A DNA stretch of 64,000 nucleotides, taken from positions 1 through 64,000 of the forward strand of contig NZ_JAGETV010000005.1 in assembly GCF_017571465.1 (NCBI RefSeq). Direction: 5' to 3'. Positions 1-64,000 of the stretch are shown here, one piece after another. This DNA is from Thiomicrorhabdus marina. GTDB taxonomy: Bacteria > Pseudomonadota > Gammaproteobacteria > Thiomicrospirales > Thiomicrospiraceae. The position numbers and the translations under genes were made by a program. Position 1 is the stretch's first letter. Every line of letters begins with the position of its first letter. The notes beneath the pieces are model-generated. The model saw only the letters and a program-made list of their open reading frames with translations, ran no database searches and had not been told where the DNA came from.

Positions 1-1
1 A

Positions 2-595
2 CTGAATTTTGATTTTTTCATGCAGAATCTCCTGCGTGTAGATTACGAGAAAATTCTACTTTTAACTGCGTTTATTTTTCGGGGGGATTACCACTCTGCC
101 TTACCAGATGACTCAAAACTGATTTGGAAAACTCTTTATTACACAGGGTTACGGCCTAAAGAACTATTCAATCTTAAACCAGAAGATATACAAAAAGTTG
201 AAGCTAAGAGTAAGTATGTTACTTGCTTGAGTATCGCGCCAAAGGGAGACGGAAAAACCAAAAACGCTACTCGCCTAATTCCTGTACATTCTGAATTGAT
301 TAATGATTTAAAAGACTTCAAAGGGTTCTCAATATCGCAGGGAACTTTTGAGAAAAGAAGAAGGAAAGCAGTTATTGAGAGCTACGGTGAAGACTTTGCC
401 AACAACCACGACACCTACAGCCTACGACATACCTTCACAACCACTTTGGTTAGTGAACTTGGCAATGCTGATTTGGTGAAATGGCTGGTAGGTCATAGCC
501 GTTCCGGTGACGTTACTTTTCATAGTTACTTTCACGGCTATGGTTTAGAGAAATTGGAACAGGCGGTTGAGAGTGTGCCTATAATTAGAGTTTAA
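2..595 (+). CDS. Tyrosine recombinase/integrase, C-terminal part (5'-truncated by window edge)
   Basis: The reading frame is open from the left edge, so this is the catalytic C-terminal domain of a longer phage or genomic-island integrase. Counting from the first in-window Met (position 20), the recombinase residues visible are Arg45 in TGLRPKEL, a beta-hairpin lysine in the GDGKTK segment, Arg136 in SLRHTF, His159 in VGHSRS and the likely nucleophile Tyr170 in SYFHGYG. The first residue of the usual HxxR box is Tyr instead of His. The ending SYFHGYGLEKL is typical of P4-like prophage integrases. It lies in an AT-rich region ending at the 3' end of ssrA, a classic integration target. The element it belongs to continues to the left. 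Confidence 0.85.
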   Translation: MNFDFFMQNLLRVDYEKILLLTAFIFRGDYHSALPDDSKLIWKTLYYTGLRPKELFNLKPEDIQKVEAKSKYVTCLSIAPKGDGKTKNATRLIPVHSELINDLKDFKGFSISQGTFEKRRRKAVIESYGEDFANNHDTYSLRHTFTTTLVSELGNADLVKWLVGHSRSGDVTFHSYFHGYGLEKLEQAVESVPIIRV

Positions 596-611
596 ACCTT
601 TTAATTAAGTA

Positions 612-1277
612 TTATTTACAACTGTAATTTTCTGGCATTTCTACGGAGTATTCGTATTTATTCGGCTTATCAAAATCCAGCCTTTCAATTGTTTGTTCAA
701 TTAAGAATTTATACATTGCATTATCTGAACAACCTTTTTCATATGAAGATCCGAGTGTAAACATTATTTTTTCGTCTTTCTTGTCATCAATCCAATAGCC
801 CATAAAATAATAACCTGTTAGATGACCTGTGGCAGGTGAATACCCTGTTACCCCATATGTTTTTAGGTTGGTATTGGTGCAGCTCAGAGTATTACCGTAT
901 CCAGTACAATTAGTATGTGACTGGCCACTGTTTACCATCCCGTAATTTGCACTTTGATACTGATAACTTTTTGTTCTTTTATAAACATTAACAATCAATT
1001 CAATGTCTGTACTCTTCTCAGTTTGCTTTAAATCTTTATACAAGTAAACATTTTTAAACCCTTTTTTCTTTAAAGAGTCTACTATCTGTCCTACATAATG
1101 TTTGGTTTCAAGGCTATTATTTCCTTCTCCTCGGAAAACTCTAACAGCAATACTTTTATCTTTTGAAAATGAATATTCAGGATCAACTTGAGAAGAGTAA
1201 CCTCCTTTCATAGATGTAGTCATGCACCCAGATAATTGAAGTAAAACGAGTAACGCTAAAAAAAATTTAATATTCAT
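612..1277 (-). CDS. Putative lipoprotein of unknown function
   Basis: 221 residues. A short hydrophobic signal ends in the lipobox LSGC (Cys18), so an outer- or inner-membrane lipoprotein is expected. The mature part has a Ser/Thr/Tyr/Asn-rich middle with a Cys pair (around residues 123-132) and a charged start predicting a mixed alpha/beta domain. I do not recognise a named family, although the opening (SIAVRVFRGEGN, then IVDSLKKKGF) resembles lipoproteins of the DUF4136 type. It is the last gene of a minus-strand group after two small unknown genes in the ssrA-linked island. Codon and base use are AT-richer than the chromosome to the right, suggesting acquired DNA. Confidence 0.6.
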   Translation of the reverse strand: MNIKFFLALLVLLQLSGCMTTSMKGGYSSQVDPEYSFSKDKSIAVRVFRGEGNNSLETKHYVGQIVDSLKKKGFKNVYLYKDLKQTEKSTDIELIVNVYKRTKSYQYQSANYGMVNSGQSHTNCTGYGNTLSCTNTNLKTYGVTGYSPATGHLTGYYFMGYWIDDKKDEKIMFTLGSSYEKGCSDNAMYKFLIEQTIERLDFDKPNKYEYSVEMPENYSCK

Positions 1278-1304
1278 AAATAACTCTCTTTCTAATTGAT
1301 TGAC

Positions 1305-1433
1305 TTATTTTCTGTAAGCTCTGTCGTCATTAATGAGCTCTGGGAGTTCACCGCCAAGCAATACAAATAGAGACGAAACAACGATGATTAGAAGCAGTAA
1401 ATAGAAAGGATTGTCTAAAATTATTTTAAGCAT
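1305..1433 (-). CDS. Small single-pass membrane peptide (42 aa)
   Basis: An ATG-started frame of 42 codons encoding MLKIILDNPFYLLLLI followed by more hydrophobic residues and a polar tail ending DDRAYRK. It predicts one transmembrane helix (about residues 8-30) with the acidic/basic tail outside it. The start lies 10 bases after the stop codon of the upstream minus-strand gene. An AAGGG ribosome-binding stretch overlaps that stop, which supports translation as part of an operon. The function is unknown. It could be a toxin-like or accessory membrane peptide of the island, but nothing specific shows that. Confidence 0.45.
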   Translation of the reverse strand: MLKIILDNPFYLLLLIIVVSSLFVLLGGELPELINDDRAYRK

Positions 1434-1443
1434 TTTTTAGCCC

Positions 1444-2013
1444 TTATTTTATTGATGGGGGAATATTTAATTGTTCAATATCTTTGCAAGATTCAACCAA
1501 TTTAGTGTAATTTGCCACAAACCCATTTAGGCTAAAAAACTCTTCTTTAAAACCAAACAAGCCGTAGTTATCCATTATCTCTACACTAAGTTCTTCTCCG
1601 TACTTTAAATCTTCTATAAATTCATCACTGAGTTGAACAAAATTAAATCCAAGTATTTTGGTAATAGGTAGTGAATCATTTATATAAATGAGTTTTATTT
1701 TCGCTGGATAAGTTCGGTGATAAGCTTTGAATTCGAAGGAAACCTCTTTATTTAATAGGGTTCTTACATCTTCTTCTGTTGAAGACAAAGATAGGACTAA
1801 TATATTTTTGTTACAGCTTCCTTTAGGCATCATTATTCCAAAACTATGCCCATGCACAGCCTTTCCGTTGGTCGACGCTATGAATCCTATATCACCATCT
1901 TCGACTTGCCAGTCTTGGTATTTCCAAGGGGCTCTGTCATTAGCTAAGGCAGAAGAAGAAAGTAGAAAAATAACAGTTAGAACATTAATTAAATTGAACA
2001 CATTATTATCCAT
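1444..2013 (-). CDS. Hypothetical secreted protein
   Basis: 189 residues with an N-terminal signal peptide (hydrophobic core VLTVIFLLSSSALA, predicted cleavage after ALA at about residue 24), so probably periplasmic. Two cysteines in the mature part (GSCNKN and VESCKD) could form a disulphide. No family recognised. It has no conserved enzyme motif visible to me. It is the first gene of a minus-strand set with a 42-residue membrane peptide and a lipoprotein, all in AT-rich DNA of the ssrA-linked island, and may be a cargo unit with them. Confidence 0.55.
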   Translation of the reverse strand: MDNNVFNLINVLTVIFLLSSSALANDRAPWKYQDWQVEDGDIGFIASTNGKAVHGHSFGIMMPKGSCNKNILVLSLSSTEEDVRTLLNKEVSFEFKAYHRTYPAKIKLIYINDSLPITKILGFNFVQLSDEFIEDLKYGEELSVEIMDNYGLFGFKEEFFSLNGFVANYTKLVESCKDIEQLNIPPSIK

Positions 2014-2226
2014 AGAGTTTTATATGTATGGAACTTAGTAGAGCATATTGGTACAAAAAATATCAACAGTAAAAAAAGTTTTAATGGGTCAGAACCCTGT
2101 CAGGCATCCCCCGTTCAAGCATTTTTCAAAATTCCCCCGTACTCCCTTGTTTAATCAATTTACCAAATCACCTGAGCATATTCCCCTGAATAACTCCACT
2201 TAGACTCTTAGATATGAAAACAAAAA
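2014..2226. other. Intergenic stretch, no gene seen
   Basis: About 210 bases between the secreted protein and the res-like site. It is AT-rich with C-runs around 2106-2150 (two CCCCCG stretches). I see no supported gene, tRNA or terminator. It probably carries the promoter for the minus-strand genes, but no clear -35/-10 pair can be assigned. Confidence 0.4.
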
Positions 2227-2302
2227 TGTTCACAAATAAATAAGATAGACTCTATGCGAACACAAGTCATTGTGTATAGTTAGGGTATAGTCTAGGCGGA
2301 CA
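2227..2302. promoter_or_regulatory. Candidate resolvase recombination (res-like) site
   Basis: Two adjacent imperfect inverted blocks lie directly before the resolvase gene. Block A, 2227-2262 (36 bp), runs from TGTTC to GAACA. Block B, 2271-2302 (32 bp), runs from TGTGTA to CGGACA. Their right halves are direct repeats: ACTCTATGCGAACA at 2249-2262 and AGTCTAGGCGGACA at 2289-2302, 11 of 14 identical. Paired roughly 30-bp binding blocks upstream of the gene are the usual arrangement for serine resolvases, which bind there to recombine DNA and to repress themselves. The repeats are seen; binding is inferred. Confidence 0.45.
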
Positions 2303-2314
2303 GGAGTGATAGAC

Positions 2315-2869
2315 ATGGCGATAGTTGCATACAAACGAGTGAGTTCAATTTCACAAAATGCAGATAGACAGGATTTTGCAGGGATAACCATTGATAAGGT
2401 TTACGAAGATAGAGCGAGTGGTGCTAATACAGACAGACCAGAACTAAAAGCCTGCTTGGATTATGTGCGAGAAGGTGACACGCTTCTGGTTCATAGCATA
2501 GACCGCTTGGCTAGGTCATTACAGGATTTAACCAAAATCATTGAACAGCTAACAACTAAGGGGGTTACGGTAAAGTTCATTAAAGAAGGATTAACCTTTA
2601 CCAAAGACACCAGCAACCCAGCTAATGAACTAATGCTGAATGTGTTAGGTGCTATTGCTCAATTCGAGCGAGCACTGATACGAGAACGGCAAGCAGAAGG
2701 CATTGCAAAAGCTAAGGCAGAAGGAAAGTACAAAGGCCGTAGTAAAGCTTTAACCGAGGAAGAGGTTCAATCCCTTAAGGCTGATGCAGAGCTAGGCATA
2801 CCAAAAACTAAACTTGCTGATAAATACGGTATTGGTAGAACATCTGTTTATAAATATCTTGAAAACTGA
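2315..2869 (+). CDS. Serine recombinase, resolvase/invertase family
   Basis: 184 residues from ATG 2315. This start is chosen over an upstream in-frame GTG at 2306 because AGGAG at 2302-2306 is correctly spaced for it. The N-terminal catalytic domain begins MAIVAYKRVSS, with the nucleophilic serine in the RVSS motif. The conserved DRLARS segment follows, then the long E helix containing AQFERALIRERQAEGI. The C-terminal 45 residues form an HTH_7 DNA-binding domain (KTKLADKYGIGRTSVYKYLEN). Length and layout match small resolvases of Tn3-type elements and plasmid/phage invertases. It probably acts on the res-like site just upstream and is presumably autoregulated. It could instead serve as an invertase, though no invertible segment is visible. 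Confidence 0.9.
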   Translation: MAIVAYKRVSSISQNADRQDFAGITIDKVYEDRASGANTDRPELKACLDYVREGDTLLVHSIDRLARSLQDLTKIIEQLTTKGVTVKFIKEGLTFTKDTSNPANELMLNVLGAIAQFERALIRERQAEGIAKAKAEGKYKGRSKALTEEEVQSLKADAELGIPKTKLADKYGIGRTSVYKYLEN

Positions 2870-2954
2870 CTGGTTTAAGTTTTGTGGGAAATCACTAACC
2901 CAGTACCTTCATCCTTGCCGAGATAACCGCTTGTAGGGGATTTATGGAGCTTCT

Positions 2955-3107
2955 ATGGTCTATTTTGGCAGGGTATCACAGTGTGTTTTTAAAGAACCTG
3001 CAGAAGAACTTGCAAAGCCAGAGCCAGAAGCTCCTGTAGAACCAGTAAAAGCTCCTGTGAAGCGTAAACCTAGTGCTAAGAAGCCTGAACCTAAGCCTGC
3101 TGAATAG
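2955..3107 (+). CDS. Small Pro/Glu/Lys-rich ORF, possible gene remnant
   Basis: A 50-codon frame from ATG 2955 with GGAG five bases upstream. After a short start it becomes a low-complexity tail of repeated PEP, APV and KP units ending EPKPAE. Such tails occur at the C-termini of phage structural or replication proteins, so this may be the end of a decayed phage gene rather than an independent gene. No family can be assigned. Confidence 0.25.
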   Translation: MVYFGRVSQCVFKEPAEELAKPEPEAPVEPVKAPVKRKPSAKKPEPKPAE

Positions 3108-3522
3108 TACGTAGGAAAAGTAGTCCCTCCCACTTGGAGGGGCAGAGGTTACTCTCTATAGTTACTTGTAATAGTCTCTTGTTAAATAAGCTCTCTACTA
3201 TCGTAGAAGTAGTTGGTATCTTGTTCAAGAGGCTTGTCCAAGCTCTCGCATAATATCAACAGTTCTATGCAGGTCATTTAGGACATGGCTAGTTTGCTAA
3301 TCATAACTACAACCTTTGCGAAGCAATAAGCTTACCTTCTTGATCTTATGTTTAGGTATTCAACACTAGCTAACAGGAGTATCTGTTTTATCAGCTGCTA
3401 CTTTTGTAGTTCTTGGGTGTTAGGAGTTGTGTGTAGGTTGGTTTGAATTAGCTATATTTTCTGAAAACACACTAAAGTCGTAGAGTTGCGAAAGCGTGTC
3501 ACAACCGTATCACATTACTAGA
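3108..3522. other. Intergenic region left of ssrA, no gene seen
   Basis: About 415 bases with stop codons in all frames. One small hairpin (CCCTCC 3125-3130, loop CACTT, GGAGGG 3136-3141) lacks a following U tract. The rest is AT-rich without recognisable genes. An att repeat of the ssrA 3' end was looked for and not found inside the window, so the far junction of the island, if there is one, lies beyond the left edge. Confidence 0.4.
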
Positions 3523-3524
3523 AA

Positions 3525-3563
3525 TAAAAAAGGCCAAGTTACTTTAAAATCAATAACTTAGCC
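3525..3563 (-). terminator. Rho-independent terminator of ssrA
   Basis: On the minus strand a 10-bp stem (GGCTAAGTTA / TAACTTGGCC, one G-U pair) is followed by a run of seven U. It begins a few bases after the tmRNA CCA end. Confidence 0.85.
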
Positions 3564-3571
3564 TGTGTGTG

Positions 3572-3930
3572 TGGTGGAACTGGGGGGAGTCGAACCCCCG
3601 TCCGCAAAGCCGCCATCTAAAAATCTACATGTTTATTTGGTCTATTGATTTAACTTGAATGCTGCCCGACCAGCAGGGATCACATCAAGCGAGTTTGTTA
3701 AGTTTAATGTTGAGCCACCCAAACACGCAGTCAACACGATCCTAGTGTAAGTCGATACAGACTAGAGGCCACAGGCAACGGTTCTAGCCTGCACTAGCTG
3801 GATTAAGCAGCTAGAGCGTAGTTATCGTCGTTTGCAACTATAACAAAAGTGAAATAAAGATTTACGTGCATCATTCAGGCACGACATGCATTTTAAACTT
3901 TGAACTCCCCGTCGAAACCAGTACAGCCCC
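3572..3930 (-). ncRNA. ssrA: Transfer-messenger RNA (tmRNA, 10Sa RNA)
   Basis: 359 nt. The 5' end GGGGCTGTACTGGTTTCGACGGGG and the 3' end with T-loop GGGTTCGACTCCC and CCA-terminated acceptor form the tRNA-Ala-like domain. A G-U pair at the third acceptor position is the alanine identity element. The resume frame at 3835-3803 reads GCA AAC GAC GAT AAC TAC GCT CTA GCT GCT TAA, encoding the proteolysis tag ANDDNYALAA. With SmpB (encoded 1.7 kb to the right) it rescues ribosomes stalled on broken mRNAs and tags the product for proteases. The mature 3' end appears intact even though island-like DNA begins just beyond it, as expected when an integration event regenerates the target. Confidence 0.97.
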
Positions 3931-3959
3931 ATAGTAGAAGTAAAGTTTTAGAACAGCGC

Positions 3960-3990
3960 ATTATAGTGGATTTAATGCCAAAATTTGCAA
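3960..3990 (-). promoter_or_regulatory. Probable ssrA promoter
   Basis: On the minus strand TATAAT (3965-3960) is preceded by TTGCAA (3990-3985) with a 19-bp spacer, longer than the ideal 17. Transcription would begin about 20-25 nt before the mature tmRNA 5' end, leaving a leader for RNase P to remove. Confidence 0.5.
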
Positions 3991-4216
3991 TTATTTTAGG
4001 CCATCGCTATTGTGCAAATTTGTAAGTATTCAGCCAGTTGATTTATTAGTTTAGATTAATAGTTTTGCAAATAAAAATAGTTGGTCTTTTTTACAGCTTA
4101 AACTATTGTCTAGACGGTAGTAGAATGGGGTCGAAAGTTCAAGGTTTCAAGTCAAGTATTGTGCCGTAGACCTTTTTTGTACTTTTGGTTAAAACGTTGA
4201 AGGGAATTGCCAGAAT

Positions 4217-5593
4217 ATGCCAACGATAGATAAGGATTATTTGAGTTATCAGCAACAACTTGCAGCTCGAATTCGATGGTTCGCGTTATTGATATTTATT
4301 CCGATTACCTTATTGATTATTTTCCATGACTTGATCGTTGAAAAGTACTTAATGGCCGGTGTGTTTGTTGTTAGTTTGTTAGGCTTCTTATTTAGCTTTC
4401 AAGCGCACCGAATGCGACGCGGTAATGTCTCTTCTCAGCTTGTTTTGCTTTCCCTATATCTTCTGTATCTAGCCAATTTATTCGTTGATTTCGGTATCTC
4501 TCCGGAACTGTATTATTGGATTTTGGTTTTACCCATTTTAAATATTTTCCTAAACCGCTTTGCTTTGCAGATGGGGTGGCTAGCACTTTTTCTCATCCCG
4601 CTTTTGGTTCCTTTTCCGAATCGGAATTTCCCGATTGAAGAAGTTAGTTATGACGGGATTGCTTTGGCGTTGGTGGCGATTACGCTTTTATTAATTTTGG
4701 TGAAAGAGTTTTTCATTAAGGCGGAATTGAATCTGAGTGAAGTCAATCGTGAATTACAGTATCAACAGAAAATTGTTGATAGCAGTATTCCAATGTTAAA
4801 GATTTCACTTGATGGAACCATCAATTATGCAAGCCTAGCGATTGCACAGTTGCTTGGTAAGGGGGTGAATGCGATTATCGGTAGTAACTTTACTGATCTT
4901 CATCTGATTTCTTTAAGTACTGATCCTCGGATTTGGATTAATGAACGTAAGGCGTGGGATGGTATTTTATATATTGAGATGGGGGCGAAAAGTTATTGGC
5001 TTGATGCTGTGATTAAACCTGAATTTAACGCTTTCGGCGATAAAACGGGCTTTTTGATGATTGCTGAAAATATTACTCGCGAACAGTCTTTACAGAATCA
5101 AGCGAATCATGATCAATTGACTGGTGCTTTGAACAGACGTGTTTTTGATGAATTTATCTATCAGGCAATTCATGAATTTCAACGCCATAAAGACCCTGTT
5201 TGTTTGGTTGTCTGTGATTTGGATCATTTTAAAAGTATTAATGATACTTTTGGGCACTTGGTCGGTGACGAAGTTTTGAAACATTTTTATAATCTGGTTA
5301 AAGATACGATTCGCCAAACCGACTTACTTGCGCGTTGGGGAGGAGAGGAATTCGCCATTTTGTTGCCAATGACAGAACAAAATGAGGCGGTTATGGCGAT
5401 TGAGAAGGTGCGTGCAAAAGTTGAAGCATCTACTTGGCCAAAACAGATAAAATTAACTTCTAGTTTCGGTGTTTGTCAGTTACAAGAAGGCTGGGATCAA
5501 TCAAAGTGGTTTGAACAGGCTGATAGCTGCTTGTATCAAGCGAAAGAGTACGGCAGGAACAGAGTGGTTGAGTGTCAGACAAGCAATAAGTGA
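4217..5593 (+). CDS. Membrane-bound diguanylate cyclase with PAS domain
   Basis: 458 residues. The N-terminal 170 residues hold about five or six transmembrane helices forming a sensor module. A PAS-like domain (about 185-290) follows, and a C-terminal GGDEF domain (about 300-455) makes cyclic di-GMP from two GTP. The active-site loop reads GGEEF (375-379), an accepted functional variant. The product-inhibition I-site RQTD lies nine residues before it (366-369), so feedback control is expected. It stands alone, convergent with smpB and separated from it by a shared terminator. The signal it senses cannot be read from the sequence. The window also encodes an EAL phosphodiesterase (46643-47839) that would remove the same messenger. 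Confidence 0.92.
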   Translation: MPTIDKDYLSYQQQLAARIRWFALLIFIPITLLIIFHDLIVEKYLMAGVFVVSLLGFLFSFQAHRMRRGNVSSQLVLLSLYLLYLANLFVDFGISPELYYWILVLPILNIFLNRFALQMGWLALFLIPLLVPFPNRNFPIEEVSYDGIALALVAITLLLILVKEFFIKAELNLSEVNRELQYQQKIVDSSIPMLKISLDGTINYASLAIAQLLGKGVNAIIGSNFTDLHLISLSTDPRIWINERKAWDGILYIEMGAKSYWLDAVIKPEFNAFGDKTGFLMIAENITREQSLQNQANHDQLTGALNRRVFDEFIYQAIHEFQRHKDPVCLVVCDLDHFKSINDTFGHLVGDEVLKHFYNLVKDTIRQTDLLARWGGEEFAILLPMTEQNEAVMAIEKVRAKVEASTWPKQIKLTSSFGVCQLQEGWDQSKWFEQADSCLYQAKEYGRNRVVECQTSNK

Positions 5594-5614
5594 AGTGATT
5601 TCTCGATCAAATAA

Positions 5615-5656
5615 AAAGCCCTTGTTAAATTCACCTTAACAAGGGCTTTCATTTTT
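5615..5656. terminator. Bidirectional terminator between diguanylate cyclase and smpB
   Basis: A perfect 14-bp stem (AAAGCCCTTGTTAA / TTAACAAGGGCTTT) with a 7-nt loop, flanked by A-rich and T-rich tracts, serves the two convergent genes. Confidence 0.92.
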
Positions 5657-5668
5657 TGGAAAGGTGGA

Positions 5669-6148
5669 TTAACGAGTCATTTTCATAATGCGTTGTTTGT
5701 CACGGTTCCATTCACGTTCTTTTTCGGTTGCCCGTTTGTCATGTTGTTTTTTACCTTTAGCCAAGCCTAGGCTAAGTTTTACTTTACCTTTAGCCCAATG
5801 AAGATTGAGCGGCACTAAGGTTAGGCCTTGTTTTTCGACTGAGCCAACTAAGCGATCAATTTCACGGCGGTGCATCAATAGCTTACGTAAACGCAGTGGG
5901 TCTGCTTTGATGTGTGATGAGGTTGAAATCAATGGTGTGATTAAAGCCCCAAACAACCATGCTTCATTATTTTTTAGCAAAATATAACTTTCATTAATTT
6001 GCACTTTGCTTTGGCGCAGGCTTTTTACTTCCCAGCCTTCTAGAGCTAATCCGGCTTCAAATTCCTGCTCAATAAAATAGTCAAAGCGCGCTTTTTTATT
6101 TTGTGCAATGACATTGGCAGGCGTTTTTTTCTTTTTTCCTTTGGCCAT
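5669..6148 (-). CDS. smpB: SsrA-binding protein SmpB
   Basis: 159 residues, the normal family length. SmpB binds the tRNA-like domain of tmRNA and delivers it to stalled ribosomes; its C-terminal tail occupies the empty mRNA channel. Typical segments are [20 protein letters not shown] near the start, GWEVKSLRQ, and the conserved basic tail [16 protein letters not shown] followed by the ribosome-contacting end [10 protein letters not shown]. It lies close to ssrA itself (3572-3930), with only the diguanylate cyclase between them. Confidence 0.98.
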
Positions 6149-6289
6149 GCTTAACCCTATTTACTTGTCGTGTTGTACGCATTTATTTCTAATTGCGCAG
6201 GATTATAACACCACAGTTGGACAAGGTCACAACCGCTGAAACGGTTGCGGTACAAGAGAAGTGTTTTCTCTCTTTTATCTCGCCCTTGG

Positions 6290-7027
6290 CTAATCGTCTC
6301 GAAGCGTTCGTTTAAGTAAACAGAAATCAAGTACTTCAGGAGGAGCAAAGGATTTTAGACGTTTGCCATCTAAACTGAATTTATGATCAATGCCGTTTGG
6401 CATTTCTAGGGTAAATTGAATAACGGTTTCTTGCTGTAGTGCTGTTTTTAAAGCGGTATAAAGTTTTTCACTTAAATCAGTATTTTGTTTTCCTAGGAAG
6501 GAGGGAATGTCGTTGTAGACCAAGGTGGAAAACAGGTTTAATTGTAAACTATCGTTCGGTAAATCTTTTTTGGCAGCACCAATCCACTGACTAATACCAC
6601 GAACCTGACCGCCGACTTCAACATCGTCACTATACTTCTCGCCATTTACTTTAAATTTGATATTACGTTCTTCGGAGTAGAGAAAACCGTGTTTTTCAAA
6701 CCTTTCGGCGTTGTTGTGGAATTCACCATTTTCCATAATGTCTTTTTGAAGTGCCAAGAAAGCGACGGAAAAGTTGGTGTAATAAGGTTGGCAACGCAAC
6801 AAGAAAGCTTTCTCTGGACCATAGTTTTGTGGTGCATAGACGAGTTTCGCACTGTGAATCTTGTCACTAAAATCGTCATACTCATATTCAAGATGCCAAG
6901 AGTCGTTTGGCCAAGAATTATTTTCGGCATAGTTATCACTGCCGGCCAATGTGTTTTGGCTTGTCATTGCGAAAAGCATGCCGACGATTATATTTGGAAG
7001 AGTGAGTTTAGCGAAAATATTACTCAT
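6290..7027 (-). CDS. Hypothetical secreted protein
   Basis: 245 residues with a signal peptide (hydrophobic IIVGMLFAMTSQNTLAG, cleavage near residue 29), hence probably periplasmic. The mature protein contains segments such as AKLVYAPQNYGPEKAFLLRCQPYYTN and a VIQFTLEMPNGIDHKFSLDG repeat-like beta strand pair, suggesting a beta-rich domain like those found in small invasion-associated or DUF-type periplasmic proteins. No named family recognised. It sits about 140 bases upstream of smpB on the same strand and is divergent from ratA. Expression with smpB is possible, as no terminator separates them. Confidence 0.6.
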   Translation of the reverse strand: MSNIFAKLTLPNIIVGMLFAMTSQNTLAGSDNYAENNSWPNDSWHLEYEYDDFSDKIHSAKLVYAPQNYGPEKAFLLRCQPYYTNFSVAFLALQKDIMENGEFHNNAERFEKHGFLYSEERNIKFKVNGEKYSDDVEVGGQVRGISQWIGAAKKDLPNDSLQLNLFSTLVYNDIPSFLGKQNTDLSEKLYTALKTALQQETVIQFTLEMPNGIDHKFSLDGKRLKSFAPPEVLDFCLLKRTLRDD

Positions 7028-7217
7028 GCTGACCTCTTAACGTTGATGAATTCGTTTCTAGAATAGTTTATGTCTCAGCAACGCGAGCTACGTTACGACT
7101 TGTTATAATAATGCTTTTGTTGTAGCGCGACCATTTAAAGCGCTTATTTGCCCATTTAAGCCGTGTAATTGAGCTTAAATATAAATGTTAATTTTGAATC
7201 CAGTAACCTGAGGTGAG

Positions 7218-7661
7218 ATGAAAACAATAACTCGGACAGCGCTTTTACCTTATTCAGCAAAGCAAATGTATGATTTAGTGAATGATGTTCCTTCTTATCC
7301 GCAATTTTTACCTTGGTGTGGCGGTGCTAAAGTTTTGCAGCAGGATGCTTCCTCAATGCAGGCGTCGGTTACCATTGCTAAGGCAGGTATTAAGCAAACT
7401 TTTACGACTAACAATCATTTGGTTGACGGTAAGCGAATCGAGATGCAGTTGATTGATGGTCCTTTCAAGAGCATGCATGGTGAATGGGAGTTTAAGGTTC
7501 TCGATGAAGATGCATGTAAAATTCTGTTTGAAATTGAATTTGAAGTCAGTAACGGCATTCTGAATATGGCGTTAGGACCAATTTTTGAACAGATTGCCAG
7601 TACTATGGTCGATTCGTTCTGCGAACGTGCCAAACAGATTTATCCAAATCCTTTCAGCTAG
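7218..7661 (+). CDS. ratA: RatA/Coq10-type START-domain protein
   Basis: 147 residues, a single SRPBCC/START-like domain. The opening (ITRTALLPYSAKQMYDLVNDVPSYPQFLPWC) is the family hallmark, followed by KAGIKQTFTTNN and GPFKSMHGEWEF. In Escherichia coli RatA has been described as a ribosome-association inhibitor, while the same fold in Coq10 binds ubiquinone; which applies here cannot be told from sequence. The ratB (RnfH-like) gene follows 11 bases later and the pair sits beside smpB, the standard gammaproteobacterial order. Confidence 0.92.
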   Translation: MKTITRTALLPYSAKQMYDLVNDVPSYPQFLPWCGGAKVLQQDASSMQASVTIAKAGIKQTFTTNNHLVDGKRIEMQLIDGPFKSMHGEWEFKVLDEDACKILFEIEFEVSNGILNMALGPIFEQIASTMVDSFCERAKQIYPNPFS

Positions 7662-7672
7662 GTGTTCAGTTT

Positions 7673-7951
7673 ATGAAAATCGAAGTTGCCTATGCATTAA
7701 AAGAAGAACAGTTTTTATTTGTCCAGGATGTTAGTGAGGGGACTACGGTGCAGCAAGCATTGCAGGCTTCCGAATTATTGAAGCGCATACCGGATTTAAA
7801 TATTGATAAGGTTGGTATTTTCGGCAAGCTGGTTAGTCAAGATACAGTCTTACGAGAGATGGACAGGATTGAGGTTTATCGTCCGTTGAAAGCTGACCCG
7901 CGTGATCGGCGTAGGGAAAAAGTTAATAAAGAGCGTAGTGAACAAAAATAA
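7673..7951 (+). CDS. RnfH/RatB family ubiquitin-like protein
   Basis: 92 residues with the beta-grasp fold pattern of the UPF0125/RnfH family: an N-terminal strand (MKIEVAYALKEEQFLF), the helix EGTTVQQALQAS, the GIFGKLV segment and the C-terminal DRIEVYRPLKADPRDRRREK that marks the family. Its cellular role is not settled. It is called RatB when paired with ratA, and no rnf genes are nearby. It is co-transcribed with ratA (11-base gap) and followed by a clear terminator. Confidence 0.9.
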   Translation: MKIEVAYALKEEQFLFVQDVSEGTTVQQALQASELLKRIPDLNIDKVGIFGKLVSQDTVLREMDRIEVYRPLKADPRDRRREKVNKERSEQK

Positions 7952-7970
7952 TACGGTTTGTTATGTAGCA

Positions 7971-8000
7971 AAAAAGCAGTCTTTAGACTGCTTTTTATTA
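7971..8000. terminator. Terminator after ratAB (bidirectional with bamE)
   Basis: An 11-bp stem AAAAAGCAGTC / GACTGCTTTTT with a TTTA loop. The A- and T-rich arms let it work for ratB and the convergent bamE. Confidence 0.9.
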
Positions 8001-8016
8001 GATTGTATTAGTTGAG

Positions 8017-8433
8017 TTACAGCCCGAAGAACGTCTCTTCATCAATCATATCAACATTGGCTGCTTTGATGTTCCAATCTTTCAGATACTTATTATTATC
8101 GAAGTTCAGAATCAATAATTTTCTTACTTCTACCTTGGATGCCTCATCCGTGGTGTAGAAAATGTATTCCCAATGATAAGGGTTAAATGCATTGGCTCCC
8201 ATTGGAGGCCCAAGCAGTTTACGAACTTGGGCTTGATTGAGGCCTTCTTGAAGTAAGTCAACCGACTCTTGCGTCATAACATTCCCCTGCGTTACCGGAG
8301 CTTTGTATGGTTCTAGGTAAGAGCAGCCGCTAAGACCGAGTGAAGCAATACTGCCGACAATCAATAGTGAAGCGAAAAAATTGCGTTTAGGTAGCGGTTT
8401 ACCGTGAGAAGGAGCCTGAGAGGTTGGGCGCAT
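8017..8433 (-). CDS. bamE: Outer membrane assembly lipoprotein BamE (SmpA/OmlA)
   Basis: 138 residues from the ATG at 8433. BamE is a lipoprotein subunit of the BAM complex that folds beta-barrels into the outer membrane. Visible features are the signal peptide with lipobox LSGC, then the SmpA/OmlA domain: PVTQGNVMTQESVDLLQEGLNQAQVRKLLGPP, followed by HWEYIFYT. An upstream in-frame ATG (8511) is rejected because a -10-like TATAAT at 8490-8485 would lie inside the coding region and because the extra 26 residues precede the signal peptide. It is divergent from fur, the conserved neighbour. Confidence 0.94.
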   Translation of the reverse strand: MRPTSQAPSHGKPLPKRNFFASLLIVGSIASLGLSGCSYLEPYKAPVTQGNVMTQESVDLLQEGLNQAQVRKLLGPPMGANAFNPYHWEYIFYTTDEASKVEVRKLLILNFDNNKYLKDWNIKAANVDMIDEETFFGL

Positions 8434-8484
8434 TAGGTTGATCTCTTTTGGTTGGTTTTTCGTCAAAAAATTTTGAATTGCGTT

Positions 8485-8511
8485 ATTATACACCGTAATT
8501 TTGATTTTCAA
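8485..8511 (-). promoter_or_regulatory. Probable bamE promoter
   Basis: On the minus strand TTGAAA (8511-8506) and TATAAT (8490-8485) are separated by 15 bp, a short spacer. It would give a leader of about 45 nt before bamE. Confidence 0.4.
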
Positions 8512-8610
8512 TCTCGTTAAGCGGATTTCAAGCGTTTGCAGTGCCGCTTAAGTCGATGGTATTGTAAACTCGCTTCGGCGAGGCCGAATTAGAGAGTATA
8601 AGAGGGTGCG

Positions 8611-9021
8611 ATGAGCGGTGCGGAATTAAAAAAAGTTGGCTTAAAAGTCACTTTACCAAGACTGAAAATTTTAGAAATTTTAGAAAGTGCGGGAGATGAC
8701 CACCATCTTTCTGCTGAAGATGTTTTTAAGATCCTTTTAGAGCAGGGTGAAGAAGTTGGTTTGGCAACGGTTTATCGTGTTTTGACGCAGTTTGAACAAG
8801 CCGGCATCGTCCGTCGTCTTAATTTCGAGAACAATGTTTCTATTTTCGAATTAGATACTGGCGATAACCATGATCATATTGTCTGCATGAAATCCGGTCA
8901 TGTTCGTGAGTTTGTTGATCCTGTGATTGAAGATCGTATTAAAGAAATTTCGAAAGAGTTGGGTTATGAACTATCGAGCCACAGCTTGGTTATTTACGGT
9001 GCATATAAAGAAGACGAATAG
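8611..9021 (+). CDS. fur: Ferric uptake regulator Fur
   Basis: 136 residues. Fe(II)-bound Fur represses iron-acquisition genes. The winged-helix domain is about residues 1-82 (TLPRLKILEILE, then HHLSAEDVFKILLE and GLATVYRVLTQFEQAGIVRR) and the dimerisation domain follows, with the HDHIVC metal-binding region. The second cysteine of the classical CxxC is replaced (CMKSG), as in several gammaproteobacterial Fur proteins that do not need the structural zinc site. It is divergent from bamE and ends at a strong terminator. No convincing 19-bp Fur box was found in the promoter region, so autoregulation is not shown. Confidence 0.96.
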   Translation: MSGAELKKVGLKVTLPRLKILEILESAGDDHHLSAEDVFKILLEQGEEVGLATVYRVLTQFEQAGIVRRLNFENNVSIFELDTGDNHDHIVCMKSGHVREFVDPVIEDRIKEISKELGYELSSHSLVIYGAYKEDE

Positions 9022-9064
9022 TCTTTGTTAAGCTAACCGAAACCATTGGTGATTCATTCCGAAT

Positions 9065-9106
9065 AGAAAAGCCGCTGAAGAAAACTTTAGCGGCTTTTCT
9101 GTTTTT
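9065..9106. terminator. Terminator between fur and recN
   Basis: A 12-bp stem AGAAAAGCCGCT / AGCGGCTTTTCT, extendable inward by GAAG/CTTT around an AAAA loop, followed by GTTTTT. The arms serve both convergent genes. Confidence 0.9.
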
Positions 9107-9137
9107 GGGATATGTTTCTGTAATGGTTATTAAGCGG

Positions 9138-10808
9138 TTACTTTGCTTGCGCCTGTTGCCACATTTCCTGAGCCATTTTTTGAGTCTGTTCGGTAATGGT
9201 CATTCCCCCTAGCATTCGAGCTAATTCATCGATTCGTTCTTCTGGCTCCAGTGGCTGTACTTGAGTGTGGGTTACCGATTTTTTATCATGTTTGCTGATA
9301 CGCAGGTGTTGATTGCCATGCGAAGCTACCTGAGCTAAATGGGTGATTGACAGAATCTGTTTGTGCTCGCCAAGTTGACGCATTTTTTCACCAACCACTT
9401 CGGCAATACCTCCTCCGATGCCAACATCAACTTCATCAAAAATCAAGGTCGGAAGTTCTGCCACTTCTGCCGTTGCGACTTGAATTGCTAAGCTAATACG
9501 TGACAATTCACCGCCTGAAGCGACCTTTGCCAAAGCCTGTAATGGCTGCCCTTTATTGGCGCTGACTTCAAAAATGCAAGCGTCTGTTCCTAGGATAGAA
9601 GGCGATTTGGCTGTGCTGATTTCGACTGAGAATTGGCCATTTGCCATTCCCAGTTCTTGCATGCCTTCGGTAATCTGCTTACTAAGTTTTTTAGCGGCTT
9701 TTTGGCGAGAAAGTGTTAGTTTTCCCGCGGTCTGATAAAACTGTTCTTGTTGCTGGATGACAGCAATCCTTAATTCATCTGCCGAGTCATTGTTGTGTTG
9801 CAATTCATCCAAAGTTTGCTCAATTTGTTGTTGCTTTTGCGGTAACTCGGATGGTTCAACTTGGTATTTTTTAGCGGTTGCAAACAGCGATGATAAGCGT
9901 TCCTCAATTTGTGCCAATTGTTGAGGGTCGAGTTCGATATGGTCGCTGAATGACTGAATTTCAGATGCGGCTTCTTGCACTTCGATTAAGGCACTGTTTA
10001 GCTGTTGAAGTGGTGCTGAGAATTTCGGTTCATAGTCGCAAATTTGCTCTAAGGCGTGCATTGCTCGGTTAATAATATCACTGGCACCATTTTCTTCTTC
10101 AAGCAGTTGATAAGCCAGTTCGCCATTTTGTTTAATTTCACTGGCGTGTGACAAGGTGTTTTGTTCTTGCTCAAGTTGTGTAAATTCACCTTCTTGTGGA
10201 GCAAGGTCGGCGAATTCTTGCTGTTGGAATTGCAATAATTCTAATTTGTTTTGATAGTCTTCTTTTTCCGTTTCTAATTTGGCGAGCAGTTGTTTGGACT
10301 TTTGCCAAATTTTGTAGCTTTCTTGGCAGTTTTCAACGAGCTTAGGATGTGCGGCAAAGGCGTCTAAAAGCTCTAGCTGCTTGACGGGATTAAGAAGTGA
10401 TTGATGCTCATGTTGACCATGAATATCAATTAACATGCTACTGAGCGTTTTTAATTGATTCAGAGAGACCGGAATGCCGTTGATATAAGCTTTAGAGCGA
10501 CCTTCAGCAGTCAGTGTACGGCGCAGAAAGCACTCACTTTCTCCGGCTTCGTCGAGTTCTTGTTTTTCCAGCCAAGTTTGCACGTGTGGTAAGCGCGACA
10601 AATCGAAGCGAGCGCTAATATCGGCGCGCTTGGTGTCATAACGAACCAAGGAGCTGTCAGCTCGTTCACCAAGTGCCAGTCCCAAAGCATCTAAGAGAAT
10701 GGACTTTCCCGCGCCGGTTTCTCCGGTTAAGGTACTAAAACCGTTTTGAAAATTTAGGGTCAGTTTTTCAATTAATGCCAAGTTTTGGATGCTTAGTTCG
10801 CTTAACAT
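9138..10808 (-). CDS. recN: DNA repair protein RecN
   Basis: 556 residues, typical for this SMC-like ATPase that helps repair double-strand breaks. Walker A is GETGAGKS at 29-36. Long glutamine- and glutamate-rich coiled-coil arms cover about 150-370. The C-terminal half holds the ABC signature ASGGELSRI and Walker B LIFDEVDVGIGG. It follows fur on the opposite strand with a shared terminator. No LexA box could be assigned with confidence in the 145 bases before the start, so SOS control is not demonstrated. Confidence 0.97.
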   Translation of the reverse strand: MLSELSIQNLALIEKLTLNFQNGFSTLTGETGAGKSILLDALGLALGERADSSLVRYDTKRADISARFDLSRLPHVQTWLEKQELDEAGESECFLRRTLTAEGRSKAYINGIPVSLNQLKTLSSMLIDIHGQHEHQSLLNPVKQLELLDAFAAHPKLVENCQESYKIWQKSKQLLAKLETEKEDYQNKLELLQFQQQEFADLAPQEGEFTQLEQEQNTLSHASEIKQNGELAYQLLEEENGASDIINRAMHALEQICDYEPKFSAPLQQLNSALIEVQEAASEIQSFSDHIELDPQQLAQIEERLSSLFATAKKYQVEPSELPQKQQQIEQTLDELQHNNDSADELRIAVIQQQEQFYQTAGKLTLSRQKAAKKLSKQITEGMQELGMANGQFSVEISTAKSPSILGTDACIFEVSANKGQPLQALAKVASGGELSRISLAIQVATAEVAELPTLIFDEVDVGIGGGIAEVVGEKMRQLGEHKQILSITHLAQVASHGNQHLRISKHDKKSVTHTQVQPLEPEERIDELARMLGGMTITEQTQKMAQEMWQQAQAK

Positions 10809-10953
10809 GCTTCACTCTCAAAATACACAAGCTGTCTATGGTTAAATAGCTTACTTGAAAAGTGTTACATTATCCAAATAAATATTAAGGTTGCGCTAAG
10901 GATGATTTTAAAACCAAATTAAAACAAAAGGTTATGTCGCAAAGCCAGAGGGT

Positions 10954-11829
10954 TTAGAGTTTGTCGCCCCAATGCAGTTTAGCTCGCAGTAGTTCAAAGT
11001 GATCATGACCCTGCGGATGCAGCATTTTAATGAATTTTTCATGGCGAGTGATGCTTGTTTTATGGCCGGTGCCGATGTGATGAGTCAATTGGCCGTCACA
11101 GATAATTTGTGCCTGACCATTACAGTTTTCATGTGGGAAAATGGTGACAGTACTTGCCCCTGGAACCACATAAGGACGCGTGCTCATGGTATGCGGGTTA
11201 ATAGAAACTAGGCTTAAAACATCCAAGCGCGGGTCAAGGATAGGCCCTCCGGCAGAGAGTGAATAAGCGGTCGAACCGGTTGGCGTGGTGATAATCATTC
11301 CATCGGAACGTTGGCTATTGAGAAATCGTCCGTCAACACAAGTCTCGAACTCAATCATTCGCGGAGATTCAGTTTTGTGAATAACCACGTCATTTAATGC
11401 CAGTTCATCGAATTCTTGTAGGCCGTCTTTTTCAATGCGGACGCGAATCAGGTTGCGCTCTTCGCAATCGTAATGACCTTGCATGACTTCATCAACGATA
11501 TTGAGCATGTCTTTTGGTGAAATATCAGTCAGGAAGCCGAGGCGACCAAGGTTAATACCGAGAATTGGAACTTCATAATCGACAATTGAGCGAGCAACGT
11601 CTAAGAAAGTTCCATCACCACCGACGACGATAGCAATATCAATTTGCTTACCAAGTTCTTCGCGTTCAATAACTTCGACACCGTAGCGTTGATGCGGGAA
11701 ATCAGAGCAAGATGCCGAATCAAGCAAGACGGTTTTATCCGCATTGATTAAGTGCTGTAACAGTTTATCAATCGTATCCCAACAGGCGATTCCGTTGTAT
11801 TTTCCAAAAATGCCGATTCGCTGAAACAT
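10954..11829 (-). CDS. nadK: NAD kinase
   Basis: 291 residues from ATG 11829, chosen because AAGGGG precedes it and because MFQRIGIFGKYN matches the family start; the open frame extends a further 85 codons without family resemblance. The enzyme phosphorylates NAD to NADP using ATP. The diagnostic GGDGTFL motif is at 70-76, the LNDVVIHK segment corresponds to the NE/D motif, and the TGSTAYSLSAGGPI glycine-rich loop follows. It is divergent from grpE and next to recN, the usual gammaproteobacterial order. Confidence 0.96.
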   Translation of the reverse strand: MFQRIGIFGKYNGIACWDTIDKLLQHLINADKTVLLDSASCSDFPHQRYGVEVIEREELGKQIDIAIVVGGDGTFLDVARSIVDYEVPILGINLGRLGFLTDISPKDMLNIVDEVMQGHYDCEERNLIRVRIEKDGLQEFDELALNDVVIHKTESPRMIEFETCVDGRFLNSQRSDGMIITTPTGSTAYSLSAGGPILDPRLDVLSLVSINPHTMSTRPYVVPGASTVTIFPHENCNGQAQIICDGQLTHHIGTGHKTSITRHEKFIKMLHPQGHDHFELLRAKLHWGDKL

Positions 11830-11961
11830 GGTAAAGCTTCCCCTTGAATACGAGAATGATAAATCTATAATTTGCGCTATGTATAAATTCGCATTATACC
11901 TGAGCATGAAGATAAGGGATTGTTTGGATATCGGCAGGACAAGAAAAAAATTGTTTTTGGA

Positions 11962-11987
11962 CTTGAAAAAATAATTGTCGACCCCAT
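11962..11987 (+). promoter_or_regulatory. Sigma-32 heat-shock promoter of grpE
   Basis: CTTGAAA at 11962-11968 and CCCCAT at 11982-11987 with a 13-bp spacer match the RpoH consensus closely. The start would be about 50 bases before the grpE GTG. Confidence 0.85.
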
Positions 11988-12045
11988 GCATTGGGTAGTT
12001 AAAAAATTCATTAGATTTTAAATACAGATAAATAGGAATTGTATT

Positions 12046-12615
12046 GTGGCTGAACAAAATCAAACACAAGAAGAAATGAAGCAAGACGTATCAGCGGAAG
12101 AAGCGGTACAACAAGCAGACGAAAACTTAGAGCAAGCGCAGCAGCAAGTTGAAAGCGACCTTGATGCATTGTTAGCGCAAGCTCAGGACGAGGCGGCTAA
12201 GAATAAAGATTTAGCATTACGCCTGCAAGCGGATATGGAAAACCTACGTCGTCGTACCCGTCTGGATTTGGAAGAGGCGCATAAGTTTGCGCTGAAAAAA
12301 TTTGTTGATGCTCTGATTCCGGCAATGGATTCTATGGAAATGGGAATGGACGCCGCTGCCAAAGAAGAAGCGACCAAAGAGAGCATTCGTGAAGGAATTG
12401 AAATGACCTTTAAGCAGATGCTAGATGTTCTTGGTGAGTTCAATGTTGAGCGTATCGATCCAAAAGGCGAGAAGTTCAATCCGCAGGATCACGAAGCGAT
12501 GACCATGATTCCATCACCGGATCACGAATCACAAATGATTGTCGATGTTATCCAGAAAGGTTACAAACTAAACGAGCGCTTGGTTCGTCCGGCGCGTGTA
12601 ATCGTCGCTCAATAA
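12046..12615 (+). CDS. grpE: Nucleotide exchange factor GrpE
   Basis: 189 residues. GrpE releases ADP from DnaK and so resets the chaperone cycle. It has an acidic, Gln/Glu-rich N-terminal stretch, the long dimerising helix DLALRLQADMENLRRRTRLD, and the C-terminal beta domain with GEKFNPQDHEAMTM and VVRPARV-type ending (LVRPARVIVAQ). The start is GTG with AGGA about nine bases upstream. It is transcribed from its own sigma-32-type promoter and closed by a terminator, so grpE and dnaK are separate heat-shock units side by side. Confidence 0.97.
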   Translation: MAEQNQTQEEMKQDVSAEEAVQQADENLEQAQQQVESDLDALLAQAQDEAAKNKDLALRLQADMENLRRRTRLDLEEAHKFALKKFVDALIPAMDSMEMGMDAAAKEEATKESIREGIEMTFKQMLDVLGEFNVERIDPKGEKFNPQDHEAMTMIPSPDHESQMIVDVIQKGYKLNERLVRPARVIVAQ

Positions 12616-12635
12616 CCTCGGTTATTCGCTTGAAT

Positions 12636-12680
12636 AAAAGCCAGTTAACGATTTTGTTTAACTGGCTTTTTTGTTTTTTT
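12636..12680 (+). terminator. Terminator after grpE
   Basis: A 13-bp stem AAAAGCCAGTTAA / TTAACTGGCTTTT with a 9-nt loop and a long T tract. Confidence 0.92.
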
Positions 12681-12767
12681 AGGTTGCTTAAAAGTTAAAT
12701 AAAACAATGGGTTAGTTACCGATTTTGTTCAAGATTGAAAATATTTTTAATTTTTTTGAATGTTTCC

Positions 12768-12795
12768 CTTGAAACAAACTTAGCCATCCCTATAA
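12768..12795 (+). promoter_or_regulatory. Sigma-32-type promoter of dnaK
   Basis: CTTGAAA at 12768-12774, a 13-bp spacer and CCCTATAA at 12788-12795. The -35 box is consensus and the -10 deviates by one base from CCCCAT. It lies about 80 bases before the dnaK ATG. Confidence 0.75.
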
Positions 12796-12872
12796 ACAAA
12801 ACAACTTACAAAAATTCACAGAATTTAATAATTAAATCCTCATTCAGTTGAGAGAGAAATTGGAGAAAATCA

Positions 12873-14789
12873 ATGGGTAAGATTATTGGTATTGACTTAG
12901 GTACAACAAACTCTTGTGTATCAGTAATGGAAGGCAAAGAAGTTAAGGTTATTCCTAATGCTGAAGGTGCGCGTACAACGCCATCTATCGTTGCTTACAC
13001 TGACGACGAAATTTTGGTTGGTGATTCTGCAAAACGTCAAGCGGTTACTAACCCTGAAAACACACTATTCGCAATCAAGCGTCTAATCGGTCGTCGTGCT
13101 GACGATAAAGTGGTTGCCAAAGATAAGGATATGGTTCCTTATGAAATCATCGCGGCTGACAATGGTGACGCTTGGGTTCAAGTAAAAGACAACAAGCTTT
13201 CACCGCAAGAAGTATCAGCGCGTACGTTAATGAAAATGAAGAAAACAGCCGAAGATTACCTAGGTCACGAAGTGACTGAAGCGGTTATCACGGTTCCGGC
13301 TTACTTCAATGACTCACAGCGTCAAGCAACTAAAGATGCCGGTAAAATCGCGGGTCTAGAGGTTAAGCGTATCATTAACGAACCAACCGCAGCGGCACTG
13401 GCTTACGGTATGGATAAAGTTAAAGATGACAGCAAAATTGCGGTTTACGACTTAGGTGGCGGTACTTTCGATATTTCTATCATTGAAGTTGCGGATCTAG
13501 ACGGTGAGAAGCAAGTAGAGGTGCTTTCTACCAATGGTGATACTTTCCTAGGTGGTGAAGACTTCGATAATGTGATCGTTGAATACATTGCTGAAGAATT
13601 CAAAAAAGACCAAAACGTTGACCTAAAACTAGACAAACTAGCTCTACAACGTGTTCGTGAAGCGGCAGAGAAAGCGAAAATTGAATTGTCTTCGCGAGAG
13701 CAGACTGACATCAACCTACCTTATGTAACGGCTGATGCGACGGGTCCTAAGCACTTGAATATGAAAATCACGCGTGCGAAATTCGAATCACTAATCGAAG
13801 ACCTAGTTAAGCGTTCAATCGAGCCTTGCCGTATCGCACTGAAAGATGCAGGTCTATCTGCTTCTGAAATCGATGACGTAATCCTAGTTGGTGGTTCGAC
13901 TCGTGTACCTATGGTGCAAGCAGCGGTTAAAGAATTCTTCGGTAAAGAACCACGTAAAGACGTAAACCCTGATGAAGCGGTAGCGATGGGTGCTGCGATT
14001 CAAGGTGGTGTACTTTCTGGTGACGTAAACGACGTTCTTCTTCTAGACGTTACGCCTCTGTCTCTAGGTATCGAGACAATGGGTGGTGTGATGACGAAGC
14101 TAATCGAGAAAAACACTACTATCCCGACGCGTAAGTCGCAAGTGTTCTCAACAGCGGAAGATAACCAAGCAGCAGTGACGGTTCACGTTCTTCAAGGTGA
14201 GCGTGAAATGGCTTCTGGTAATAAATCACTAGGTCAGTTCAATCTGGATGAAATCCCACCAGCACCACGTGGTATGCCGCAAATCGAAGTAACTTTCGAC
14301 ATCGATGCGAACGGTATCCTAAGTGTTTCTGCAAAAGATAAGAATACAGGTAAAGAACAACACATCACTATCCAAGCTTCTTCTGGTCTATCCGACGATG
14401 AAATCGAAGCAATGGTTAAGGATGCGGAAGCGCACGCTGAAGAAGACAAGAAAATGAAAGAGCTTGTTGAAGCGCGTAACCAAGCTGACGGCATGGTGCA
14501 TGCAACCAATAAGATGATTAAAGATGCTGGCGATTCAGTCACTGCTGAAGAGAAGGCACCGGTTGAAGCGGCAATTAAAGCAGTTGAAGACGCAATCAAA
14601 GGTGACGACAAAGCGGCGATTGAAGAGTCGGTGCAAAAACTTGCAGAAGCGAGCCAAGGTATCGCTCAAAAAGCACAAGCTCAACAGCAAGCCGGTGGTG
14701 AAGAAGCTCAGCAGCAGGGTTCAAGCAAAGCTGACGATGATGATATCGTGGATGCGGAGTTTGAAGAGGTCAATGACGATAAAAAATAA
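12873..14789 (+). CDS. dnaK: Chaperone DnaK (Hsp70)
   Basis: 638 residues, full length. The ATP-driven chaperone binds exposed hydrophobic segments of client proteins together with DnaJ and GrpE. The nucleotide-binding domain starts [10 protein letters not shown] and includes the phosphate and adenosine loops [11 protein letters not shown] and [10 protein letters not shown]. The substrate-binding domain (about 390-610) starts at the linker [16 protein letters not shown], and the lid ends in the tail [17 protein letters not shown]. It has its own sigma-32-type promoter. No terminator with a U tract follows; an inverted repeat lies in the 325-base gap before dnaJ. Confidence 0.99.
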
Positions 14790-15114
14790 GTCAGGGAGTT
14801 TTCCTCGATAACAGAGCAGGGGCGTTGTTAAAAAAATGGTCACCTACTAATTGTAGGCTCACATTCTTCGCCTAGCCCCTGCAAGTTCTCGTGAAAAACG
14901 GAATGACGTTAATTTTTTAAAGTCTGAATGCAATGGCACGGAGTAACGAAGGTTTAAACTTCGGTTTGGAATTTTCGCGAACTTCGTGCTTTTGTGTTTA
15001 AATACCGCGGAATTTATTACTTGTTTAAAATTGTGAAAAGTTAGTAAACGAAAGCACATTTTGACGTGCGTTTTGGTTTATTAATTTGTTGTTTAACCAA
15101 ACAAAGAAAAGAAT
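14790..15114 (+). other. dnaK-dnaJ intergenic region with nested inverted repeat
   Basis: No gene is seen in 325 bases. GCAGGGGC (14816-14823) pairs with GCCCCTGC (14875-14882), and inside it CCTAC (14843-14847) pairs with GTAGG (14853-14857). A further small repeat, CGAAG-GTTTAAA-CTTCG, lies near 14957-14973. The structures could limit read-through, attenuate dnaJ or protect the dnaK mRNA end. No U run follows, so this is not a standard terminator. Confidence 0.5.
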
Positions 15115-16281
15115 ATGTCGAAAAGAGATTATTACGAAGTCCTTGGTGTTTCTAAGAGCGCTTCGGAAGGCGAAATCAAAAAAGCTTATCGCAAAATGGC
15201 GATGAAGTATCACCCAGACCGTAACCCAGATAATAAAGAAGCGGAAGATAAGTTTAAAGAAGCGTCGGAAGCTTATGAAGTCTTATCGGATGCGCAGAAA
15301 CGTGCCGCTTATGATCAGTTTGGTCATGCTGGCGTTGATGGTCAAGCTGGTGGGCATGGCGGCTTTGGCGGCGGCGGTTTCGGCGGCTTCGGTGACATCT
15401 TTGAAGACCTTTTTGGCGGCGGCGGTTTCGGTGGCGGCGGTCGTCGCGGACCACGCCCAGGCGCGGATTTGCAATATGAATTGGAAATTACCCTAGAACA
15501 AGCGGTTGCCGGTGCGAAAATCGACATCAAGATTCCGACCAAAGATATTTGTGATGCGTGTGACGGTACAGGCGCTGAATCCGCAAGTGATGTTAGAACC
15601 TGTTCAACTTGTGGTGGCGTTGGTCAAGTGCGCATGCAGCAAGGTTTCTTCGCGGTTAATACCACTTGTCCGACCTGTAATGGAACTGGCAAAGAGGTCA
15701 CAAACCCGTGTAAGAAGTGTCATGGTGAAGGCTATGTACACAGCAATAAAACGCTGTCGGTTTCGGTTCCTGCCGGTGTCGATACGGGAGATCGTATTCG
15801 TCTGCAAGGCGAAGGTGAAGCCGGTGAGCCGGGTGCACCAAAAGGTGATTTGTATGTGCGTATTCACGTAAAACAGCACAAGGTGTTCGAGCGTGATGGT
15901 AATAACTTGTATTGCCAGATTCCTTTAAGTTTTACCACGGCTGCGCTTGGCGGTACGCTAGATGTCCCGACCTTAAACGGCAAAGCAAACTTGAAAGTTC
16001 CTGCGGGTACGCAATCTGGTCAGCGTTTTAAACTTTCCGGTAAAGGGGTTAAATCGGTGCGTTCGACAATGGTGGGTGATTTGGTTGTGCAGGTGCATAT
16101 TGAAACGCCGGTTAAACTGAATGCACGTCAGAAAGAGTTGTTAGAAGAATTTGACGCATCGTTGAAAGGCAAGCACAGTAAACAGCATTCACCAAAAGAA
16201 CACAGTTGGTTGGATTCGGTGAAAAATTTTTTCACTGGCGATGATAACGATAAACAAGATAATGACGGTCCTTGGAAATAA
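15115..16281 (+). CDS. dnaJ: Chaperone DnaJ (Hsp40)
   Basis: 388 residues. The co-chaperone stimulates the ATPase of DnaK and hands over clients. The J domain has HPD at 33-35. A Gly/Phe-rich region follows at about 75-112. Four zinc-binding CxxCxGxG units ([32 protein letters not shown]) mark a type I DnaJ, and the C-terminal peptide-binding domains follow. The C-terminal tail after about residue 350 is longer and more His/Lys/Asp-rich than in Escherichia coli. dapB follows after 12 bases. Confidence 0.98.
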
Positions 16282-17094
<813 letters not shown>

Positions 17095-17125
17095 ATATTT
17101 ACAAACCTATAAAGCATAAAACAAG

Positions 17126-17160
17126 AAGCCGAGTTGGGATTTTCCGCTCGGCTTTTTTGC
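17126..17160 (+). terminator. Terminator after dapB
   Basis: Stem AAGCCGAG / CTCGGCTT with a 13-nt loop followed by TTTT and a further T-rich stretch. Confidence 0.88.
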
Positions 17161-17225
17161 TTTTTTCTGTACAGAACCGGCTTGATGGGTAAAATCAGAC
17201 TATAAAGTGTACAGGAGTTTCTCAG

Positions 17226-17945
17226 TTGACGGTTTTCAGTCGCATAATCCACCGAGATAGATTCATTGCTAAACGTTGTGCGGTGATATTGATTGCTGTG
17301 GTTGGCCTGCATCTGTCCGCTTGCTCCAATCCGGTTCAGCCGAAAGTTGAGCAGTCGGTTAATCAATCTGCGATTAGCCAAAAGATGGTGGAGCCTGTCG
17401 TGCCACCGAAACAGCAGCCTATCGTTTTGAAACAACCTGAGCAAGCTAGGACTGAAGCACAGGTCAGCCAAGAAGCTTGGCGGCAGCTGGAAGCTTTGGC
17501 ATTAAAGGCGAGTAGTGACTTAGCTCATTCGCAAACTTTCGTGCAGCAGCAGTCTCCAACGAAAACCGTCGAGCAATCTGTATATGGACGTTTGCTCAAA
17601 CACTTTAATGAGTGGCAGGGAGCACCTTATCAATATGGCGGTCAGAAAAAGTCCGGTGTTGATTGTTCGGCCTTTGTGCAAATCACTTATGCGGAAAAAT
17701 TTAAAGTCAACTTGCCGAGAACGACCGAAGACCAAATTCGGCGCGGTAAGAAAGTGCGTTACAATCAGTTGAAGACGGGTGACGTGGTTTTTTTCAAAAC
17801 CGGTTGGTCGACTTACCACAATGGGATTTATCTTGGCGACCAAGAATTTATGCATGCTTCTTCGTCTAAAGGAGTGATTGTTTCTAAAATTAATCAAAAC
17901 TATTGGCGTAGTCGTTTTATCGAGGCACGGCGGTTATTAAATTAG
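17226..17945 (+). CDS. NlpC/P60 family cell-wall hydrolase lipoprotein
   Basis: 239 residues with a TTG start supported by AGGAG eight bases upstream. The signal peptide ends in lipobox LSAC, so it is a membrane-anchored lipoprotein. A Pro/Gln-rich linker (about 35-115) leads to the NlpC/P60 domain, whose catalytic cysteine lies in GVDCSAF; the histidines HNGIYLG and MHASS supply the rest of the active site. The family cleaves peptide stems of peptidoglycan, as in Escherichia coli MepS (Spr). It stands between dapB and carA with terminator-like structures on both sides. Confidence 0.9.
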   Translation: MTVFSRIIHRDRFIAKRCAVILIAVVGLHLSACSNPVQPKVEQSVNQSAISQKMVEPVVPPKQQPIVLKQPEQARTEAQVSQEAWRQLEALALKASSDLAHSQTFVQQQSPTKTVEQSVYGRLLKHFNEWQGAPYQYGGQKKSGVDCSAFVQITYAEKFKVNLPRTTEDQIRRGKKVRYNQLKTGDVVFFKTGWSTYHNGIYLGDQEFMHASSSKGVIVSKINQNYWRSRFIEARRLLN

Positions 17946-18257
17946 CTAGAAACGCTTGGAGTGAATTGCATAAGTGGCCCCTGATTTATTGTTGATGAGT
18001 GTGTGGACAATGTCGGTTAAATACAGTAAAATCCGCGTAACTTTTAAATGACTAAAAATTATGCCGTTGGGCGTGAATTATGGGGTATGTAGCGGAGATG
18101 GCATTTAGTCATGCAGCATTCTAAGAAACGGAGCGAGTTCTTGCGGGAACTGGCTCCGTTTTTTTATGTAAAACGCTCAAGAGTTGGTTGTAAACCAATG
18201 AAAATAGACACAGCTCCTTACGCCGCTGGCATAATTTTAATCACCTATTGATTTTGG
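17946..18257 (+). promoter_or_regulatory. carA upstream region
   Basis: 312 bases without a gene. It holds the hairpin described separately at 18126-18165 and, after it, about 90 bases leading to carA. A -10-like TAATTT lies near 18231, but no convincing -35 or arginine/pyrimidine operator could be assigned. Promoters on both sides of the hairpin are possible. Confidence 0.4.
18126..18166 (+). terminator. Intrinsic terminator or attenuator upstream of carA
   Basis: An outer stem AACGGAGC / GCTCCGTT encloses an inner AGTTC / GAACT stem and is followed by seven T. It sits 180 bases after the NlpC/P60 gene and 92 bases before carA. It may simply end a transcript coming from the left, or act as an attenuator for carAB. 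Confidence 0.75.
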
Positions 18258-19403
18258 ATGGACGTATCAATGACTCAGGCTTTGCTCGCATTAGAAGATG
18301 GAACCCTTTTCTGGGGAACTTCACTGGGTGCTGAAGGTGAAACCGTTGGAGAAGTTGTTTTCAACACTTCTCTAACGGGGTATCAGGAAATTCTGACTGA
18401 CCCTTCGTATTTTAAACAGATTGTTACCTTGACATACCCGCATATCGGTAATGTTGGCGTCAACGATGAAGATGAAGAATCTCCAGGTATTATGGCTCAG
18501 GGTCTGATTGTTAAAGACTGTCCACCTCGCATGAGCAGTTTCCGTGCGCAAAAAAGCTTGCCGGATTATCTGCAAGAGCAAAACGTAGTAGCGATTGCCG
18601 ATATCGATACTCGTAAGCTGACTCGTATTCTACGTGATAAAGGTGCGCAGTCTGGTGTGATTGTTGCCGGTGAAAATATCGATGCTGATGACGCAATTGC
18701 CAAAGCGAAAGCTTTCAGCGGTCTTAAAGGTTTAGACCTAGCGAAAGAAGTGACGACCGCTGAAACTTACACGTGGACTGAAGGTTCCTGGAAGTTAGGC
18801 GAAGGCCATCCGGATAAGGCAGCGGATGCGCAATTCCATGTAGTGGCGTACGACTATGGTGTTAAACGAAATATCCTACGTATGTTGGCAGATCGCGGTT
18901 GTAAGCTAACGGTTGTGCCGGCGAAAACACCTGCGGCAGAAGTGCTGGCGATGAACCCAGACGGTGTTTTTCTTTCGAATGGTCCAGGTGATCCACAGCC
19001 ATGTGATTACGCTATCCAAGCAATCCAAGATGTTCTAGAAACCGAAGTGCCTGTATTTGGTATCTGCTTAGGCCACCAATTACTGGCACTCGCTTCTGGT
19101 GCGCAGACCGTGAAAATGAAATTCGGTCACCACGGTGGTAACCACCCGGTTCAAGACACCGCTTCAGGTCGTGTCATGATTACCGCGCAGAACCATGGTT
19201 TTGCGGTTGATGAAAATTCACTGCCTTCTAATCTACAAGCCACTCATAAATCACTTTTCGATGGCACGCTACAAGGAATCTCGCGCACTGATAAATTAGC
19301 GTTTAGTTTCCAAGGACACCCGGAAGCGAGCCCGGGTCCACACGATGTGGCGCCACTGTTTGATCAGTTTATCGATAACATTAAATCTGCAAAGAACGCA
19401 TAG
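18258..19403 (+). CDS. carA: Carbamoyl-phosphate synthase small subunit
   Basis: 381 residues from ATG 18258. An alternative ATG four codons later (18270, [11 protein letters not shown]) aligns better with the family start. The subunit hydrolyses glutamine and passes ammonia to CarB for carbamoyl phosphate, the precursor of arginine and pyrimidines. The C-terminal class I amidotransferase domain shows the nucleophile in GICLGHQ (Cys270) and the His/Glu pair in [11 protein letters not shown]. carB follows after 15 bases, the standard operon. Confidence 0.98.
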
Positions 19404-19418
19404 TAATAGGACATAACC

Positions 19419-22400
19419 ATGCCAAAAAGAAGTGATCTCAAAAGTATTATGATTATTGGTGCTGGGCCTATTATTATCGGCCAAGCATGCGAATTCGACT
19501 ATTCAGGTGTACAGGCGTGTAAAGCGCTTAAGGAAGAAGGCTACCGAGTCGTTTTGGTTAACTCTAACCCAGCGACTATCATGACCGATCCTGATCTGGC
19601 GGACGCAACTTACATCGAGCCAATTGAATGGAAAACCGTTGCCGGTATTATTGAGAAAGAACGCCCAGATGCGATTCTACCAACAATGGGTGGTCAGACT
19701 GCATTGAACTGTGCTCTAGAACTGAACGAGCAAGGTGTTCTAGAGAAGTTTGGTGTTGAATTGATTGGTGCCGATGCTGATGCCATTGATAAAGCGGAAA
19801 ACCGTGATCGTTTCCGTTCTGCTATGCAGAAAATCGGTCTGGATATGCCGGTCTCTGATGTTGCACATAATATGGAAGAAGCGTGGGCAATCCAAGAGCG
19901 TGTTGGTTTCCCGACTGTTATCCGCCCATCTTTCACTCTAGGTGGTTCAGGTGGCGGTATCGCTTATAACAAAGCGGAATTCGAACAAATCTGTAAGTTC
20001 GGTCTTGATCTTTCGCCAACCGATGAGTTGCTAATCGAAGAATCTATCATCGGTTGGAAAGAGTACGAGATGGAAGTTATCCGTGATAAAAACGATAACT
20101 CAATCATTATCTGTTCAATCGAAAACTTAGACCCAATGGGTGTACACACTGGTGACTCAATCACGGTTGCACCGGCGCAGACGCTGACTGATAAAGAATA
20201 TCAAATTATGCGTAACGCTTCTTTAGCGGTATTGCGTGAAATCGGTGTTGAGACCGGTGGTTCAAACGTTCAGTTTGCTTTGAATCCTGAAAACGGTCGT
20301 ATGATCATTATCGAAATGAACCCGCGTGTATCGCGCTCATCGGCGCTTGCATCAAAAGCGACCGGTTTCCCGATTGCGAAAGTGGCGGCAAAACTGGCAG
20401 TGGGTTATACCCTTGACGAGTTACAGAACGACATCACCAATGGTGCGACACCGGCGTCTTTCGAACCGACTATCGATTATGTGGTAACCAAGATTCCTCG
20501 TTTCACTTTCGAGAAATTCCCGCAAGCGCAACAGCGTCTATCGACTCAGATGAAATCAGTAGGTGAAGTTATGGCGCTGGGTCGTAACTTCCAAGAGTCG
20601 CTACAAAAAGCATTGCGTGGTCTTGAAACCGATAAAAACGGTTTTGACGAAATTATTGACCCGAGCATGGATGAGCGTGAAGTTAAAGATACACTTCGCC
20701 AAGAATTACGTAATCCAGGCCCTGAGCGTCTATGGTACGTGGCGGATGCATTCCGTGCCGGTTGGACGATTGAAGAAGTCTTTGATGCATCGGAAATCGA
20801 TCCTTGGTTCCTAGCGCAAATCGAAGAGCTGATTAACCTGGAAGACGACGTTAAGCAGCGCGGTCTAGACGCGTTGGATGAAACCACTTTGCGTAAGCTA
20901 AAACAGAAAGGCTTTTCGGATAACCGTCTAGCAGCCTTGATGAATACGGATGCAGCGTTTATCCGTAAGTTCCGTCATACCTTGAATGTTCGTCCGGTTT
21001 TCAAACGTGTTGATACCTGTGCAGCGGAGTTCGAAACCTCGACTGCTTATATGTACTCTTCTTATGATGAAGAGTGTGAAGCGCGTCCGACAGACAAAGA
21101 TAAAATTATGGTATTGGGCGGTGGTCCAAACCGTATCGGTCAAGGTATCGAATTCGATTACTGCTGTGTTCACGCGGTTATGGCGATGCGCGAAGACGGT
21201 TATGAAACCATTATGGTTAACTGTAATCCGGAAACGGTTTCCACTGACTACGATACCTCTGACCGTCTGTATTTCGAACCGCTAACGCTGGAAGACGTTC
21301 TTGAAATCGTTGAAGTTGAACAGCCAAAAGGCGTTATCGTTCAGTACGGTGGTCAGACGCCATTGAAATTGGCCGAAGACTTGGAAGAAGCCGGTGTGCC
21401 GATTATCGGTACTTCACCTGAATCAATCGATTTGGCGGAAGACCGTGAGCGCTTCCAACAGATTCTAAATGAAGAAGGTCTGCTTCAGCCGCCTAACCGT
21501 ACAGCGACTTCTGAAGAGCAAGCGGTAACCTTGGCAAATGAAATCGGTTATCCGCTCGTAGTACGTCCATCATACGTTCTTGGTGGCCGTGGCATGGAAA
21601 TCGTTTATGACGAAACTAACCTACGCCGTTATATGGGCGCTGCGGTTAAGGTTTCTAACGATGCACCGGTTCTACTGGATCGTTTCCTAGATGACGCGGT
21701 TGAGTTAGATGTTGATGCGGTTTGTGACGGCGAAAATGTGGTAATCGGTGGGATTATGGAACACATCGAGCAAGCGGGTATTCACTCGGGTGACTCGGCC
21801 TGTTCGATTCCTCCTTACAGTATTTCTGACGAGATTCAGGACCGTATCCGTGAGCAGGTTGCTAAGATGGCAAAAGCGCTTGGTGTCGTTGGTCTAATGA
21901 ATACGCAGTTCGCGGTTAAGGGCGACGATATTTATGTACTTGAGGTGAACCCTCGTGCATCGCGTACCGTTCCGTTTGTGTCAAAAGCAATCGGTCAGCC
22001 GTTGGCGATGATTGCAGCACGCTGCATGGTCGGTCAAAAGTTGGAAGCGCAAGGTTTTACTTCTGAAGTGAAGCCAACTAACTTCTCGGTTAAAGAAGCT
22101 GTCTTCCCGTTTATCAAGTTCTTGGGTGTTGACCCGATTCTTGGGCCGGAAATGAAATCGACCGGTGAAGTTATGGGCATCGGCGATAACTTTGCGCAAG
22201 CTTACGCGAAAGCGCAGCTAGCGGCAGGTACGGTTTTGCCTCGTTCGGGTACGGCTTTCCTAAGTGTACGTAAGGCAGATCGTGTTCGTGTACTGGATTT
22301 AGCGAAACAACTGGTCGACAAGGGCTTCAAGATTGTAGCGACTCGCGGTACGGCTAATTCTTTGACTGAAGCAGGTATTGAGTGCGAAACCGTTAATAAG

Positions 22401-22631
22401 GTAACCGAAGGGCGTCCGAATATCGTTGACTCGATTGTTAACGAAGAGATTGACCTGATTGTTAATACCTCTGACGGTTCAACTAGTATCCAGGATTCAT
22501 CAAGCATTCGTCGTGAAGCACTGATGCACAAAACCTGTTACACCACGACCATCGCCGGCGCTTTCGCAATGGTTGCGGCCATGGATTATTTGGATGACCA
22601 GCCGGTAACTCGTCTGCAAGACATCCACTAA
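19419..22631 (+). CDS. carB: Carbamoyl-phosphate synthase large subunit
   Basis: 1070 residues, normal length. Two homologous ATP-grasp halves: the first starts [21 protein letters not shown] and the second [21 protein letters not shown]. They make carboxyphosphate and then phosphorylate carbamate. The C-terminal methylglyoxal-synthase-like domain (last 130 residues) is the allosteric site for UMP and ornithine. It is co-transcribed with carA and followed by a strong terminator. Confidence 0.99.
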
Positions 22632-22654
22632 TTTTCTAATTCGTGGCAAAATAG

Positions 22655-22690
22655 CGCCAGAGTTTATCAACTCTGGCGTTTTTGTTTTTT
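22655..22690 (+). terminator. Terminator after carB
   Basis: A 10-bp stem CGCCAGAGTT / AACTCTGGCG with a TATC loop and a T-rich tail. Confidence 0.92.
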
Positions 22691-22720
22691 AAAGAAGAAT
22701 TTAAAGAATAGGTAAGATTT

Positions 22721-23197
22721 ATGAATAAACATCCTATGACCAAAGAAGGTGCAGACGCGCTGCAGGCGGAGCTGAATAAGCTAAAAAAAGAAGAGCGTCC
22801 GAAAATTACCGAGGCGATTGCTGAAGCTCGTGAGCATGGCGACTTGAAAGAAAATGCTGAATATCATGCTGCACGTGAACAGCAAGGCTTGGTGGAAGCG
22901 CGCATTAAACAGATTGAAGGGGTTTTGTCGCATTCGCAAATCATCGATGTAGCCAAACTGCCGCAAACCGGTAAAGTGGTTTTCGGAACAACGGTTACGC
23001 TGCTAAATCTTGATACTGATGCTGAAGTGACTTATAAAATTGTTGGTGATGAAGAAGCAGACATTAAGCACAATAAGGTCTCAGTAGGCTCGCCAATCGC
23101 TCGTGCCTTAATTGGTAAAGAAGAGGGCGACGAAGTTCAGGTTCAAGCACCAGGCGGTAATATCGATTACGAAATCGTTGAAGTGCAATACCTATAA
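22721..23197 (+). CDS. greA: Transcription elongation factor GreA
   Basis: 158 residues. GreA restarts backtracked RNA polymerase by stimulating transcript cleavage. The N-terminal coiled coil ([19 protein letters not shown] and the acidic tip [11 protein letters not shown]) enters the polymerase channel, and the C-terminal FKBP-like domain ends IVEVQYL. It follows carAB, the conserved gammaproteobacterial position, and is followed by a membrane-protein gene on the same strand. Confidence 0.98.
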
Positions 23198-23217
23198 CTG
23201 GCTGTTAAGGATTGAGT

Positions 23218-23664
23218 ATGACCAAGTGGCGACTGTTTTTGTTTAGCCTGACTTTATTGGCTCTTAGTTTGCAGATAACCATGGGTTATGTTGTTACGCC
23301 AATCCTGTTTACGCAAATCGATAGTAAAAGTGCCGGTGATATTGCCGGCGTTCTTTTTGCAATTTTCAGCTACTTTGGAATGGCGGCAGCCGTGCTTAGT
23401 TTGTTGTTGATTAAGTTTATCGATAACTTAGCGAAGTTGCCGAAATGGCCGATTATGGTTACTTTGCTCCTAACTGCATCGTCACATTTCGGTTTAGGCG
23501 GCTGGATGACGCAAATCAAAGCTCGCTATCCGCAAGGTTTGGATAGTCATTCGGCCGACTGGGCTTTGTTCATGCAAGTGCATGGCGTTTACCAACTTCT
23601 GTATGTTGTTGTTTTATTTGTGCTTCTTGGATGGCTGTGGCGTTTGCTTAAATTGGATAAATAA
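23218..23664 (+). CDS. DUF4149 family membrane protein
   Basis: 148 residues from ATG 23218, preferred over an in-frame TTG at 23212 because AAGG at 23207-23210 is well spaced. About four transmembrane helices (roughly 5-27, 42-65, 76-96, 120-143) with the early motif YVVTPILF fit the DUF4149 family found after greA in many gammaproteobacteria. The function is unknown. It starts 20 bases after greA and is probably co-transcribed. Confidence 0.75.
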   Translation: MTKWRLFLFSLTLLALSLQITMGYVVTPILFTQIDSKSAGDIAGVLFAIFSYFGMAAAVLSLLLIKFIDNLAKLPKWPIMVTLLLTASSHFGLGGWMTQIKARYPQGLDSHSADWALFMQVHGVYQLLYVVVLFVLLGWLWRLLKLDK

Positions 23665-23778
23665 AGTTTATAAGCATTTCATTATTTTCTGCTATTAAGC
23701 GGGTTGCAATTTGCAATGAAAAGGGGCAGAATTGACCCGTTTAAGCGAAAACGATTAAAACCTCGGAGTTTAATTTAA

Positions 23779-24156
23779 ATGAAAACTATGACTTTAAAAG
23801 CTCTATTCATCTCTGCTGCGGTAGCTGGTTCAGCTAACGTACAAGCTGCAGACGATGTTTATGGCCAGTGTCTAGCAGATGCACGTACTATTGTTGAAAC
23901 AACTGTAAAAGACGGTTCTACCGCTGCTAAAGCGCTAGAGCAAAAAACAACTGTTGAACAATGTTTTGCAGAACTTGACAAAATTGAAGCGAAATACGGC
24001 GATAAAACTCGTGCAGTGAATCCTTCATCAGTTATGAGTGCTGAAGATAAGCTGAAGTGGGCTAAACTTTTCAACGCGATTGACGCGAAGAAATTTACAG
24101 GCCAAGAATACCGCTTCGCGGCATACTATCGTTCTATGCCTCACATGTCTTTCTAA
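23779..24156 (+). CDS. Hypothetical periplasmic protein
   Basis: 125 residues with a clear signal peptide (MKTMTLKALFISAAVAGSANVQA, cleavage before ADD). The mature protein is helical and contains a cysteine pair (GQCLAD, VEQCFAEL) likely to be disulphide-bonded, ending in an aromatic/Met-rich tail (FAAYYRSMPHMSF). The start codons and codon use look like a well-expressed gene and a strong terminator follows directly. No family recognised. Confidence 0.7.
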   Translation: MKTMTLKALFISAAVAGSANVQAADDVYGQCLADARTIVETTVKDGSTAAKALEQKTTVEQCFAELDKIEAKYGDKTRAVNPSSVMSAEDKLKWAKLFNAIDAKKFTGQEYRFAAYYRSMPHMSF

Positions 24157-24187
24157 GAAAAGACATACAAAAAACAGTTATTGCGCT

Positions 24188-24220
24188 AAAAGCCGGACTT
24201 TGTTCCGGCTTTTTGATTTT
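24188..24220 (+). terminator. Terminator after the hypothetical periplasmic gene
   Basis: Stem AAAAGCCGGA / TCCGGCTTTT with a 6-nt loop and a T-rich tail. Confidence 0.9.
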
Positions 24221-24247
24221 ATAGAGATTCATTAACTAGGGTTTTGC

Positions 24248-25045
24248 ATGTCGCACAATCTATTCGCTTTAACCTTGCACTGTCTGCAAGAGCCTGATTT
24301 AGATAAAAAAATGCAGCAAGTCGATCAGCTGTTACAAATTTGGACCGAAGACGGGTTTGATTTTACCCCTTCGCATGAAATCGTCCGTATTCCCGATCCG
24401 GGGCGACCACAAAAACCGGACTTAGTTCCGCCAAAAGACCTACCGCGCCGCGGTCTAGGCTCCATTGAAGGGCACGCCGCACTGATGCATTCCATTGCCC
24501 ATATTGAGTTTAATGCCATTAACCTAGCACTGGATGCCGTGTATCGTTTTCAAGATATGCCGAAGCAGTATTATGGCGACTGGCTTGGCGTAGCCGGTGA
24601 AGAGTCTTATCACTTCCAGATGATTCGCGAGCACCTATTCCATCTCGGTTATGAATATGGTGATTTTTCGGCACATGACGGCTTATGGATGACGACTTAT
24701 CAAACTGACCATGATTCTCTCGTCAGAATGGCATTAGTGCCGAGAACGCTGGAAGCGCGTGGATTAGATGTTACTCCGGCAATGATCCAGAAGTTGCGAG
24801 CCATTGGCGATAAGCGCGGAGTAGAAATTTTAAAGATTCTCTTACGTGACGAGATTGGTCATGTTGAAGTTGGTACGCGATGGTTCCGCTACCTTTGCCA
24901 ACAGCGTAATGAAAATCCGTTTGCGCAATTCAAAGCCGTGGTCGATCAATATTTTCATGGTAATTTACGCGGACCTTTCAATTTTGAGGCGCGTAAAGAA
25001 GCCGGTTTTTCCGATGAAGAGATTGCATGGTTGAAAACGCTGTAA
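24248..25045 (+). CDS. DUF455 family ferritin-like protein
   Basis: 265 residues. The ferritin-like four-helix pattern is visible in metal-ligand segments: MHSIAHIEFNAINLALDA, GVAGEESYHFQMI, PRTLEARGLD and LRDEIGHVEVGTRWF, each with the Glu/His residues of a di-metal site. The N-terminal third carries the RIPDPGRPQKPDLV proline-rich segment typical of DUF455. The chemistry of the family is not established; an oxidase or radical-type di-iron role is inferred. The stop codon overlaps the start of the next gene (TAATG), so translation is coupled with a methyltransferase. Confidence 0.85.
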   Translation: MSHNLFALTLHCLQEPDLDKKMQQVDQLLQIWTEDGFDFTPSHEIVRIPDPGRPQKPDLVPPKDLPRRGLGSIEGHAALMHSIAHIEFNAINLALDAVYRFQDMPKQYYGDWLGVAGEESYHFQMIREHLFHLGYEYGDFSAHDGLWMTTYQTDHDSLVRMALVPRTLEARGLDVTPAMIQKLRAIGDKRGVEILKILLRDEIGHVEVGTRWFRYLCQQRNENPFAQFKAVVDQYFHGNLRGPFNFEARKEAGFSDEEIAWLKTL

Positions 25046-25692
25046 TGTTTGAGCATTCGCGCTTAGATAATAAACAAAGACAGCGCATTGCGCGTCGCCA
25101 TGAAGATTCGATTCAGCGCCACGGTTATAAGCCGCAGGCACTGTTTTGGAGTTCGAAAGCGATTCAAGATATCCGTTTTCAGACGTTATTAGACGGTATC
25201 CCAAAACAGCTAAAAAGCATTGATGGATTTTCATTGCTGGATGTCGGTTGCGGATTTGCTGACCTACTGGATTATCTACAACAGCAGCGGCTCAATACAG
25301 ACTATGTTGGTGTGGATTTGGCTCCGGCAATGGTGACCGCAGCAAAAAGCCTACATCCGAAAAGCGTATTCCACTGCGGTGATCTTTTTGATATGGATTT
25401 TGCCGATGAAAGCTTTGACTTTGTGGTGTTATCCGGCGCCCTAAATGAAGTGGTCGAGTGCGAACAGCAGGGCGCTTATGCTAAGGCGGTGATTGAAAAG
25501 ATGTATGCCCTTTGTCGTGTTGGCGTGGCTTTTAATTTACTAGATAGTCGTGATCTATGGACGGCTTCGCGGCCTGATTTACAGAGTTTTGCGCCACAAG
25601 AAATGGTTAGTTTTTGCCAAACCTTTGCGTCTAAAGTCGAATGGCGTGATGATTATCTGGATAATGATTTTACGGTGTATTTGTATAAATGA
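25045..25692 (+). CDS. Class I SAM-dependent methyltransferase
   Basis: 215 residues from ATG 25045, which overlaps the stop of the ferritin-like gene; an in-frame ATG at 25027 gives 221 residues. The Rossmann-type methyltransferase fold shows motif I LLDVGCGFADLLDYL, the acidic VGVDLAPAMV and FHCGDLFDMDFAD. The opening NKQRQRIARRHEDSIQRHG is basic. The substrate is unknown. It ends in an ATGA overlap with the ROK kinase gene, so three genes are translationally coupled. Confidence 0.88.
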   Translation: MFEHSRLDNKQRQRIARRHEDSIQRHGYKPQALFWSSKAIQDIRFQTLLDGIPKQLKSIDGFSLLDVGCGFADLLDYLQQQRLNTDYVGVDLAPAMVTAAKSLHPKSVFHCGDLFDMDFADESFDFVVLSGALNEVVECEQQGAYAKAVIEKMYALCRVGVAFNLLDSRDLWTASRPDLQSFAPQEMVSFCQTFASKVEWRDDYLDNDFTVYLYK

Positions 25693-26612
25693 TCTCACAT
25701 GAAAATTTGCACATCGGTATTGATCTAGGTGGCACCAAAATCGAGATTATCGTGCTCGATACAGTTGGTGGTGAACGTTATCGTAAACGCATTGATACAC
25801 CGCAAGGCGATTACCAAGGGACGATCAATGCGATTGTCGGTTTGGTGAAGACCGCTGAGCAGCAATTCCAGCAGATCTGTTCAGTCGGCATTGGTATTCC
25901 GGGGGCTTTATCGAATAGCTCAGGTCTAGTAAAAAATGCCAATTCGGTCTGTTTAATCGGTCAAGATTTAAAAGGTGACTTACAACAGCATTTACAACGC
26001 GAGATTTTTGTTGCCAATGATGCCAACTGTTTTGCACTGTCGGAAGCGATTGATGGCAGTGCTAAAGGCGCCAAGGTGGTTTTTGGCGTCATTATCGGTA
26101 CCGGCTGCGGAGGTGGAATTATTGTTGATGGTCAGGTGCTGACAGGCATTAACTGGATTGGCGGCGAGTGGGGGCATAACCCTTTGCCGTGGTCAAATGC
26201 TGATGATCAGCATGAGTGCTATTGCGGCTTGCAAGGCTGTACGGAAACCTTTTTATCCGGCACGGGTTTGCAGAAGCATTTTCAGCAAAGAACCGGCCAG
26301 CAATTAACGGCAAAACAGATTGTAGATTTGGCTGAACAAGGTGTTGTCGATGCTGAGGAGATGCTACAGGATTATTGTGTCTGGTTGGCGAAAGGCTTGG
26401 CGAGCGTGATTAATGTAGTTGACCCGGATGTGATTGTTTTGGGTGGTGGAATGGGGAATATCAAGCGCTTGTACACTGAGGTTCCAAAGTTGTGGGACAA
26501 ATGGATTTTCAGCAATGAAGCGACCCTAACCAAACTGGTTGCTCCGAGATTCGGTGATTCCAGTGGGGTACGCGGAGCGGCACGACTACCGAATGCGTCC
26601 CACGCTAAATAA
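25689..26612 (+). CDS. ROK family sugar kinase (fructokinase/N-acetylglucosamine kinase-like)
   Basis: 307 residues. The ATP-binding motif GIDLGGTKIEIIVLD is at the N-terminus, the catalytic aspartate lies in ANDANCFALSEA, and the ROK zinc motif is visible in GHNPLPW ... CYCGLQGCTETFLSG. The family phosphorylates hexoses such as glucose, fructose, mannose or N-acetylglucosamine; the extra loop and zinc motif are closest to the Mak/NagK subgroup. It overlaps the methyltransferase stop (ATGA). Confidence 0.9.
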   Translation: MISHENLHIGIDLGGTKIEIIVLDTVGGERYRKRIDTPQGDYQGTINAIVGLVKTAEQQFQQICSVGIGIPGALSNSSGLVKNANSVCLIGQDLKGDLQQHLQREIFVANDANCFALSEAIDGSAKGAKVVFGVIIGTGCGGGIIVDGQVLTGINWIGGEWGHNPLPWSNADDQHECYCGLQGCTETFLSGTGLQKHFQQRTGQQLTAKQIVDLAEQGVVDAEEMLQDYCVWLAKGLASVINVVDPDVIVLGGGMGNIKRLYTEVPKLWDKWIFSNEATLTKLVAPRFGDSSGVRGAARLPNASHAK

Positions 26613-26650
26613 AGAGCAAATGGAATTTATAAACATAATAAAGAGAAGGA

Positions 26651-26992
26651 ATGCACGTGCACACTGTTGAAACCTTAGAAGCGTTGCAGACGCTGCAATA
26701 TGAATCGGAAGCGCTGTTAGTGCTATATGGCGGCAGCGAATGCAATGTTTGTGATGTGGTCAAACCACAAATCATTACTCAGGTTGAGGAAAAATATCCG
26801 AAGATGCGCATGGTTTATGTGGATTGTCATAAAACTACCGACATCTGTTCTCAAAACGGCATTTTCAGCCTGCCGGTGGTGCAGGTCTATTTCACCGGCC
26901 AGAAGTTTATTGAAGAGGTTCGTAGTTTCAGTGTCGGGAAACTGATGAACGATATTCAACGTCCATATTTAATGTGTTTTGATGAAGTTTAA
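26651..26992 (+). CDS. Thioredoxin-family protein
   Basis: 113 residues with a thioredoxin fold. The active-site pair is CNVC (in GGSECNVCDVVKP) rather than CGPC, and the cis-proline region is SLPVVQVYF. A further cysteine pair (DCHKTTDIC) lies in the middle. It has no signal peptide, so it is cytoplasmic. It follows the ROK kinase by 38 bases and may belong to the same operon. The variant active site suggests a dedicated partner rather than general reduction. Confidence 0.82.
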   Translation: MHVHTVETLEALQTLQYESEALLVLYGGSECNVCDVVKPQIITQVEEKYPKMRMVYVDCHKTTDICSQNGIFSLPVVQVYFTGQKFIEEVRSFSVGKLMNDIQRPYLMCFDEV

Positions 26993-27005
26993 GCATTTTT
27001 TCTCA

Positions 27006-27040
27006 GGCCGATAATGGTTTTATCGGTCGTGTCTGTTTTT
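27006..27040 (+). terminator. Probable terminator after the thioredoxin-like gene
   Basis: Stem CCGATAA / TTATCGG with a 5-nt loop, extended by one G-U and one G-C pair, with a TTTTT run beginning about eight bases later. Confidence 0.55.
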
Positions 27041-27174
27041 GCATCAATCAATAAATAAGTTCTTCTGTTTTACACTTTTTTCACAGCTCATCTTTCATCA
27101 TAACCTCCTGTAAAAATCACTAAGCGGCTGATAAATAGTTGCTTTAAGTGGCGCTTTCTAACAGGAGAAATCTA

Positions 27175-28626
27175 ATGCAAAATCTTTTCAAACTTACTGC
27201 TCTGGCTACTGCTTTAACTTTGGTTGGCTGCGGTGGCGGAGGCTCTGATCAGTCTACATCCGGCTCGGACTATGTCGCGACAGGCACAATTAGTGGCTTC
27301 GGCAGTGTCATGGTTGGCGGAGTGAAATATGAAACTGAAAATACCGATTTTCAGGTAGACCGTCAAACTGCAACGCAAGACGCGTTAAGTGTCGGTATGG
27401 TGGTGCGAGTCGAAGGGACAATTAATGCAGATGGCAAAACCGGAGTCGCCAAACGTATTGTTTTCGATGAGGATTTACAAGGAGTCATTGCCAATCTCGC
27501 AAACGACGTAAATGATGCGAGTCTAAAAACATTCACTCTGTTTGGAACAGAGGTTCAAGTGAGTCGCACCCGCACTCAGTATGAAGATGTTACCTTTGAA
27601 ACGCTTGCCAACGGGCAAGTTCTTGAAATAAGCGGTTACTACAATGCCGATGGTATCTTGATTGCAACCTATATTGATCAGGAAAAGGATAGTCGTGAAA
27701 GCAAAATTAGAGGAACAGTGAGTAAGTTAAATTCAGACAGCACCGTTTTTGAGATTAACGGCCAGCAAATTGATTATTCGAATGCACAATTAGATGATGA
27801 TTTTGTTCACTCTCCGTTGGCAAATGGCATGCAAGTCGAAGTTGAAGGACAAATTGTCAATGCCGTTTTGCTTGCCTCAGAGGTTGATCTTGAAGAGAGC
27901 GTCAATGAGGTATTTAAACACTCATCTAGCGATGATTTCGATATTGAAGGTTATATCGCAAATTACGATGAAAACACGCAAAGGTTTGAATTGCGTGGCG
28001 TTAAGGTAGACGCTTCTGCGGTTGCTCTGCCGAAAGGCTATAACAACCTAGCGGATAATGTTTGGGTTGAAGTAGAAGGCGTCTATGACCGTACTACACA
28101 AACTCTGTTGGCTACTGAAATTGAGGTTCGCAATTCCGAAATTGAGTTGGATGGGCAAGTGCTTGCCGTCAACTTAGACGGTAATGGGGTTGGTTCCTTT
28201 GACTTAGCTATCGCAGGTAAAACCGTGACTGTGAATAGTGGTTATGAAACGATTTTTGACCGTGAAAATAGCCGAAGTCGATCCTTATCAGTTGGCGAAT
28301 TTGTTGAAGTGGATGCGGTGCAGAATGCAAGCGGGCAAATCTTTGCATTAGAGATTGAGATTGAAAATGGTAAAGTCGTTGGCGGTACTGATGATGAAAA
28401 TGAGTTCCAAGGGATCTACCAAGGCGCGCAAGGCAACGAGATAAAAGTTTCAAATGTGTCGTTTACCGTTAGTGAAAATGCACACTTTGAAAATGACAAT
28501 CGTAGCGGCCCCCAAACATTGCGCGCATTTCTAGATTATGACATTAATAATTCTCCGGCACTTTTGGTTGAACTGGAATATGACCGTTCCGGTTTGGTAA
28601 CAGGGATAGAGGTGGATGATGAATAA
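27175..28626 (+). CDS. DUF5666 domain-containing lipoprotein
   Basis: 483 residues from ATG 27175, where AGGAG at 27163-27167 is correctly placed; an upstream in-frame GTG (27148) is rejected. The signal peptide ends in LVGC followed by GGGGS, a lipoprotein anchor with a flexible linker. The remainder consists of repeated beta-strand blocks of about 70-80 residues (for example GVAKRIVFDEDLQGVI, then SKIRGTVSKLNSD, then FDIEGYIANYDENTQ and IELDGQVLAVNLD), the DUF5666 OB-fold-like pattern. It is strongly acidic, which would suit cation binding at the cell envelope. It heads a cluster with an OB-fold protein and a two-component system. Confidence 0.85.
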   Translation: MQNLFKLTALATALTLVGCGGGGSDQSTSGSDYVATGTISGFGSVMVGGVKYETENTDFQVDRQTATQDALSVGMVVRVEGTINADGKTGVAKRIVFDEDLQGVIANLANDVNDASLKTFTLFGTEVQVSRTRTQYEDVTFETLANGQVLEISGYYNADGILIATYIDQEKDSRESKIRGTVSKLNSDSTVFEINGQQIDYSNAQLDDDFVHSPLANGMQVEVEGQIVNAVLLASEVDLEESVNEVFKHSSSDDFDIEGYIANYDENTQRFELRGVKVDASAVALPKGYNNLADNVWVEVEGVYDRTTQTLLATEIEVRNSEIELDGQVLAVNLDGNGVGSFDLAIAGKTVTVNSGYETIFDRENSRSRSLSVGEFVEVDAVQNASGQIFALEIEIENGKVVGGTDDENEFQGIYQGAQGNEIKVSNVSFTVSENAHFENDNRSGPQTLRAFLDYDINNSPALLVELEYDRSGLVTGIEVDDE

Positions 28627-28783
28627 TTCAGTAAAAATCGTTTTATTTATTTTATGCTTAGCTCCGATTAGCGCATCTGCGTGTCCGATGCCGAGTGAGT
28701 TTGATATCGAAGATTATATTCAGCAATGGACGGACGAACTGTCGATAAACAGTCAGCATGTTAGCCACTCATTTGTCCAATAG
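28619..28783 (+). CDS. Small secreted peptide (54 aa)
   Basis: An ATG-started frame of 54 codons overlapping the last 8 bases of the DUF5666 gene, with an AGGTGG-type ribosome-binding site just before it. It opens MNNSVKIVLFILCLAPISASAC, a textbook signal peptide with cleavage after ASA, leaving a short mature peptide of about 34 residues that is acidic (FDIEDYIQQWTDEL). The tight coupling and signal peptide support a real gene. No family recognised. It sits between the DUF5666 lipoprotein and the YgiW-like gene. Confidence 0.6.
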   Translation: MNNSVKIVLFILCLAPISASACPMPSEFDIEDYIQQWTDELSINSQHVSHSFVQ

Positions 28784-28803
28784 ACTTTAATAGGAGAAAT
28801 AAA

Positions 28804-29157
28804 ATGCGTTCGAAAGTTATTATAAGCTGCATGGTTTTGTTATCTTCATTTAATATTGCGAGTGCTAATGCACAGTGGTCTAGTACGACCAAGTTGATGC
28901 CGCTAGCGGAAGTGGTCAATCAAGCAAAAGACGATCAATGGGTGAAGACTCGTGGTTATTTAGTTAAACGCCTGTCGCATGACTCGTATTTGCTGAAAAT
29001 GGGAACGAGTGAACTTGAAGTTGAAATTGATCAGTATGTGTTTCCAGTACAACCTTTTGATGAGTCGACTCTCATTGAAGTAGAGGGTGAAATCGACATT
29101 GATTGGCCGTCGGGAATCGAATTAGACGTTGAAAAAATTACCATAGTGAATCGCTAG
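28804..29157 (+). CDS. YgiW/YdeI family OB-fold stress-tolerance protein
   Basis: 117 residues with a signal peptide (cleavage near ANAQW), so periplasmic. The bacterial OB-fold (BOF) pattern is evident: DDQWVKTRGYLVKRLSHDSYLLKMG, then LEVEIDQYVF, then EVEGEIDIDWPSGIELDVEKI. Family members are induced by calcium, peptide or oxidative stress and are often controlled by an adjacent OmpR-type two-component system, as in the CarRS-type clusters of Vibrio and Pseudomonas. The regulator gene starts immediately after the stop (0-base gap), so they are probably one transcript. Confidence 0.85.
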   Translation: MRSKVIISCMVLLSSFNIASANAQWSSTTKLMPLAEVVNQAKDDQWVKTRGYLVKRLSHDSYLLKMGTSELEVEIDQYVFPVQPFDESTLIEVEGEIDIDWPSGIELDVEKITIVNR

Positions 29158-29826
29158 ATGAAGTTTTTAATTGTAGATGATAATTTTGATATTCAATTGA
29201 CCATTAGCAGTTATTTGGAATTCAAGGGGATTGAGGTTGATTCTGCCTATACAGCGGATGAAGCTTTACACCTCTTGGAGTCTAACCTCTTTGATTTGAT
29301 TATTATGGATATTATGATGCCGCGTTTAAGCGGCATCGAAGCGACACGTAGAATTCGTCAACAGCTTAAAATCCAAACACCGATTCTTTTCCTAACGGCG
29401 CGCGATGCATTAGGTGACAAGACTCAAGCATTTGAGGCGGGCGGAGATGATTATCTGGTCAAGCCGTTTGAGCTCGAAGAGTTGATGTTACGTGCTCAAG
29501 CACTGATAAAACGTTGCGGTGTCGGTAACCATCAGTCGTACTGGGAATATAAAAACCTCAAACTTTCAGCGTCACAACCGGTTTTGTGGGTCGGCAGTCG
29601 GCAGATAACGCTGTCGAAAACGCTTTATTCATTACTTAAGCCGTTGATGCAGCAACCGGAACAGATACATTCTCAACAGCAACTAATTGACAAAGTTTGG
29701 CATCAAGAAGGGGATTATCGAGAGTCGTTACGAAGTCATATTTATAGTTTAAGGAAGCTATTGAAACAGGAAGGTTCGCTCGCTGTCATCGAAAATCGCC
29801 CGGGGACAGGTTATGTTCTCCTTTAA
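29158..29826 (+). CDS. OmpR-family response regulator
   Basis: 222 residues. The receiver domain has the acidic pocket DD at 7-8, the phospho-acceptor Asp51 in IMDIMMPRLSG, the Thr in FLTARDA and Lys in LVKPFE. The C-terminal winged helix is of the OmpR/PhoB class (HSQQQLIDKVWHQEGDYRESLRSHIYSLRKLL). It begins directly after the YgiW-like gene and precedes a histidine kinase. It is expected to regulate this cluster and perhaps other envelope genes; no direct repeat that could be its binding site was identified with confidence. Confidence 0.93.
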   Translation: MKFLIVDDNFDIQLTISSYLEFKGIEVDSAYTADEALHLLESNLFDLIIMDIMMPRLSGIEATRRIRQQLKIQTPILFLTARDALGDKTQAFEAGGDDYLVKPFELEELMLRAQALIKRCGVGNHQSYWEYKNLKLSASQPVLWVGSRQITLSKTLYSLLKPLMQQPEQIHSQQQLIDKVWHQEGDYRESLRSHIYSLRKLLKQEGSLAVIENRPGTGYVLL

Positions 29827-29868
29827 GAATCTCGACAATAAAACCTTTGCTATTATTTGAATATATTT

Positions 29869-31065
29869 ATGCGCTTCCTAAGAATCAAAAATCTGCGCCA
29901 GCGAATCACCGTTATTACCGCGATAACGGCTTTAATTTTCAGCTTTCTGTTTTGGCTACTGATTTATGTCGCAGAAGATACGATGGAACTGATCAGTCTG
30001 CATAACTGGCTGGAATCCGAGTCAAAGAGTTACCAGTTATCCGATTATCGACGAGTCCCGAACCCTCTGGAGTTTGACCTTTTCACTGCTGACGATAGGT
30101 TACCTCAGTGGTTATCGCAATATCGCAAACCGGGTTTTTATGAACACCAGCTCGGGCCGGAAGACAAACATTTCCTCGTTTCCATTAATTCCAACAGTAA
30201 GCAGCCTTATTACATCGTTTTTAAAGATGATGCAGATGATTATCTGGATGCCTATGAAGAACGCTTGCAGTGGGTCTCTGGATTATTAGGCGTTTTCGCG
30301 ATGTTATTGATTTTAGGCTATAGTTTGTGGGTACTGCATATTTTCCGAGCCTCGTTAAGAGGGATTGAAAATAAAATTGATTGTCTGCCGCCGGATAAGC
30401 CAGCCTTTAAGGTGGAATCTAATTTGGATGATATTCGACAGTTAGAAGAGCAATTAGTAGCGGCTAAAAATACCATTCTTTTATCGATTCAAAGAGAGCG
30501 AGAGTTTAATCAATTTGCGGCGCATGAAATTCGTTCTCCATTAACGGTTATTCAAGGTTCTGCGGAATTATTGACCGAGCTTTTACCTACGGATTCAAAA
30601 AATCGGCAGATTTCGCAGCGTATTACCGGTGCAAGCCAAGAATTGAAGCAATTGGTGAATGCTTTGCTATTGTTAGGGCAAACGGAGCTTGATGAGCACC
30701 ATATTCAAAGAATAGACATTACTGAAGTTTTAACTGCAGTGATTGCTAAATTGCCCGAGCCTTACGCTAAACGTGTAGAGTTGCATAAAGTGTCGCCGAT
30801 TTATGTAGAGGCACCGGAAAGTTTTCTGATAATGATTTTTAAAAACCTAATTCAAAATGCGATGACGCATACCGATAGATCGCTGTTGATCAGAGTTGAT
30901 GAAGAGGGCATTTTGTTTAGTAATCCTTTGCAGTCATCGGTGCACTCGGCAGAAAGTTTTGGCTATGGGCTGATTATCGTTGAGCGTATTTGCCATAAAA
31001 TGGGTTGGACCTTTACCAAAACCCAAGCAAATAACCGCTTCTCTCTGCAATTGGGCTTTAGCTGA
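29869..31065 (+). CDS. Sensor histidine kinase partner of the OmpR-type regulator
   Basis: 398 residues from ATG 29869; an in-frame TTG at 29857 is the alternative and neither has a clear ribosome-binding site. A first transmembrane helix (about 15-38), a short periplasmic domain of roughly 95 residues and a second helix (about 135-158) frame the sensor. A HAMP-like linker leads to the dimerisation box FAAHEIRSPLTVI with phospho-acceptor His219. The ATPase domain has an N box (NLIQNAMTHT) and a G2-like FGYGLIIVERI, but the DxGxG G1 box is reduced to DEEGILFSNP and the ATP lid is short. A hairpin follows the stop codon. Confidence 0.88.
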   Translation: MRFLRIKNLRQRITVITAITALIFSFLFWLLIYVAEDTMELISLHNWLESESKSYQLSDYRRVPNPLEFDLFTADDRLPQWLSQYRKPGFYEHQLGPEDKHFLVSINSNSKQPYYIVFKDDADDYLDAYEERLQWVSGLLGVFAMLLILGYSLWVLHIFRASLRGIENKIDCLPPDKPAFKVESNLDDIRQLEEQLVAAKNTILLSIQREREFNQFAAHEIRSPLTVIQGSAELLTELLPTDSKNRQISQRITGASQELKQLVNALLLLGQTELDEHHIQRIDITEVLTAVIAKLPEPYAKRVELHKVSPIYVEAPESFLIMIFKNLIQNAMTHTDRSLLIRVDEEGILFSNPLQSSVHSAESFGYGLIIVERICHKMGWTFTKTQANNRFSLQLGFS

Positions 31066-31105
31066 AAGACTTACTCGTCATTAAACCGATAGTTGATAAT
31101 GAAAA

Positions 31106-31145
31106 ACCGGCGCGAGTGCATTGCATTCGGCCGGTGGTTTGTTTC
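31106..31145. terminator. Hairpin after the histidine kinase, possible terminator
   Basis: ACCGGC pairs with GCCGGT (31106-31111 / 31130-31135) and inside it CGAGTGC pairs with GCATTCG around a 3-nt loop, with one bulged G. The T content after it (GGTTTGTTTCCC) is modest, so termination is likely but weaker than at other sites here. It separates this gene from the convergent alcohol dehydrogenase. Confidence 0.55.
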
Positions 31146-31193
31146 CCGTAAGTTAGTCTTGCTTGTTGGTATTTTCTCCCTTGTTTGCATTTT

Positions 31194-32366
31194 TTAGATG
31201 GTTGAGGCGTCTATCACATAGCGATAGCGCGCTTTTTTCTCAACTACGTTCTGCCAAGCCTTGTTAACGTCTTCTGCTTTAATCACTTCAATTTGCGGCA
31301 GGACATTATGTTCTGCACAGTAGTTCACCACATCTTGCGTTTCTTGCATGTCGCCAATCAGTGAAGCGTTAAAGTTCGCGCGGCTGAATGATAGGCCGAT
31401 GGCGTTCATAGTCAGTTCAAATCTTTCCGGCATACCGACTTGCGTGTAGAAACCGTAAGGTTTGACGGTGGCGGCATAGGCGGCGACATTGTAGTGCACT
31501 GGCAAGGTGGCAATCATATAGTCCAGAGTGCCGTTATAGGGTGCAAGTTTGCTTAAATCATCGACTACAATCGCTTCTTTGGCGCCGAAAGCAATAATGT
31601 CATTAACCTTGTCCGGTGACGTAGTAAAAGCGTAGACTTCCGCTCCTTTAGAAACCGCCAGTTTGATGGCCATATGACCTAGACCGCCGATGCCGGCGAC
31701 GCCAACCTTATCGCCCGGTTTGAAATCGGCGCGCATAATTGGCGAGTAGGTAGTGACCCCAGCACAAAGTAACGGTGCTGCTTCTTGGTCTGAAATGTGA
31801 TCTGGAATATGCACCGCGAAATGGTCACGCACAACGATATTGGTTGAGTAGCCGCCTTGCGAAATACCGCTTGGCGACGTTTTTTCCGGATAACCGTAAG
31901 TGAAAGTAGTTTCTGGGCAGTATTGCTCGCCTTGTCCTTGGCAGTGTTCGCACTCTAGACAAGTATCGACCATACAACCGACACCGGCACGGTCGCCCAC
32001 TTTAAACTTGCTGACGTTTTTACCGACTGCGGCAACCACGCCGACAATTTCATGTCCTGGAACTTGCGGATACTGTTGCGGGCCCCAGTGGCCTTTCATT
32101 TGGTGAATGTCCGAATGACAGATACTGGCGAAAGTAATATTGATTAAAACATCGTCGTCACCGACCGGACGGCGTTCGAATTCCCACGGGCTTAAAACAC
32201 CGGATTCATCGGTAGCGGCATAACCACGGGTTTTAATATTTTGCGGTTTTTTATCTGCAGCTGCTGCATTGCTTGAATTGGCGACCATGAGTCCTGCTCC
32301 TGCTAAGGTTGTGGTTTGAATAAATTTTCTACGAGTAAGCGTGCTGGTATTACATTTGTTGCACAT
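31194..32366 (-). CDS. Tat-exported zinc-dependent alcohol dehydrogenase
   Basis: 390 residues from ATG 32366, preceded by AAGGAAA; an upstream start inside the neighbouring gene is rejected. The N-terminus TRRKFIQTTTLAGAGLM is a twin-arginine signal (Arg12-Arg13). The rest is a cinnamyl-alcohol/YahK-like MDR dehydrogenase: catalytic zinc Cys in ICHSD and GHE, four structural zinc cysteines in CLECEHCQGQGEQYC, and the nucleotide loop GIGGLGHMAIKLA. MDR dehydrogenases need NADP and are normally cytoplasmic, so an exported form is unusual. It follows the cupin/decarboxylase gene by 13 bases, implying an operon. Confidence 0.88.
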   Translation of the reverse strand: MCNKCNTSTLTRRKFIQTTTLAGAGLMVANSSNAAAADKKPQNIKTRGYAATDESGVLSPWEFERRPVGDDDVLINITFASICHSDIHQMKGHWGPQQYPQVPGHEIVGVVAAVGKNVSKFKVGDRAGVGCMVDTCLECEHCQGQGEQYCPETTFTYGYPEKTSPSGISQGGYSTNIVVRDHFAVHIPDHISDQEAAPLLCAGVTTYSPIMRADFKPGDKVGVAGIGGLGHMAIKLAVSKGAEVYAFTTSPDKVNDIIAFGAKEAIVVDDLSKLAPYNGTLDYMIATLPVHYNVAAYAATVKPYGFYTQVGMPERFELTMNAIGLSFSRANFNASLIGDMQETQDVVNYCAEHNVLPQIEVIKAEDVNKAWQNVVEKKARYRYVIDASTI

Positions 32367-32379
32367 AGTATTTCCTTGA

Positions 32380-33528
32380 TTATTGGTTACTGTTGTTGAG
32401 CGCTTGGGTAACGGCGTCAGCGCTAGCTTGATTGACCTTGTTGGCGAGTACTTGGGCAATCGCTTGTAACTGTTTGTGAGTTAAACCGGCGTTAACGGCA
32501 ATGCCGATATGCGCAGTTAATTGCGGGGTGACCGCCGGCATATTCGCCAAGGCGGCAACTGTGGCAATCTCGCGGCTTTTAAAATCCAGAATATCGCGGG
32601 CAAAAAGATCGCCGAAGAGATGCTTTTGCAGTAACACATTACTGTAAGGTGCGAAATCGAACAGTGGACCGGTTACAGGTTGGCCGGCCAATTGAGTTTG
32701 CACTTTTATCCCCATTGCTAAACTGTCTTGCGGGCCTGCTAGCGGATCAAGCTCTACGCCTACCGCGTCTGCTATGCCGTTTGATTTGCGCGTTGCGATC
32801 ACTTGCATGGTGGTTGCCAACGCATTGAGACTGCGTGGAAAACCGGCATAGGCGTAAAGATGCATTTGGATTTCTTTGATTTCATTAATCGTCAGCCCAC
32901 TGTCCAGACCATCGGCAACCGCTTTCTGTAATTTTTGCAATTCACCACTGGCGGTGAAAGCGGCAATCGCGACCATCGCTTGTTGCGGTTTATTGAGTAT
33001 TTTGATATCAACCGTTTGCTGTTTTTGTGCCGCCAAATATTGTTGGTCGGTGACCTTCTCTTTCCAGATAACGTTGGCACCGTCTTTGCTGCCGGTAACC
33101 ACCAAATGCGTCATCGCCGAATGCGGTGTCGCACCGTGCCAATGGTCAATCTCTTTTGGACACCAGACGGTTTCCCCTTGATGAAATTCAATCACTTTGC
33201 CGTCACGTGTTCCGGTCAGCGCCGTGCCGTCGGTGACTACCATATGTTGACCGGCCGGATGTTGATGCCATGCGGTTCGCGCACCCGGTTGGAAAGTGAC
33301 ATAAGCGCCGGAGTAATGTGCGGTGTCGTTTTCTGGAAACAACATCTTGACCTGCACCTCTCCGCTAAAAAGCGCTTCCGGTCCGGTAAAGGTTTCTTGT
33401 GAATCCAGCGGGTAATGGATTTGCGCTGCTTTTTGTGGCTCGGCGGCATCGGCTGAAAAGCTGAATGCCGCCAAACAACTTTTGATTGCAACCAGAATGC
33501 GTCTGTGTAAAAACGGTTTTGATTTCAT
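32380..33528 (-). CDS. Cupin plus carboxymuconolactone-decarboxylase domain protein
   Basis: 382 residues from ATG 33528 (GAGG six bases before it). A signal peptide (ending SFSADAAEP) suggests periplasmic location. A cupin domain at about 55-150 has the metal-binding histidines WHQHPAGQH and DHWHGATPHS. The second half, about 185-380, carries two CMD/AhpD-like helical units (ASGELQKLQKAVADGLDSGLTINEIKE, and a later THKQLQAIAQVL). Such proteins often neighbour small dehydrogenases and quinone or aldehyde detoxification genes; the substrate is unknown. It is divergent from the AraC gene. Confidence 0.85.
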   Translation of the reverse strand: MKSKPFLHRRILVAIKSCLAAFSFSADAAEPQKAAQIHYPLDSQETFTGPEALFSGEVQVKMLFPENDTAHYSGAYVTFQPGARTAWHQHPAGQHMVVTDGTALTGTRDGKVIEFHQGETVWCPKEIDHWHGATPHSAMTHLVVTGSKDGANVIWKEKVTDQQYLAAQKQQTVDIKILNKPQQAMVAIAAFTASGELQKLQKAVADGLDSGLTINEIKEIQMHLYAYAGFPRSLNALATTMQVIATRKSNGIADAVGVELDPLAGPQDSLAMGIKVQTQLAGQPVTGPLFDFAPYSNVLLQKHLFGDLFARDILDFKSREIATVAALANMPAVTPQLTAHIGIAVNAGLTHKQLQAIAQVLANKVNQASADAVTQALNNSNQ

Positions 33529-33734
33529 TTTCAACCTCACCAATTCGATTCACTTTTTGGTACTATCAAAAAAGCATTTTGCTTTTCTGTTCTCTGCTAT
33601 CGTTTTAAAAATTGTTGCGAGCGCTTCTTAAAACGTGTTTTTTAATTTACCTTTTTGCTGAAGAAAACAGGTAGAACGATTCTCGAAAATGTCTGCCTGA
33701 TTCTCTAATTCCAGAATTAAAACAAGGAAATAAA
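33529..33734. promoter_or_regulatory. Divergent promoter region for the oxidoreductase operon and the AraC gene
   Basis: 206 bases separating divergent genes. They should hold both promoters and the AraC-type operator. An AAACGTGTTTTTTAATTTACC segment is A/T-rich, but no symmetrical repeat clear enough to call an operator was found. Confidence 0.4.
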
Positions 33735-34624
33735 GTGAGTCTTGAACAACAGCGACAAGCGCTTATTGAATTTATTGGTGCCTCTTATCAGGGGGAGTCA
33801 AATATCCAAACCGCATTTACCGCCTTAAGCTTTTTTGTTAATGATAAGCCGACGGAGATGTTGTCAATTCTCTATGAGCCATCTTTATGCGTCATCGTGC
33901 AAGGCGAAAAAGAGGTTGGCATTAATGGTGATTTAATCCGCTACAATCCGGATCAATATTTGCTTGCTTCAGTGCATACTCCGGCGCAAGTTCGCGTGAC
34001 CGATGCCAGTCCGCAAAAACCTTATATGGGCTTCACGCTTACCTTCTCTATGGAGCAGATTCTCGATGTATTAAAGGATATGGATGTCTTAGACGAAGGA
34101 ATGGAGATGCTCAAGGCGGACTCTATTTTGGTGAGTTGCAGGAGACCTTATTGGACTCGGTATGTCGTTTGGTCAATACCTTGGAGTCGCCGGAAAAAAT
34201 CAAAGTATTGGCACCGGTTTATCTAAAAGAAATTCTCTATTATCTGCTTAAAGGCGAAGGCGGAAAATTCGTTCGCCACTATATGAAGGAAGGCAGTTCC
34301 GCGCAAAAAGTGGTGCAGGCCATTACACTGATTAAAGATCAATTTACCGAAAGCTTGAATGTCAGTGATTTAGCCGATCAAGTCGGAATGAGCGAGTCTT
34401 CGCTGTATTCGATTTTTAAGAAAATCACCAATATGAGCCCATTGCAATTCCAGAAAACGCTACGTCTTCAGACTGCTAAACAGCTATTGACTCTCAATAA
34501 CCTTCCGGTCAATGAAACTGCTTATAAGGTGGGTTATGAAAGTCCGTCACAGTTCAGTCGCGAGTATTCGCGTATGTATGGGGTATCGCCAAAAGCCGAT
34601 GCAATGAAAGTTCCTGCCGTTTAA
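33735..34624 (+). pseudogene. AraC-family regulator broken by a one-base frameshift
   Basis: Two overlapping frames encode one AraC-type protein. The first (to about 34129) gives the N-terminal AraC_N cupin-like domain (LSILYEPSLCVIVQGEKEV, DQYLLASVHTPAQV). The second continues with LLDSVCRLVNTLESPEKIKVLAPVYLKEILYYLL and the DNA-binding double helix-turn-helix (LNVSDLADQVGMSESSLYSIFKK, then the family ending YESPSQFSREYSRMYG). Adding one T to the T4 tract at 34126-34129 restores a perfect join (SIFGELQETLL). It could be a real mutation or a sequencing error. If broken, the divergent dehydrogenase operon has lost its likely regulator. Confidence 0.9.
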
Positions 34625-34737
34625 CGGAAAAGCCTTTTTGGAGTATTAGGCAAGAAAGTTGTAGAAATTGCCTTTGCTTAAATTGCTTTGCTATTTAGGA
34701 TGAATCTCAAATAAATATTGATTAAGGATTTGCGCTG

Positions 34738-35196
34738 ATGAAATATTCGATTTTGGTAAACGGTCAAAGCCATGCAGTAGAAGTGGATGCCGATACGCCT
34801 TTGTTGTGGGTGTTACGGGATCAATTGCAGATGAACGGCACTAAGTTTAGTTGCGGTGCAGGACTGTGCGGCGCTTGTACTGTTTTAATTGACGGCAAGC
34901 CGGTACGCAGTTGCTCTTATCCGATTGAGAATCTCCATAATCAGCAAGTAATGACGATAGAAGGTTTAGAACGCAATCACTCTGTAGCGCAAGCGTGGCG
35001 CGAGATGGATGTGCCGCAATGCGGTTATTGTCAGTCGGGACAGATTTTATCGGCGGTAGCACTACTGGAGAAAACCCCAAATCCAACTGATGAGCAGATT
35101 CAAGCCGGTATGGGAAATCTTTGTCGCTGCGGAACCTATCCTGAAATCAAACGCGCCATTGCATTGGCGACTGACTTAACTGGCAAGGGGGCGTAA
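34738..35196 (+). CDS. (2Fe-2S)-binding subunit of a molybdenum hydroxylase (IorA-like)
   Basis: 152 residues, the small iron-sulphur subunit of xanthine-oxidase-family enzymes. The plant-type cluster motif CGAGLCGACTVLIDG and the second cluster CGYCQSGQ ... CRCGTYPEI are complete. It passes electrons from the molybdenum site to an acceptor. It lies three bases before its large subunit, as in isoquinoline 1-oxidoreductase (iorAB). No FAD subunit is present, which fits the IorAB type. Confidence 0.93.
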   Translation: MKYSILVNGQSHAVEVDADTPLLWVLRDQLQMNGTKFSCGAGLCGACTVLIDGKPVRSCSYPIENLHNQQVMTIEGLERNHSVAQAWREMDVPQCGYCQSGQILSAVALLEKTPNPTDEQIQAGMGNLCRCGTYPEIKRAIALATDLTGKGA

Positions 35197-35198
35197 AG

Positions 35199-37373
35199 AT
35201 GCAAGATTTAATCAAACACCATAATGCTGCGTCTACAGATATTGAGGTTGAAGTCATTGCGCCGGAAAATCCGAGCCGTCGTGATTTATTAAAGGCCGGT
35301 CTATTTGGAATAGGTGGTTTAGTGCTTGGCTTCAGCCTGCCGTCGGCGCAAAAAGCTTACGCGGCCACAGCAACGTCACCACCAAAAAAGTATCCGGTTA
35401 AAGGCTGGTTACAACTCACAGAAAATGGCGAGCTAGCGATGGTGATTCCGGTCTCGGAAATGGGGCAAGGTTCACAAACTGCCGTGGCGATGATTCTGGC
35501 AGATGAACTGGGTGCCGATTACCAGAAAATTCAGATTAGAATGCCGACCAATAATTCGCTCTACAACAACCCGATTTACGGTATGCAGATTACCGGCGGT
35601 AGTACTGCAGTACGCGCTTGGTGGCAACCGATGCGTGTGGTCGCGGCAACCTTGCGTGAGATGTTGATCTCCGCTGCCGCCAAGCAATGGCAAGTTTCTA
35701 CTCAACAGTGTTCGCTTGAAAATGGTTTTGTCATGGATTCAAGCATTGCTCGCAAAGTGGCCTTACAGGATTTGATATCCGCCGCGCAAACTATCCAACC
35801 GCCGAAAAATCCGCCGCTTAAAAAAGCGGATCAATATCGTTATATCGGCAAGCCGATGCCGCGCGTCGATACTTTTGCGAAAACCGATGGCTCGGCGATT
35901 TTCGGGATGGATGTGCAGTTGCCAGATATGTTGATTGCCACAGTGGTGCAGTCACCGGTGTTTGGCGGCAAGTTACACCGCTTTGATGAGGCGGCGGCGA
36001 AATCGGTCAACGGTGTGCAAGCGGTGGTTAAAATTCCGAATGGCATTGCTGTTGTCGCGGACTCCTATTGGCAAGCGAAAAAAGGGCTAGAAAAGCTTAA
36101 TCCGACTTTTACTGGTGGCGAGACAGCCGGTTTGGATACGGCAGTCATTGAAAAACGTCTGCAGTCTGGATTACAGAAAAGCGGTGAATCGGTCAAAGCA
36201 GGCAAGGTTGCAACGGATTTTGCACATGAGTACGATGCGATCTACCGCGCACCATACCTTGCGCATGCGACTATGGAACCGATGAATGCGACGGCACAGG
36301 TTACCGACGCTAAATGCGAAGTGTGGGCGCCGACCCAAAACCAAACCATGAGCGCTCAAGTGGCGGCGGATATCAGCTTGATGCAACCAAGTCAGGTGAT
36401 CATTCATACGACTTATTTAGGCGGCGGTTTTGGACGCCGAGCTTATGTCGATTTTGTCGCCCAAGCGGTGACTCTGTCGATGGAGATGGGACGTCCGGTG
36501 AAAGTTATTTGGTCGCGCGAAGAAGATATGCAGCACGACTTCTATCGTCCAGCGGCAGTCTGCGGCTTCAAGGTACAAACCGATGCGCAAGGCATGCCGC
36601 TTTCTTGGCAATCGAAAGTGGTATCTGATTCGACCATGGCGGAGTTTACCAATGGTTCGGATACGATGATTGATAATGCCATGTCGGACGGTATCGCCGA
36701 TCAGGAATATGGCTTAGAGAATGTTTCACTGTCGGTGGTGCGTGAAGACATGAAAATTCCGGTCGGTTTCTGGCGTTCGGTCGGTCACTCTTACAGCGGT
36801 TTCTTTATGGAAGGCATGCTTAACGAACTGGCGCTGAAAGCCAAGCGCGATCCGTTTGAATACCGTTATGCTTTGTTGAAAAAAGAGTCGAGAACCACTG
36901 GTGTACTGAATCAATTGGAAAAACTGTCCGGATGGAAAAATTCAAATGGTGCGGTCGGTAAAGGCGTGGCTGTGGTGCAAAGTTTTGGTAGCTTTGCCGG
37001 ACAGGTTATCGAAGCGCGTTTACAGAACAATAAGATTGTTATCGATAAGGTGTACTGTGTGATTGACTGCGGCATTGTGGTTAATCCGGAAATCGTTAAA
37101 AGACAGATGAGTTCGGGGATTATTTTTGCATTAACGGCGGCCTTGAAAGGTAAGGTGCATTTTGCCGATGGGCGGGTGACCGAAAGCAATTTCGATAACT
37201 ACCCAATGTTAACCATGCAAGAAACCCCGGAAATTATTGTTGAAATCGTTAACAGCAATGAGGCTCCGGGTGGTTATGGCGAGCCCGGCGTACCGCCGCT
37301 CGCTCCGGCATTGGCTGCAGCCGTGGGGCAACTGACCGGAAAAATTTATCGAGAATTACCCATTAAAATTTAA
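35199..37373 (+). CDS. Molybdopterin-binding subunit, isoquinoline 1-oxidoreductase beta-like, Tat-exported
   Basis: 724 residues. A twin-arginine signal (SRRDLLKAGLFGIGGLVLGF, Arg27-Arg28) directs export of the folded enzyme. Molybdopterin-hydroxylase motifs are EMGQGSQTAVAMILADEL, GGSTAVRAW and LGGGFGRRAYVDFV. The conserved glutamate lies in YGEPGVPPLAPALAAA near the C-terminus. Family members hydroxylate N-heterocycles or oxidise aldehydes, passing electrons to a cytochrome chain. No XdhC-type maturation factor or cytochrome is adjacent. It is paired with the iron-sulphur gene 3 bases upstream. Confidence 0.92.
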   Translation: MQDLIKHHNAASTDIEVEVIAPENPSRRDLLKAGLFGIGGLVLGFSLPSAQKAYAATATSPPKKYPVKGWLQLTENGELAMVIPVSEMGQGSQTAVAMILADELGADYQKIQIRMPTNNSLYNNPIYGMQITGGSTAVRAWWQPMRVVAATLREMLISAAAKQWQVSTQQCSLENGFVMDSSIARKVALQDLISAAQTIQPPKNPPLKKADQYRYIGKPMPRVDTFAKTDGSAIFGMDVQLPDMLIATVVQSPVFGGKLHRFDEAAAKSVNGVQAVVKIPNGIAVVADSYWQAKKGLEKLNPTFTGGETAGLDTAVIEKRLQSGLQKSGESVKAGKVATDFAHEYDAIYRAPYLAHATMEPMNATAQVTDAKCEVWAPTQNQTMSAQVAADISLMQPSQVIIHTTYLGGGFGRRAYVDFVAQAVTLSMEMGRPVKVIWSREEDMQHDFYRPAAVCGFKVQTDAQGMPLSWQSKVVSDSTMAEFTNGSDTMIDNAMSDGIADQEYGLENVSLSVVREDMKIPVGFWRSVGHSYSGFFMEGMLNELALKAKRDPFEYRYALLKKESRTTGVLNQLEKLSGWKNSNGAVGKGVAVVQSFGSFAGQVIEARLQNNKIVIDKVYCVIDCGIVVNPEIVKRQMSSGIIFALTAALKGKVHFADGRVTESNFDNYPMLTMQETPEIIVEIVNSNEAPGGYGEPGVPPLAPALAAAVGQLTGKIYRELPIKI

Positions 37374-37384
37374 CAGACTCTAGT

Positions 37385-38467
37385 ATGAAAAATGTTTATT
37401 TCAAGTTCGTGTCATTACTCTTGGCACCATTAATCTTGATCGGTTGTGCCAGTCGCGAGGTGAATCCGCGTTATAGCGCGGATTTTTATCAAGACGGCAC
37501 TTTTGTTAGTGCCATGGATAATCAGAATATCGGTTTTAGCGAGACGGTCAAAATAATCTGGCAGTTATTTGTGCAGGAAACAGACGGTTTGGAGCCGACG
37601 GCGGGACAAATTCCTGTTAATCAATTAACTCAAGCCGATTTGCTGAATATGCCGAATAATTCGGTGGTGCGTTTTGCTCACTCGACTTTGTTGTTTCGTC
37701 TGGACGGGCGTTTTATTTTGACCGATCCGGTGTTTTCCGAAAGAGCCTCGCCGGTGCAATTTTTTGGGCCGAAGCGTTTTCATCCTTTGCCGATTGAGTT
37801 GGAGGAAATGCCGTTTATCGACATCGTCATTTTATCGCATAACCATTACGACCATTTGGATGAAGCGACCTTAAAAGTAATGCAAAGCCGAATTGGTCAT
37901 GTCTATACTAGCATCGGTCTTAAATCGCATTTGCAAGAGCTCGGTTTTAGCGACTCGCAGGTCACAGAGTTGGACTGGTGGGAGAGTATTAATGATAAGA
38001 GTTTGCAGATTTCCGCAACGCCAGCTCAGCATTTTTCTGGTCGAGGCATGTTTGATCGCAATAAAACTTTGTGGTCTTCTTGGGTGATTAAGAGCACACA
38101 GGCAAATCTGTATTTCGGAGCGGATAGTGGTTATTTCGATGGCTTTAAAGAGATTGGTAAACGTTTTGGACCTTTTGATATGACCTTCTTGGAAGATGGC
38201 GCTTATAATCAACGTTGGAGCAAAATCCATATGATGCCCGAAGAAGTCGTACAGGCACATTTGGATTTAGCCGGCAAATGGCTTTTCCCTGTGCATAACG
38301 GCAGCTTTAAACTGTCGACTCATCCTTGGCAAGAGCCGTTTGAACGTGTTGAACAAGCCGCAAAAGAACAAAATGTACAAATTGTGTTCCCCAAAATGGG
38401 CGAAATTATTTCCGTGTTGCAGCCGTTGACGGAAACCGAACGATGGTGGCAAACTTCAGAAAATTAA
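37385..38467 (+). CDS. Metallo-beta-lactamase-fold lipoprotein (NAPE-PLD/UlaG-like)
   Basis: 360 residues starting 11 bases after the molybdenum enzyme gene. A signal peptide with lipobox LIGC indicates a lipoprotein. The MBL fold is clear: NSVVRFAHSTLLFRLDGRFILTDPVFSERASP, then the metal motif SHNHYDHLD, then GADSGYFDGF and HNGSFKLSTHPWQEP. The arrangement matches N-acyl-phosphatidylethanolamine phospholipase D-like hydrolases that cut phosphodiesters. Whether it acts on lipids or on products of the neighbouring oxidoreductase is unknown. Confidence 0.87.
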   Translation: MKNVYFKFVSLLLAPLILIGCASREVNPRYSADFYQDGTFVSAMDNQNIGFSETVKIIWQLFVQETDGLEPTAGQIPVNQLTQADLLNMPNNSVVRFAHSTLLFRLDGRFILTDPVFSERASPVQFFGPKRFHPLPIELEEMPFIDIVILSHNHYDHLDEATLKVMQSRIGHVYTSIGLKSHLQELGFSDSQVTELDWWESINDKSLQISATPAQHFSGRGMFDRNKTLWSSWVIKSTQANLYFGADSGYFDGFKEIGKRFGPFDMTFLEDGAYNQRWSKIHMMPEEVVQAHLDLAGKWLFPVHNGSFKLSTHPWQEPFERVEQAAKEQNVQIVFPKMGEIISVLQPLTETERWWQTSEN

Positions 38468-39324
38468 CGTTTGCCGTCGCCGCCGGCTTTAATCAGTAAT
38501 TTATCCAGTATTCGAGTTGGCAGTAAGCGTTTGAGCACGGCGAAGACTTTGGTCGGCATGGTAACGCGATAACGAATTTTGGCTTGTTTAGATTGTAGGG
38601 CGTGTAATAAATTTTTATAGACCGCTTCCGGTCCAAGAGTAAAGGGTGCTGAAGGGCCGACGGTTTCTAAGCGGTCAATCATCGCTTGATACTGGGCATG
38701 ATGTGCTGAAGTAGCAGGTGTAATCCAGCGCTTAAACTGCTCGAAAGCATTCTTGCGAAAACTGGAAAGAATCGGCCCTGGTTCAATCAGGCTGATTTGA
38801 ATATTGTCTTTGGCAACTTCAATTCGTAAAGTATCAGCAAACCCTTCAATTGCAAATTTTGAGGCGTTATAAGCGCCGCGGTATTGCATGGCAGCGAAGC
38901 CGAGGATCGAACTGTTGTAGACGATTTTGCCGTGGCCTTGTTGGCGCATAATCGGCACAATTCGATTGGTTAATTCCTGATTACCGAAGACATTGGTCTC
39001 AAATTGGTGCCGCATGGCTTCGCGGCTTAAGTCTTCGACCGCGCCCGGTAAGCCAAAAGCGCCGTTATTAAATAGAGCGTCAATTCGTCCGCCGCTTAAG
39101 GATAAAGCATGCTCCAGTCCTTTTTTAATCGAATCACTGTCTGCTAAGTCAATTTGAACTGCTCGAAAACCTTCTTGTTGCAGGCGTTGCACATCTTCCA
39201 GTTTGCGTGCCGAGGCGATAACCTGATAGCCGGCAGAGTGAAGCTGTTGCATGCAGTAATAACCAATCCCCGAAGAACAGCCGGTGATTAGAACAGTACT
39301 TGGCGGCAGAAGTTTTGTCGGCAT
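38464..39324 (-). CDS. Short-chain dehydrogenase/reductase
   Basis: 286 residues. The classical SDR pattern is present: nucleotide loop TGCSSGIGYYC, NNGAFG, the active-site serine in NSSILGF and YNASKFAIEGF with catalytic Tyr and Lys. The C-terminal 60 residues are basic (MPTKVFAVLKRLLPTR). The stop codon overlaps the stop of the convergent MBL gene by four bases. The substrate cannot be told; such SDRs often reduce ketones or alcohol groups of lipids. It could belong functionally to the oxidoreductase region but is on the opposite strand. Confidence 0.9.
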   Translation of the reverse strand: MPTKLLPPSTVLITGCSSGIGYYCMQQLHSAGYQVIASARKLEDVQRLQQEGFRAVQIDLADSDSIKKGLEHALSLSGGRIDALFNNGAFGLPGAVEDLSREAMRHQFETNVFGNQELTNRIVPIMRQQGHGKIVYNSSILGFAAMQYRGAYNASKFAIEGFADTLRIEVAKDNIQISLIEPGPILSSFRKNAFEQFKRWITPATSAHHAQYQAMIDRLETVGPSAPFTLGPEAVYKNLLHALQSKQAKIRYRVTMPTKVFAVLKRLLPTRILDKLLIKAGGDGKR

Positions 39325-39460
39325 AAGAAGACCCTTAGTGCTATATGCTTAATCTGTTTTCAATGCGGCTGATTTTACACAAGTTTATAGCCTTATATAT
39401 GAAACTTGTGATGAAGTTTTATCGGTGTTTTTTGAGTATAAAGAATTTTTAGTTGAAATG

Positions 39461-39508
39461 AAAAAACCGCTTCTGGAAAGAATCCGGCAAGCGGTTTTTT
39501 AGCAGTTA
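39461..39508. terminator. Terminator downstream of thioredoxin
   Basis: A 12-bp stem AAAAAACCGCTT / AAGCGGTTTTTT with a 16-nt loop. On the minus strand it follows the stop of the thioredoxin gene; on the plus strand it precedes nothing relevant. Confidence 0.85.
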
Positions 39509-39529
39509 AATTAGCGAGTGAGATGCTAA

Positions 39530-39904
39530 TTATTGCTGTTGTTCCTGCTGAGCAGCGGCAACGTCTTTGTGAACTTGTTCCATATCTAAGTCACGTAGTT
39601 GTTTAATGCCTTCTTCCAGAGCGTTTCCTGGAATCGCGCCAGGATTAGAGAAGACCACTACCTTTTCACGCATAAACACCAAAGTTGGAATTGAACGAAC
39701 TTGGAACATCGCCGCTAGTTGCTCTTCCTCTTCAACGTTTACTTTGCAGAATTTGATGTCTGGGTGTTTTTCAGAAATCTCAGTGAAAGTCGGAGCGAAC
39801 TGCTTACAAGGACCACACCATTCAGCCCAGAAGTCAAAAATCACAATTTCATTGTCGTTGATCATGTCGTCAAATTGATCGGTTTTTAGGTCGATAACGG
39901 CCAT
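39530..39904 (-). CDS. Thioredoxin
   Basis: 124 residues. The redox motif WCGPC lies at about 29-33 in FDFWAEWCGPCKQF and the cis-proline in RSIPTLVFM. No signal peptide, so cytoplasmic. A charged Gln/Ala-rich tail (VHKDVAAAQQEQQQ) extends beyond the usual domain. It stands downstream of fumC on the same strand, 84 bases apart, and ends at a strong terminator. It may be the general TrxA or an additional copy; the tail suggests the latter. Confidence 0.94.
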   Translation of the reverse strand: MAVIDLKTDQFDDMINDNEIVIFDFWAEWCGPCKQFAPTFTEISEKHPDIKFCKVNVEEEEQLAAMFQVRSIPTLVFMREKVVVFSNPGAIPGNALEEGIKQLRDLDMEQVHKDVAAAQQEQQQ

Positions 39905-39988
39905 AATGGTTCCTTTCTAACTTTTGTAAAAACTCAGGCGCCATTGTAACAACTGAAAAAACGCCTGTGAGTATAAATTCCGCTGAAT

Positions 39989-41380
39989 TTAGTCGACTTT
40001 AGGGTTGCCGCCTTCAGTTAGTAATGCCGGGTTTAGGTACTGTTTCAGCGTCGCTTCATCCATGTCGGTCATTTCCAAAGCCACTTCTAAAACCGGACGA
40101 CCGGATGCGTAAGCTTCTTTCGCAATTGCGGCGCCTTTTTCATAGCCAACGACTGTGTTCAAGGCGGTCACTAGAATCGGGTTAACTTCCAATGCATTAA
40201 GAATATTTTTCTCGTTAACGGTAAAGCCTTTAATAGCTAAATCCGCTAGCTGAGTTGACGCATTAGCGGCGATTTCCAAACTTTGTAGAAGGTTCAAGGC
40301 GATCATCGGTAACATTACGTTTAACTGGAAGTTGCCCGCTTGTGCACCGACAGTAATAGCGGTGTGATTCCCCATAATTTGGGCGGCAACCATACAAACT
40401 GATTCAGGAATAACCGGATTTACTTTACCTGGCATAATTGAGCTACCTGGTTGCAAAGCAGGAAGTTGAATTTCACCAAGACCGGCTAGCGGGCCTGAAT
40501 TCATCCAACGTAGGTCGTTAGCGATTTTCATTAGGCTCGCTGCCAATACATTTAGCTGGCCGCTTAATTCTAAAGCAGTATCTTGCGAGCTTAGACCGAT
40601 AAATAGGTTGCCCATCGGTTCAAAATGCATCGCCGTAATAGTGGCAAGGTTGGCGCAGGTCAAAGGTCCAAATTGCGGATCGGCATTAATACCTGTGCCT
40701 ACTGCGGTGCCGCCAATTGGCAGTTTCTGAATGCGTTTCTGGGTGTCTTGCAGACGAGCAATATTATCTTCCAGTTGAGCACGCCATGCACGGAGCTCTT
40801 GGCTCATACGCACCGGCATTGCATCCATTAAGTGAGTGCGGCCGGTTTTGACGACGTCTTTCAGTTCTTCTTCACGGTCTTTAATAATATCGCAAAGGTG
40901 GCGTAACGCTGGCAGTAGTTGTTCTTCCAAAGCGATGGACGCGGCAACGTGAATAGCCGTTGGAATAACGTCGTTCGAGCTTTGGCTCATGTTCAGATCG
41001 TCATTTGGGTGAACTGCCGTGCCGGTTAGCTTCTCTGCAAGCGTTGCTAAAACTTCGTTAGCATTCATATTGGTGCTGGTACCGGAACCGGTCTGGAACA
41101 CATCAATCGGGAATTGTTCAAGGTATTCGCCGTGAATTACCGCTTTGGCTGCGGTCTGGATAGCTTCGGCTTTGTCATCCGACATTAACCCAAGTTCCTT
41201 ATTGGCTTCTGAGCAGGCAAATTTCACATAACTCACTGCCTTAATAAAACTGTCTGGTAGTGGTGTACCGGAAATCGGAAAGTTATTAATCGCGCGTTGG
41301 GTTTGAGCTCCGTATAGTGCATCAACCGGAACTTGCAAAGTTCCCATGCTGTCTTGAACTTGGCGAGTTGTATTACTCAT
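39989..41380 (-). CDS. fumC: Fumarate hydratase class II
   Basis: 463 residues from ATG 41380; an upstream in-frame start adds five residues without a better ribosome-binding site. FumC interconverts fumarate and malate in the TCA cycle and is the oxygen-stable, iron-free type. The fumarase/aspartase signature GSSIMPGKVNP is present, as are GSGTSTNMNANEV, THLMDAMPVR and the active-site TGTGINA loop. The thioredoxin gene follows it. Confidence 0.98.
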   Translation of the reverse strand: MSNTTRQVQDSMGTLQVPVDALYGAQTQRAINNFPISGTPLPDSFIKAVSYVKFACSEANKELGLMSDDKAEAIQTAAKAVIHGEYLEQFPIDVFQTGSGTSTNMNANEVLATLAEKLTGTAVHPNDDLNMSQSSNDVIPTAIHVAASIALEEQLLPALRHLCDIIKDREEELKDVVKTGRTHLMDAMPVRMSQELRAWRAQLEDNIARLQDTQKRIQKLPIGGTAVGTGINADPQFGPLTCANLATITAMHFEPMGNLFIGLSSQDTALELSGQLNVLAASLMKIANDLRWMNSGPLAGLGEIQLPALQPGSSIMPGKVNPVIPESVCMVAAQIMGNHTAITVGAQAGNFQLNVMLPMIALNLLQSLEIAANASTQLADLAIKGFTVNEKNILNALEVNPILVTALNTVVGYEKGAAIAKEAYASGRPVLEVALEMTDMDEATLKQYLNPALLTEGGNPKVD

Positions 41381-41822
41381 TGTTATCTCTCTCAATTCTG
41401 GAACATAAAATTGTTGGCTATTTTACGCAGGTGCGCCCAAAAAAACGAGTGGCACATCCCTTTATTAGTTTTATGTATAGATATTAATTAAAGTTATCGA
41501 TAAATCACTGAATCCATAATGTTTATGGTGTTATAATTACGAAACCTTAGAGCAATTTAGCTGAGTAAAGGTTTTTCTTGAATTTGTCCCGATTAACGCC
41601 ATTTCTTTTTGGTACCTCCTTGGTGTATTCAATTGATTACCTTGAATATTCTCGGCTTAGCTGAAAACTTGAACAAAATCAGCTTTTAAAGCAAAACTTT
41701 GATCAAAATTGAACAATACTTGTTAATTTGGTTAAACTTAACCAAAATTCAGTAATAAATAAATATAAATGCGTAGCTTTGTCTTGAATAGGACATCACT
41801 GCAAAATTAAAGAGAATTTTTC
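41381..41822 (+). promoter_or_regulatory. Region between fumC and the NarL-type regulator
   Basis: 442 bases without a gene. On the plus strand a CCATAA-TGT-TTATGG inverted repeat (41514-41528) lies directly before a TATAAT (41532-41537), and a longer palindrome is at 41728-41745. These could control fumC, the regulator gene or both. No RNA gene is seen. Confidence 0.45.
41728..41745. promoter_or_regulatory. 18-bp palindromic operator candidate
   Basis: TTGGTTAA-AC-TTAACCAA, a perfect 8-bp inverted repeat with a 2-bp spacer, nearly extended by flanking AAT/ATT. It sits about 80 bases upstream of the orphan response regulator and resembles a dimeric regulator binding site. Confidence 0.5.
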
Positions 41823-42470
41823 ATGTCAGAAAAAATCACGATTGTATTAGCAGAAGATCACTCATTGGTTAGAGCGGGTTTTAAATCCATTCTGGATGCT
41901 CACGAAGATATGGAAGTGGTAGGTGAAGCTGAAGATGGTCTGGAGTGTCTGGAGTTAGTTCGCAGTAAGTCGCCGAATATCTTATTACTTGATCTTTCAA
42001 TGCCAAAATTAAGTGGTATGAATGTTATCAATCATATTAAGAAACGTTATACCGATACTAAAGTCATTGTATTGACGGCTGCGGAAACGCTGAGTGTTTG
42101 GAAAGATGTTTTGGATTTAGGTGTTGGCGGTTTGTCGATGAAATCGGTTTCACCAAAAGAGTTGACTAACGGTATTCGCGAAGTACACAACGGTGGTAGC
42201 TTTATTCATTCGGAAATCCAGCCTTCATTGGAAGCGGCAGACGGTTTGAAGAACCGCCGCTTATCGGTGCGTGAAAAACAGGTGGTTAAGTTGGTTGCTG
42301 AAGGGCATAAGACTAAAGAAATTGCTGAAATGCTGGAAATTTCCGATCGTACTGTTTCTAAACACCGTGAAAACTTAATGTCTAAGTTGGGTATTGATTC
42401 GACTGCCGAACTAACTAAGTACGCCAATGAATCCGGCCTTACTCGTGTCGGTTTGGAAGAGATTGAATAA
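41823..42470 (+). CDS. NarL/FixJ-family response regulator (orphan)
   Basis: 215 residues. The receiver domain has ED at 11-12, phospho-acceptor Asp57 in LLLDLSMP and a conserved lysine in LSMKSVSP. The C-terminal LuxR-type helix-turn-helix is RLSVREKQVVKLVAEGHKTKEIAEMLEISDRTVSKHRENLMSKLGI. No histidine kinase is adjacent; the nearest is the hybrid kinase at 48007-51093. The gene is well expressed by appearance (AGAG ribosome-binding stretch, strong terminator) and has an unusually large upstream control region. Confidence 0.94.
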   Translation: MSEKITIVLAEDHSLVRAGFKSILDAHEDMEVVGEAEDGLECLELVRSKSPNILLLDLSMPKLSGMNVINHIKKRYTDTKVIVLTAAETLSVWKDVLDLGVGGLSMKSVSPKELTNGIREVHNGGSFIHSEIQPSLEAADGLKNRRLSVREKQVVKLVAEGHKTKEIAEMLEISDRTVSKHRENLMSKLGIDSTAELTKYANESGLTRVGLEEIE

Positions 42471-42490
42471 TCAATATTTGATTTCTGCTA

Positions 42491-42536
42491 AAAACGCAAA
42501 AGCCCGAATTTAGATTCGGGCTTTTGCGTTTTTTGG
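42491..42536 (+). terminator. Terminator after the NarL-type regulator
   Basis: A perfect 19-bp stem (42491-42509 with 42514-42532) with a TTAG loop, GC-rich in the middle and T-rich at the end. Confidence 0.95.
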
Positions 42537-42544
42537 TTTGTTTT

Positions 42545-42855
42545 CTTAGGGAAACACAGAATAAGTCCCCATTGACTTCAGCGAGGAGTTTGAGGAGATA
42601 AATTCTAGGCAGCGTTTGAGAAGCATAGCCTTAGCTATGGTTGAGAACGCTAACAACGAAGTGACTCTTCAAAACCTCGCCCAAACGAAGAACTCGACGC
42701 CCGAAGGGGTAAGTCGAGACAGGGGCTTTGTAAAATTTATCTAAGCGGTGTTGTCTGTTTTTTGGCAGGTCTTGACATGACTGCAAACAGACGCCTTGCT
42801 TAGCCTAAATTTTACTTTGCCTGAAGTCATTTGGACTTGTTCTGCGTTTCCTTAG
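42545..42855. mobile_element. MITE-like palindromic element, about 310 bp, non-coding
   Basis: Terminal inverted repeats of about 36 bp (42545-42581 and 42821-42855) agree at 30 of 37 aligned positions, starting CTTAGGGAAAC at the left and CTAAGGAAAC at the right on the other strand. Inside are a second inverted pair (42581-42597 with 42665-42680), a hairpin with GCGTT/AACGC and CATAGC/GCTATG (42612-42650), and a long imperfect hairpin at 42733-42812 bounded by AAATTTA/TAAATTT. No open frame is carried. Its right end contains the stop codon of the DUF5610 gene. The structure is seen; mobility and copy number are inferred. Confidence 0.6.
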
Positions 42856-43571
42856 CTATTGCTTTGTTCGTTATTGTCAGCTGCCGCTTCTACTCCACCT
42901 TCAGTTGATACATTTTCAGCATCAGAAGATTCTGGGTCATTCGTTATTCCGAGATATTCATTTTTAAAGCCTTGTAATCCTTCTTGAACCAAACTGTAAG
43001 TTTGGTCAATGGTGCTTTCTATATCTTCCGATAAAACACTCATATCGCCTAAGAACCCTTTGGCTTGCGAGAAACCGTCACTGATACCTTGACCAATAAC
43101 ATCTAAGAAACGATTGATTAACTCTTCACCTTGCAATTCAGGATGAGCATTTTGAAAACCGCTTAAAAATGCTGTCGTGCCTTGTACTATGCGTTGCGCA
43201 GTGTTTTCCGGGCTCCAGTATTCCATGCCTCCTTGTGACGTCAATGCTTCGTTGCTGACTGGGTCGTCGGCTGATTCATCCAAGCCTAGGTCAATGCGCA
43301 GTTGCTTGTTAATTTCTTCGATTGCGCTTTGAAATGAAATCTGCAAACTTGATTGGGTTGAAACTTCACCATTACCAAAAAGGTTGGCCACGATATTCGC
43401 TTGCTGTTCAAATTTGATTGCTGCCGGATTCGAGGCAACTCTTTGACGCGCTTGTTCTGATGCTTGCTCAGGTAAGGTTAGTGTTTTGTCGATTCCACGG
43501 CCTCGATTTTCTTGAGCGCTGTCTGCACTTTTTTGATAGGCATTGAGAGCCCCAAATGTTTTGATGTCCAT
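42852..43571 (-). CDS. DUF5610 domain-containing protein
   Basis: 239 residues, acidic and helical. It has the DUF5610 pattern in the middle: LQISFQSAIEEINKQLRIDLGLDES, then GGMEYWSPENTAQRIVQGTTAFLSGFQNAHPELQGEELINRFLDVIGQGISDGFSQAKGFLG in short blocks. No signal peptide, membrane segment or enzyme motif. The family occurs in marine gammaproteobacteria with no established role. The final codons lie inside the end of the MITE-like element. An AAGTTGT-ACAACTT inverted repeat (43584-43602) lies just upstream of the start and could sequester the leader. Confidence 0.8.
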   Translation of the reverse strand: MDIKTFGALNAYQKSADSAQENRGRGIDKTLTLPEQASEQARQRVASNPAAIKFEQQANIVANLFGNGEVSTQSSLQISFQSAIEEINKQLRIDLGLDESADDPVSNEALTSQGGMEYWSPENTAQRIVQGTTAFLSGFQNAHPELQGEELINRFLDVIGQGISDGFSQAKGFLGDMSVLSEDIESTIDQTYSLVQEGLQGFKNEYLGITNDPESSDAENVSTEGGVEAAADNNEQSNS

Positions 43572-43583
43572 ATTGTGCTCCTC

Positions 43584-43602
43584 AAGTTGTTTTATACAAC
43601 TT
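43584..43602 (-). promoter_or_regulatory. Inverted repeat in the DUF5610 leader
   Basis: AAGTTGT (43584-43590) and ACAACTT (43596-43602) form a perfect 7-bp repeat with a 5-base spacer, 13 bases before the start codon. It could be a regulator site or an RNA hairpin near the ribosome-binding site. Confidence 0.4.
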
Positions 43603-43827
43603 TAGTGTACTGGGTTTTGATGGTGACTGCTTGAGCAGGAATAATTCGCTTTGCTAGATATTGTTGTTAACGGCAATTAATTGAAATACTTAAGAAAAAG
43701 AGTGAGTTTTTTAGAAAAAAGTTTTCGACCAATCTGTTGATTGGACAGCAAGATTGGCTAAAAACTGGTATCATTCGCGCAAAATTTTGAATGCGTCATA
43801 ACGTATTAAGTTAAGGAATTGAATAAG

Positions 43828-44923
43828 ATGGAATTAAATCCGGTATATAACAGAATTAAAGATTACCAAGAGCGTACCGAAGTGCTTAGGGGGTATCTTT
43901 GACTATGATGTCAAAGCTGAGCGTTTAGAAGAAGTTAATATGGAGCTTGAGGATCCGAATGTATGGAATGATCCGGAAAAAGCTCAAAACCTAGGTAAAG
44001 AAAAATCTCAACTAGATAATATCGTCGCCACCATTAAAGATTTGGAAGAGGGCTGTGAAGGGGCCAATGAGCTTTTGGAACTGGCAGAAATGGAAGAAGA
44101 CCAAGAAATGGTCGATGATGTTATTGAAGAGTGTGATCGTCTTGGTACATTGATTGATAAATTGGAATTCCAGCGCATGTTCAGTGGCGATATGGATGCC
44201 AACAACTGCTATTTGGAAATTCAATCGGGTTCGGGAGGAACTGAAGCGCAAGATTGGGCCAATATGTTATTGCGTATGTATCTGCGTTGGGCGGATTCAC
44301 ATGGTTTTAAAGCGGAAATTGTGGAAATTACTGCTGGCGATGTCGCCGGTATCAAAGGGGCAACCGTTCATATTAAAGGCGATTACGCTTATGGCTGGGC
44401 GCGTACGGAAACAGGAGTTCACCGTTTAGTTCGTAAGTCGCCGTTTGATTCGAATGCCAAGCGCCATACCTCATTCTCATCGGTTTTCATCTCACCGGAG
44501 ATTGATGACAGTTTTGAGATTGATATTAATCCGGCAGATTTACGTATCGATGTGTACCGCGCATCCGGTGCCGGTGGTCAGCACGTTAACAAAACCGAAT
44601 CTGCGGTACGTATTACTCACTTGCCGACCAACACAGTAACGCAATGTCAGAATGGTCGCTCTCAACACCAAAACAAAGCGGAAGCGATGAAGCAGTTGCG
44701 TGCAAAGCTGTACGAATTGGAAATGTTGCAGCGAAATGCTGAGAAGCAAGCCTTAGAAGACTCTAAGTCGGATATCGGTTGGGGCAGTCAAATCCGCTCT
44801 TATGTTTTAGATTCAGGACGTATTAAAGATTTGCGTACCAGTGTTGAAACCGGAAACTGCTCAGCGGTTCTAGACGGTGCCTTAGACCAGTTTATTGAAG
44901 CCAGTTTGAAAGCCGGATTGTAA
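43828..44923 (+). CDS. prfB: Peptide chain release factor 2, with programmed +1 frameshift
   Basis: RF2 terminates translation at UAA and UGA. The gene starts at ATG 43828 and meets an in-frame TGA as codon 25 (43900-43902). The sequence before it, AGGGGGTATCTTTGAC, is the classical shift site: an internal Shine-Dalgarno AGGGGG, a slippery CTT and the poor UGA-C stop context. Ribosomes shift +1 when RF2 is scarce and continue from 43901 to 44923, giving 364 residues. The codon-recognition SPF motif (KSPFDSN) and the peptide-release GGQ motif ([14 protein letters not shown]) are both present. lysS follows, the usual order. Confidence 0.98.
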
Positions 44924-45045
44924 GAACTAAGGTAGCGAAGCGCGCGCAAACATCGTAAAATAGCGCGCATTATTGAATTTCAAATTTTTATGACTGCGAG
45001 GGCGGGCAGCCCAAGCGGTCTTTTATTTTTAAGCGAGTTTATTAG

Positions 45046-46557
45046 ATGTCTGATAACCAAAACAACGTACCAGAAGTTGACGAAAATAAAATCATTGCCG
45101 AGCGCCGTGCAAAGTTAGCTGCGCTCCGCGAAGGTGGTCACTCTTATCCTAACCACTTCCGTCGTGAAAATGATGCCGCCGACTTACAAGTTCAGTATGG
45201 CGAACTTGACAAGGAAGCCATGGCAGAAGCAGAGCCGGTACGTGTTAAGGTTGCAGGTCGTATGATGTTACGCCGCATTATGGGTAAAGCCAGTTTTGCG
45301 ACGATTCAAGATCACTCGGGTCGCATCCAAATTTATGTAACCCGTGATGAGTTGCCGGAAGGTTTCTATAACTCGCAATTCAAAAAATGGGATTTGGGTG
45401 ACATCGTCGGTGCAGAAGGTTATTTGTTTAAAACCAATACCGGCGAGCTATCGATCCACGTTGAAAACATCGAATTGATTACAAAATCAATTCGTCCTTT
45501 ACCGGATAAATTCCACGGTCTGCAAGATCAAGAAGTGCGTTACCGTCAGCGTTATGTTGATTTGATTGTTAACGAAGAGAGTCGTGCGACTTTCATGCTA
45601 CGTTCAAGAATCGTGCAGCACGTTCGTGATTTCCTTATTCGTAAAAACTTTATGGAAGTGGAAACCCCGATGATGCACGTGATTCCGGGTGGAGCAACGG
45701 CTAAGCCTTTCGCAACGCACCATAATGCGCTTGATATGCCGCTGTTCCTTCGTATTGCACCGGAACTTTATCTTAAGCGTTTGGTTGTCGGTGGTTTTGA
45801 GCGTGTTTTCGAAATCAACCGTTCTTTCCGTAACGAAGGTCTGTCAACGCGCCACAACCCGGAATTCACTATGGTTGAATTTTACGCAGCGTATACTGAT
45901 TATCACCAGCTAATGGATTACACTGAAGAGCTTCTAAAAGAGCTTGCTGAGTTGGCCGTTGGATCAACTAAGGTTCCTTACCAAGGGCAAGAGTTTGACT
46001 TTGGTAAGCCGTTCGCTCGTTTGACAATGAAACAAGCGATCATGCAGTACAACGAAGGTGTGACTTCAGAACAGTTGTCTGATTTTGATTCGGCGAAAGC
46101 GCTGGCGCAGTCGTTGAATATCAAGATCGATGACGGTTACGGTCTAGGTAAGATTCTGACTGAAATCTTTGAAGAGACTGCGGAGCACAAGTTAATGAAT
46201 CCAACCTTCATTACCGAATATCCGGCAGAAGTCTCTCCTCTGGCGCGTCGTAATGACGAAGACTCATTCATCACAGACCGTTTTGAGTTATTTATTGGTG
46301 GTCGTGAGCTAGCAAACGGCTTTAACGAGTTGAATGATGCGGAAGACCAAGCGGACCGTTTCAAGGCGCAGGTCGCAGCGAAAGATGCCGGTGATGATGA
46401 AGCGATGCATTATGATGATGACTACATCACCGCGCTTGAGCATGGTATGCCGCCTACCGCTGGTGAAGGGATTGGTATCGACCGTTTAGTGATGTTGTTC
46501 ACTGATTCAGCATCTATCCGTGATGTTTTACTTTTCCCGCACATGCGTCAGCAGTAA
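45046..46557 (+). CDS. lysS: Lysyl-tRNA synthetase, class II
   Basis: 503 residues. It charges tRNA-Lys. The N-terminal OB-fold anticodon domain (about 60-150) precedes the class II core: motif 2 at [22 protein letters not shown] and motif 3 at [11 protein letters not shown]. The typical [11 protein letters not shown] segment is also present. It is downstream of prfB with 122 bases between, in which GCGCGC at 44942-44947 and 44963-44968 form a hairpin without a U run. A short terminator follows. Confidence 0.98.
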
Positions 46558-46583
46558 AACGTTACATTACGATGCCTTACGAG

Positions 46584-46608
46584 AACCCCGTTTTTACGGG
46601 GTTTTTGG
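46584..46608 (+). terminator. Terminator after lysS
   Basis: An 8-bp stem AACCCCGT / ACGGGGTT with a short T loop and T tail. Confidence 0.88.
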
Positions 46609-46642
46609 TTATTAATTCTTTAGAAAACTTGGCTTTTTTCAG

Positions 46643-47839
46643 CTAAGCCGTTGCTAATAACTCTCTATAGAAGTCGGAAACTTGTTGTAGAGGCATCGGT
46701 TTAGCAAAGAAATAGCCTTGGCCGATTTCACAGCCCATTTTCTGTAACCAGTCAGCGGTTAGCTCATCTTCAATACCTTCGGCAACGACTTCCATATTCA
46801 GTTCTTGAGCCATCTCCAGAATTTTGCGCACCAGAACAACGGATTTACCTTTTTCACTAATTGATTTGACAAAGGTGCGGTCAATTTTCAATTCGCTAGC
46901 CGGCAAGCGTTTGATTTGGTCTAGCATGGCATAGCCTGTGCCGTAGTCGTCGATAGAAATTTTGAAGCCTTTAAGGCGTAAGCGGCTAATGACGTCCAAA
47001 CCAAAGCGCATGTTTTCTACCGCTTGGGTTTCAGTGACTTCAAAGTTGATTTGTTGTTTGGGAATGTTGTATTTGTCGGCTAAACGACTTACATAATCGG
47101 GGAATTCAAGGTCGCTTAAGTCATGTCCGGAAATATTCAGCGAGAGGCTAATGCCTGAGTGCGTGGCACTGGTTAGAGTTGCAAACTCCTGAAAAGCTAA
47201 TTGCACAACTTGTTGAGTTAAAGGGTGAATAAGTTGATTATTTTCTGCTAGTTGAATGAATTGGTCAGGGTAGATAATCTTATTGTCGATTTGCAGACGG
47301 CATAAGGCTTCAAAGCCAACCAATTGCAGAGTTTTTAAATCGAATTGCGGTTGGTAGAACAGTTGTAATTTTTTGTTATTTAAGGCATTTCGCAACTCTC
47401 CAAGGCTAAAAGGAATCGCTGCGATAGAGGTTTTATCGGCTTTGCTGCGAGAATATTCAGAGTAGAGTTGGATAATTTCAATAACTTGCTTAGGACGAAA
47501 AGGTTTGTTCAAATGTCCGAGTACTCGTAGATGCGACTCGCAGGCGAGATCTTTGGCTGTATTTAAAACATTTGTGTCCATTCCCGACATCAGCACGACT
47601 TGGATTTGCGGTGCTTTTTCACTCAGCAGACGCATTACTTCAATTCCGTCCATATTGGGCATCATTAAATCAAGAAACATCACATCATAATGCGACAGGT
47701 CTAGGTTATGAAGTTGCAGAGGGTCGTGAATTTTCTCTTTTGTCGGTAGGTTCATAAAGTCGAGACTGGAGGCGATGATTTCGGTGATCGCTGATTCATC
47801 ATCCAAGATGAGAACTCGGGGTAATTTCTGATTTGGCAT
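46643..47839 (-). CDS. Response regulator with EAL c-di-GMP phosphodiesterase output
   Basis: 398 residues. The N-terminal receiver domain has phospho-acceptor Asp57 in MFLDLMMPNMDG and Lys in LNKPFRP. The C-terminal EAL domain (about 140-390) shows the signature FEALCR, the metal and catalytic segments ETQAVENM, DDYGTGYAML, LKIDRTFV and VVAEGIEDE, so hydrolysis of cyclic di-GMP is expected to be active. It would be switched by a kinase; the hybrid kinase whose gene ends 168 bases upstream on the same strand is the obvious candidate. It opposes the GGDEF enzyme at 4217-5593. Confidence 0.94.
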   Translation of the reverse strand: MPNQKLPRVLILDDESAITEIIASSLDFMNLPTKEKIHDPLQLHNLDLSHYDVMFLDLMMPNMDGIEVMRLLSEKAPQIQVVLMSGMDTNVLNTAKDLACESHLRVLGHLNKPFRPKQVIEIIQLYSEYSRSKADKTSIAAIPFSLGELRNALNNKKLQLFYQPQFDLKTLQLVGFEALCRLQIDNKIIYPDQFIQLAENNQLIHPLTQQVVQLAFQEFATLTSATHSGISLSLNISGHDLSDLEFPDYVSRLADKYNIPKQQINFEVTETQAVENMRFGLDVISRLRLKGFKISIDDYGTGYAMLDQIKRLPASELKIDRTFVKSISEKGKSVVLVRKILEMAQELNMEVVAEGIEDELTADWLQKMGCEIGQGYFFAKPMPLQQVSDFYRELLATA

Positions 47840-48006
47840 AGGTCACCTACCTGCTAAAAAGGAATCTGCTAGGATGCCCATACAAAGTTCTTGTAAGCCA
47901 CAAGGTATTTTGTAAAGTCTTGATTAAGATAACAAATTTAGGAAAAAATCCAATTGCTGGCATTAATTATTAGCTGAGTAATGTTACTCAGTACCTATCG
48001 TTTATG

Positions 48007-51000
48007 CTATGACTTGTTTGGTAAATGCTCATCAATAAATTCAAGTAGTGCCATTTTTCGATAAGGTTTTTTCAGAATATTAATTGGTTGTTCTGTTTTG
48101 TAATTATGTTGTAAGGCCTCTTCGGGGAAGCCGGATGCAAAAATGACGGGTATGTTCGGATAGAGTTTATGAATTTGCTGTGCCATCTGTAAGCCATTTT
48201 GTTCAGGCATAATGACATCGCTAAAAACCAAATCAATTTTATCTCCGTGATTTTCGATTTCATGAAGGGCGTTCTGGGAACTGTTCGTGCTAATGACTCT
48301 GTAACCGGCACTTTGTAAATATTCTTCAGCCAAATGCATTAATTCGTATTCATCATCGACAATTAAAATTTGATAGTTTTGATTTTCTCCTCGAAAGACG
48401 TCTTCGTTATCTGCAATCGATTGAATCATTTCAGGTGATTCCGACTGAACTTGTTGGGCATCGTCAATGGCAGGTAGGTAGAGTTTAAAACTGGTGCCGA
48501 TGCCGAGTTCAGAATAAATTTTGACTTGCCCGCCACTTTGTTTCATAAAACCGTAAACCATGGACAAACCTAGACCGGTTCCTTTTCCGACTGGTTTAGT
48601 CGTGAAGAAAGGCTCGAAAATTTTTTCTTGTCGATCTTTGGGAATTCCCGTTCCGGTATCGGTAATACTTAGCAAGGCATATCTGCCATCCTGTAATCCT
48701 TCGCCAAGAAAACTTTGTGAGTCTTCAACAAGGCACTCTTCGGCTTTAATAAATATATCGCCGCCTTCCGGCATGGCGTCATTGGCATTGACCGCCAAAT
48801 TGATTAACGCGGTTTGCAATTCCATTGGATCGGCTTTGATCAGTGGTAGCTGTTCGGCTATCTCTAAGTGCAGTTTAATGTCTTTATTAATAACCCTTTG
48901 GATCATGTCCTGTTCTTTCTCTAGTAACGATCTTAAATCGATTAACTCGGGCGTTAAGGTTTGCTTGCGAGCGAAAGAAAGTAGACGCTTGGTAAGGTTA
49001 GTAGCTCGTTCGGTTACTTCTTGTGCGGTATGGATGGATTTAAGGGCTTTATCCGATTTTTGTTGCTCTAAATTCATCTCAGCCAAATCTAAGTTACCGA
49101 TCAGGATAGACAATAAGTTATTGAAGTCATGTGCAATACCGCCGGTCAACTTACCGATAGCATCCATTTTTTGCGCTTGGCTGAGTTGTTGTTGAATGCG
49201 TTGACGTTCGCGAATGTCACGAACAGTACAGACTACTAATTTATCTTCACCGTCAATGGCGTTCAGACTCGCTTCGATAGGGAAAATATCGCCTTGTTTG
49301 TTTTGTGCGGTTAGGCGAGCGGCATCGCTCATTAAGCGCATATGAGGATGTTGCATATAGTTGCTGCGCAAGTTAACGTGCGCTTTACGAAAGTCTTCCG
49401 GCATGAGTTGTTCGACAGTCAGTTCTTTGAACTCGTCATCGGAGTAGCCAAACATGTGTTCGGCGGTGATGTTGTGTTCAATAATTCTACCCTTTTGGTC
49501 AACCAGAAGGATCGCGTCGGCGGCCGAGTCAAAAATGGCACTAATGCGTTCTTCGGCGGATCTTAGTTCATGCTCCGCTTCTTCTATTTGGGTTTGATCT
49601 GTATAGATTGCACCAATGGCAAGCAGTTCATTGTCATGCTCAATGGCAAAAATTCTACCGATAAAATATTTGCTCGGCTCGCGACGGGTTTCCGGTAAAT
49701 GCAGACGCATGAAGATGGTTTCCATCTGGAATAATTTGTACTGTTCTTCAGAGCTTAACTGCTGTAGAAAATTGAAGTTTTCTGCATTTACGTAAGTTGG
49801 AACTTCATCATCATTTGGTTTGGCAAAGTAGTTCATTAAACGCGGCATCAGTGACGCCGCGCCTTGGTTACTTAATAAGATTTCACCGTTTGGACTGGCA
49901 ATCATAATTGCTTGCGGTGATTTTTGGATAAAGCGCAACAGCAGGTTATTGTTTTTTTCGTGTTCAAAGCGGTTACAGGCATGGCGATAAGCAAGTAAGC
50001 CGATAAAAATGGTCAGCAAAAAGTTGGCTGCCAGAATGCTGTAAATCACCGGACGAAGAGAATTATTCGAGAGAATGTAATTGGTCAGGCTTGAGGCGGT
50101 TTGCGTGCGTGCCACTAGAAAAAGCGGCGTTAGCTGGTTAACCGTTACTGTCTGCGGATTTTGTTTCTTGGTAAGACGCTGATCTAATTGAATAGCTTGT
50201 ACCCAATAGCGATGGGTATTGATTTGACTGGTTTGCACGCCATTTTGTTCGGCATTGCTTAGCATTAGTGTCAGCTGGCTCTCGATTGGAGTGTTACCTT
50301 GCATCGGTTGCCATAAAGCACTTAAAGGGTTTTCACTTAGGGCACGATAACTTGAGTCGAGTAACCACATTAAAGTCGGTTGTTCCGGCAAAGGGATTCC
50401 AATCTGCTTAATGGCTTGTTGAGATTGGGAAAATTCCGCCAGTATCGGTTGCAGGCTGATTTTGGCCCAAACATAACCAATGGTTTGATTAGGGCCAGCA
50501 GAATAGGGGCTGACCATAATGATATAGGCATGGTTGCCTGGCATATTCGGCATATCACCAAATTGAACCGGAGAAATAAATAGCTGATTGTTTTGCAGTT
50601 GCTCGATTTGCGGTTGGAACTTTCGTTCCAGCTGAACGGAATCTTGCGGATGGATTTTTACTTGATCGGCGAAAATACTGACTTGGTTTTGCATCTGAGC
50701 ATTAAGAATGTTGATTTCTACAAATTGAGGATGTGCTATGGCAAATTCTTGCAATTGTTTTACATGAAATGTTTGTAGTTGTTGGCTTAATAGCGATGTT
50801 AAGGGGGTAGGTCTTTGCATTGAGTCGGCAGAGAGTTGTTCGCTAAATTTTTGATGGCTTGTAGCCAGATCGCGTAATAGAAACAGATGTTTTTGTAAAT
50901 GATGCAGTTTGTGTTGGACTTGAGTTTCAATAAAGCGGCTTTCTGCGGTAATCAGTTGCTGATTGCGTTGATTGCTTTGTTTAAATTCTAAATTAGCAAA

Positions 51001-51093
51001 ATAACCGAAAATTAAAAACGAGATTAAAATTCCAAAGGAGAAGCTTAACAGGCCGATTATCAGGCTATATTGCATAGCGTTAGTCTGTTTCAT
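48007..51093 (-). CDS. Hybrid sensor histidine kinase with two PAS domains and receiver
   Basis: 1028 residues from ATG 51093, for which GGAG is correctly spaced; an ATG four codons upstream overlaps that site. Transmembrane helices near 10-30 and 340-365 frame a 300-residue periplasmic sensor. Two PAS segments follow, the second clear (ISAIFDSAADAILLVDQKGRIIEHN). The NtrB-type dimerisation box reads GGIAHDFNNLLSILIGN, the ATPase has DTGTGIPKD and GTGLGLSM, and the C-terminal receiver has FSDVIMPEQNG. The large periplasmic part suggests small-molecule sensing. It is probably functionally linked to the neighbouring REC-EAL gene. Confidence 0.93.
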   Translation of the reverse strand: MKQTNAMQYSLIIGLLSFSFGILISFLIFGYFANLEFKQSNQRNQQLITAESRFIETQVQHKLHHLQKHLFLLRDLATSHQKFSEQLSADSMQRPTPLTSLLSQQLQTFHVKQLQEFAIAHPQFVEINILNAQMQNQVSIFADQVKIHPQDSVQLERKFQPQIEQLQNNQLFISPVQFGDMPNMPGNHAYIIMVSPYSAGPNQTIGYVWAKISLQPILAEFSQSQQAIKQIGIPLPEQPTLMWLLDSSYRALSENPLSALWQPMQGNTPIESQLTLMLSNAEQNGVQTSQINTHRYWVQAIQLDQRLTKKQNPQTVTVNQLTPLFLVARTQTASSLTNYILSNNSLRPVIYSILAANFLLTIFIGLLAYRHACNRFEHEKNNNLLLRFIQKSPQAIMIASPNGEILLSNQGAASLMPRLMNYFAKPNDDEVPTYVNAENFNFLQQLSSEEQYKLFQMETIFMRLHLPETRREPSKYFIGRIFAIEHDNELLAIGAIYTDQTQIEEAEHELRSAEERISAIFDSAADAILLVDQKGRIIEHNITAEHMFGYSDDEFKELTVEQLMPEDFRKAHVNLRSNYMQHPHMRLMSDAARLTAQNKQGDIFPIEASLNAIDGEDKLVVCTVRDIRERQRIQQQLSQAQKMDAIGKLTGGIAHDFNNLLSILIGNLDLAEMNLEQQKSDKALKSIHTAQEVTERATNLTKRLLSFARKQTLTPELIDLRSLLEKEQDMIQRVINKDIKLHLEIAEQLPLIKADPMELQTALINLAVNANDAMPEGGDIFIKAEECLVEDSQSFLGEGLQDGRYALLSITDTGTGIPKDRQEKIFEPFFTTKPVGKGTGLGLSMVYGFMKQSGGQVKIYSELGIGTSFKLYLPAIDDAQQVQSESPEMIQSIADNEDVFRGENQNYQILIVDDEYELMHLAEEYLQSAGYRVISTNSSQNALHEIENHGDKIDLVFSDVIMPEQNGLQMAQQIHKLYPNIPVIFASGFPEEALQHNYKTEQPINILKKPYRKMALLEFIDEHLPNKS

Positions 51094-51283
51094 GATTTTC
51101 TCCATTAATCTGCATCTTGAGACACATTAATGAATTTGCTGTTTATCTGCAATCGGTAAGCCGATATTTGAAGTTGATTGAGATTGAAATTTACTTCGTG
51201 ATTAAGCTGTAATAATTTTTGTCGATATTTGTGGCCTGCTTAGCGAGAGAAATAGTCTGGCTATTTCCCTCGTTTGTAAAAGC

Positions 51284-52369
51284 CTACTCTTCGTCTGTGA
51301 TTGAGTATGGTAAAGGTTCGATAATTGCCGGTTGCCCGTTTTCGGTCGTTAAGTCACCTTCGATTGAATCCAGAGATTTTAAGGTGCCGATGGCATTACA
51401 GAGAGTGCCGCCAAAAATGGCAGGACGGCAGTTAATAATTTCCAGTTTATGGGTTTTAGCTTGCGGGTCAAGTAGCTTTAAAGTGTCGCCGGCTTGCAGA
51501 TGAATTTCTTCTTCTAGGCGGATGCGTAACATACGTTTGGTGATTTTGCCGCGGTAATGGATGCGAGCGATAATCTCCTGTCCAGGAAAACAACCTTTTT
51601 TAAAGTTGATGGCATCAAATTTGTCTAGATTTAAAAATTGTGCAGTATATTGACCGCTATTCGCGGCCGTGACATTGGGTACTGCCGCGGCGATGTCAAG
51701 CAGTTGCCAGTCGTAATTATTGGTTAGATCACAGTTAACGCGCAGATTATTCCAAACGGTCTGCATCTGTTCGACCGGGCCAAATAGTGCATACTTATGG
51801 TAAGGCCCCGGTACTTTGATGATTAGCACATCTTGCATACCGTCGTCTTTCGACATCTCAGCCTCAAAGGCTTCCTTTACTTTAGTGTCTAAACGACGTT
51901 GTACGTCAAGGTCAGCAAACTCGCCGGCAAAGCCAAGCTGAATCAGGCTGTTGGAGACATTTTCCAGTTTCACGTCGGAACGCATAACAAACATCTGCAG
52001 GCGTTTCTGTATGGTCTCAGCAAGAGAACCGTCAAAACTTAAATAGAAATTGCCTTGATATTTAAAGACTAGAAAAACGGCAAGTACATTGCCTTTAGGA
52101 TCACAATAAGAAGAAAGTTGCGCACGGTTTTCGTTGACTTGTTTAACATCGCTACTTAACTGCCCTTGCAGAAACGACTCTGCCTCCGAACCGGAAACTT
52201 TCAGCAACGCCTGATGAGTCAAGTTGGTTAAAACCGGCCCGTGTTTAATCAGGAAACGTTCCAGTTCGGCTTCGCCGAAAGTGCTGATTTTTCCGGTTTC
52301 GTCAAACTGAGCGTTTTGAGATTCCAAGAAGGCCAACCAAGTTGCATCCATTGCCGCTGTCGCTTGCAT
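51284..52369 (-). CDS. ygfZ: Folate-binding iron-sulphur/tRNA-modification factor YgfZ
   Basis: 361 residues. YgfZ is a GcvT-like tetrahydrofolate-binding protein needed for certain radical-SAM and iron-sulphur enzymes such as MiaB. The signature KGCFPGQE with its essential cysteine is visible in AINFKKGCFPGQEIIARIHYRGKITKR. The opening LTNLTHQALLKVSGSEAESFLQGQLSSD and SSYCDPKGNVLAVF also fit. An AAGGAAA ribosome-binding site precedes the first ATG, although a second ATG six codons later is possible. The next gene upstream is the divergent cheW. Confidence 0.95.
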   Translation of the reverse strand: MQATAAMDATWLAFLESQNAQFDETGKISTFGEAELERFLIKHGPVLTNLTHQALLKVSGSEAESFLQGQLSSDVKQVNENRAQLSSYCDPKGNVLAVFLVFKYQGNFYLSFDGSLAETIQKRLQMFVMRSDVKLENVSNSLIQLGFAGEFADLDVQRRLDTKVKEAFEAEMSKDDGMQDVLIIKVPGPYHKYALFGPVEQMQTVWNNLRVNCDLTNNYDWQLLDIAAAVPNVTAANSGQYTAQFLNLDKFDAINFKKGCFPGQEIIARIHYRGKITKRMLRIRLEEEIHLQAGDTLKLLDPQAKTHKLEIINCRPAIFGGTLCNAIGTLKSLDSIEGDLTTENGQPAIIEPLPYSITDEE

Positions 52370-52618
52370 AAAATTTCCTTTAGACAGTTAAATTCGGGTT
52401 CGTTTCCATTTTGCGAGCAGGAATCGAAAAGTTATTTACTGCAATATAGTGGCGTTTATGACAATTTCAAGCGTTGATACACTTGATTTGAAAAAATTTG
52501 TGGTCAACAAATTGCCTGCTGATGGAAACTCTTATTGTTGGCCTAGTTTGATTTCGCTAAGATTAAAGCATTCTTAAGCAGGGGCTTGGTGCCCAGCACT
52601 GATCTATGGAGAATGGCC
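52370..52618. other. Divergent ygfZ-cheW intergenic region
   Basis: About 250 bases with no gene. It must contain promoters for ygfZ and cheW. A GTG at 52586 and an ATG at 52613 are in frame with cheW but poorly positioned relative to the GGAG at 52608-52611, so they are left outside the gene. Confidence 0.4.
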
Positions 52619-53158
52619 GTGGCCAATAAACAAGAATTTTTAACTTTTATTATCGGCCGTGAGCATTTTGCGGTTGAAATTCTTCGCGTACAAGAAATCC
52701 GCGGTTGGGAAAAGCCGAACCCTTTACCAAATGTCCCGCATTTTGTTAAAGGTGTGGTTGACCTGCGTGGCAATATTGTGCCGATTATCGATTTGCGTGA
52801 GCGTTTTCGCCTGACAGCGGAGTATAAAACCACTACGGTAGTGATTGTGGTGCACGTTATTACTTCGCAGGGGGAACGGACGGTTGGTTTGGTTGTGGAT
52901 GCGGTCAGTGATGTGCAGACCTTTGACATGGATAATTTGCAACCGCCACCGGATATCTCTACTGAGGTTAGCTCGCAGTTTATTATCGGTCTAGCGAATT
53001 TGGGGTCGGATGAAGTGAAGAATGCCCAAGATAGTGCGGGGCGCTCTTTGCAAAGCAGTACTTCCGGAATGGTTGTTTTAGTGGATATTGACCGTTTGGT
53101 TAATGAAAGTCTAATTGAGCAAATTTCGGCAACAGATATGCCGGTTGGTAACGGTTAG
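52619..53158 (+). CDS. cheW: Chemotaxis coupling protein CheW (orphan)
   Basis: 179 residues from GTG 52619, seven bases after GGAG, which gives the family start MANKQEFLTFIIG. CheW links receptors to the kinase CheA. The two beta-barrel lobes show FAVEILRVQEIRGWEKPNPLPNVPHFVKGVVDLRGNIVPIIDLRERF and GLVVDAVSDVQTF. A Ser/Gln-rich insertion of about 15 residues occurs near the C-terminus (DEVKNAQDSAGRSLQSSTSG). No cheA, cheY or receptor gene is nearby, so it may serve a distant chemotaxis or pilus system. Confidence 0.93.
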   Translation: MANKQEFLTFIIGREHFAVEILRVQEIRGWEKPNPLPNVPHFVKGVVDLRGNIVPIIDLRERFRLTAEYKTTTVVIVVHVITSQGERTVGLVVDAVSDVQTFDMDNLQPPPDISTEVSSQFIIGLANLGSDEVKNAQDSAGRSLQSSTSGMVVLVDIDRLVNESLIEQISATDMPVGNG

Positions 53159-53208
53159 TTCAGGCTCTAAGTGAGCTATTTTTTGGTTAGCTAAGGTATT
53201 GAATATCG

Positions 53209-54834
53209 TTAGCTTTTTAGTTTGCGAGGGCCTTTCGGTTTTAATATTGTCGGCTTAGCGGTTTTGCTTAAATGAGGGTAATCCAAGTTGTAATGCAGGC
53301 CGCGACTTTCCTTTCGGCGTTGTGCGCTCATCACCATCAGTTCGGCGACCATAGTTAAATTTCGTAGTTCCAATAAGTCGCTGGTAATAAAGTGTTGGCG
53401 ATAGTATTCGCTGACCTCTGCTTGCAGGTTCTTAATGCGTTTGCGAGCACGTTTCAGGCGGCGGTCTGTGCGCACAATTCCGACATAATCCCACATCACT
53501 CGGCGTAACTCATCCCAGTCGTGACTGACCATGATTTTCTCTTTCGGTTCGGTGATGCCGCTGGTATCCCAAGGCTTGGCAATGTACTCATATTCGCCCA
53601 TTGCAGTGAAAGAATTTTCGATGCTCTGATAAGCCATTTTGGCAAATACTAAGCCCTCGGCTAGCGAATTACTGGCAAGGCGATTAGCGCCGTGCAAACC
53701 GGTGTAAGCGGTCTCGCCGATGGCATACAGGCCTTCTAAATCGGTTTTGCCTTCAAGGTTGGCGACAATGCCGCCACAGGTGTAATGGGCTGCAGGCACG
53801 ACCGGAATTTGCTGTTTGGTTATGTCGATGCCGACTTTTTTGCAACGCTGATAAATGGTCGGGAAATGTTGTTTGACAAATTTAGCCGGTTTATGCGAAA
53901 TATCCAGATAAACGCAATCAATACCGTGCTTTTTCATCTCTTGGTCAATGGCACGAGCGACAATATCTCGCGGAGCTAAATCGGCTCGCTCGTCATAATC
54001 TTGCATAAAGGCGTAGCCGTTCGGCAGACGTAAAATACCGCCTTCGCCGCGCACCGCTTCGGTAATCAAAAAAGAGCGGTCTTGCGGGTGATAGAGACAG
54101 GTCGGGTGGAATTGGTTGAACTCCAGATTGGCTACGCGACAACCAGCACGCCATGCCATAGCAATACCATCTCCGGTCGAAGTATCTGGGTTGCTGGTGT
54201 AGAGATAAGCCTTGGAAGCTCCGCCGGTCGCTAAAACGGTGAAATGGGCACTAATGGCGTAAACCTGTTTCTCTTCTTTATTGAGGACATAAGCGCCCAT
54301 GCAACGTTTACGTTTTTTATTGAGAATCAGGTCGATAGAAATATGTTCCGGTAATAACTCAATGTTTGGATGATTTTTCACCTGACGAATTAAGGCATTG
54401 GTAACCGATTGGCCGGTGTGGTCGGCGACATGAATCACTCGGCGATGGCTATGACCGCCTTCTTTGGTTAGATGATATGGGAAGTTTTCGGTCTTGGCGC
54501 CTTCGGTGGTGAAATTAACCCCCATCTCCACCAACTCCAGAATGGTTTCCGCTGCATGAGTTGCGACTACGGCGACCGCTTTTTCATCACATAGGCCTGC
54601 GCCGGCAATTTCGGTGTCTTTAATATGCGCATCAATGCTGTCAAAAGGATCAAGCACGCCAGCAATGCCGCCTTGTGCGTAATTGGTACTGCCTTCTTCA
54701 AGCGACGATTTGGCAAGGACGATAACCTTGTGCTCTTTTGCCAGTTTTAGGGCAATCGAGAGTCCGGCAATACCACTTCCAATGACCAATACTTCGGTGC
54801 TTTTGGAATATGGGTTTGGGCTTTCTTTGCTCAT
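53209..54834 (-). CDS. nadB: L-aspartate oxidase
   Basis: 541 residues from ATG 54834, for which GGAG is well spaced; an in-frame TTG five codons earlier is rejected. The FAD enzyme oxidises aspartate to iminoaspartate, the first step of NAD synthesis. The FAD motif GSGIAGLSIALKLA is at the start, followed by STNYAQGGIAGV, HTGQSVT and TCGGIVANLEGKTDLEGLYAIGETAYTGLHGANRLASNSL in the flavin-binding half. It is divergent from rseC, the place where rpoE normally begins in related genomes. Confidence 0.97.
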   Translation of the reverse strand: MSKESPNPYSKSTEVLVIGSGIAGLSIALKLAKEHKVIVLAKSSLEEGSTNYAQGGIAGVLDPFDSIDAHIKDTEIAGAGLCDEKAVAVVATHAAETILELVEMGVNFTTEGAKTENFPYHLTKEGGHSHRRVIHVADHTGQSVTNALIRQVKNHPNIELLPEHISIDLILNKKRKRCMGAYVLNKEEKQVYAISAHFTVLATGGASKAYLYTSNPDTSTGDGIAMAWRAGCRVANLEFNQFHPTCLYHPQDRSFLITEAVRGEGGILRLPNGYAFMQDYDERADLAPRDIVARAIDQEMKKHGIDCVYLDISHKPAKFVKQHFPTIYQRCKKVGIDITKQQIPVVPAAHYTCGGIVANLEGKTDLEGLYAIGETAYTGLHGANRLASNSLAEGLVFAKMAYQSIENSFTAMGEYEYIAKPWDTSGITEPKEKIMVSHDWDELRRVMWDYVGIVRTDRRLKRARKRIKNLQAEVSEYYRQHFITSDLLELRNLTMVAELMVMSAQRRKESRGLHYNLDYPHLSKTAKPTILKPKGPRKLKS

Positions 54835-55006
54835 TGAAATCTCCGGCAAAAGTGGGTAACAGGGATGTTTCCTATCATAGCGATATTTTTGCCGCTTACT
54901 ATAGGGCTCGCGCTTAATAATTCAAGTAATCTTGTTTAAATAGTCGGTGAAAGGGTATTCTGTAGCAAAATAACCTTTTCCATTGAATCCCTGAAGAGAA
55001 AAATGA
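54835..55006. other. nadB-rseC intergenic region, with no rpoE, rseA or rseB
   Basis: 172 bases between the divergent nadB and rseC genes. It contains no open frame of useful size and no remnant recognisable as rpoE, rseA or rseB, which occupy this place in Escherichia coli and Pseudomonas. It should hold the promoters of both genes. Confidence 0.6.
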
Positions 55007-55540
55007 ATGGAGCAAGAAAAACCAATCAATCGTCCGAGTTCAATGTTGACTGAAACCGCTACAGTAGTCGCGCTGGAGACCGATGCAGATGAAAACCATT
55101 TTGCCTTGCTTGAGGTTCAGCCAAAAAACGGCTGTAGCGGCTGTGCCTCAAGTGGTGGCTGTGGAACATCGGCGCTCTCGCAGCTATTTGTCTCAACCCA
55201 TAAAAAACCGATTAAAGTGCGAAATTACATTGGCGCGCGTGTCGGTGACCGCGTTGAGGTCTCAATGGATCAGTCACGATTGATCAAACATTCTTTTATG
55301 GCTTATGGCTTACCATTAATCGGGCTTTTACTTTTTGCTGTCCTAGCACAGAACTTGGCGCTATCACTGCTTTCCGGCGATGTTGGCTCTCAGGAAAAGG
55401 CACAGGATTTTGCAGAATTATGGGCAATTGCCGGTGCCGGATTCGGTCTTTTTTCCGGTTGGTGGATTACCCGAAAATTCTACCGTCCGGTTGTGCCGGA
55501 AATGCAAAAAATAATTACATCGGATTTTGAACAACTTTAA
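55007..55540 (+). CDS. rseC: RseC/MucC family regulator (SoxR-reducing-system-like)
   Basis: 177 residues. The N-terminal soluble domain has the cysteine cluster NGCSGCASSGGCG that binds iron-sulphur in related proteins. Two transmembrane helices (about 95-115 and 135-155) follow, and a short cytoplasmic tail ends the protein. RseC/MucC works with the sigma-E anti-sigma system or with SoxR reduction. Here the usual upstream rpoE-rseA-rseB genes are missing, so its role may be the redox one. The next gene, mucD, starts 75 bases downstream. Confidence 0.92.
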   Translation: MEQEKPINRPSSMLTETATVVALETDADENHFALLEVQPKNGCSGCASSGGCGTSALSQLFVSTHKKPIKVRNYIGARVGDRVEVSMDQSRLIKHSFMAYGLPLIGLLLFAVLAQNLALSLLSGDVGSQEKAQDFAELWAIAGAGFGLFSGWWITRKFYRPVVPEMQKIITSDFEQL

Positions 55541-55615
55541 AAATGGACTAACTGTCCTTACAACAAAAAAGCTAGATTATTTCCAACACAAGAATCAAAA
55601 ACAAAGGTGGTACGA

Positions 55616-57064
55616 ATGAGACTTCAATTAGTTTCTAAAAACTCCTTGGTTGCTGCAATGCTGGTCTTGGCGGTGATGTTATTGCAACCTAACTTGAGTT
55701 ATGCCAAGACTAATAAATACGGCCTGCCGGATTTCACAGAGTTGGCCGAACAGAATAATAAAGTGGTGGTGAATATCTCCACTATCCAAAAAAAATCTGA
55801 CAAGAAGCGTCAGCAGATGCCGGAGCAATTTAAAGGCATGCCGGAAGAGTTGTTACGTCATTTCTTCGGCATTCCGCCGGAAATGTTCCAGCAGCAGCCG
55901 GACGGTCGTCAGGGTAACAAACCGCAAGTGAGTTCGCTGGGGTCAGGTTTCATTATTAGTGAAGATGGTTATATTCTGACAAATAATCATGTGGTAGAAG
56001 ATGCTGATGAAATCATTGTGCGCATGCGTGACCGCAAAGAGCTGAAAGCCGAATTGATCGGGACTGATCCGCGTACCGATGTGGCATTGATTAAGATTAA
56101 CGCCACCGGTCTGCCGTTTGCGAAAATTGGTACTAGCAAAGACTTGAAAGTTGGGCAGTGGGCTTTGGCGATTGGGGAGCCATTTGGTTTGGATTATACC
56201 GTGACCCACGGCATTATCTCGGCGCTGGGTCGTTCGCTACCTGAAGATACTTATGTGCCGTTTATTCAGACTGACGTACCGATTAACCCCGGTAATTCAG
56301 GTGGGCCGCTATTTAACCTAGATGGTGAAGTGGTTGGTATTAATTCGCAAATCTACTCGAAAAGCGGTGGCTCAATGGGGCTGTCATTCTCGATTCCTAT
56401 TGATATCGCCATGAATGTTGCCGAGCAGTTAAAGAAAAACGGTAAGGTTGTGCGCGGTTTCTTAGGTGTGCAGATCCAAGAAGTTACTAGTGATCTTTCA
56501 GAATCGTTTGGTCTGGAAAAACCGACCGGTGCCTTAGTTGGTGAGGTTTATGATAATACCCCAGCTAAAGAGTACGGCATTCAAGCGGGCGATGTTATTT
56601 TGGAGTTTGATGGCAAGCCGATTGCGAAGTCGTCTGATCTGCCACCTGTGGTTGGTATGACGCCGATTAACAAAAAAGTTAAGGTGAAACTGATTCGCCA
56701 AGGTGAAATCAAATACATTACCGTTAAGTTGACTTCTCTGGATAAGTCCAAAGATTTAGCAATGTCTTCGAATGACGGACTTTTGAATAGTAATCAGTTG
56801 GGGGCAACCATTGAGGATTTGGATCCTGAATGGCTGAAATCGAAAGGTTTGCCGTATGGTGTGCGTGTAACTGATGTTTTCTCCGGCCCGGCTGAACAAG
56901 CGGGGGTACGTACCGGTGATGTGATTGTTACCATCGATTTCAAACCGGTGAAAAGCGTACGTGAATTTAATGAACTAATGAAAAGTTTGCCGAAAAAGCG
57001 TTCGCTTCCAGTACGTGTGATTCGCGACGGTCGTTCGGTATTCCTACCATTGGTATTGGATTAA
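55616..57064 (+). CDS. Periplasmic serine protease MucD/DegP family
   Basis: 482 residues from ATG 55616, with an AGGTGG ribosome-binding site; an in-frame GTG nine bases upstream is rejected. A signal peptide (cleavage near LSYA) leads to a trypsin-like domain with His in NNHVVED, Asp in TDVALIK and the nucleophile in GNSGGPLFN. Two PDZ domains follow (about 285-375 and 390-480) and regulate cage assembly and substrate binding. It degrades misfolded envelope proteins; in Pseudomonas its homologue MucD opposes AlgU signalling. It lies between rseC and lepA, as in mucD-type loci. Confidence 0.95.
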   Translation: MRLQLVSKNSLVAAMLVLAVMLLQPNLSYAKTNKYGLPDFTELAEQNNKVVVNISTIQKKSDKKRQQMPEQFKGMPEELLRHFFGIPPEMFQQQPDGRQGNKPQVSSLGSGFIISEDGYILTNNHVVEDADEIIVRMRDRKELKAELIGTDPRTDVALIKINATGLPFAKIGTSKDLKVGQWALAIGEPFGLDYTVTHGIISALGRSLPEDTYVPFIQTDVPINPGNSGGPLFNLDGEVVGINSQIYSKSGGSMGLSFSIPIDIAMNVAEQLKKNGKVVRGFLGVQIQEVTSDLSESFGLEKPTGALVGEVYDNTPAKEYGIQAGDVILEFDGKPIAKSSDLPPVVGMTPINKKVKVKLIRQGEIKYITVKLTSLDKSKDLAMSSNDGLLNSNQLGATIEDLDPEWLKSKGLPYGVRVTDVFSGPAEQAGVRTGDVIVTIDFKPVKSVREFNELMKSLPKKRSLPVRVIRDGRSVFLPLVLD

Positions 57065-57147
57065 CGTTAACAAACTAAAAGCTGACCTGAAAAAGGCTTT
57101 TATCTAGTTAGACGCTATTAACGATAAATAATGTAACCAAACCGAAT

Positions 57148-57268
57148 TTATCGTAAAATACCGCCTAACTTTTGAAAGCCTATCCATCTGGGAAAGCAGC
57201 TAAAGATGGAAACAAGCAGAGCTTGAATTGGTCATGATTCTCAAAAGGGGCATTTACGCCCCTTTTTT
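57148..57268 (+). ncRNA. Candidate small RNA with terminator between mucD and lepA
   Basis: TGTAAC and TAAAAT spaced 16 bp apart (about 57132-57159) could start a transcript near 57165. It would contain a CCATCT...AGATGG pairing and end at a strong terminator: GGGGC (57247-57251) / GCCCC (57258-57262), loop ATTTAC, six T. Its size would be about 105 nt. The terminator alone could instead end the mucD transcript. Terminator high confidence, RNA low. Confidence 0.3.
57243..57268 (+). terminator. Terminator before lepA
   Basis: AAAAGGGGC / GCCCCTTTT with a 6-nt loop and T tract, upstream of lepA and 180 bases after mucD. Confidence 0.9.
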
Positions 57269-57333
57269 ATTACCAACCTTTATTGTTAATCGATAAAAAC
57301 CAGCCTGCCGGTGAACCTAATTTCGGAGAATAA

Positions 57334-59139
57334 ATGTCTAGCGATTTATCATTAATTCGTAACTTTTCAATTATTGCGCATATCGACCACGGTAAGTCGA
57401 CCATTGCCGACCGTTTCATTCATCTATGTGGCGGTCTGACGGATCGTGAGATGGAACAGCAGGTTCTGGATTCGATGGATATCGAGCGTGAGCGTGGTAT
57501 CACCATCAAAGCGCAAAGTGTGACTTTGAACTACGACGCTGAAGACGGTAAAACCTACCAGTTAAACTTTATCGACACGCCTGGACATGTGGACTTTTCT
57601 TATGAAGTGTCGCGTTCTCTAGCGGCTTGTGAAGGTGCTCTATTGGTGGTGGATGCTTCTCAAGGTGTAGAAGCACAAACAGTCGCTAACTGTTATACCG
57701 CGATAGAACAAGGTCTGGAAGTACTGCCTGTTCTGAATAAAATCGATTTGCCGGCAGCAGATCCGGAACGCGTTATCGAAGAGATTGAAGAGATTGTCGG
57801 TATTGAAGCCGAAGAGGCGGTGCGTGCTTCTGCAAAAGCCGGTATTGGTATTAGTGAAACGCTAGAAGAAATTGTTAAGAAAATTCCTGCACCGGAAGGC
57901 GATATTGATGCGCCGCTAAAAGCCTTGATCATTGACTCGTGGTTCGATAACTATCTGGGTGTGGTTTCTTTAGTACGTGTAATTGACGGTAAGATCGGTA
58001 AAAAAACCAAAATGCGTGTCATGTCGACCAAAGAAGAATACCTTGTTGATGATGTAGGGATTTTTACTCCAAAACGCACCTCTAAGCCGTTCTTGCAAGC
58101 GGGTGAAGTGGGTTATGTTATTGCCGGTATCAAAGATATCGACGGTGCGCCGGTTGGTGATACGCTTGCGAATGCGGCAGAGCCGGAGATTGAACCGCTT
58201 GCTGGTTTTAAACCGGCACAGCCTCGCGTATTTGCCGGTTTATTCCCGATCACCTCGGAAGATTATGAAGATCTGCGTGAATCGTTGCGTAAACTGCGTC
58301 TGAACGATGCGGCCTTACATTTCGAGCCGGAAACGTCTGAAGCATTAGGTTTCGGTTTCCGTTGTGGATTCTTGGGCATGTTGCACATGGAGATTATCCA
58401 AGAGCGACTGGAGAGAGAATACAATCTTGATCTGATTACCACAGCGCCGACAGTGGTTTATGAAGTCTTGACTAAGAAGGGCGAAACGCTGCGCGTCGAT
58501 AACCCGTCGGAATTGCCAGATCCGGGTATTATCGACGAGATTCGTGAACCGATTATCCAAGCCAACATTCTTGTACCGAACGAATATGTCGGGGCGGTAA
58601 TGAAGCTTTGTATCGAAAAACGCGGCGTGCAGAAAGACATGCAGTATTCCGGTGGTCAGGTTTCAATAAACTACGAATTGCCGATGAATGAAGTGGTGCT
58701 GGATTTCTTCGACCGTCTTAAATCGTGTTCGCGCGGTTATGCATCGATGGACTACGAATTCAAACGCTTCCAATCGGATGATTTGGTGCGCATGGACTTC
58801 TTGGTGAATGGTGAGAAAGTTGATGCTTTAGCGGTTATCGTGCACCGTTCATTCGCGGTGCAGCGCGGTAAGATGATTATCGACAAATTGCAAAAAGTGA
58901 TTCCGCGTCAGATGTTCGATGTAGCGATTCAAGCGGCGATTGGCGCGAAAGTTATTGGCCGTACCAACGTCAAGGCGCTACGTAAGAACGTTACTGCAAA
59001 ATGTTATGGCGGTGACGTGTCACGTAAGAAAAAACTGTTGCAGAAACAGAAAGAAGGTAAGAAACGCATGAAGTCGATCGGTAGTGTAGAACTGCCGCAA
59101 GAAGCCTTCTTAGCGATTCTGGATACTGGAGATTCCTAA
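57334..59139 (+). CDS. lepA: Elongation factor 4 (LepA)
   Basis: 601 residues, full length. This GTPase resembles EF-G and remodels stalled or mispositioned ribosomes. G1 is [10 protein letters not shown]2 lies at [12 protein letters not shown]3 DTPGHVD and G4 NKID. The C-terminal domain unique to LepA ends [33 protein letters not shown]. lepB follows after two bases, the conserved lepA-lepB-rnc-era order. Confidence 0.99.
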
Positions 59140-59141
59140 TA

Positions 59142-59912
59142 ATGAATTTTGAACTGATCTTAGTTATCGTCACCTTGGTGACCGGTGTTATCTGGTATGT
59201 TGATAAATTGGTTTGGCGTCCGGCGCGAGTAAAATCGTCAACCGGTGTTAAAGAACCGATTATCGTTGAATATGCGCGTTCGCTATTTCCGGTGTTTTTG
59301 GTTGTATTGATCCTGCGCTCGTTTATTATTGAGCCGTTCCGTATTCCATCTGGCTCTATGTACCCGACTTTGGAAATTGGTGATTTTATTGCGGTTAGCA
59401 AGTTTTCTTACGGTATTAAACTGCCGGTCGTGCAGACTAAAATCATCCCGATTGGTGAGCCTGAGCGTGGTGATGTTGTGGTATTCAAATACCCGAATGA
59501 TCCAGATGTTGATTACATTAAACGTGTTGTCGGCTTGCCGGGTGATGAAGTTGCTTATCTTGGACGTACGCTGTTTATCAATGGCAAAGCGGTCGATATG
59601 AAAGCGATGGGCGTCTATCGAGGTAATGATTCCGGTGCAGTGATGAATGATGCCAAAGTGGTTGAAGAAACTTTCGATAACGGGAAGAGCCATCAGGTTC
59701 TGCATGACACTGATAAGCATGCGATTGATATGCAACCGGTGAAGGTACCGGAAGGGCATTACTTTATGGTCGGTGATAACCGTGACCACTCAAACGACAG
59801 TCGTTTCTGGGGCTTTGTGCCGGAAGAAAATCTAAAGGGTAAAGCGTTCGCTATCTGGATGAATTGGGATAATGGCGTACACTTTAACCGTATCGGTAAG
59901 GGAATCGATTAA
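59142..59912 (+). CDS. lepB: Signal peptidase I
   Basis: 256 residues. Two N-terminal transmembrane segments anchor the protease; the catalytic Ser72 lies in RIPSGSMYPTL and the general base Lys127 in YIKRVVGLPGD, and box E GDNRDHSNDSRFWG is present. It cleaves signal peptides of exported proteins, including the many secreted proteins encoded in this window. It lies 2 bases after lepA and 3 bases before rnc. Confidence 0.98.
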   Translation: MNFELILVIVTLVTGVIWYVDKLVWRPARVKSSTGVKEPIIVEYARSLFPVFLVVLILRSFIIEPFRIPSGSMYPTLEIGDFIAVSKFSYGIKLPVVQTKIIPIGEPERGDVVVFKYPNDPDVDYIKRVVGLPGDEVAYLGRTLFINGKAVDMKAMGVYRGNDSGAVMNDAKVVEETFDNGKSHQVLHDTDKHAIDMQPVKVPEGHYFMVGDNRDHSNDSRFWGFVPEENLKGKAFAIWMNWDNGVHFNRIGKGID

Positions 59913-59915
59913 ATT

Positions 59916-60635
59916 ATGGCTGCTAACAATCCGCCAAAACTTGATCTTGAGCGCACGGCAAAGCTAAACCAGCTTTCTAAAAAACTGGGTTATCAATATC
60001 AAGATTTGCAGTTATTACAGCGTGCTTTGACGCATAGAAGTGTGGGGTCGCGTAATAACGAACGCTTAGAATTCTTGGGTGATAGCTTAGTGAATTACAT
60101 TATTGCCGATGCGCTATTTCATCAGTTTAGCAAGCTACCGGAAGGCGATATGAGCCGAGTGCGTGCGCATTTGGTAAAAGGTGATACCTTGGCGGTAATC
60201 GGGCGCGAGTACGAATTAAGCGATTATCTTGTGCTGGGGCCGGGCGAATTGAAAAGCGGTGGTTTCCGTCGTGATTCGATTATCGCCGATGCCGTGGAAG
60301 CGATTATCGCCTCGGTTTATGAGGACGGTGGTTTGGAACCGACTCGAGAATTAGTGCATCGTTTATATGAAAAACGTCTACAGGAATTAGATCCGAAAAA
60401 GGTCGGTAAAGACCCGAAAACGCGTTTGCAAGAAATGTTGCAGGCATTGAATTCGAGTTTACCGCAATACAGTATTATCAGTGTTAACGGTGCGGCGCAT
60501 GCGCAGGAATTTACCGTTAGTTGTTATGTTGAAAAACTGAATACTAAATTTGAAGCGACCGCTTCAAGTCGTCGTAAAGCGGAACAGAAAGCAGCTGATA
60601 CAGCGATTCAAGCGCTAGAAGAACAGCAATCTTAA
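59916..60635 (+). CDS. rnc: Ribonuclease III
   Basis: 239 residues. The signature ERLEFLGDS is at 49-57 in the RNase III domain, followed by the metal-binding DAVEAIIA segment, and the C-terminal dsRNA-binding domain (PKTRLQEMLQAL ... ASSRRKAEQKAADTAIQAL). It processes rRNA precursors and regulates mRNAs through double-stranded sites. It is part of the lepA-lepB-rnc-era-recO operon. Confidence 0.98.
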   Translation: MAANNPPKLDLERTAKLNQLSKKLGYQYQDLQLLQRALTHRSVGSRNNERLEFLGDSLVNYIIADALFHQFSKLPEGDMSRVRAHLVKGDTLAVIGREYELSDYLVLGPGELKSGGFRRDSIIADAVEAIIASVYEDGGLEPTRELVHRLYEKRLQELDPKKVGKDPKTRLQEMLQALNSSLPQYSIISVNGAAHAQEFTVSCYVEKLNTKFEATASSRRKAEQKAADTAIQALEEQQS

Positions 60636-60671
60636 CGACACACCTTGTCACTTAATTGGTAGGAAAAAGTC

Positions 60672-61661
60672 ATGAGTCAAGATCAATCAGATAAGGGTAC
60701 AAGTTTGTCTTTAGAGCAAATCTTGGCACAGGCTGAACAGGACCAAAGCGTCGAAACTGACTACCAATCCGGTTTCGTGGCGGTTATCGGTCGTCCAAAT
60801 GTTGGTAAATCAACCATTATGAATGAGATGCTTGGGCAGAAGTTGAGCATCACCTCGCATAAACCGCAAACTACGCGTCACCGTATCCACGGGATTCATA
60901 CTACTGCCGAACATCAAATTGTTTATGTGGATACTCCTGGTATGCACCTTGGCGGTAAGAAAAGCATAAACGACTATATGAATCGCACTGCCAACAGCGC
61001 TTTTGCTGATGTAGACGTGATTTTGTTTGTAGTGGAAGCAGGGCGTTGGACCAAAGAAGATAATGCGGTTGCCAAAAAGCTGCAAAATACCGAACAGCCG
61101 ATTCTGCTCATCGTAAATAAAGTTGATAAGTTTGCCAACAAAGAAGAGCTATTCCCGTTTATCGAGGAGATTGCTAAAGAAGTCGAATTTACCGCATTGG
61201 TACCAATTTCCGCTTACAAAAAAATTAATTTACCGGCGGTTGAACAGGAAATTTTAAAATTTCTGCCGAAACAGAATGCGATTTTCCCGGAAGATTATGT
61301 CACGGATCGTTCAACTCGTTTTCTTGCGGCGGAAATCATTCGCGAGAAATTGATGCGTACTTTGGGAGATGAAGTACCTTACGGCGCGACGGTCGAAATC
61401 GAACAGTTTATGTTTGATGAAGACGAGGGCCGTTGGATTATTCATGCCTTAATTCTGGTTGAGCGTCCGGGGCAAAAACAAATCGTTATCGGTAAAGGCG
61501 GTCAAGTTATTAAGAAAATCGGCACGCAAGCTCGTAAGGATCTCAATAACTTGCTGGACGCACGGGTTCACCTTGAGCTTTGGGTTAAGGTGAAAGAGAA
61601 TTGGTCGGACGACGCACGTGCTTTGGCCAGTTTGGGTTACAACGATAATTACAGCTCTTAA
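60672..61661 (+). CDS. era: GTPase Era
   Basis: 329 residues. Era binds 16S rRNA near its 3' end during 30S assembly. GRPNVGKS is at 40-47, DTPGMHLGG and NKVDK are the other nucleotide motifs, and the KH domain ends VIGKGGQVIKKIGTQARKDL. The 32-residue N-terminal extension before the GTPase core (SLEQILAQAEQDQSVETDYQ) is longer than in Escherichia coli. The next gene, recO, starts 29 bases later. Confidence 0.98.
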   Translation: MSQDQSDKGTSLSLEQILAQAEQDQSVETDYQSGFVAVIGRPNVGKSTIMNEMLGQKLSITSHKPQTTRHRIHGIHTTAEHQIVYVDTPGMHLGGKKSINDYMNRTANSAFADVDVILFVVEAGRWTKEDNAVAKKLQNTEQPILLIVNKVDKFANKEELFPFIEEIAKEVEFTALVPISAYKKINLPAVEQEILKFLPKQNAIFPEDYVTDRSTRFLAAEIIREKLMRTLGDEVPYGATVEIEQFMFDEDEGRWIIHALILVERPGQKQIVIGKGGQVIKKIGTQARKDLNNLLDARVHLELWVKVKENWSDDARALASLGYNDNYSS

Positions 61662-61690
61662 TTTTCTGCTTTCAATTCGGCGAGGCGACT

Positions 61691-62479
61691 GTGTATCAGC
61701 AAGTTTCCGCTTTTGTTCTGCATAGTCGTCCTTACAAAGAAACCAGTGCCTTAGTCACCTTTTTCTGCGCTGAGCGCGGTAAATTCAATGCGATTGTTCG
61801 TGGCGTTCGCGGTTCCAAAAAAGCGCATCTTAAAGCGGCTCTTCTACAACCGTTTCAAGAACTCGATTTAAGTTGGAAAGAAAAAGCGCATTCCGATTTA
61901 GTCTCTTTACAGAATATTGAAAATGGCAAGATGCGTTTGCCGCTAGAAGGGCAAAGTGCAGTCTGCGCTATGTATATCAATGAGTTAATGTATCGCTTAC
62001 TCTATCCGAATGTTACCTTTGATAATCTTTACCAAGATTATGCCGATGCGCTACTGTATTTGACCCAGCTCCAACTGCAAGACGGTGAGGTACAAGGTCT
62101 CAAGCAGGCGCAAATCCTGCGTTGGTTTGAGTTACGTCTACTAAATGTGCTTGGGCACGGTTTTACCTTAGAAGAAGATTTATCCGGTCACGAAATTAAA
62201 GCAAATGAAAATTATCTGTTTTATCCTGAGTTCGGATTTGAATTGATTGAAGGTGACTGGCAGCTTTCGCATCATTCTTTTCAAGTTTCCGGTGCTTGTA
62301 TCCTGTCATTGCAAGAGCTATTGATTGTTCCTGTCGAAGAGATTGAAATAGCAAAAGCATGTGCAAAGACTCTGCGCCAATTACTTAGTATCGCTCTACA
62401 GCCGTTTCTCGGTAAAAAACCGATTGCTGCCAAAACACTATTACAAAAACCTTCTGGCAAATTGAATCGAAATAACTAA
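61691..62479 (+). CDS. recO: DNA repair protein RecO
   Basis: 262 residues with a GTG start and GAGG upstream. RecO has an N-terminal OB fold ([30 protein letters not shown]) and a helical C-terminal domain, and helps load RecA on gapped DNA with RecR. The zinc-finger cysteines of some family members are not obvious here. It is in the usual place between era and pdxJ. Confidence 0.95.
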
Positions 62480-62509
62480 ACGCTATCACTTAGGTGGGTG
62501 GTGTTTGCT

Positions 62510-62537
62510 ACAATTCACAATTCACAATTCACAATTT
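62510..62537. repeat. 7-bp tandem repeat in front of pdxJ
   Basis: ACAATTC repeated three times plus a degenerate fourth copy ACAATTT, ending 24 bases before the pdxJ start codon, in the leader rather than in the coding region. Confidence 0.9.
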
Positions 62538-62561
62538 ACTAATTTACTCAGGAAATGCATC

Positions 62562-63308
62562 ATGAATCCGATTTATCTTGGTTTGAATATTGACCATGTC
62601 GCTACTCTTCGTCAAGCTCGTGGTACGCGTTATCCAGACCCGATTAAAGCAGCGCTAGATGCAGAAATGGCTGGTGCGGATTCGATTACTTTGCATTTGC
62701 GCGAAGATCGTCGCCATATCCAAGATGAAGATGTGTTGCGCATTGCCCAAGTTCGCCAAACCAAAGTTAATCTTGAAATGGCTGCCACCGAAGAGATGGT
62801 GCAAATCGCTTGTGCGGTCAAACCGGAAGACATCTGTTTGGTACCGGAAAAACGTGAAGAGTTGACCACAGAAGGTGGTTTAGACGTTGCCGGTCAAAAA
62901 GAATGGTTGAGCAAAGTGTGTACTCGTTTGGCAGAAGCCGGTTGTCGTGTATCTCTATTTATCGACCCGGATGAAGAACAGATTCTGGCCGCAAAAGAAG
63001 TCGGCGCACCCGTTATTGAATTACATACCGGCACCTATGCAGAGTTGGATAAACCGGCTGAAGTGGCCAAAGAGTTGGCGCGTATCAAACAGGCAACTGA
63101 GTTTGCTGTTAAACAAGGACTAGTGGTCAATGCCGGGCATGGCTTGCATTATCACAATGTACAAGCAATCGCTGCGATTAAGGAGATTGAGGAACTGAAC
63201 ATTGGTCATGCAATTATTGCGCAAGCGGTATATTCAGGTCTGCCGGACGCAGTGCGTGAAATGAAGCGCCTGATGGTCGAAGCACGTCAACAAGCGTATC
63301 TAGGCTAA
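62562..63308 (+). CDS. pdxJ: Pyridoxine 5'-phosphate synthase
   Basis: 248 residues from ATG 62562, chosen because AGGAA precedes it and [21 protein letters not shown] is the family start; the open frame upstream runs through a tandem repeat. PdxJ joins 1-deoxyxylulose 5-phosphate with the 3-amino-2-oxopropyl phosphate product of PdxA to make vitamin B6 phosphate. The [10 protein letters not shown] and GHGLHYHNV segments hold phosphate-binding and catalytic residues. acpS follows after 4 bases. Confidence 0.98.
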
Positions 63309-63312
63309 GTCC

Positions 63313-63693
63313 ATGATAGTCGGCATCGGCACCGATATTATCGAAGTTGCGCGCATTGCCAAGTTGTATCAGCAGCAGGGGGAACGTTTCGCAAAACGGA
63401 TTTTGTCGGAAAGCGAGTTAGAGGAATTGGCGCAAAAACGTTTTCCAGAAGCTTTTCTAGCCAAGCGCTGGGCGCTTAAAGAAGCGGTTGCCAAAGCTTT
63501 AGGCACTGGTATTGCACAAGGCGTCACTTTTCAGCAGATGTGCATTGCTCATCATCCGAGCGGTCAGCCGTATTTAGTTTTGAATGGCGCGGCTAAAGAA
63601 CGCGCCGCTGCGATTAGTGCTGATGACTGGCATATTAGTGTCAGTGACGAAAAGCATTATTCAGTCGCCTATGTGATTGCGCAAAGCACTTAG
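63313..63693 (+). CDS. acpS: Holo-[acyl-carrier-protein] synthase
   Basis: 126 residues. AcpS transfers 4'-phosphopantetheine from coenzyme A to acyl carrier protein. The start GIGTDIIEVARI with the metal-binding Asp, the FAKRILSESE segment and RWALKEAVAKALGTGI are diagnostic. It lies four bases after pdxJ, the standard pair. Confidence 0.98.
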   Translation: MIVGIGTDIIEVARIAKLYQQQGERFAKRILSESELEELAQKRFPEAFLAKRWALKEAVAKALGTGIAQGVTFQQMCIAHHPSGQPYLVLNGAAKERAAAISADDWHISVSDEKHYSVAYVIAQST

Positions 63694-63711
63694 TTAGTGC
63701 GTAAACCAAAT

Positions 63712-63732
63712 GCCGATTTTCGGCGTTTTTAT
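63712..63732 (+). terminator. Terminator after acpS
   Basis: GCCGA (63712-63716) and TCGGC (63720-63724) with a TTT loop, then GTTTTTATTT. Confidence 0.8.
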
Positions 63733-63763
63733 TTAATTAGCACCTTTACCCCATCATATAGTT

Positions 63764-64000
63764 ATGAAGTATCCATTTGAAAAGCCTTTGCCGAATGCAC
63801 AACAAGCGTGGCAAATCATCAGTCAGCAGGAAAAACAAAATCAACAAGCGTTAGCGTCATTGTGTTCCGAGATTGCAGAGTTTATGCAGCAGAATCTCAG
63901 TTTAATTGACCGCAAGTTAGTTCGAGATTTAAGTTATATCAGCCAATTAGCTTATTATGACAAGGGCATGTTGGTAAAAAGCGTTGCGTATAAAGCCGAT
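63764..64000 (+). CDS. Unknown protein, N-terminal part (3'-truncated by window edge)
   Basis: 79 codons from ATG 63764 run to the right edge. The visible part (MKYPFEKPLPNAQQAWQIIS, then QEKQNQQALASLCSEIAEFMQQ) is helical, Gln-rich and lacks a signal peptide. It follows the acpS terminator, so it has its own promoter or is in a new unit. In several gammaproteobacteria a BarA-type sensor kinase or a DUF gene occurs here, but the seen part is too short to say which. Confidence 0.55.
   Translation, partial: MKYPFEKPLPNAQQAWQIISQQEKQNQQALASLCSEIAEFMQQNLSLIDRKLVRDLSYISQLAYYDKGMLVKSVAYKAD

Follow-up and report, generated by a model that had tools for sequence, protein, structure and literature searches.

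In Escherichia coli rseC is part of the sigma-E operon rpoE-rseA-rseB-rseC, and in Pseudomonas the corresponding order is algU-mucA-mucB-mucC-mucD. Both arrangements are named in PMC11729352, which also states that V. cholerae and A. woodii assemble Rnf in the absence of RseC and gives side effects of SoxRS as a difficulty for the study of RseC in E. coli. According to PMC9124969, deletion of rseC in Clostridium ljungdahlii led to loss of autotrophy and repression of the rnf genes, rseC adjoins the RNF cluster in this bacterium, and rseC genes occur in RNF-bearing model organisms; Rsx together with RseC is described in PMC12174285. The link between RseC and Rnf has thus already been published and is not new here. 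In the Pfam description RseC still figures as a positive sigma-E regulator. Among the matches listed in openly licensed literature, we found no description of sigma-E loss in the order considered below and, by title and start of abstract, no class-wide study of RseC-Rnf co-occurrence.

Here we describe a locus of this type that has no sigma-E genes. The window, that is, the whole analysed stretch of 64,000 nucleotides from Thiomicrorhabdus marina, lies on contig C55 of a 2.83-Mb assembly (82 contigs, 99.99% complete). As the initial annotation had stated, nadB, rseC, mucD and lepA keep their usual order with only 172 bp between nadB and rseC; the genes are identified by profile matches, and no gene lies in the gap (Table 1).

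Table 1. Features of the nadB-rseC-mucD-lepA locus, in coordinates of the window
Feature	Position	Strand	Remarks
nadB, L-aspartate oxidase	53209..54834	-	left border of the presumed deletion site; NF006567 854.8 bits, cut-off 629
divergent intergenic region, 172 bp	54835..55006	.	site of rpoE-rseA-rseB in RpoE-bearing families
rseC, RseC/MucC-family membrane protein	55007..55540	+	PF04246 (RseC_MucC) 87.7 bits, cut-off 24.4; proposed Rnf (Rsx) accessory
CX2CX5C motif of RseC, residues 43-52	55133..55162	+	
mucD/degP-type periplasmic serine protease	55607..57064	+	TIGR02037 491.9 bits, cut-off 416.2; kept without sigma E
lepA	57334..59139	+	right flank; TIGR01393 979.2 bits, cut-off 533.9
lepB, signal peptidase I	59142..59912	+	right flank; TIGR02227 172.8 bits, cut-off 47

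The start of nadB is taken at ATG 54834 as read from the sequence, the longest frame beginning at TTG 54849, and mucD has an alternative in-frame ATG at 55616. Other than nadB with its 15-bp TTG extension, no open reading frame of at least 60 amino acids reaches into the nadB-rseC gap, and Rfam at gathering cut-offs gives no match in the gap or anywhere in 53000-60000. Remnants of rpoE or rseB were found neither in the gap nor in 40 loci of the order with the RpoE and RseB profiles, the best E-values among 15785 segments being 9.4 and 4.1, neither of them inside the gap. A sigma-70 scan of 54700-57400 yields one site, on the nadB strand, versus 4.5 expected in shuffled sequences, and 15 nadB-rseC sequences, judged by eye, give no useful alignment of a conserved promoter.

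The same arrangement is found across a group of 62 genomes (one family, seven genera), which we take to be the order Thiomicrospirales of GTDB and call the order below; NCBI places Thiomicrorhabdus, to which most of the named loci found via nadB belong, in Gammaproteobacteria, Thiotrichales, Piscirickettsiaceae. In the comparison with relatives proposed in the initial annotation, all 40 further loci, among which some genomes occur twice, have nadB and rseC in opposite orientation, with distances estimated at -10 to 383 bp. These lengths are tblastn-based estimates, used in place of longest-ORF distances because of over-long open reading frames and split nadB frames; L023, with nadB at a contig end and no rseC region, and L025 and L026, from other phyla, were excluded. 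In 36 of the 40 loci mucD adjoins rseC, the others being L028, which ends at a contig edge, and L017, L018 and L088. In these last three loci rseC follows nadB, yet neither mucD nor lepA was found beside rseC. RseC itself is present in 41 of the 42 order genomes examined, and the one that misses it (G035) is 82% complete.

The sigma-E genes are not found elsewhere in these genomes either. RpoE over its cut-off (236 bits) and RseB are each absent from all 62. Weaker matches to the RpoE model occur in 47 of the 62 genomes, the best of them (101 bits) in the window's own genome, and the remaining 15 have no match at E 0.001. The RseA family PF03872, searched in the window's own 99.99%-complete genome only, has no match there. 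A region-2 search of the same genome gives eight sigma-70-type factors, namely FliA, RpoH, a protein of 595 residues taken from its sequence to be RpoD, and five ECF factors, none of which reaches the RpoE cut-off. These five ECF genes, and the 101 bits of one of them (L007) against the RpoE model, are what speaks for the option, raised in the initial annotation, of a sigma factor that moved elsewhere, the sigma-E unit then keeping its control of envelope stress from a new place. However, the L007 factor is assigned to a different equivalog by its score of 290 bits with NF008888 (cut-off 204), and its gene lies beside an integron integrase gene; the neighbours of the other four (L003, L004, L005 and L008) are zf-HC2, RskA/RskA_C or weak generic anti-sigma matches. 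With neither an ECF factor paired with an RseA/MucA-type anti-sigma factor nor a normal rpoE-rseAB unit found in the genome, and with no RpoE over cut-off and no RseB in the order, relocation is hardly credible.

A takeover of the sigma-E envelope-stress role by another ECF/anti-sigma pair, for example that at L008, is a further reading, for which it speaks that four of the ECF genes adjoin candidate anti-sigma genes, of other types than RseA, and that 36 of 40 loci have retained MucD, an envelope protease. The 15 genomes without any match to the RpoE model hint at a variable set of ECF factors and so argue against it, but this argument is weak because the model does not find every ECF factor. 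On balance we consider such a takeover unlikely. The sensor of envelope damage in the order may be another ECF factor, a two-component system, or none.

Several features of the ECF loci are recorded here for their own sake. The NF008888-type gene adjoins the integron integrase gene (TIGR02249, 430 bits) at L123:8890-13226 (G000:C81, about 76.9-81.2 kb), within a stretch of about 3 kb with 57% G+C in a background of 38-49%, near where integron gene cassettes would sit. At L003:448-735 and L004:829-1128, a small gene for a cysteine-rich repeat peptide is located near each ECF sigma gene; these peptides presumably resemble the HvfA type, and a putative DoxX-like gene lies beside one of them. At L008:507-3043, an ECF gene and a weakly anti-sigma-like gene are found near a DsrE-like gene (PF02635, 43 bits), and the pair has no close curated family.

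Gene order in other families bears on whether the module was lost or is primitively absent. Neighbourhoods were compared in 40 of the 143 genomes with both RpoE and RseC (hand-chosen, one per family), in 12 of the 19 with RseC and without RpoE (excluding G108, G120, G159, G209, G221, G297 and G320), in 10 of the 68 with RpoE and without RseC, plus G308, where RseC is elsewhere, and further in G148, G158 and G291. In 39 of the 40 hand-picked RpoE-bearing families, rpoE stands exactly between the divergent nadB and the downstream rseC, and the order therefore most likely deleted rpoE-rseA-rseB. The rseB gene was seen in 35 of these 40 loci, all except L130, L139, L143, L145 and L164. The 10 compared genomes with RpoE and without RseC have rseB followed by mucD (nine) or lepA (one) with no rseC, and nadB upstream in eight. 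The block nadB-rpoE-rseB-mucD-lepA is thus identical in families with and without rseC, and a gene order so widely shared makes loss a better reading than primitive absence. Outside the order, nadB adjoins rseC with no rpoE in G071, G118 and G277, and rseC-mucD without rpoE is found in G064 and G237, where nadB was not seen. The reciprocal state is observed at L173-L181 and L183, where rpoE and rseB adjoin mucD or lepA and rseC is absent.

On a tree of 53 tips, those without RpoE form five groups and five changes are needed, which are five losses if the root had rpoE and four losses plus one gain otherwise; G064 clusters with the order there, with a support of only 0.64. The presence of rpoE in G158 and its absence from G277 of the same family indicate that losses do happen. 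The trees are small and weak at the deep nodes, the addition of an outgroup altered the backbone, and L112, L113, L115, L116 and L119, which have no nadB, mucD, lepA or lepB, are not on them. If the order never had the module and rpoE-rseAB was instead inserted between nadB and rseC in other lineages, the midpoint-rooted tree would fit, as the order is basal there and the root state ambiguous; likewise, the first ingroup branch of the tree rooted with two non-gammaproteobacterial NadB sequences is G118, which on partial data also lacks rpoE. The latter tree, whose backbone is weak, nevertheless nests the order and joins it with an RpoE-bearing family of the usual gene order at a support of 0.98, and this, the common block in families with and without rseC, and the loss within one family all argue against insertion, which we regard as quite improbable. 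The possibility, foreseen in the initial annotation, that close relatives ancestrally lack rpoE is correct for the order itself, but the arrangement in other families speaks for a loss and against primitive absence, on a weakly resolved root. Most likely, and with good support from gene order, there were several losses of rpoE-rseA-rseB, one of them at the base of the order or earlier, the root of the trees being weak.

The retained RseC belongs to the Pfam family by score and falls below the NCBIfam RseC equivalog cut-off (60.4 versus 184). Of 41 order loci, 38 have its three-cysteine motif, which lies towards the N-terminus, as CX2CX5C and the other three as CX2CX4C. The hydrophobicity profile shows one clear stretch at residues 95-126 and no second one above the threshold used, known RseC proteins having two transmembrane helices and both ends in the cytoplasm.

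What RseC is kept with was addressed by scoring RseC, RnfC, RpoE and RseB over the same 274 genomes of the class, at E 0.001 for RseB and RseC, 1e-50 for RpoE and 1e-60 for RnfC. RnfC was preferred to RnfB as a marker of Rnf, since RnfB has a match in every one of the 274 genomes at E 0.001 (247 pass the cut-off); many of these matches are probably separate ferredoxin-like proteins. RnfC was found in 161 genomes (159 pass the cut-off), RpoE in 211 (199 pass) and RseB in 175. RseC and RnfC occur together in 148 genomes and are both missing from 99, with 14 having RseC only and 13 RnfC only (phi 0.80); the association of RseC is much lower with RpoE (phi 0.32) and RseB (phi 0.38). Restriction to 236 good-quality genomes gives 0.83 for RnfC versus 0.32 for RpoE. 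Among genomes with RnfC, RseC is present in 130 of 142 with RpoE and 18 of 19 without it; given RnfC, RpoE adds nothing to the presence of RseC. The 63 genomes without RpoE divide into 18 with both RseC and RnfC, 43 with neither, and one with each alone, and when one genome is taken from each of the 39 families without RpoE, 11 have both and 28 neither, with no mixed cases. One of these 11 families is represented by G159, whose assembly is incomplete and which, having RseB, probably has RpoE as well, its apparent lack probably resulting from incompleteness; G159 (73% complete) and G297 (55%) were both scored as RpoE-negative although RseB is present.

The association is not complete. RpoE is present in 13 of the 14 genomes with RseC only and in 12 of the 13 with RnfC only, and RnfC is present in G142 and G179, which belong to the 10 compared genomes that have RpoE and lack RseC. 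Among genomes without RnfC, RseC is commoner with RpoE (13/69 versus 1/44, p 0.008, p-values here overstating the number of independent events because the genomes are related). Rnf is therefore not all that RseC is linked to, and there may be a connection with sigma E.

A complete rnfABCDGE-nth cluster of the window's genome occupies about 108.8-115.4 kb of the same contig, C55. All six Rnf subunits score over an NCBIfam Rnf cut-off, and rseC stays at the old sigma-E locus about 54 kb away. RnfB over cut-off is present in 60 of the 62 order genomes, the two misses being G016 (85% complete) and G020 (84%). In families outside the order, rseC was found within rnf clusters of three genomes (L116, L167 and L166): it heads rnfABCDGE in two genomes of one family, G176 (which has no RpoE) and G291, and ends the complete cluster in G148. 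Among the RpoE-negative loci outside the order scanned for Rnf, no rnf cluster lies beside rseC in G064, either copy of G093, G169, G237 or G285, that of G169 being about 19 kb from rseC; none was seen beside rseC in G071, G118 and G277 either, on which the Rnf profiles were not run. In G106 and G144, second copies of rseC (L168-L171) lie outside the nadB-lepA locus, with an rnf cluster at a distance of about 21-25 kb. The redox role suggested for rseC in the initial annotation has comparative support from the preserved cysteine motif, the tracking of RnfC, the rnf cluster on the same contig, and the three rnf clusters that include rseC, and RseC in the order is most likely an Rnf accessory.

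A more specific form of redox role would be that RseC stays because it reduces SoxR, its function in E. coli. This role would have both RseC and a complete Rsx/Rnf available, and the SoxR model gives weak matches in 18 of the 62 order genomes at E 0.001. Yet SoxR over its cut-off (116.9 bits) occurs in none of the 62, the best score being 70 bits and the only match in the window's genome 28.7 bits, and SoxR reduction is therefore an unlikely reason for the retention of RseC, indeed a very improbable one.

Taken together, we favour, at a probability of roughly three in four, the reading that the ancestor of Thiomicrorhabdus, Hydrogenovibrio and their relatives lost rpoE-rseA-rseB from between nadB and rseC, that RseC was kept for its work with the Rnf (Rsx) electron-transport complex, and that MucD was kept under another promoter. 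RseC would be a membrane protein whose CX2CX5C motif is able in E. coli to bind an Fe-S cluster, and it would probably support Rnf electron transfer, assembly or expression, most likely via this motif; sequence data cannot separate effects on these three. In the order it would act without sigma E and probably without SoxR. We infer this action on Rnf, and likewise the regulation of mucD: mucD, beside rseC in most loci of the order, must be expressed without sigma E, and MucD would stay as a periplasmic quality-control protease served by some other promoter. The order-wide absence is real and most likely due to loss, which most likely took place elsewhere as well, and the explanation for the retained rseC is a good one, not a proven one.

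Beyond the order, we give somewhat better than even odds to the view that gammaproteobacterial RseC is first and foremost an Rnf accessory, with the sigma-E operon only as its genetic home, and that outer-membrane homeostasis in the order, a group of free-living Gram-negative bacteria, proceeds without any sigma-E system. Part of this view is a double dissociation, in which the locus cleanly loses either rpoE-rseAB or rseC, and retention of rseC mostly goes with the presence of Rnf. For studying what RseC does, a lineage with RseC and Rnf and without RpoE, RseB or a recognisable SoxR offers a natural experiment, free of the SoxRS side effects that PMC11729352 names for E. coli. It also raises the question of what means a Gram-negative order has, when the sigma-E pathway is missing, to sense the state of its outer membrane.

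Compared with the described systems, the window locus sits between nadB and lepA like the sigma-E loci of E. coli and Pseudomonas, and its rseC is followed by mucD as in algU-mucABCD of Pseudomonas. Unlike both, it has no rpoE, rseA or rseB, and RpoE over cut-off and RseB are found in 0/62 genomes of its order. The combination of a complete rnfABCDGE-nth cluster with an RseC carrying CX2CX5C resembles RsxABCDGE-RseC of E. coli; the difference from the SoxR-reducing system, as presented in PMC11729352, is that no SoxR over cut-off occurs in the 62 order genomes. As in Clostridium ljungdahlii, RseC is tied to Rnf in the window's group. To our knowledge, C. ljungdahlii has no rpoE-rseA-rseB operon; the window's rseC, in contrast to that of C. 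ljungdahlii, has remained at the old sigma-E locus, about 54 kb from rnf, and in a Gram-negative host.
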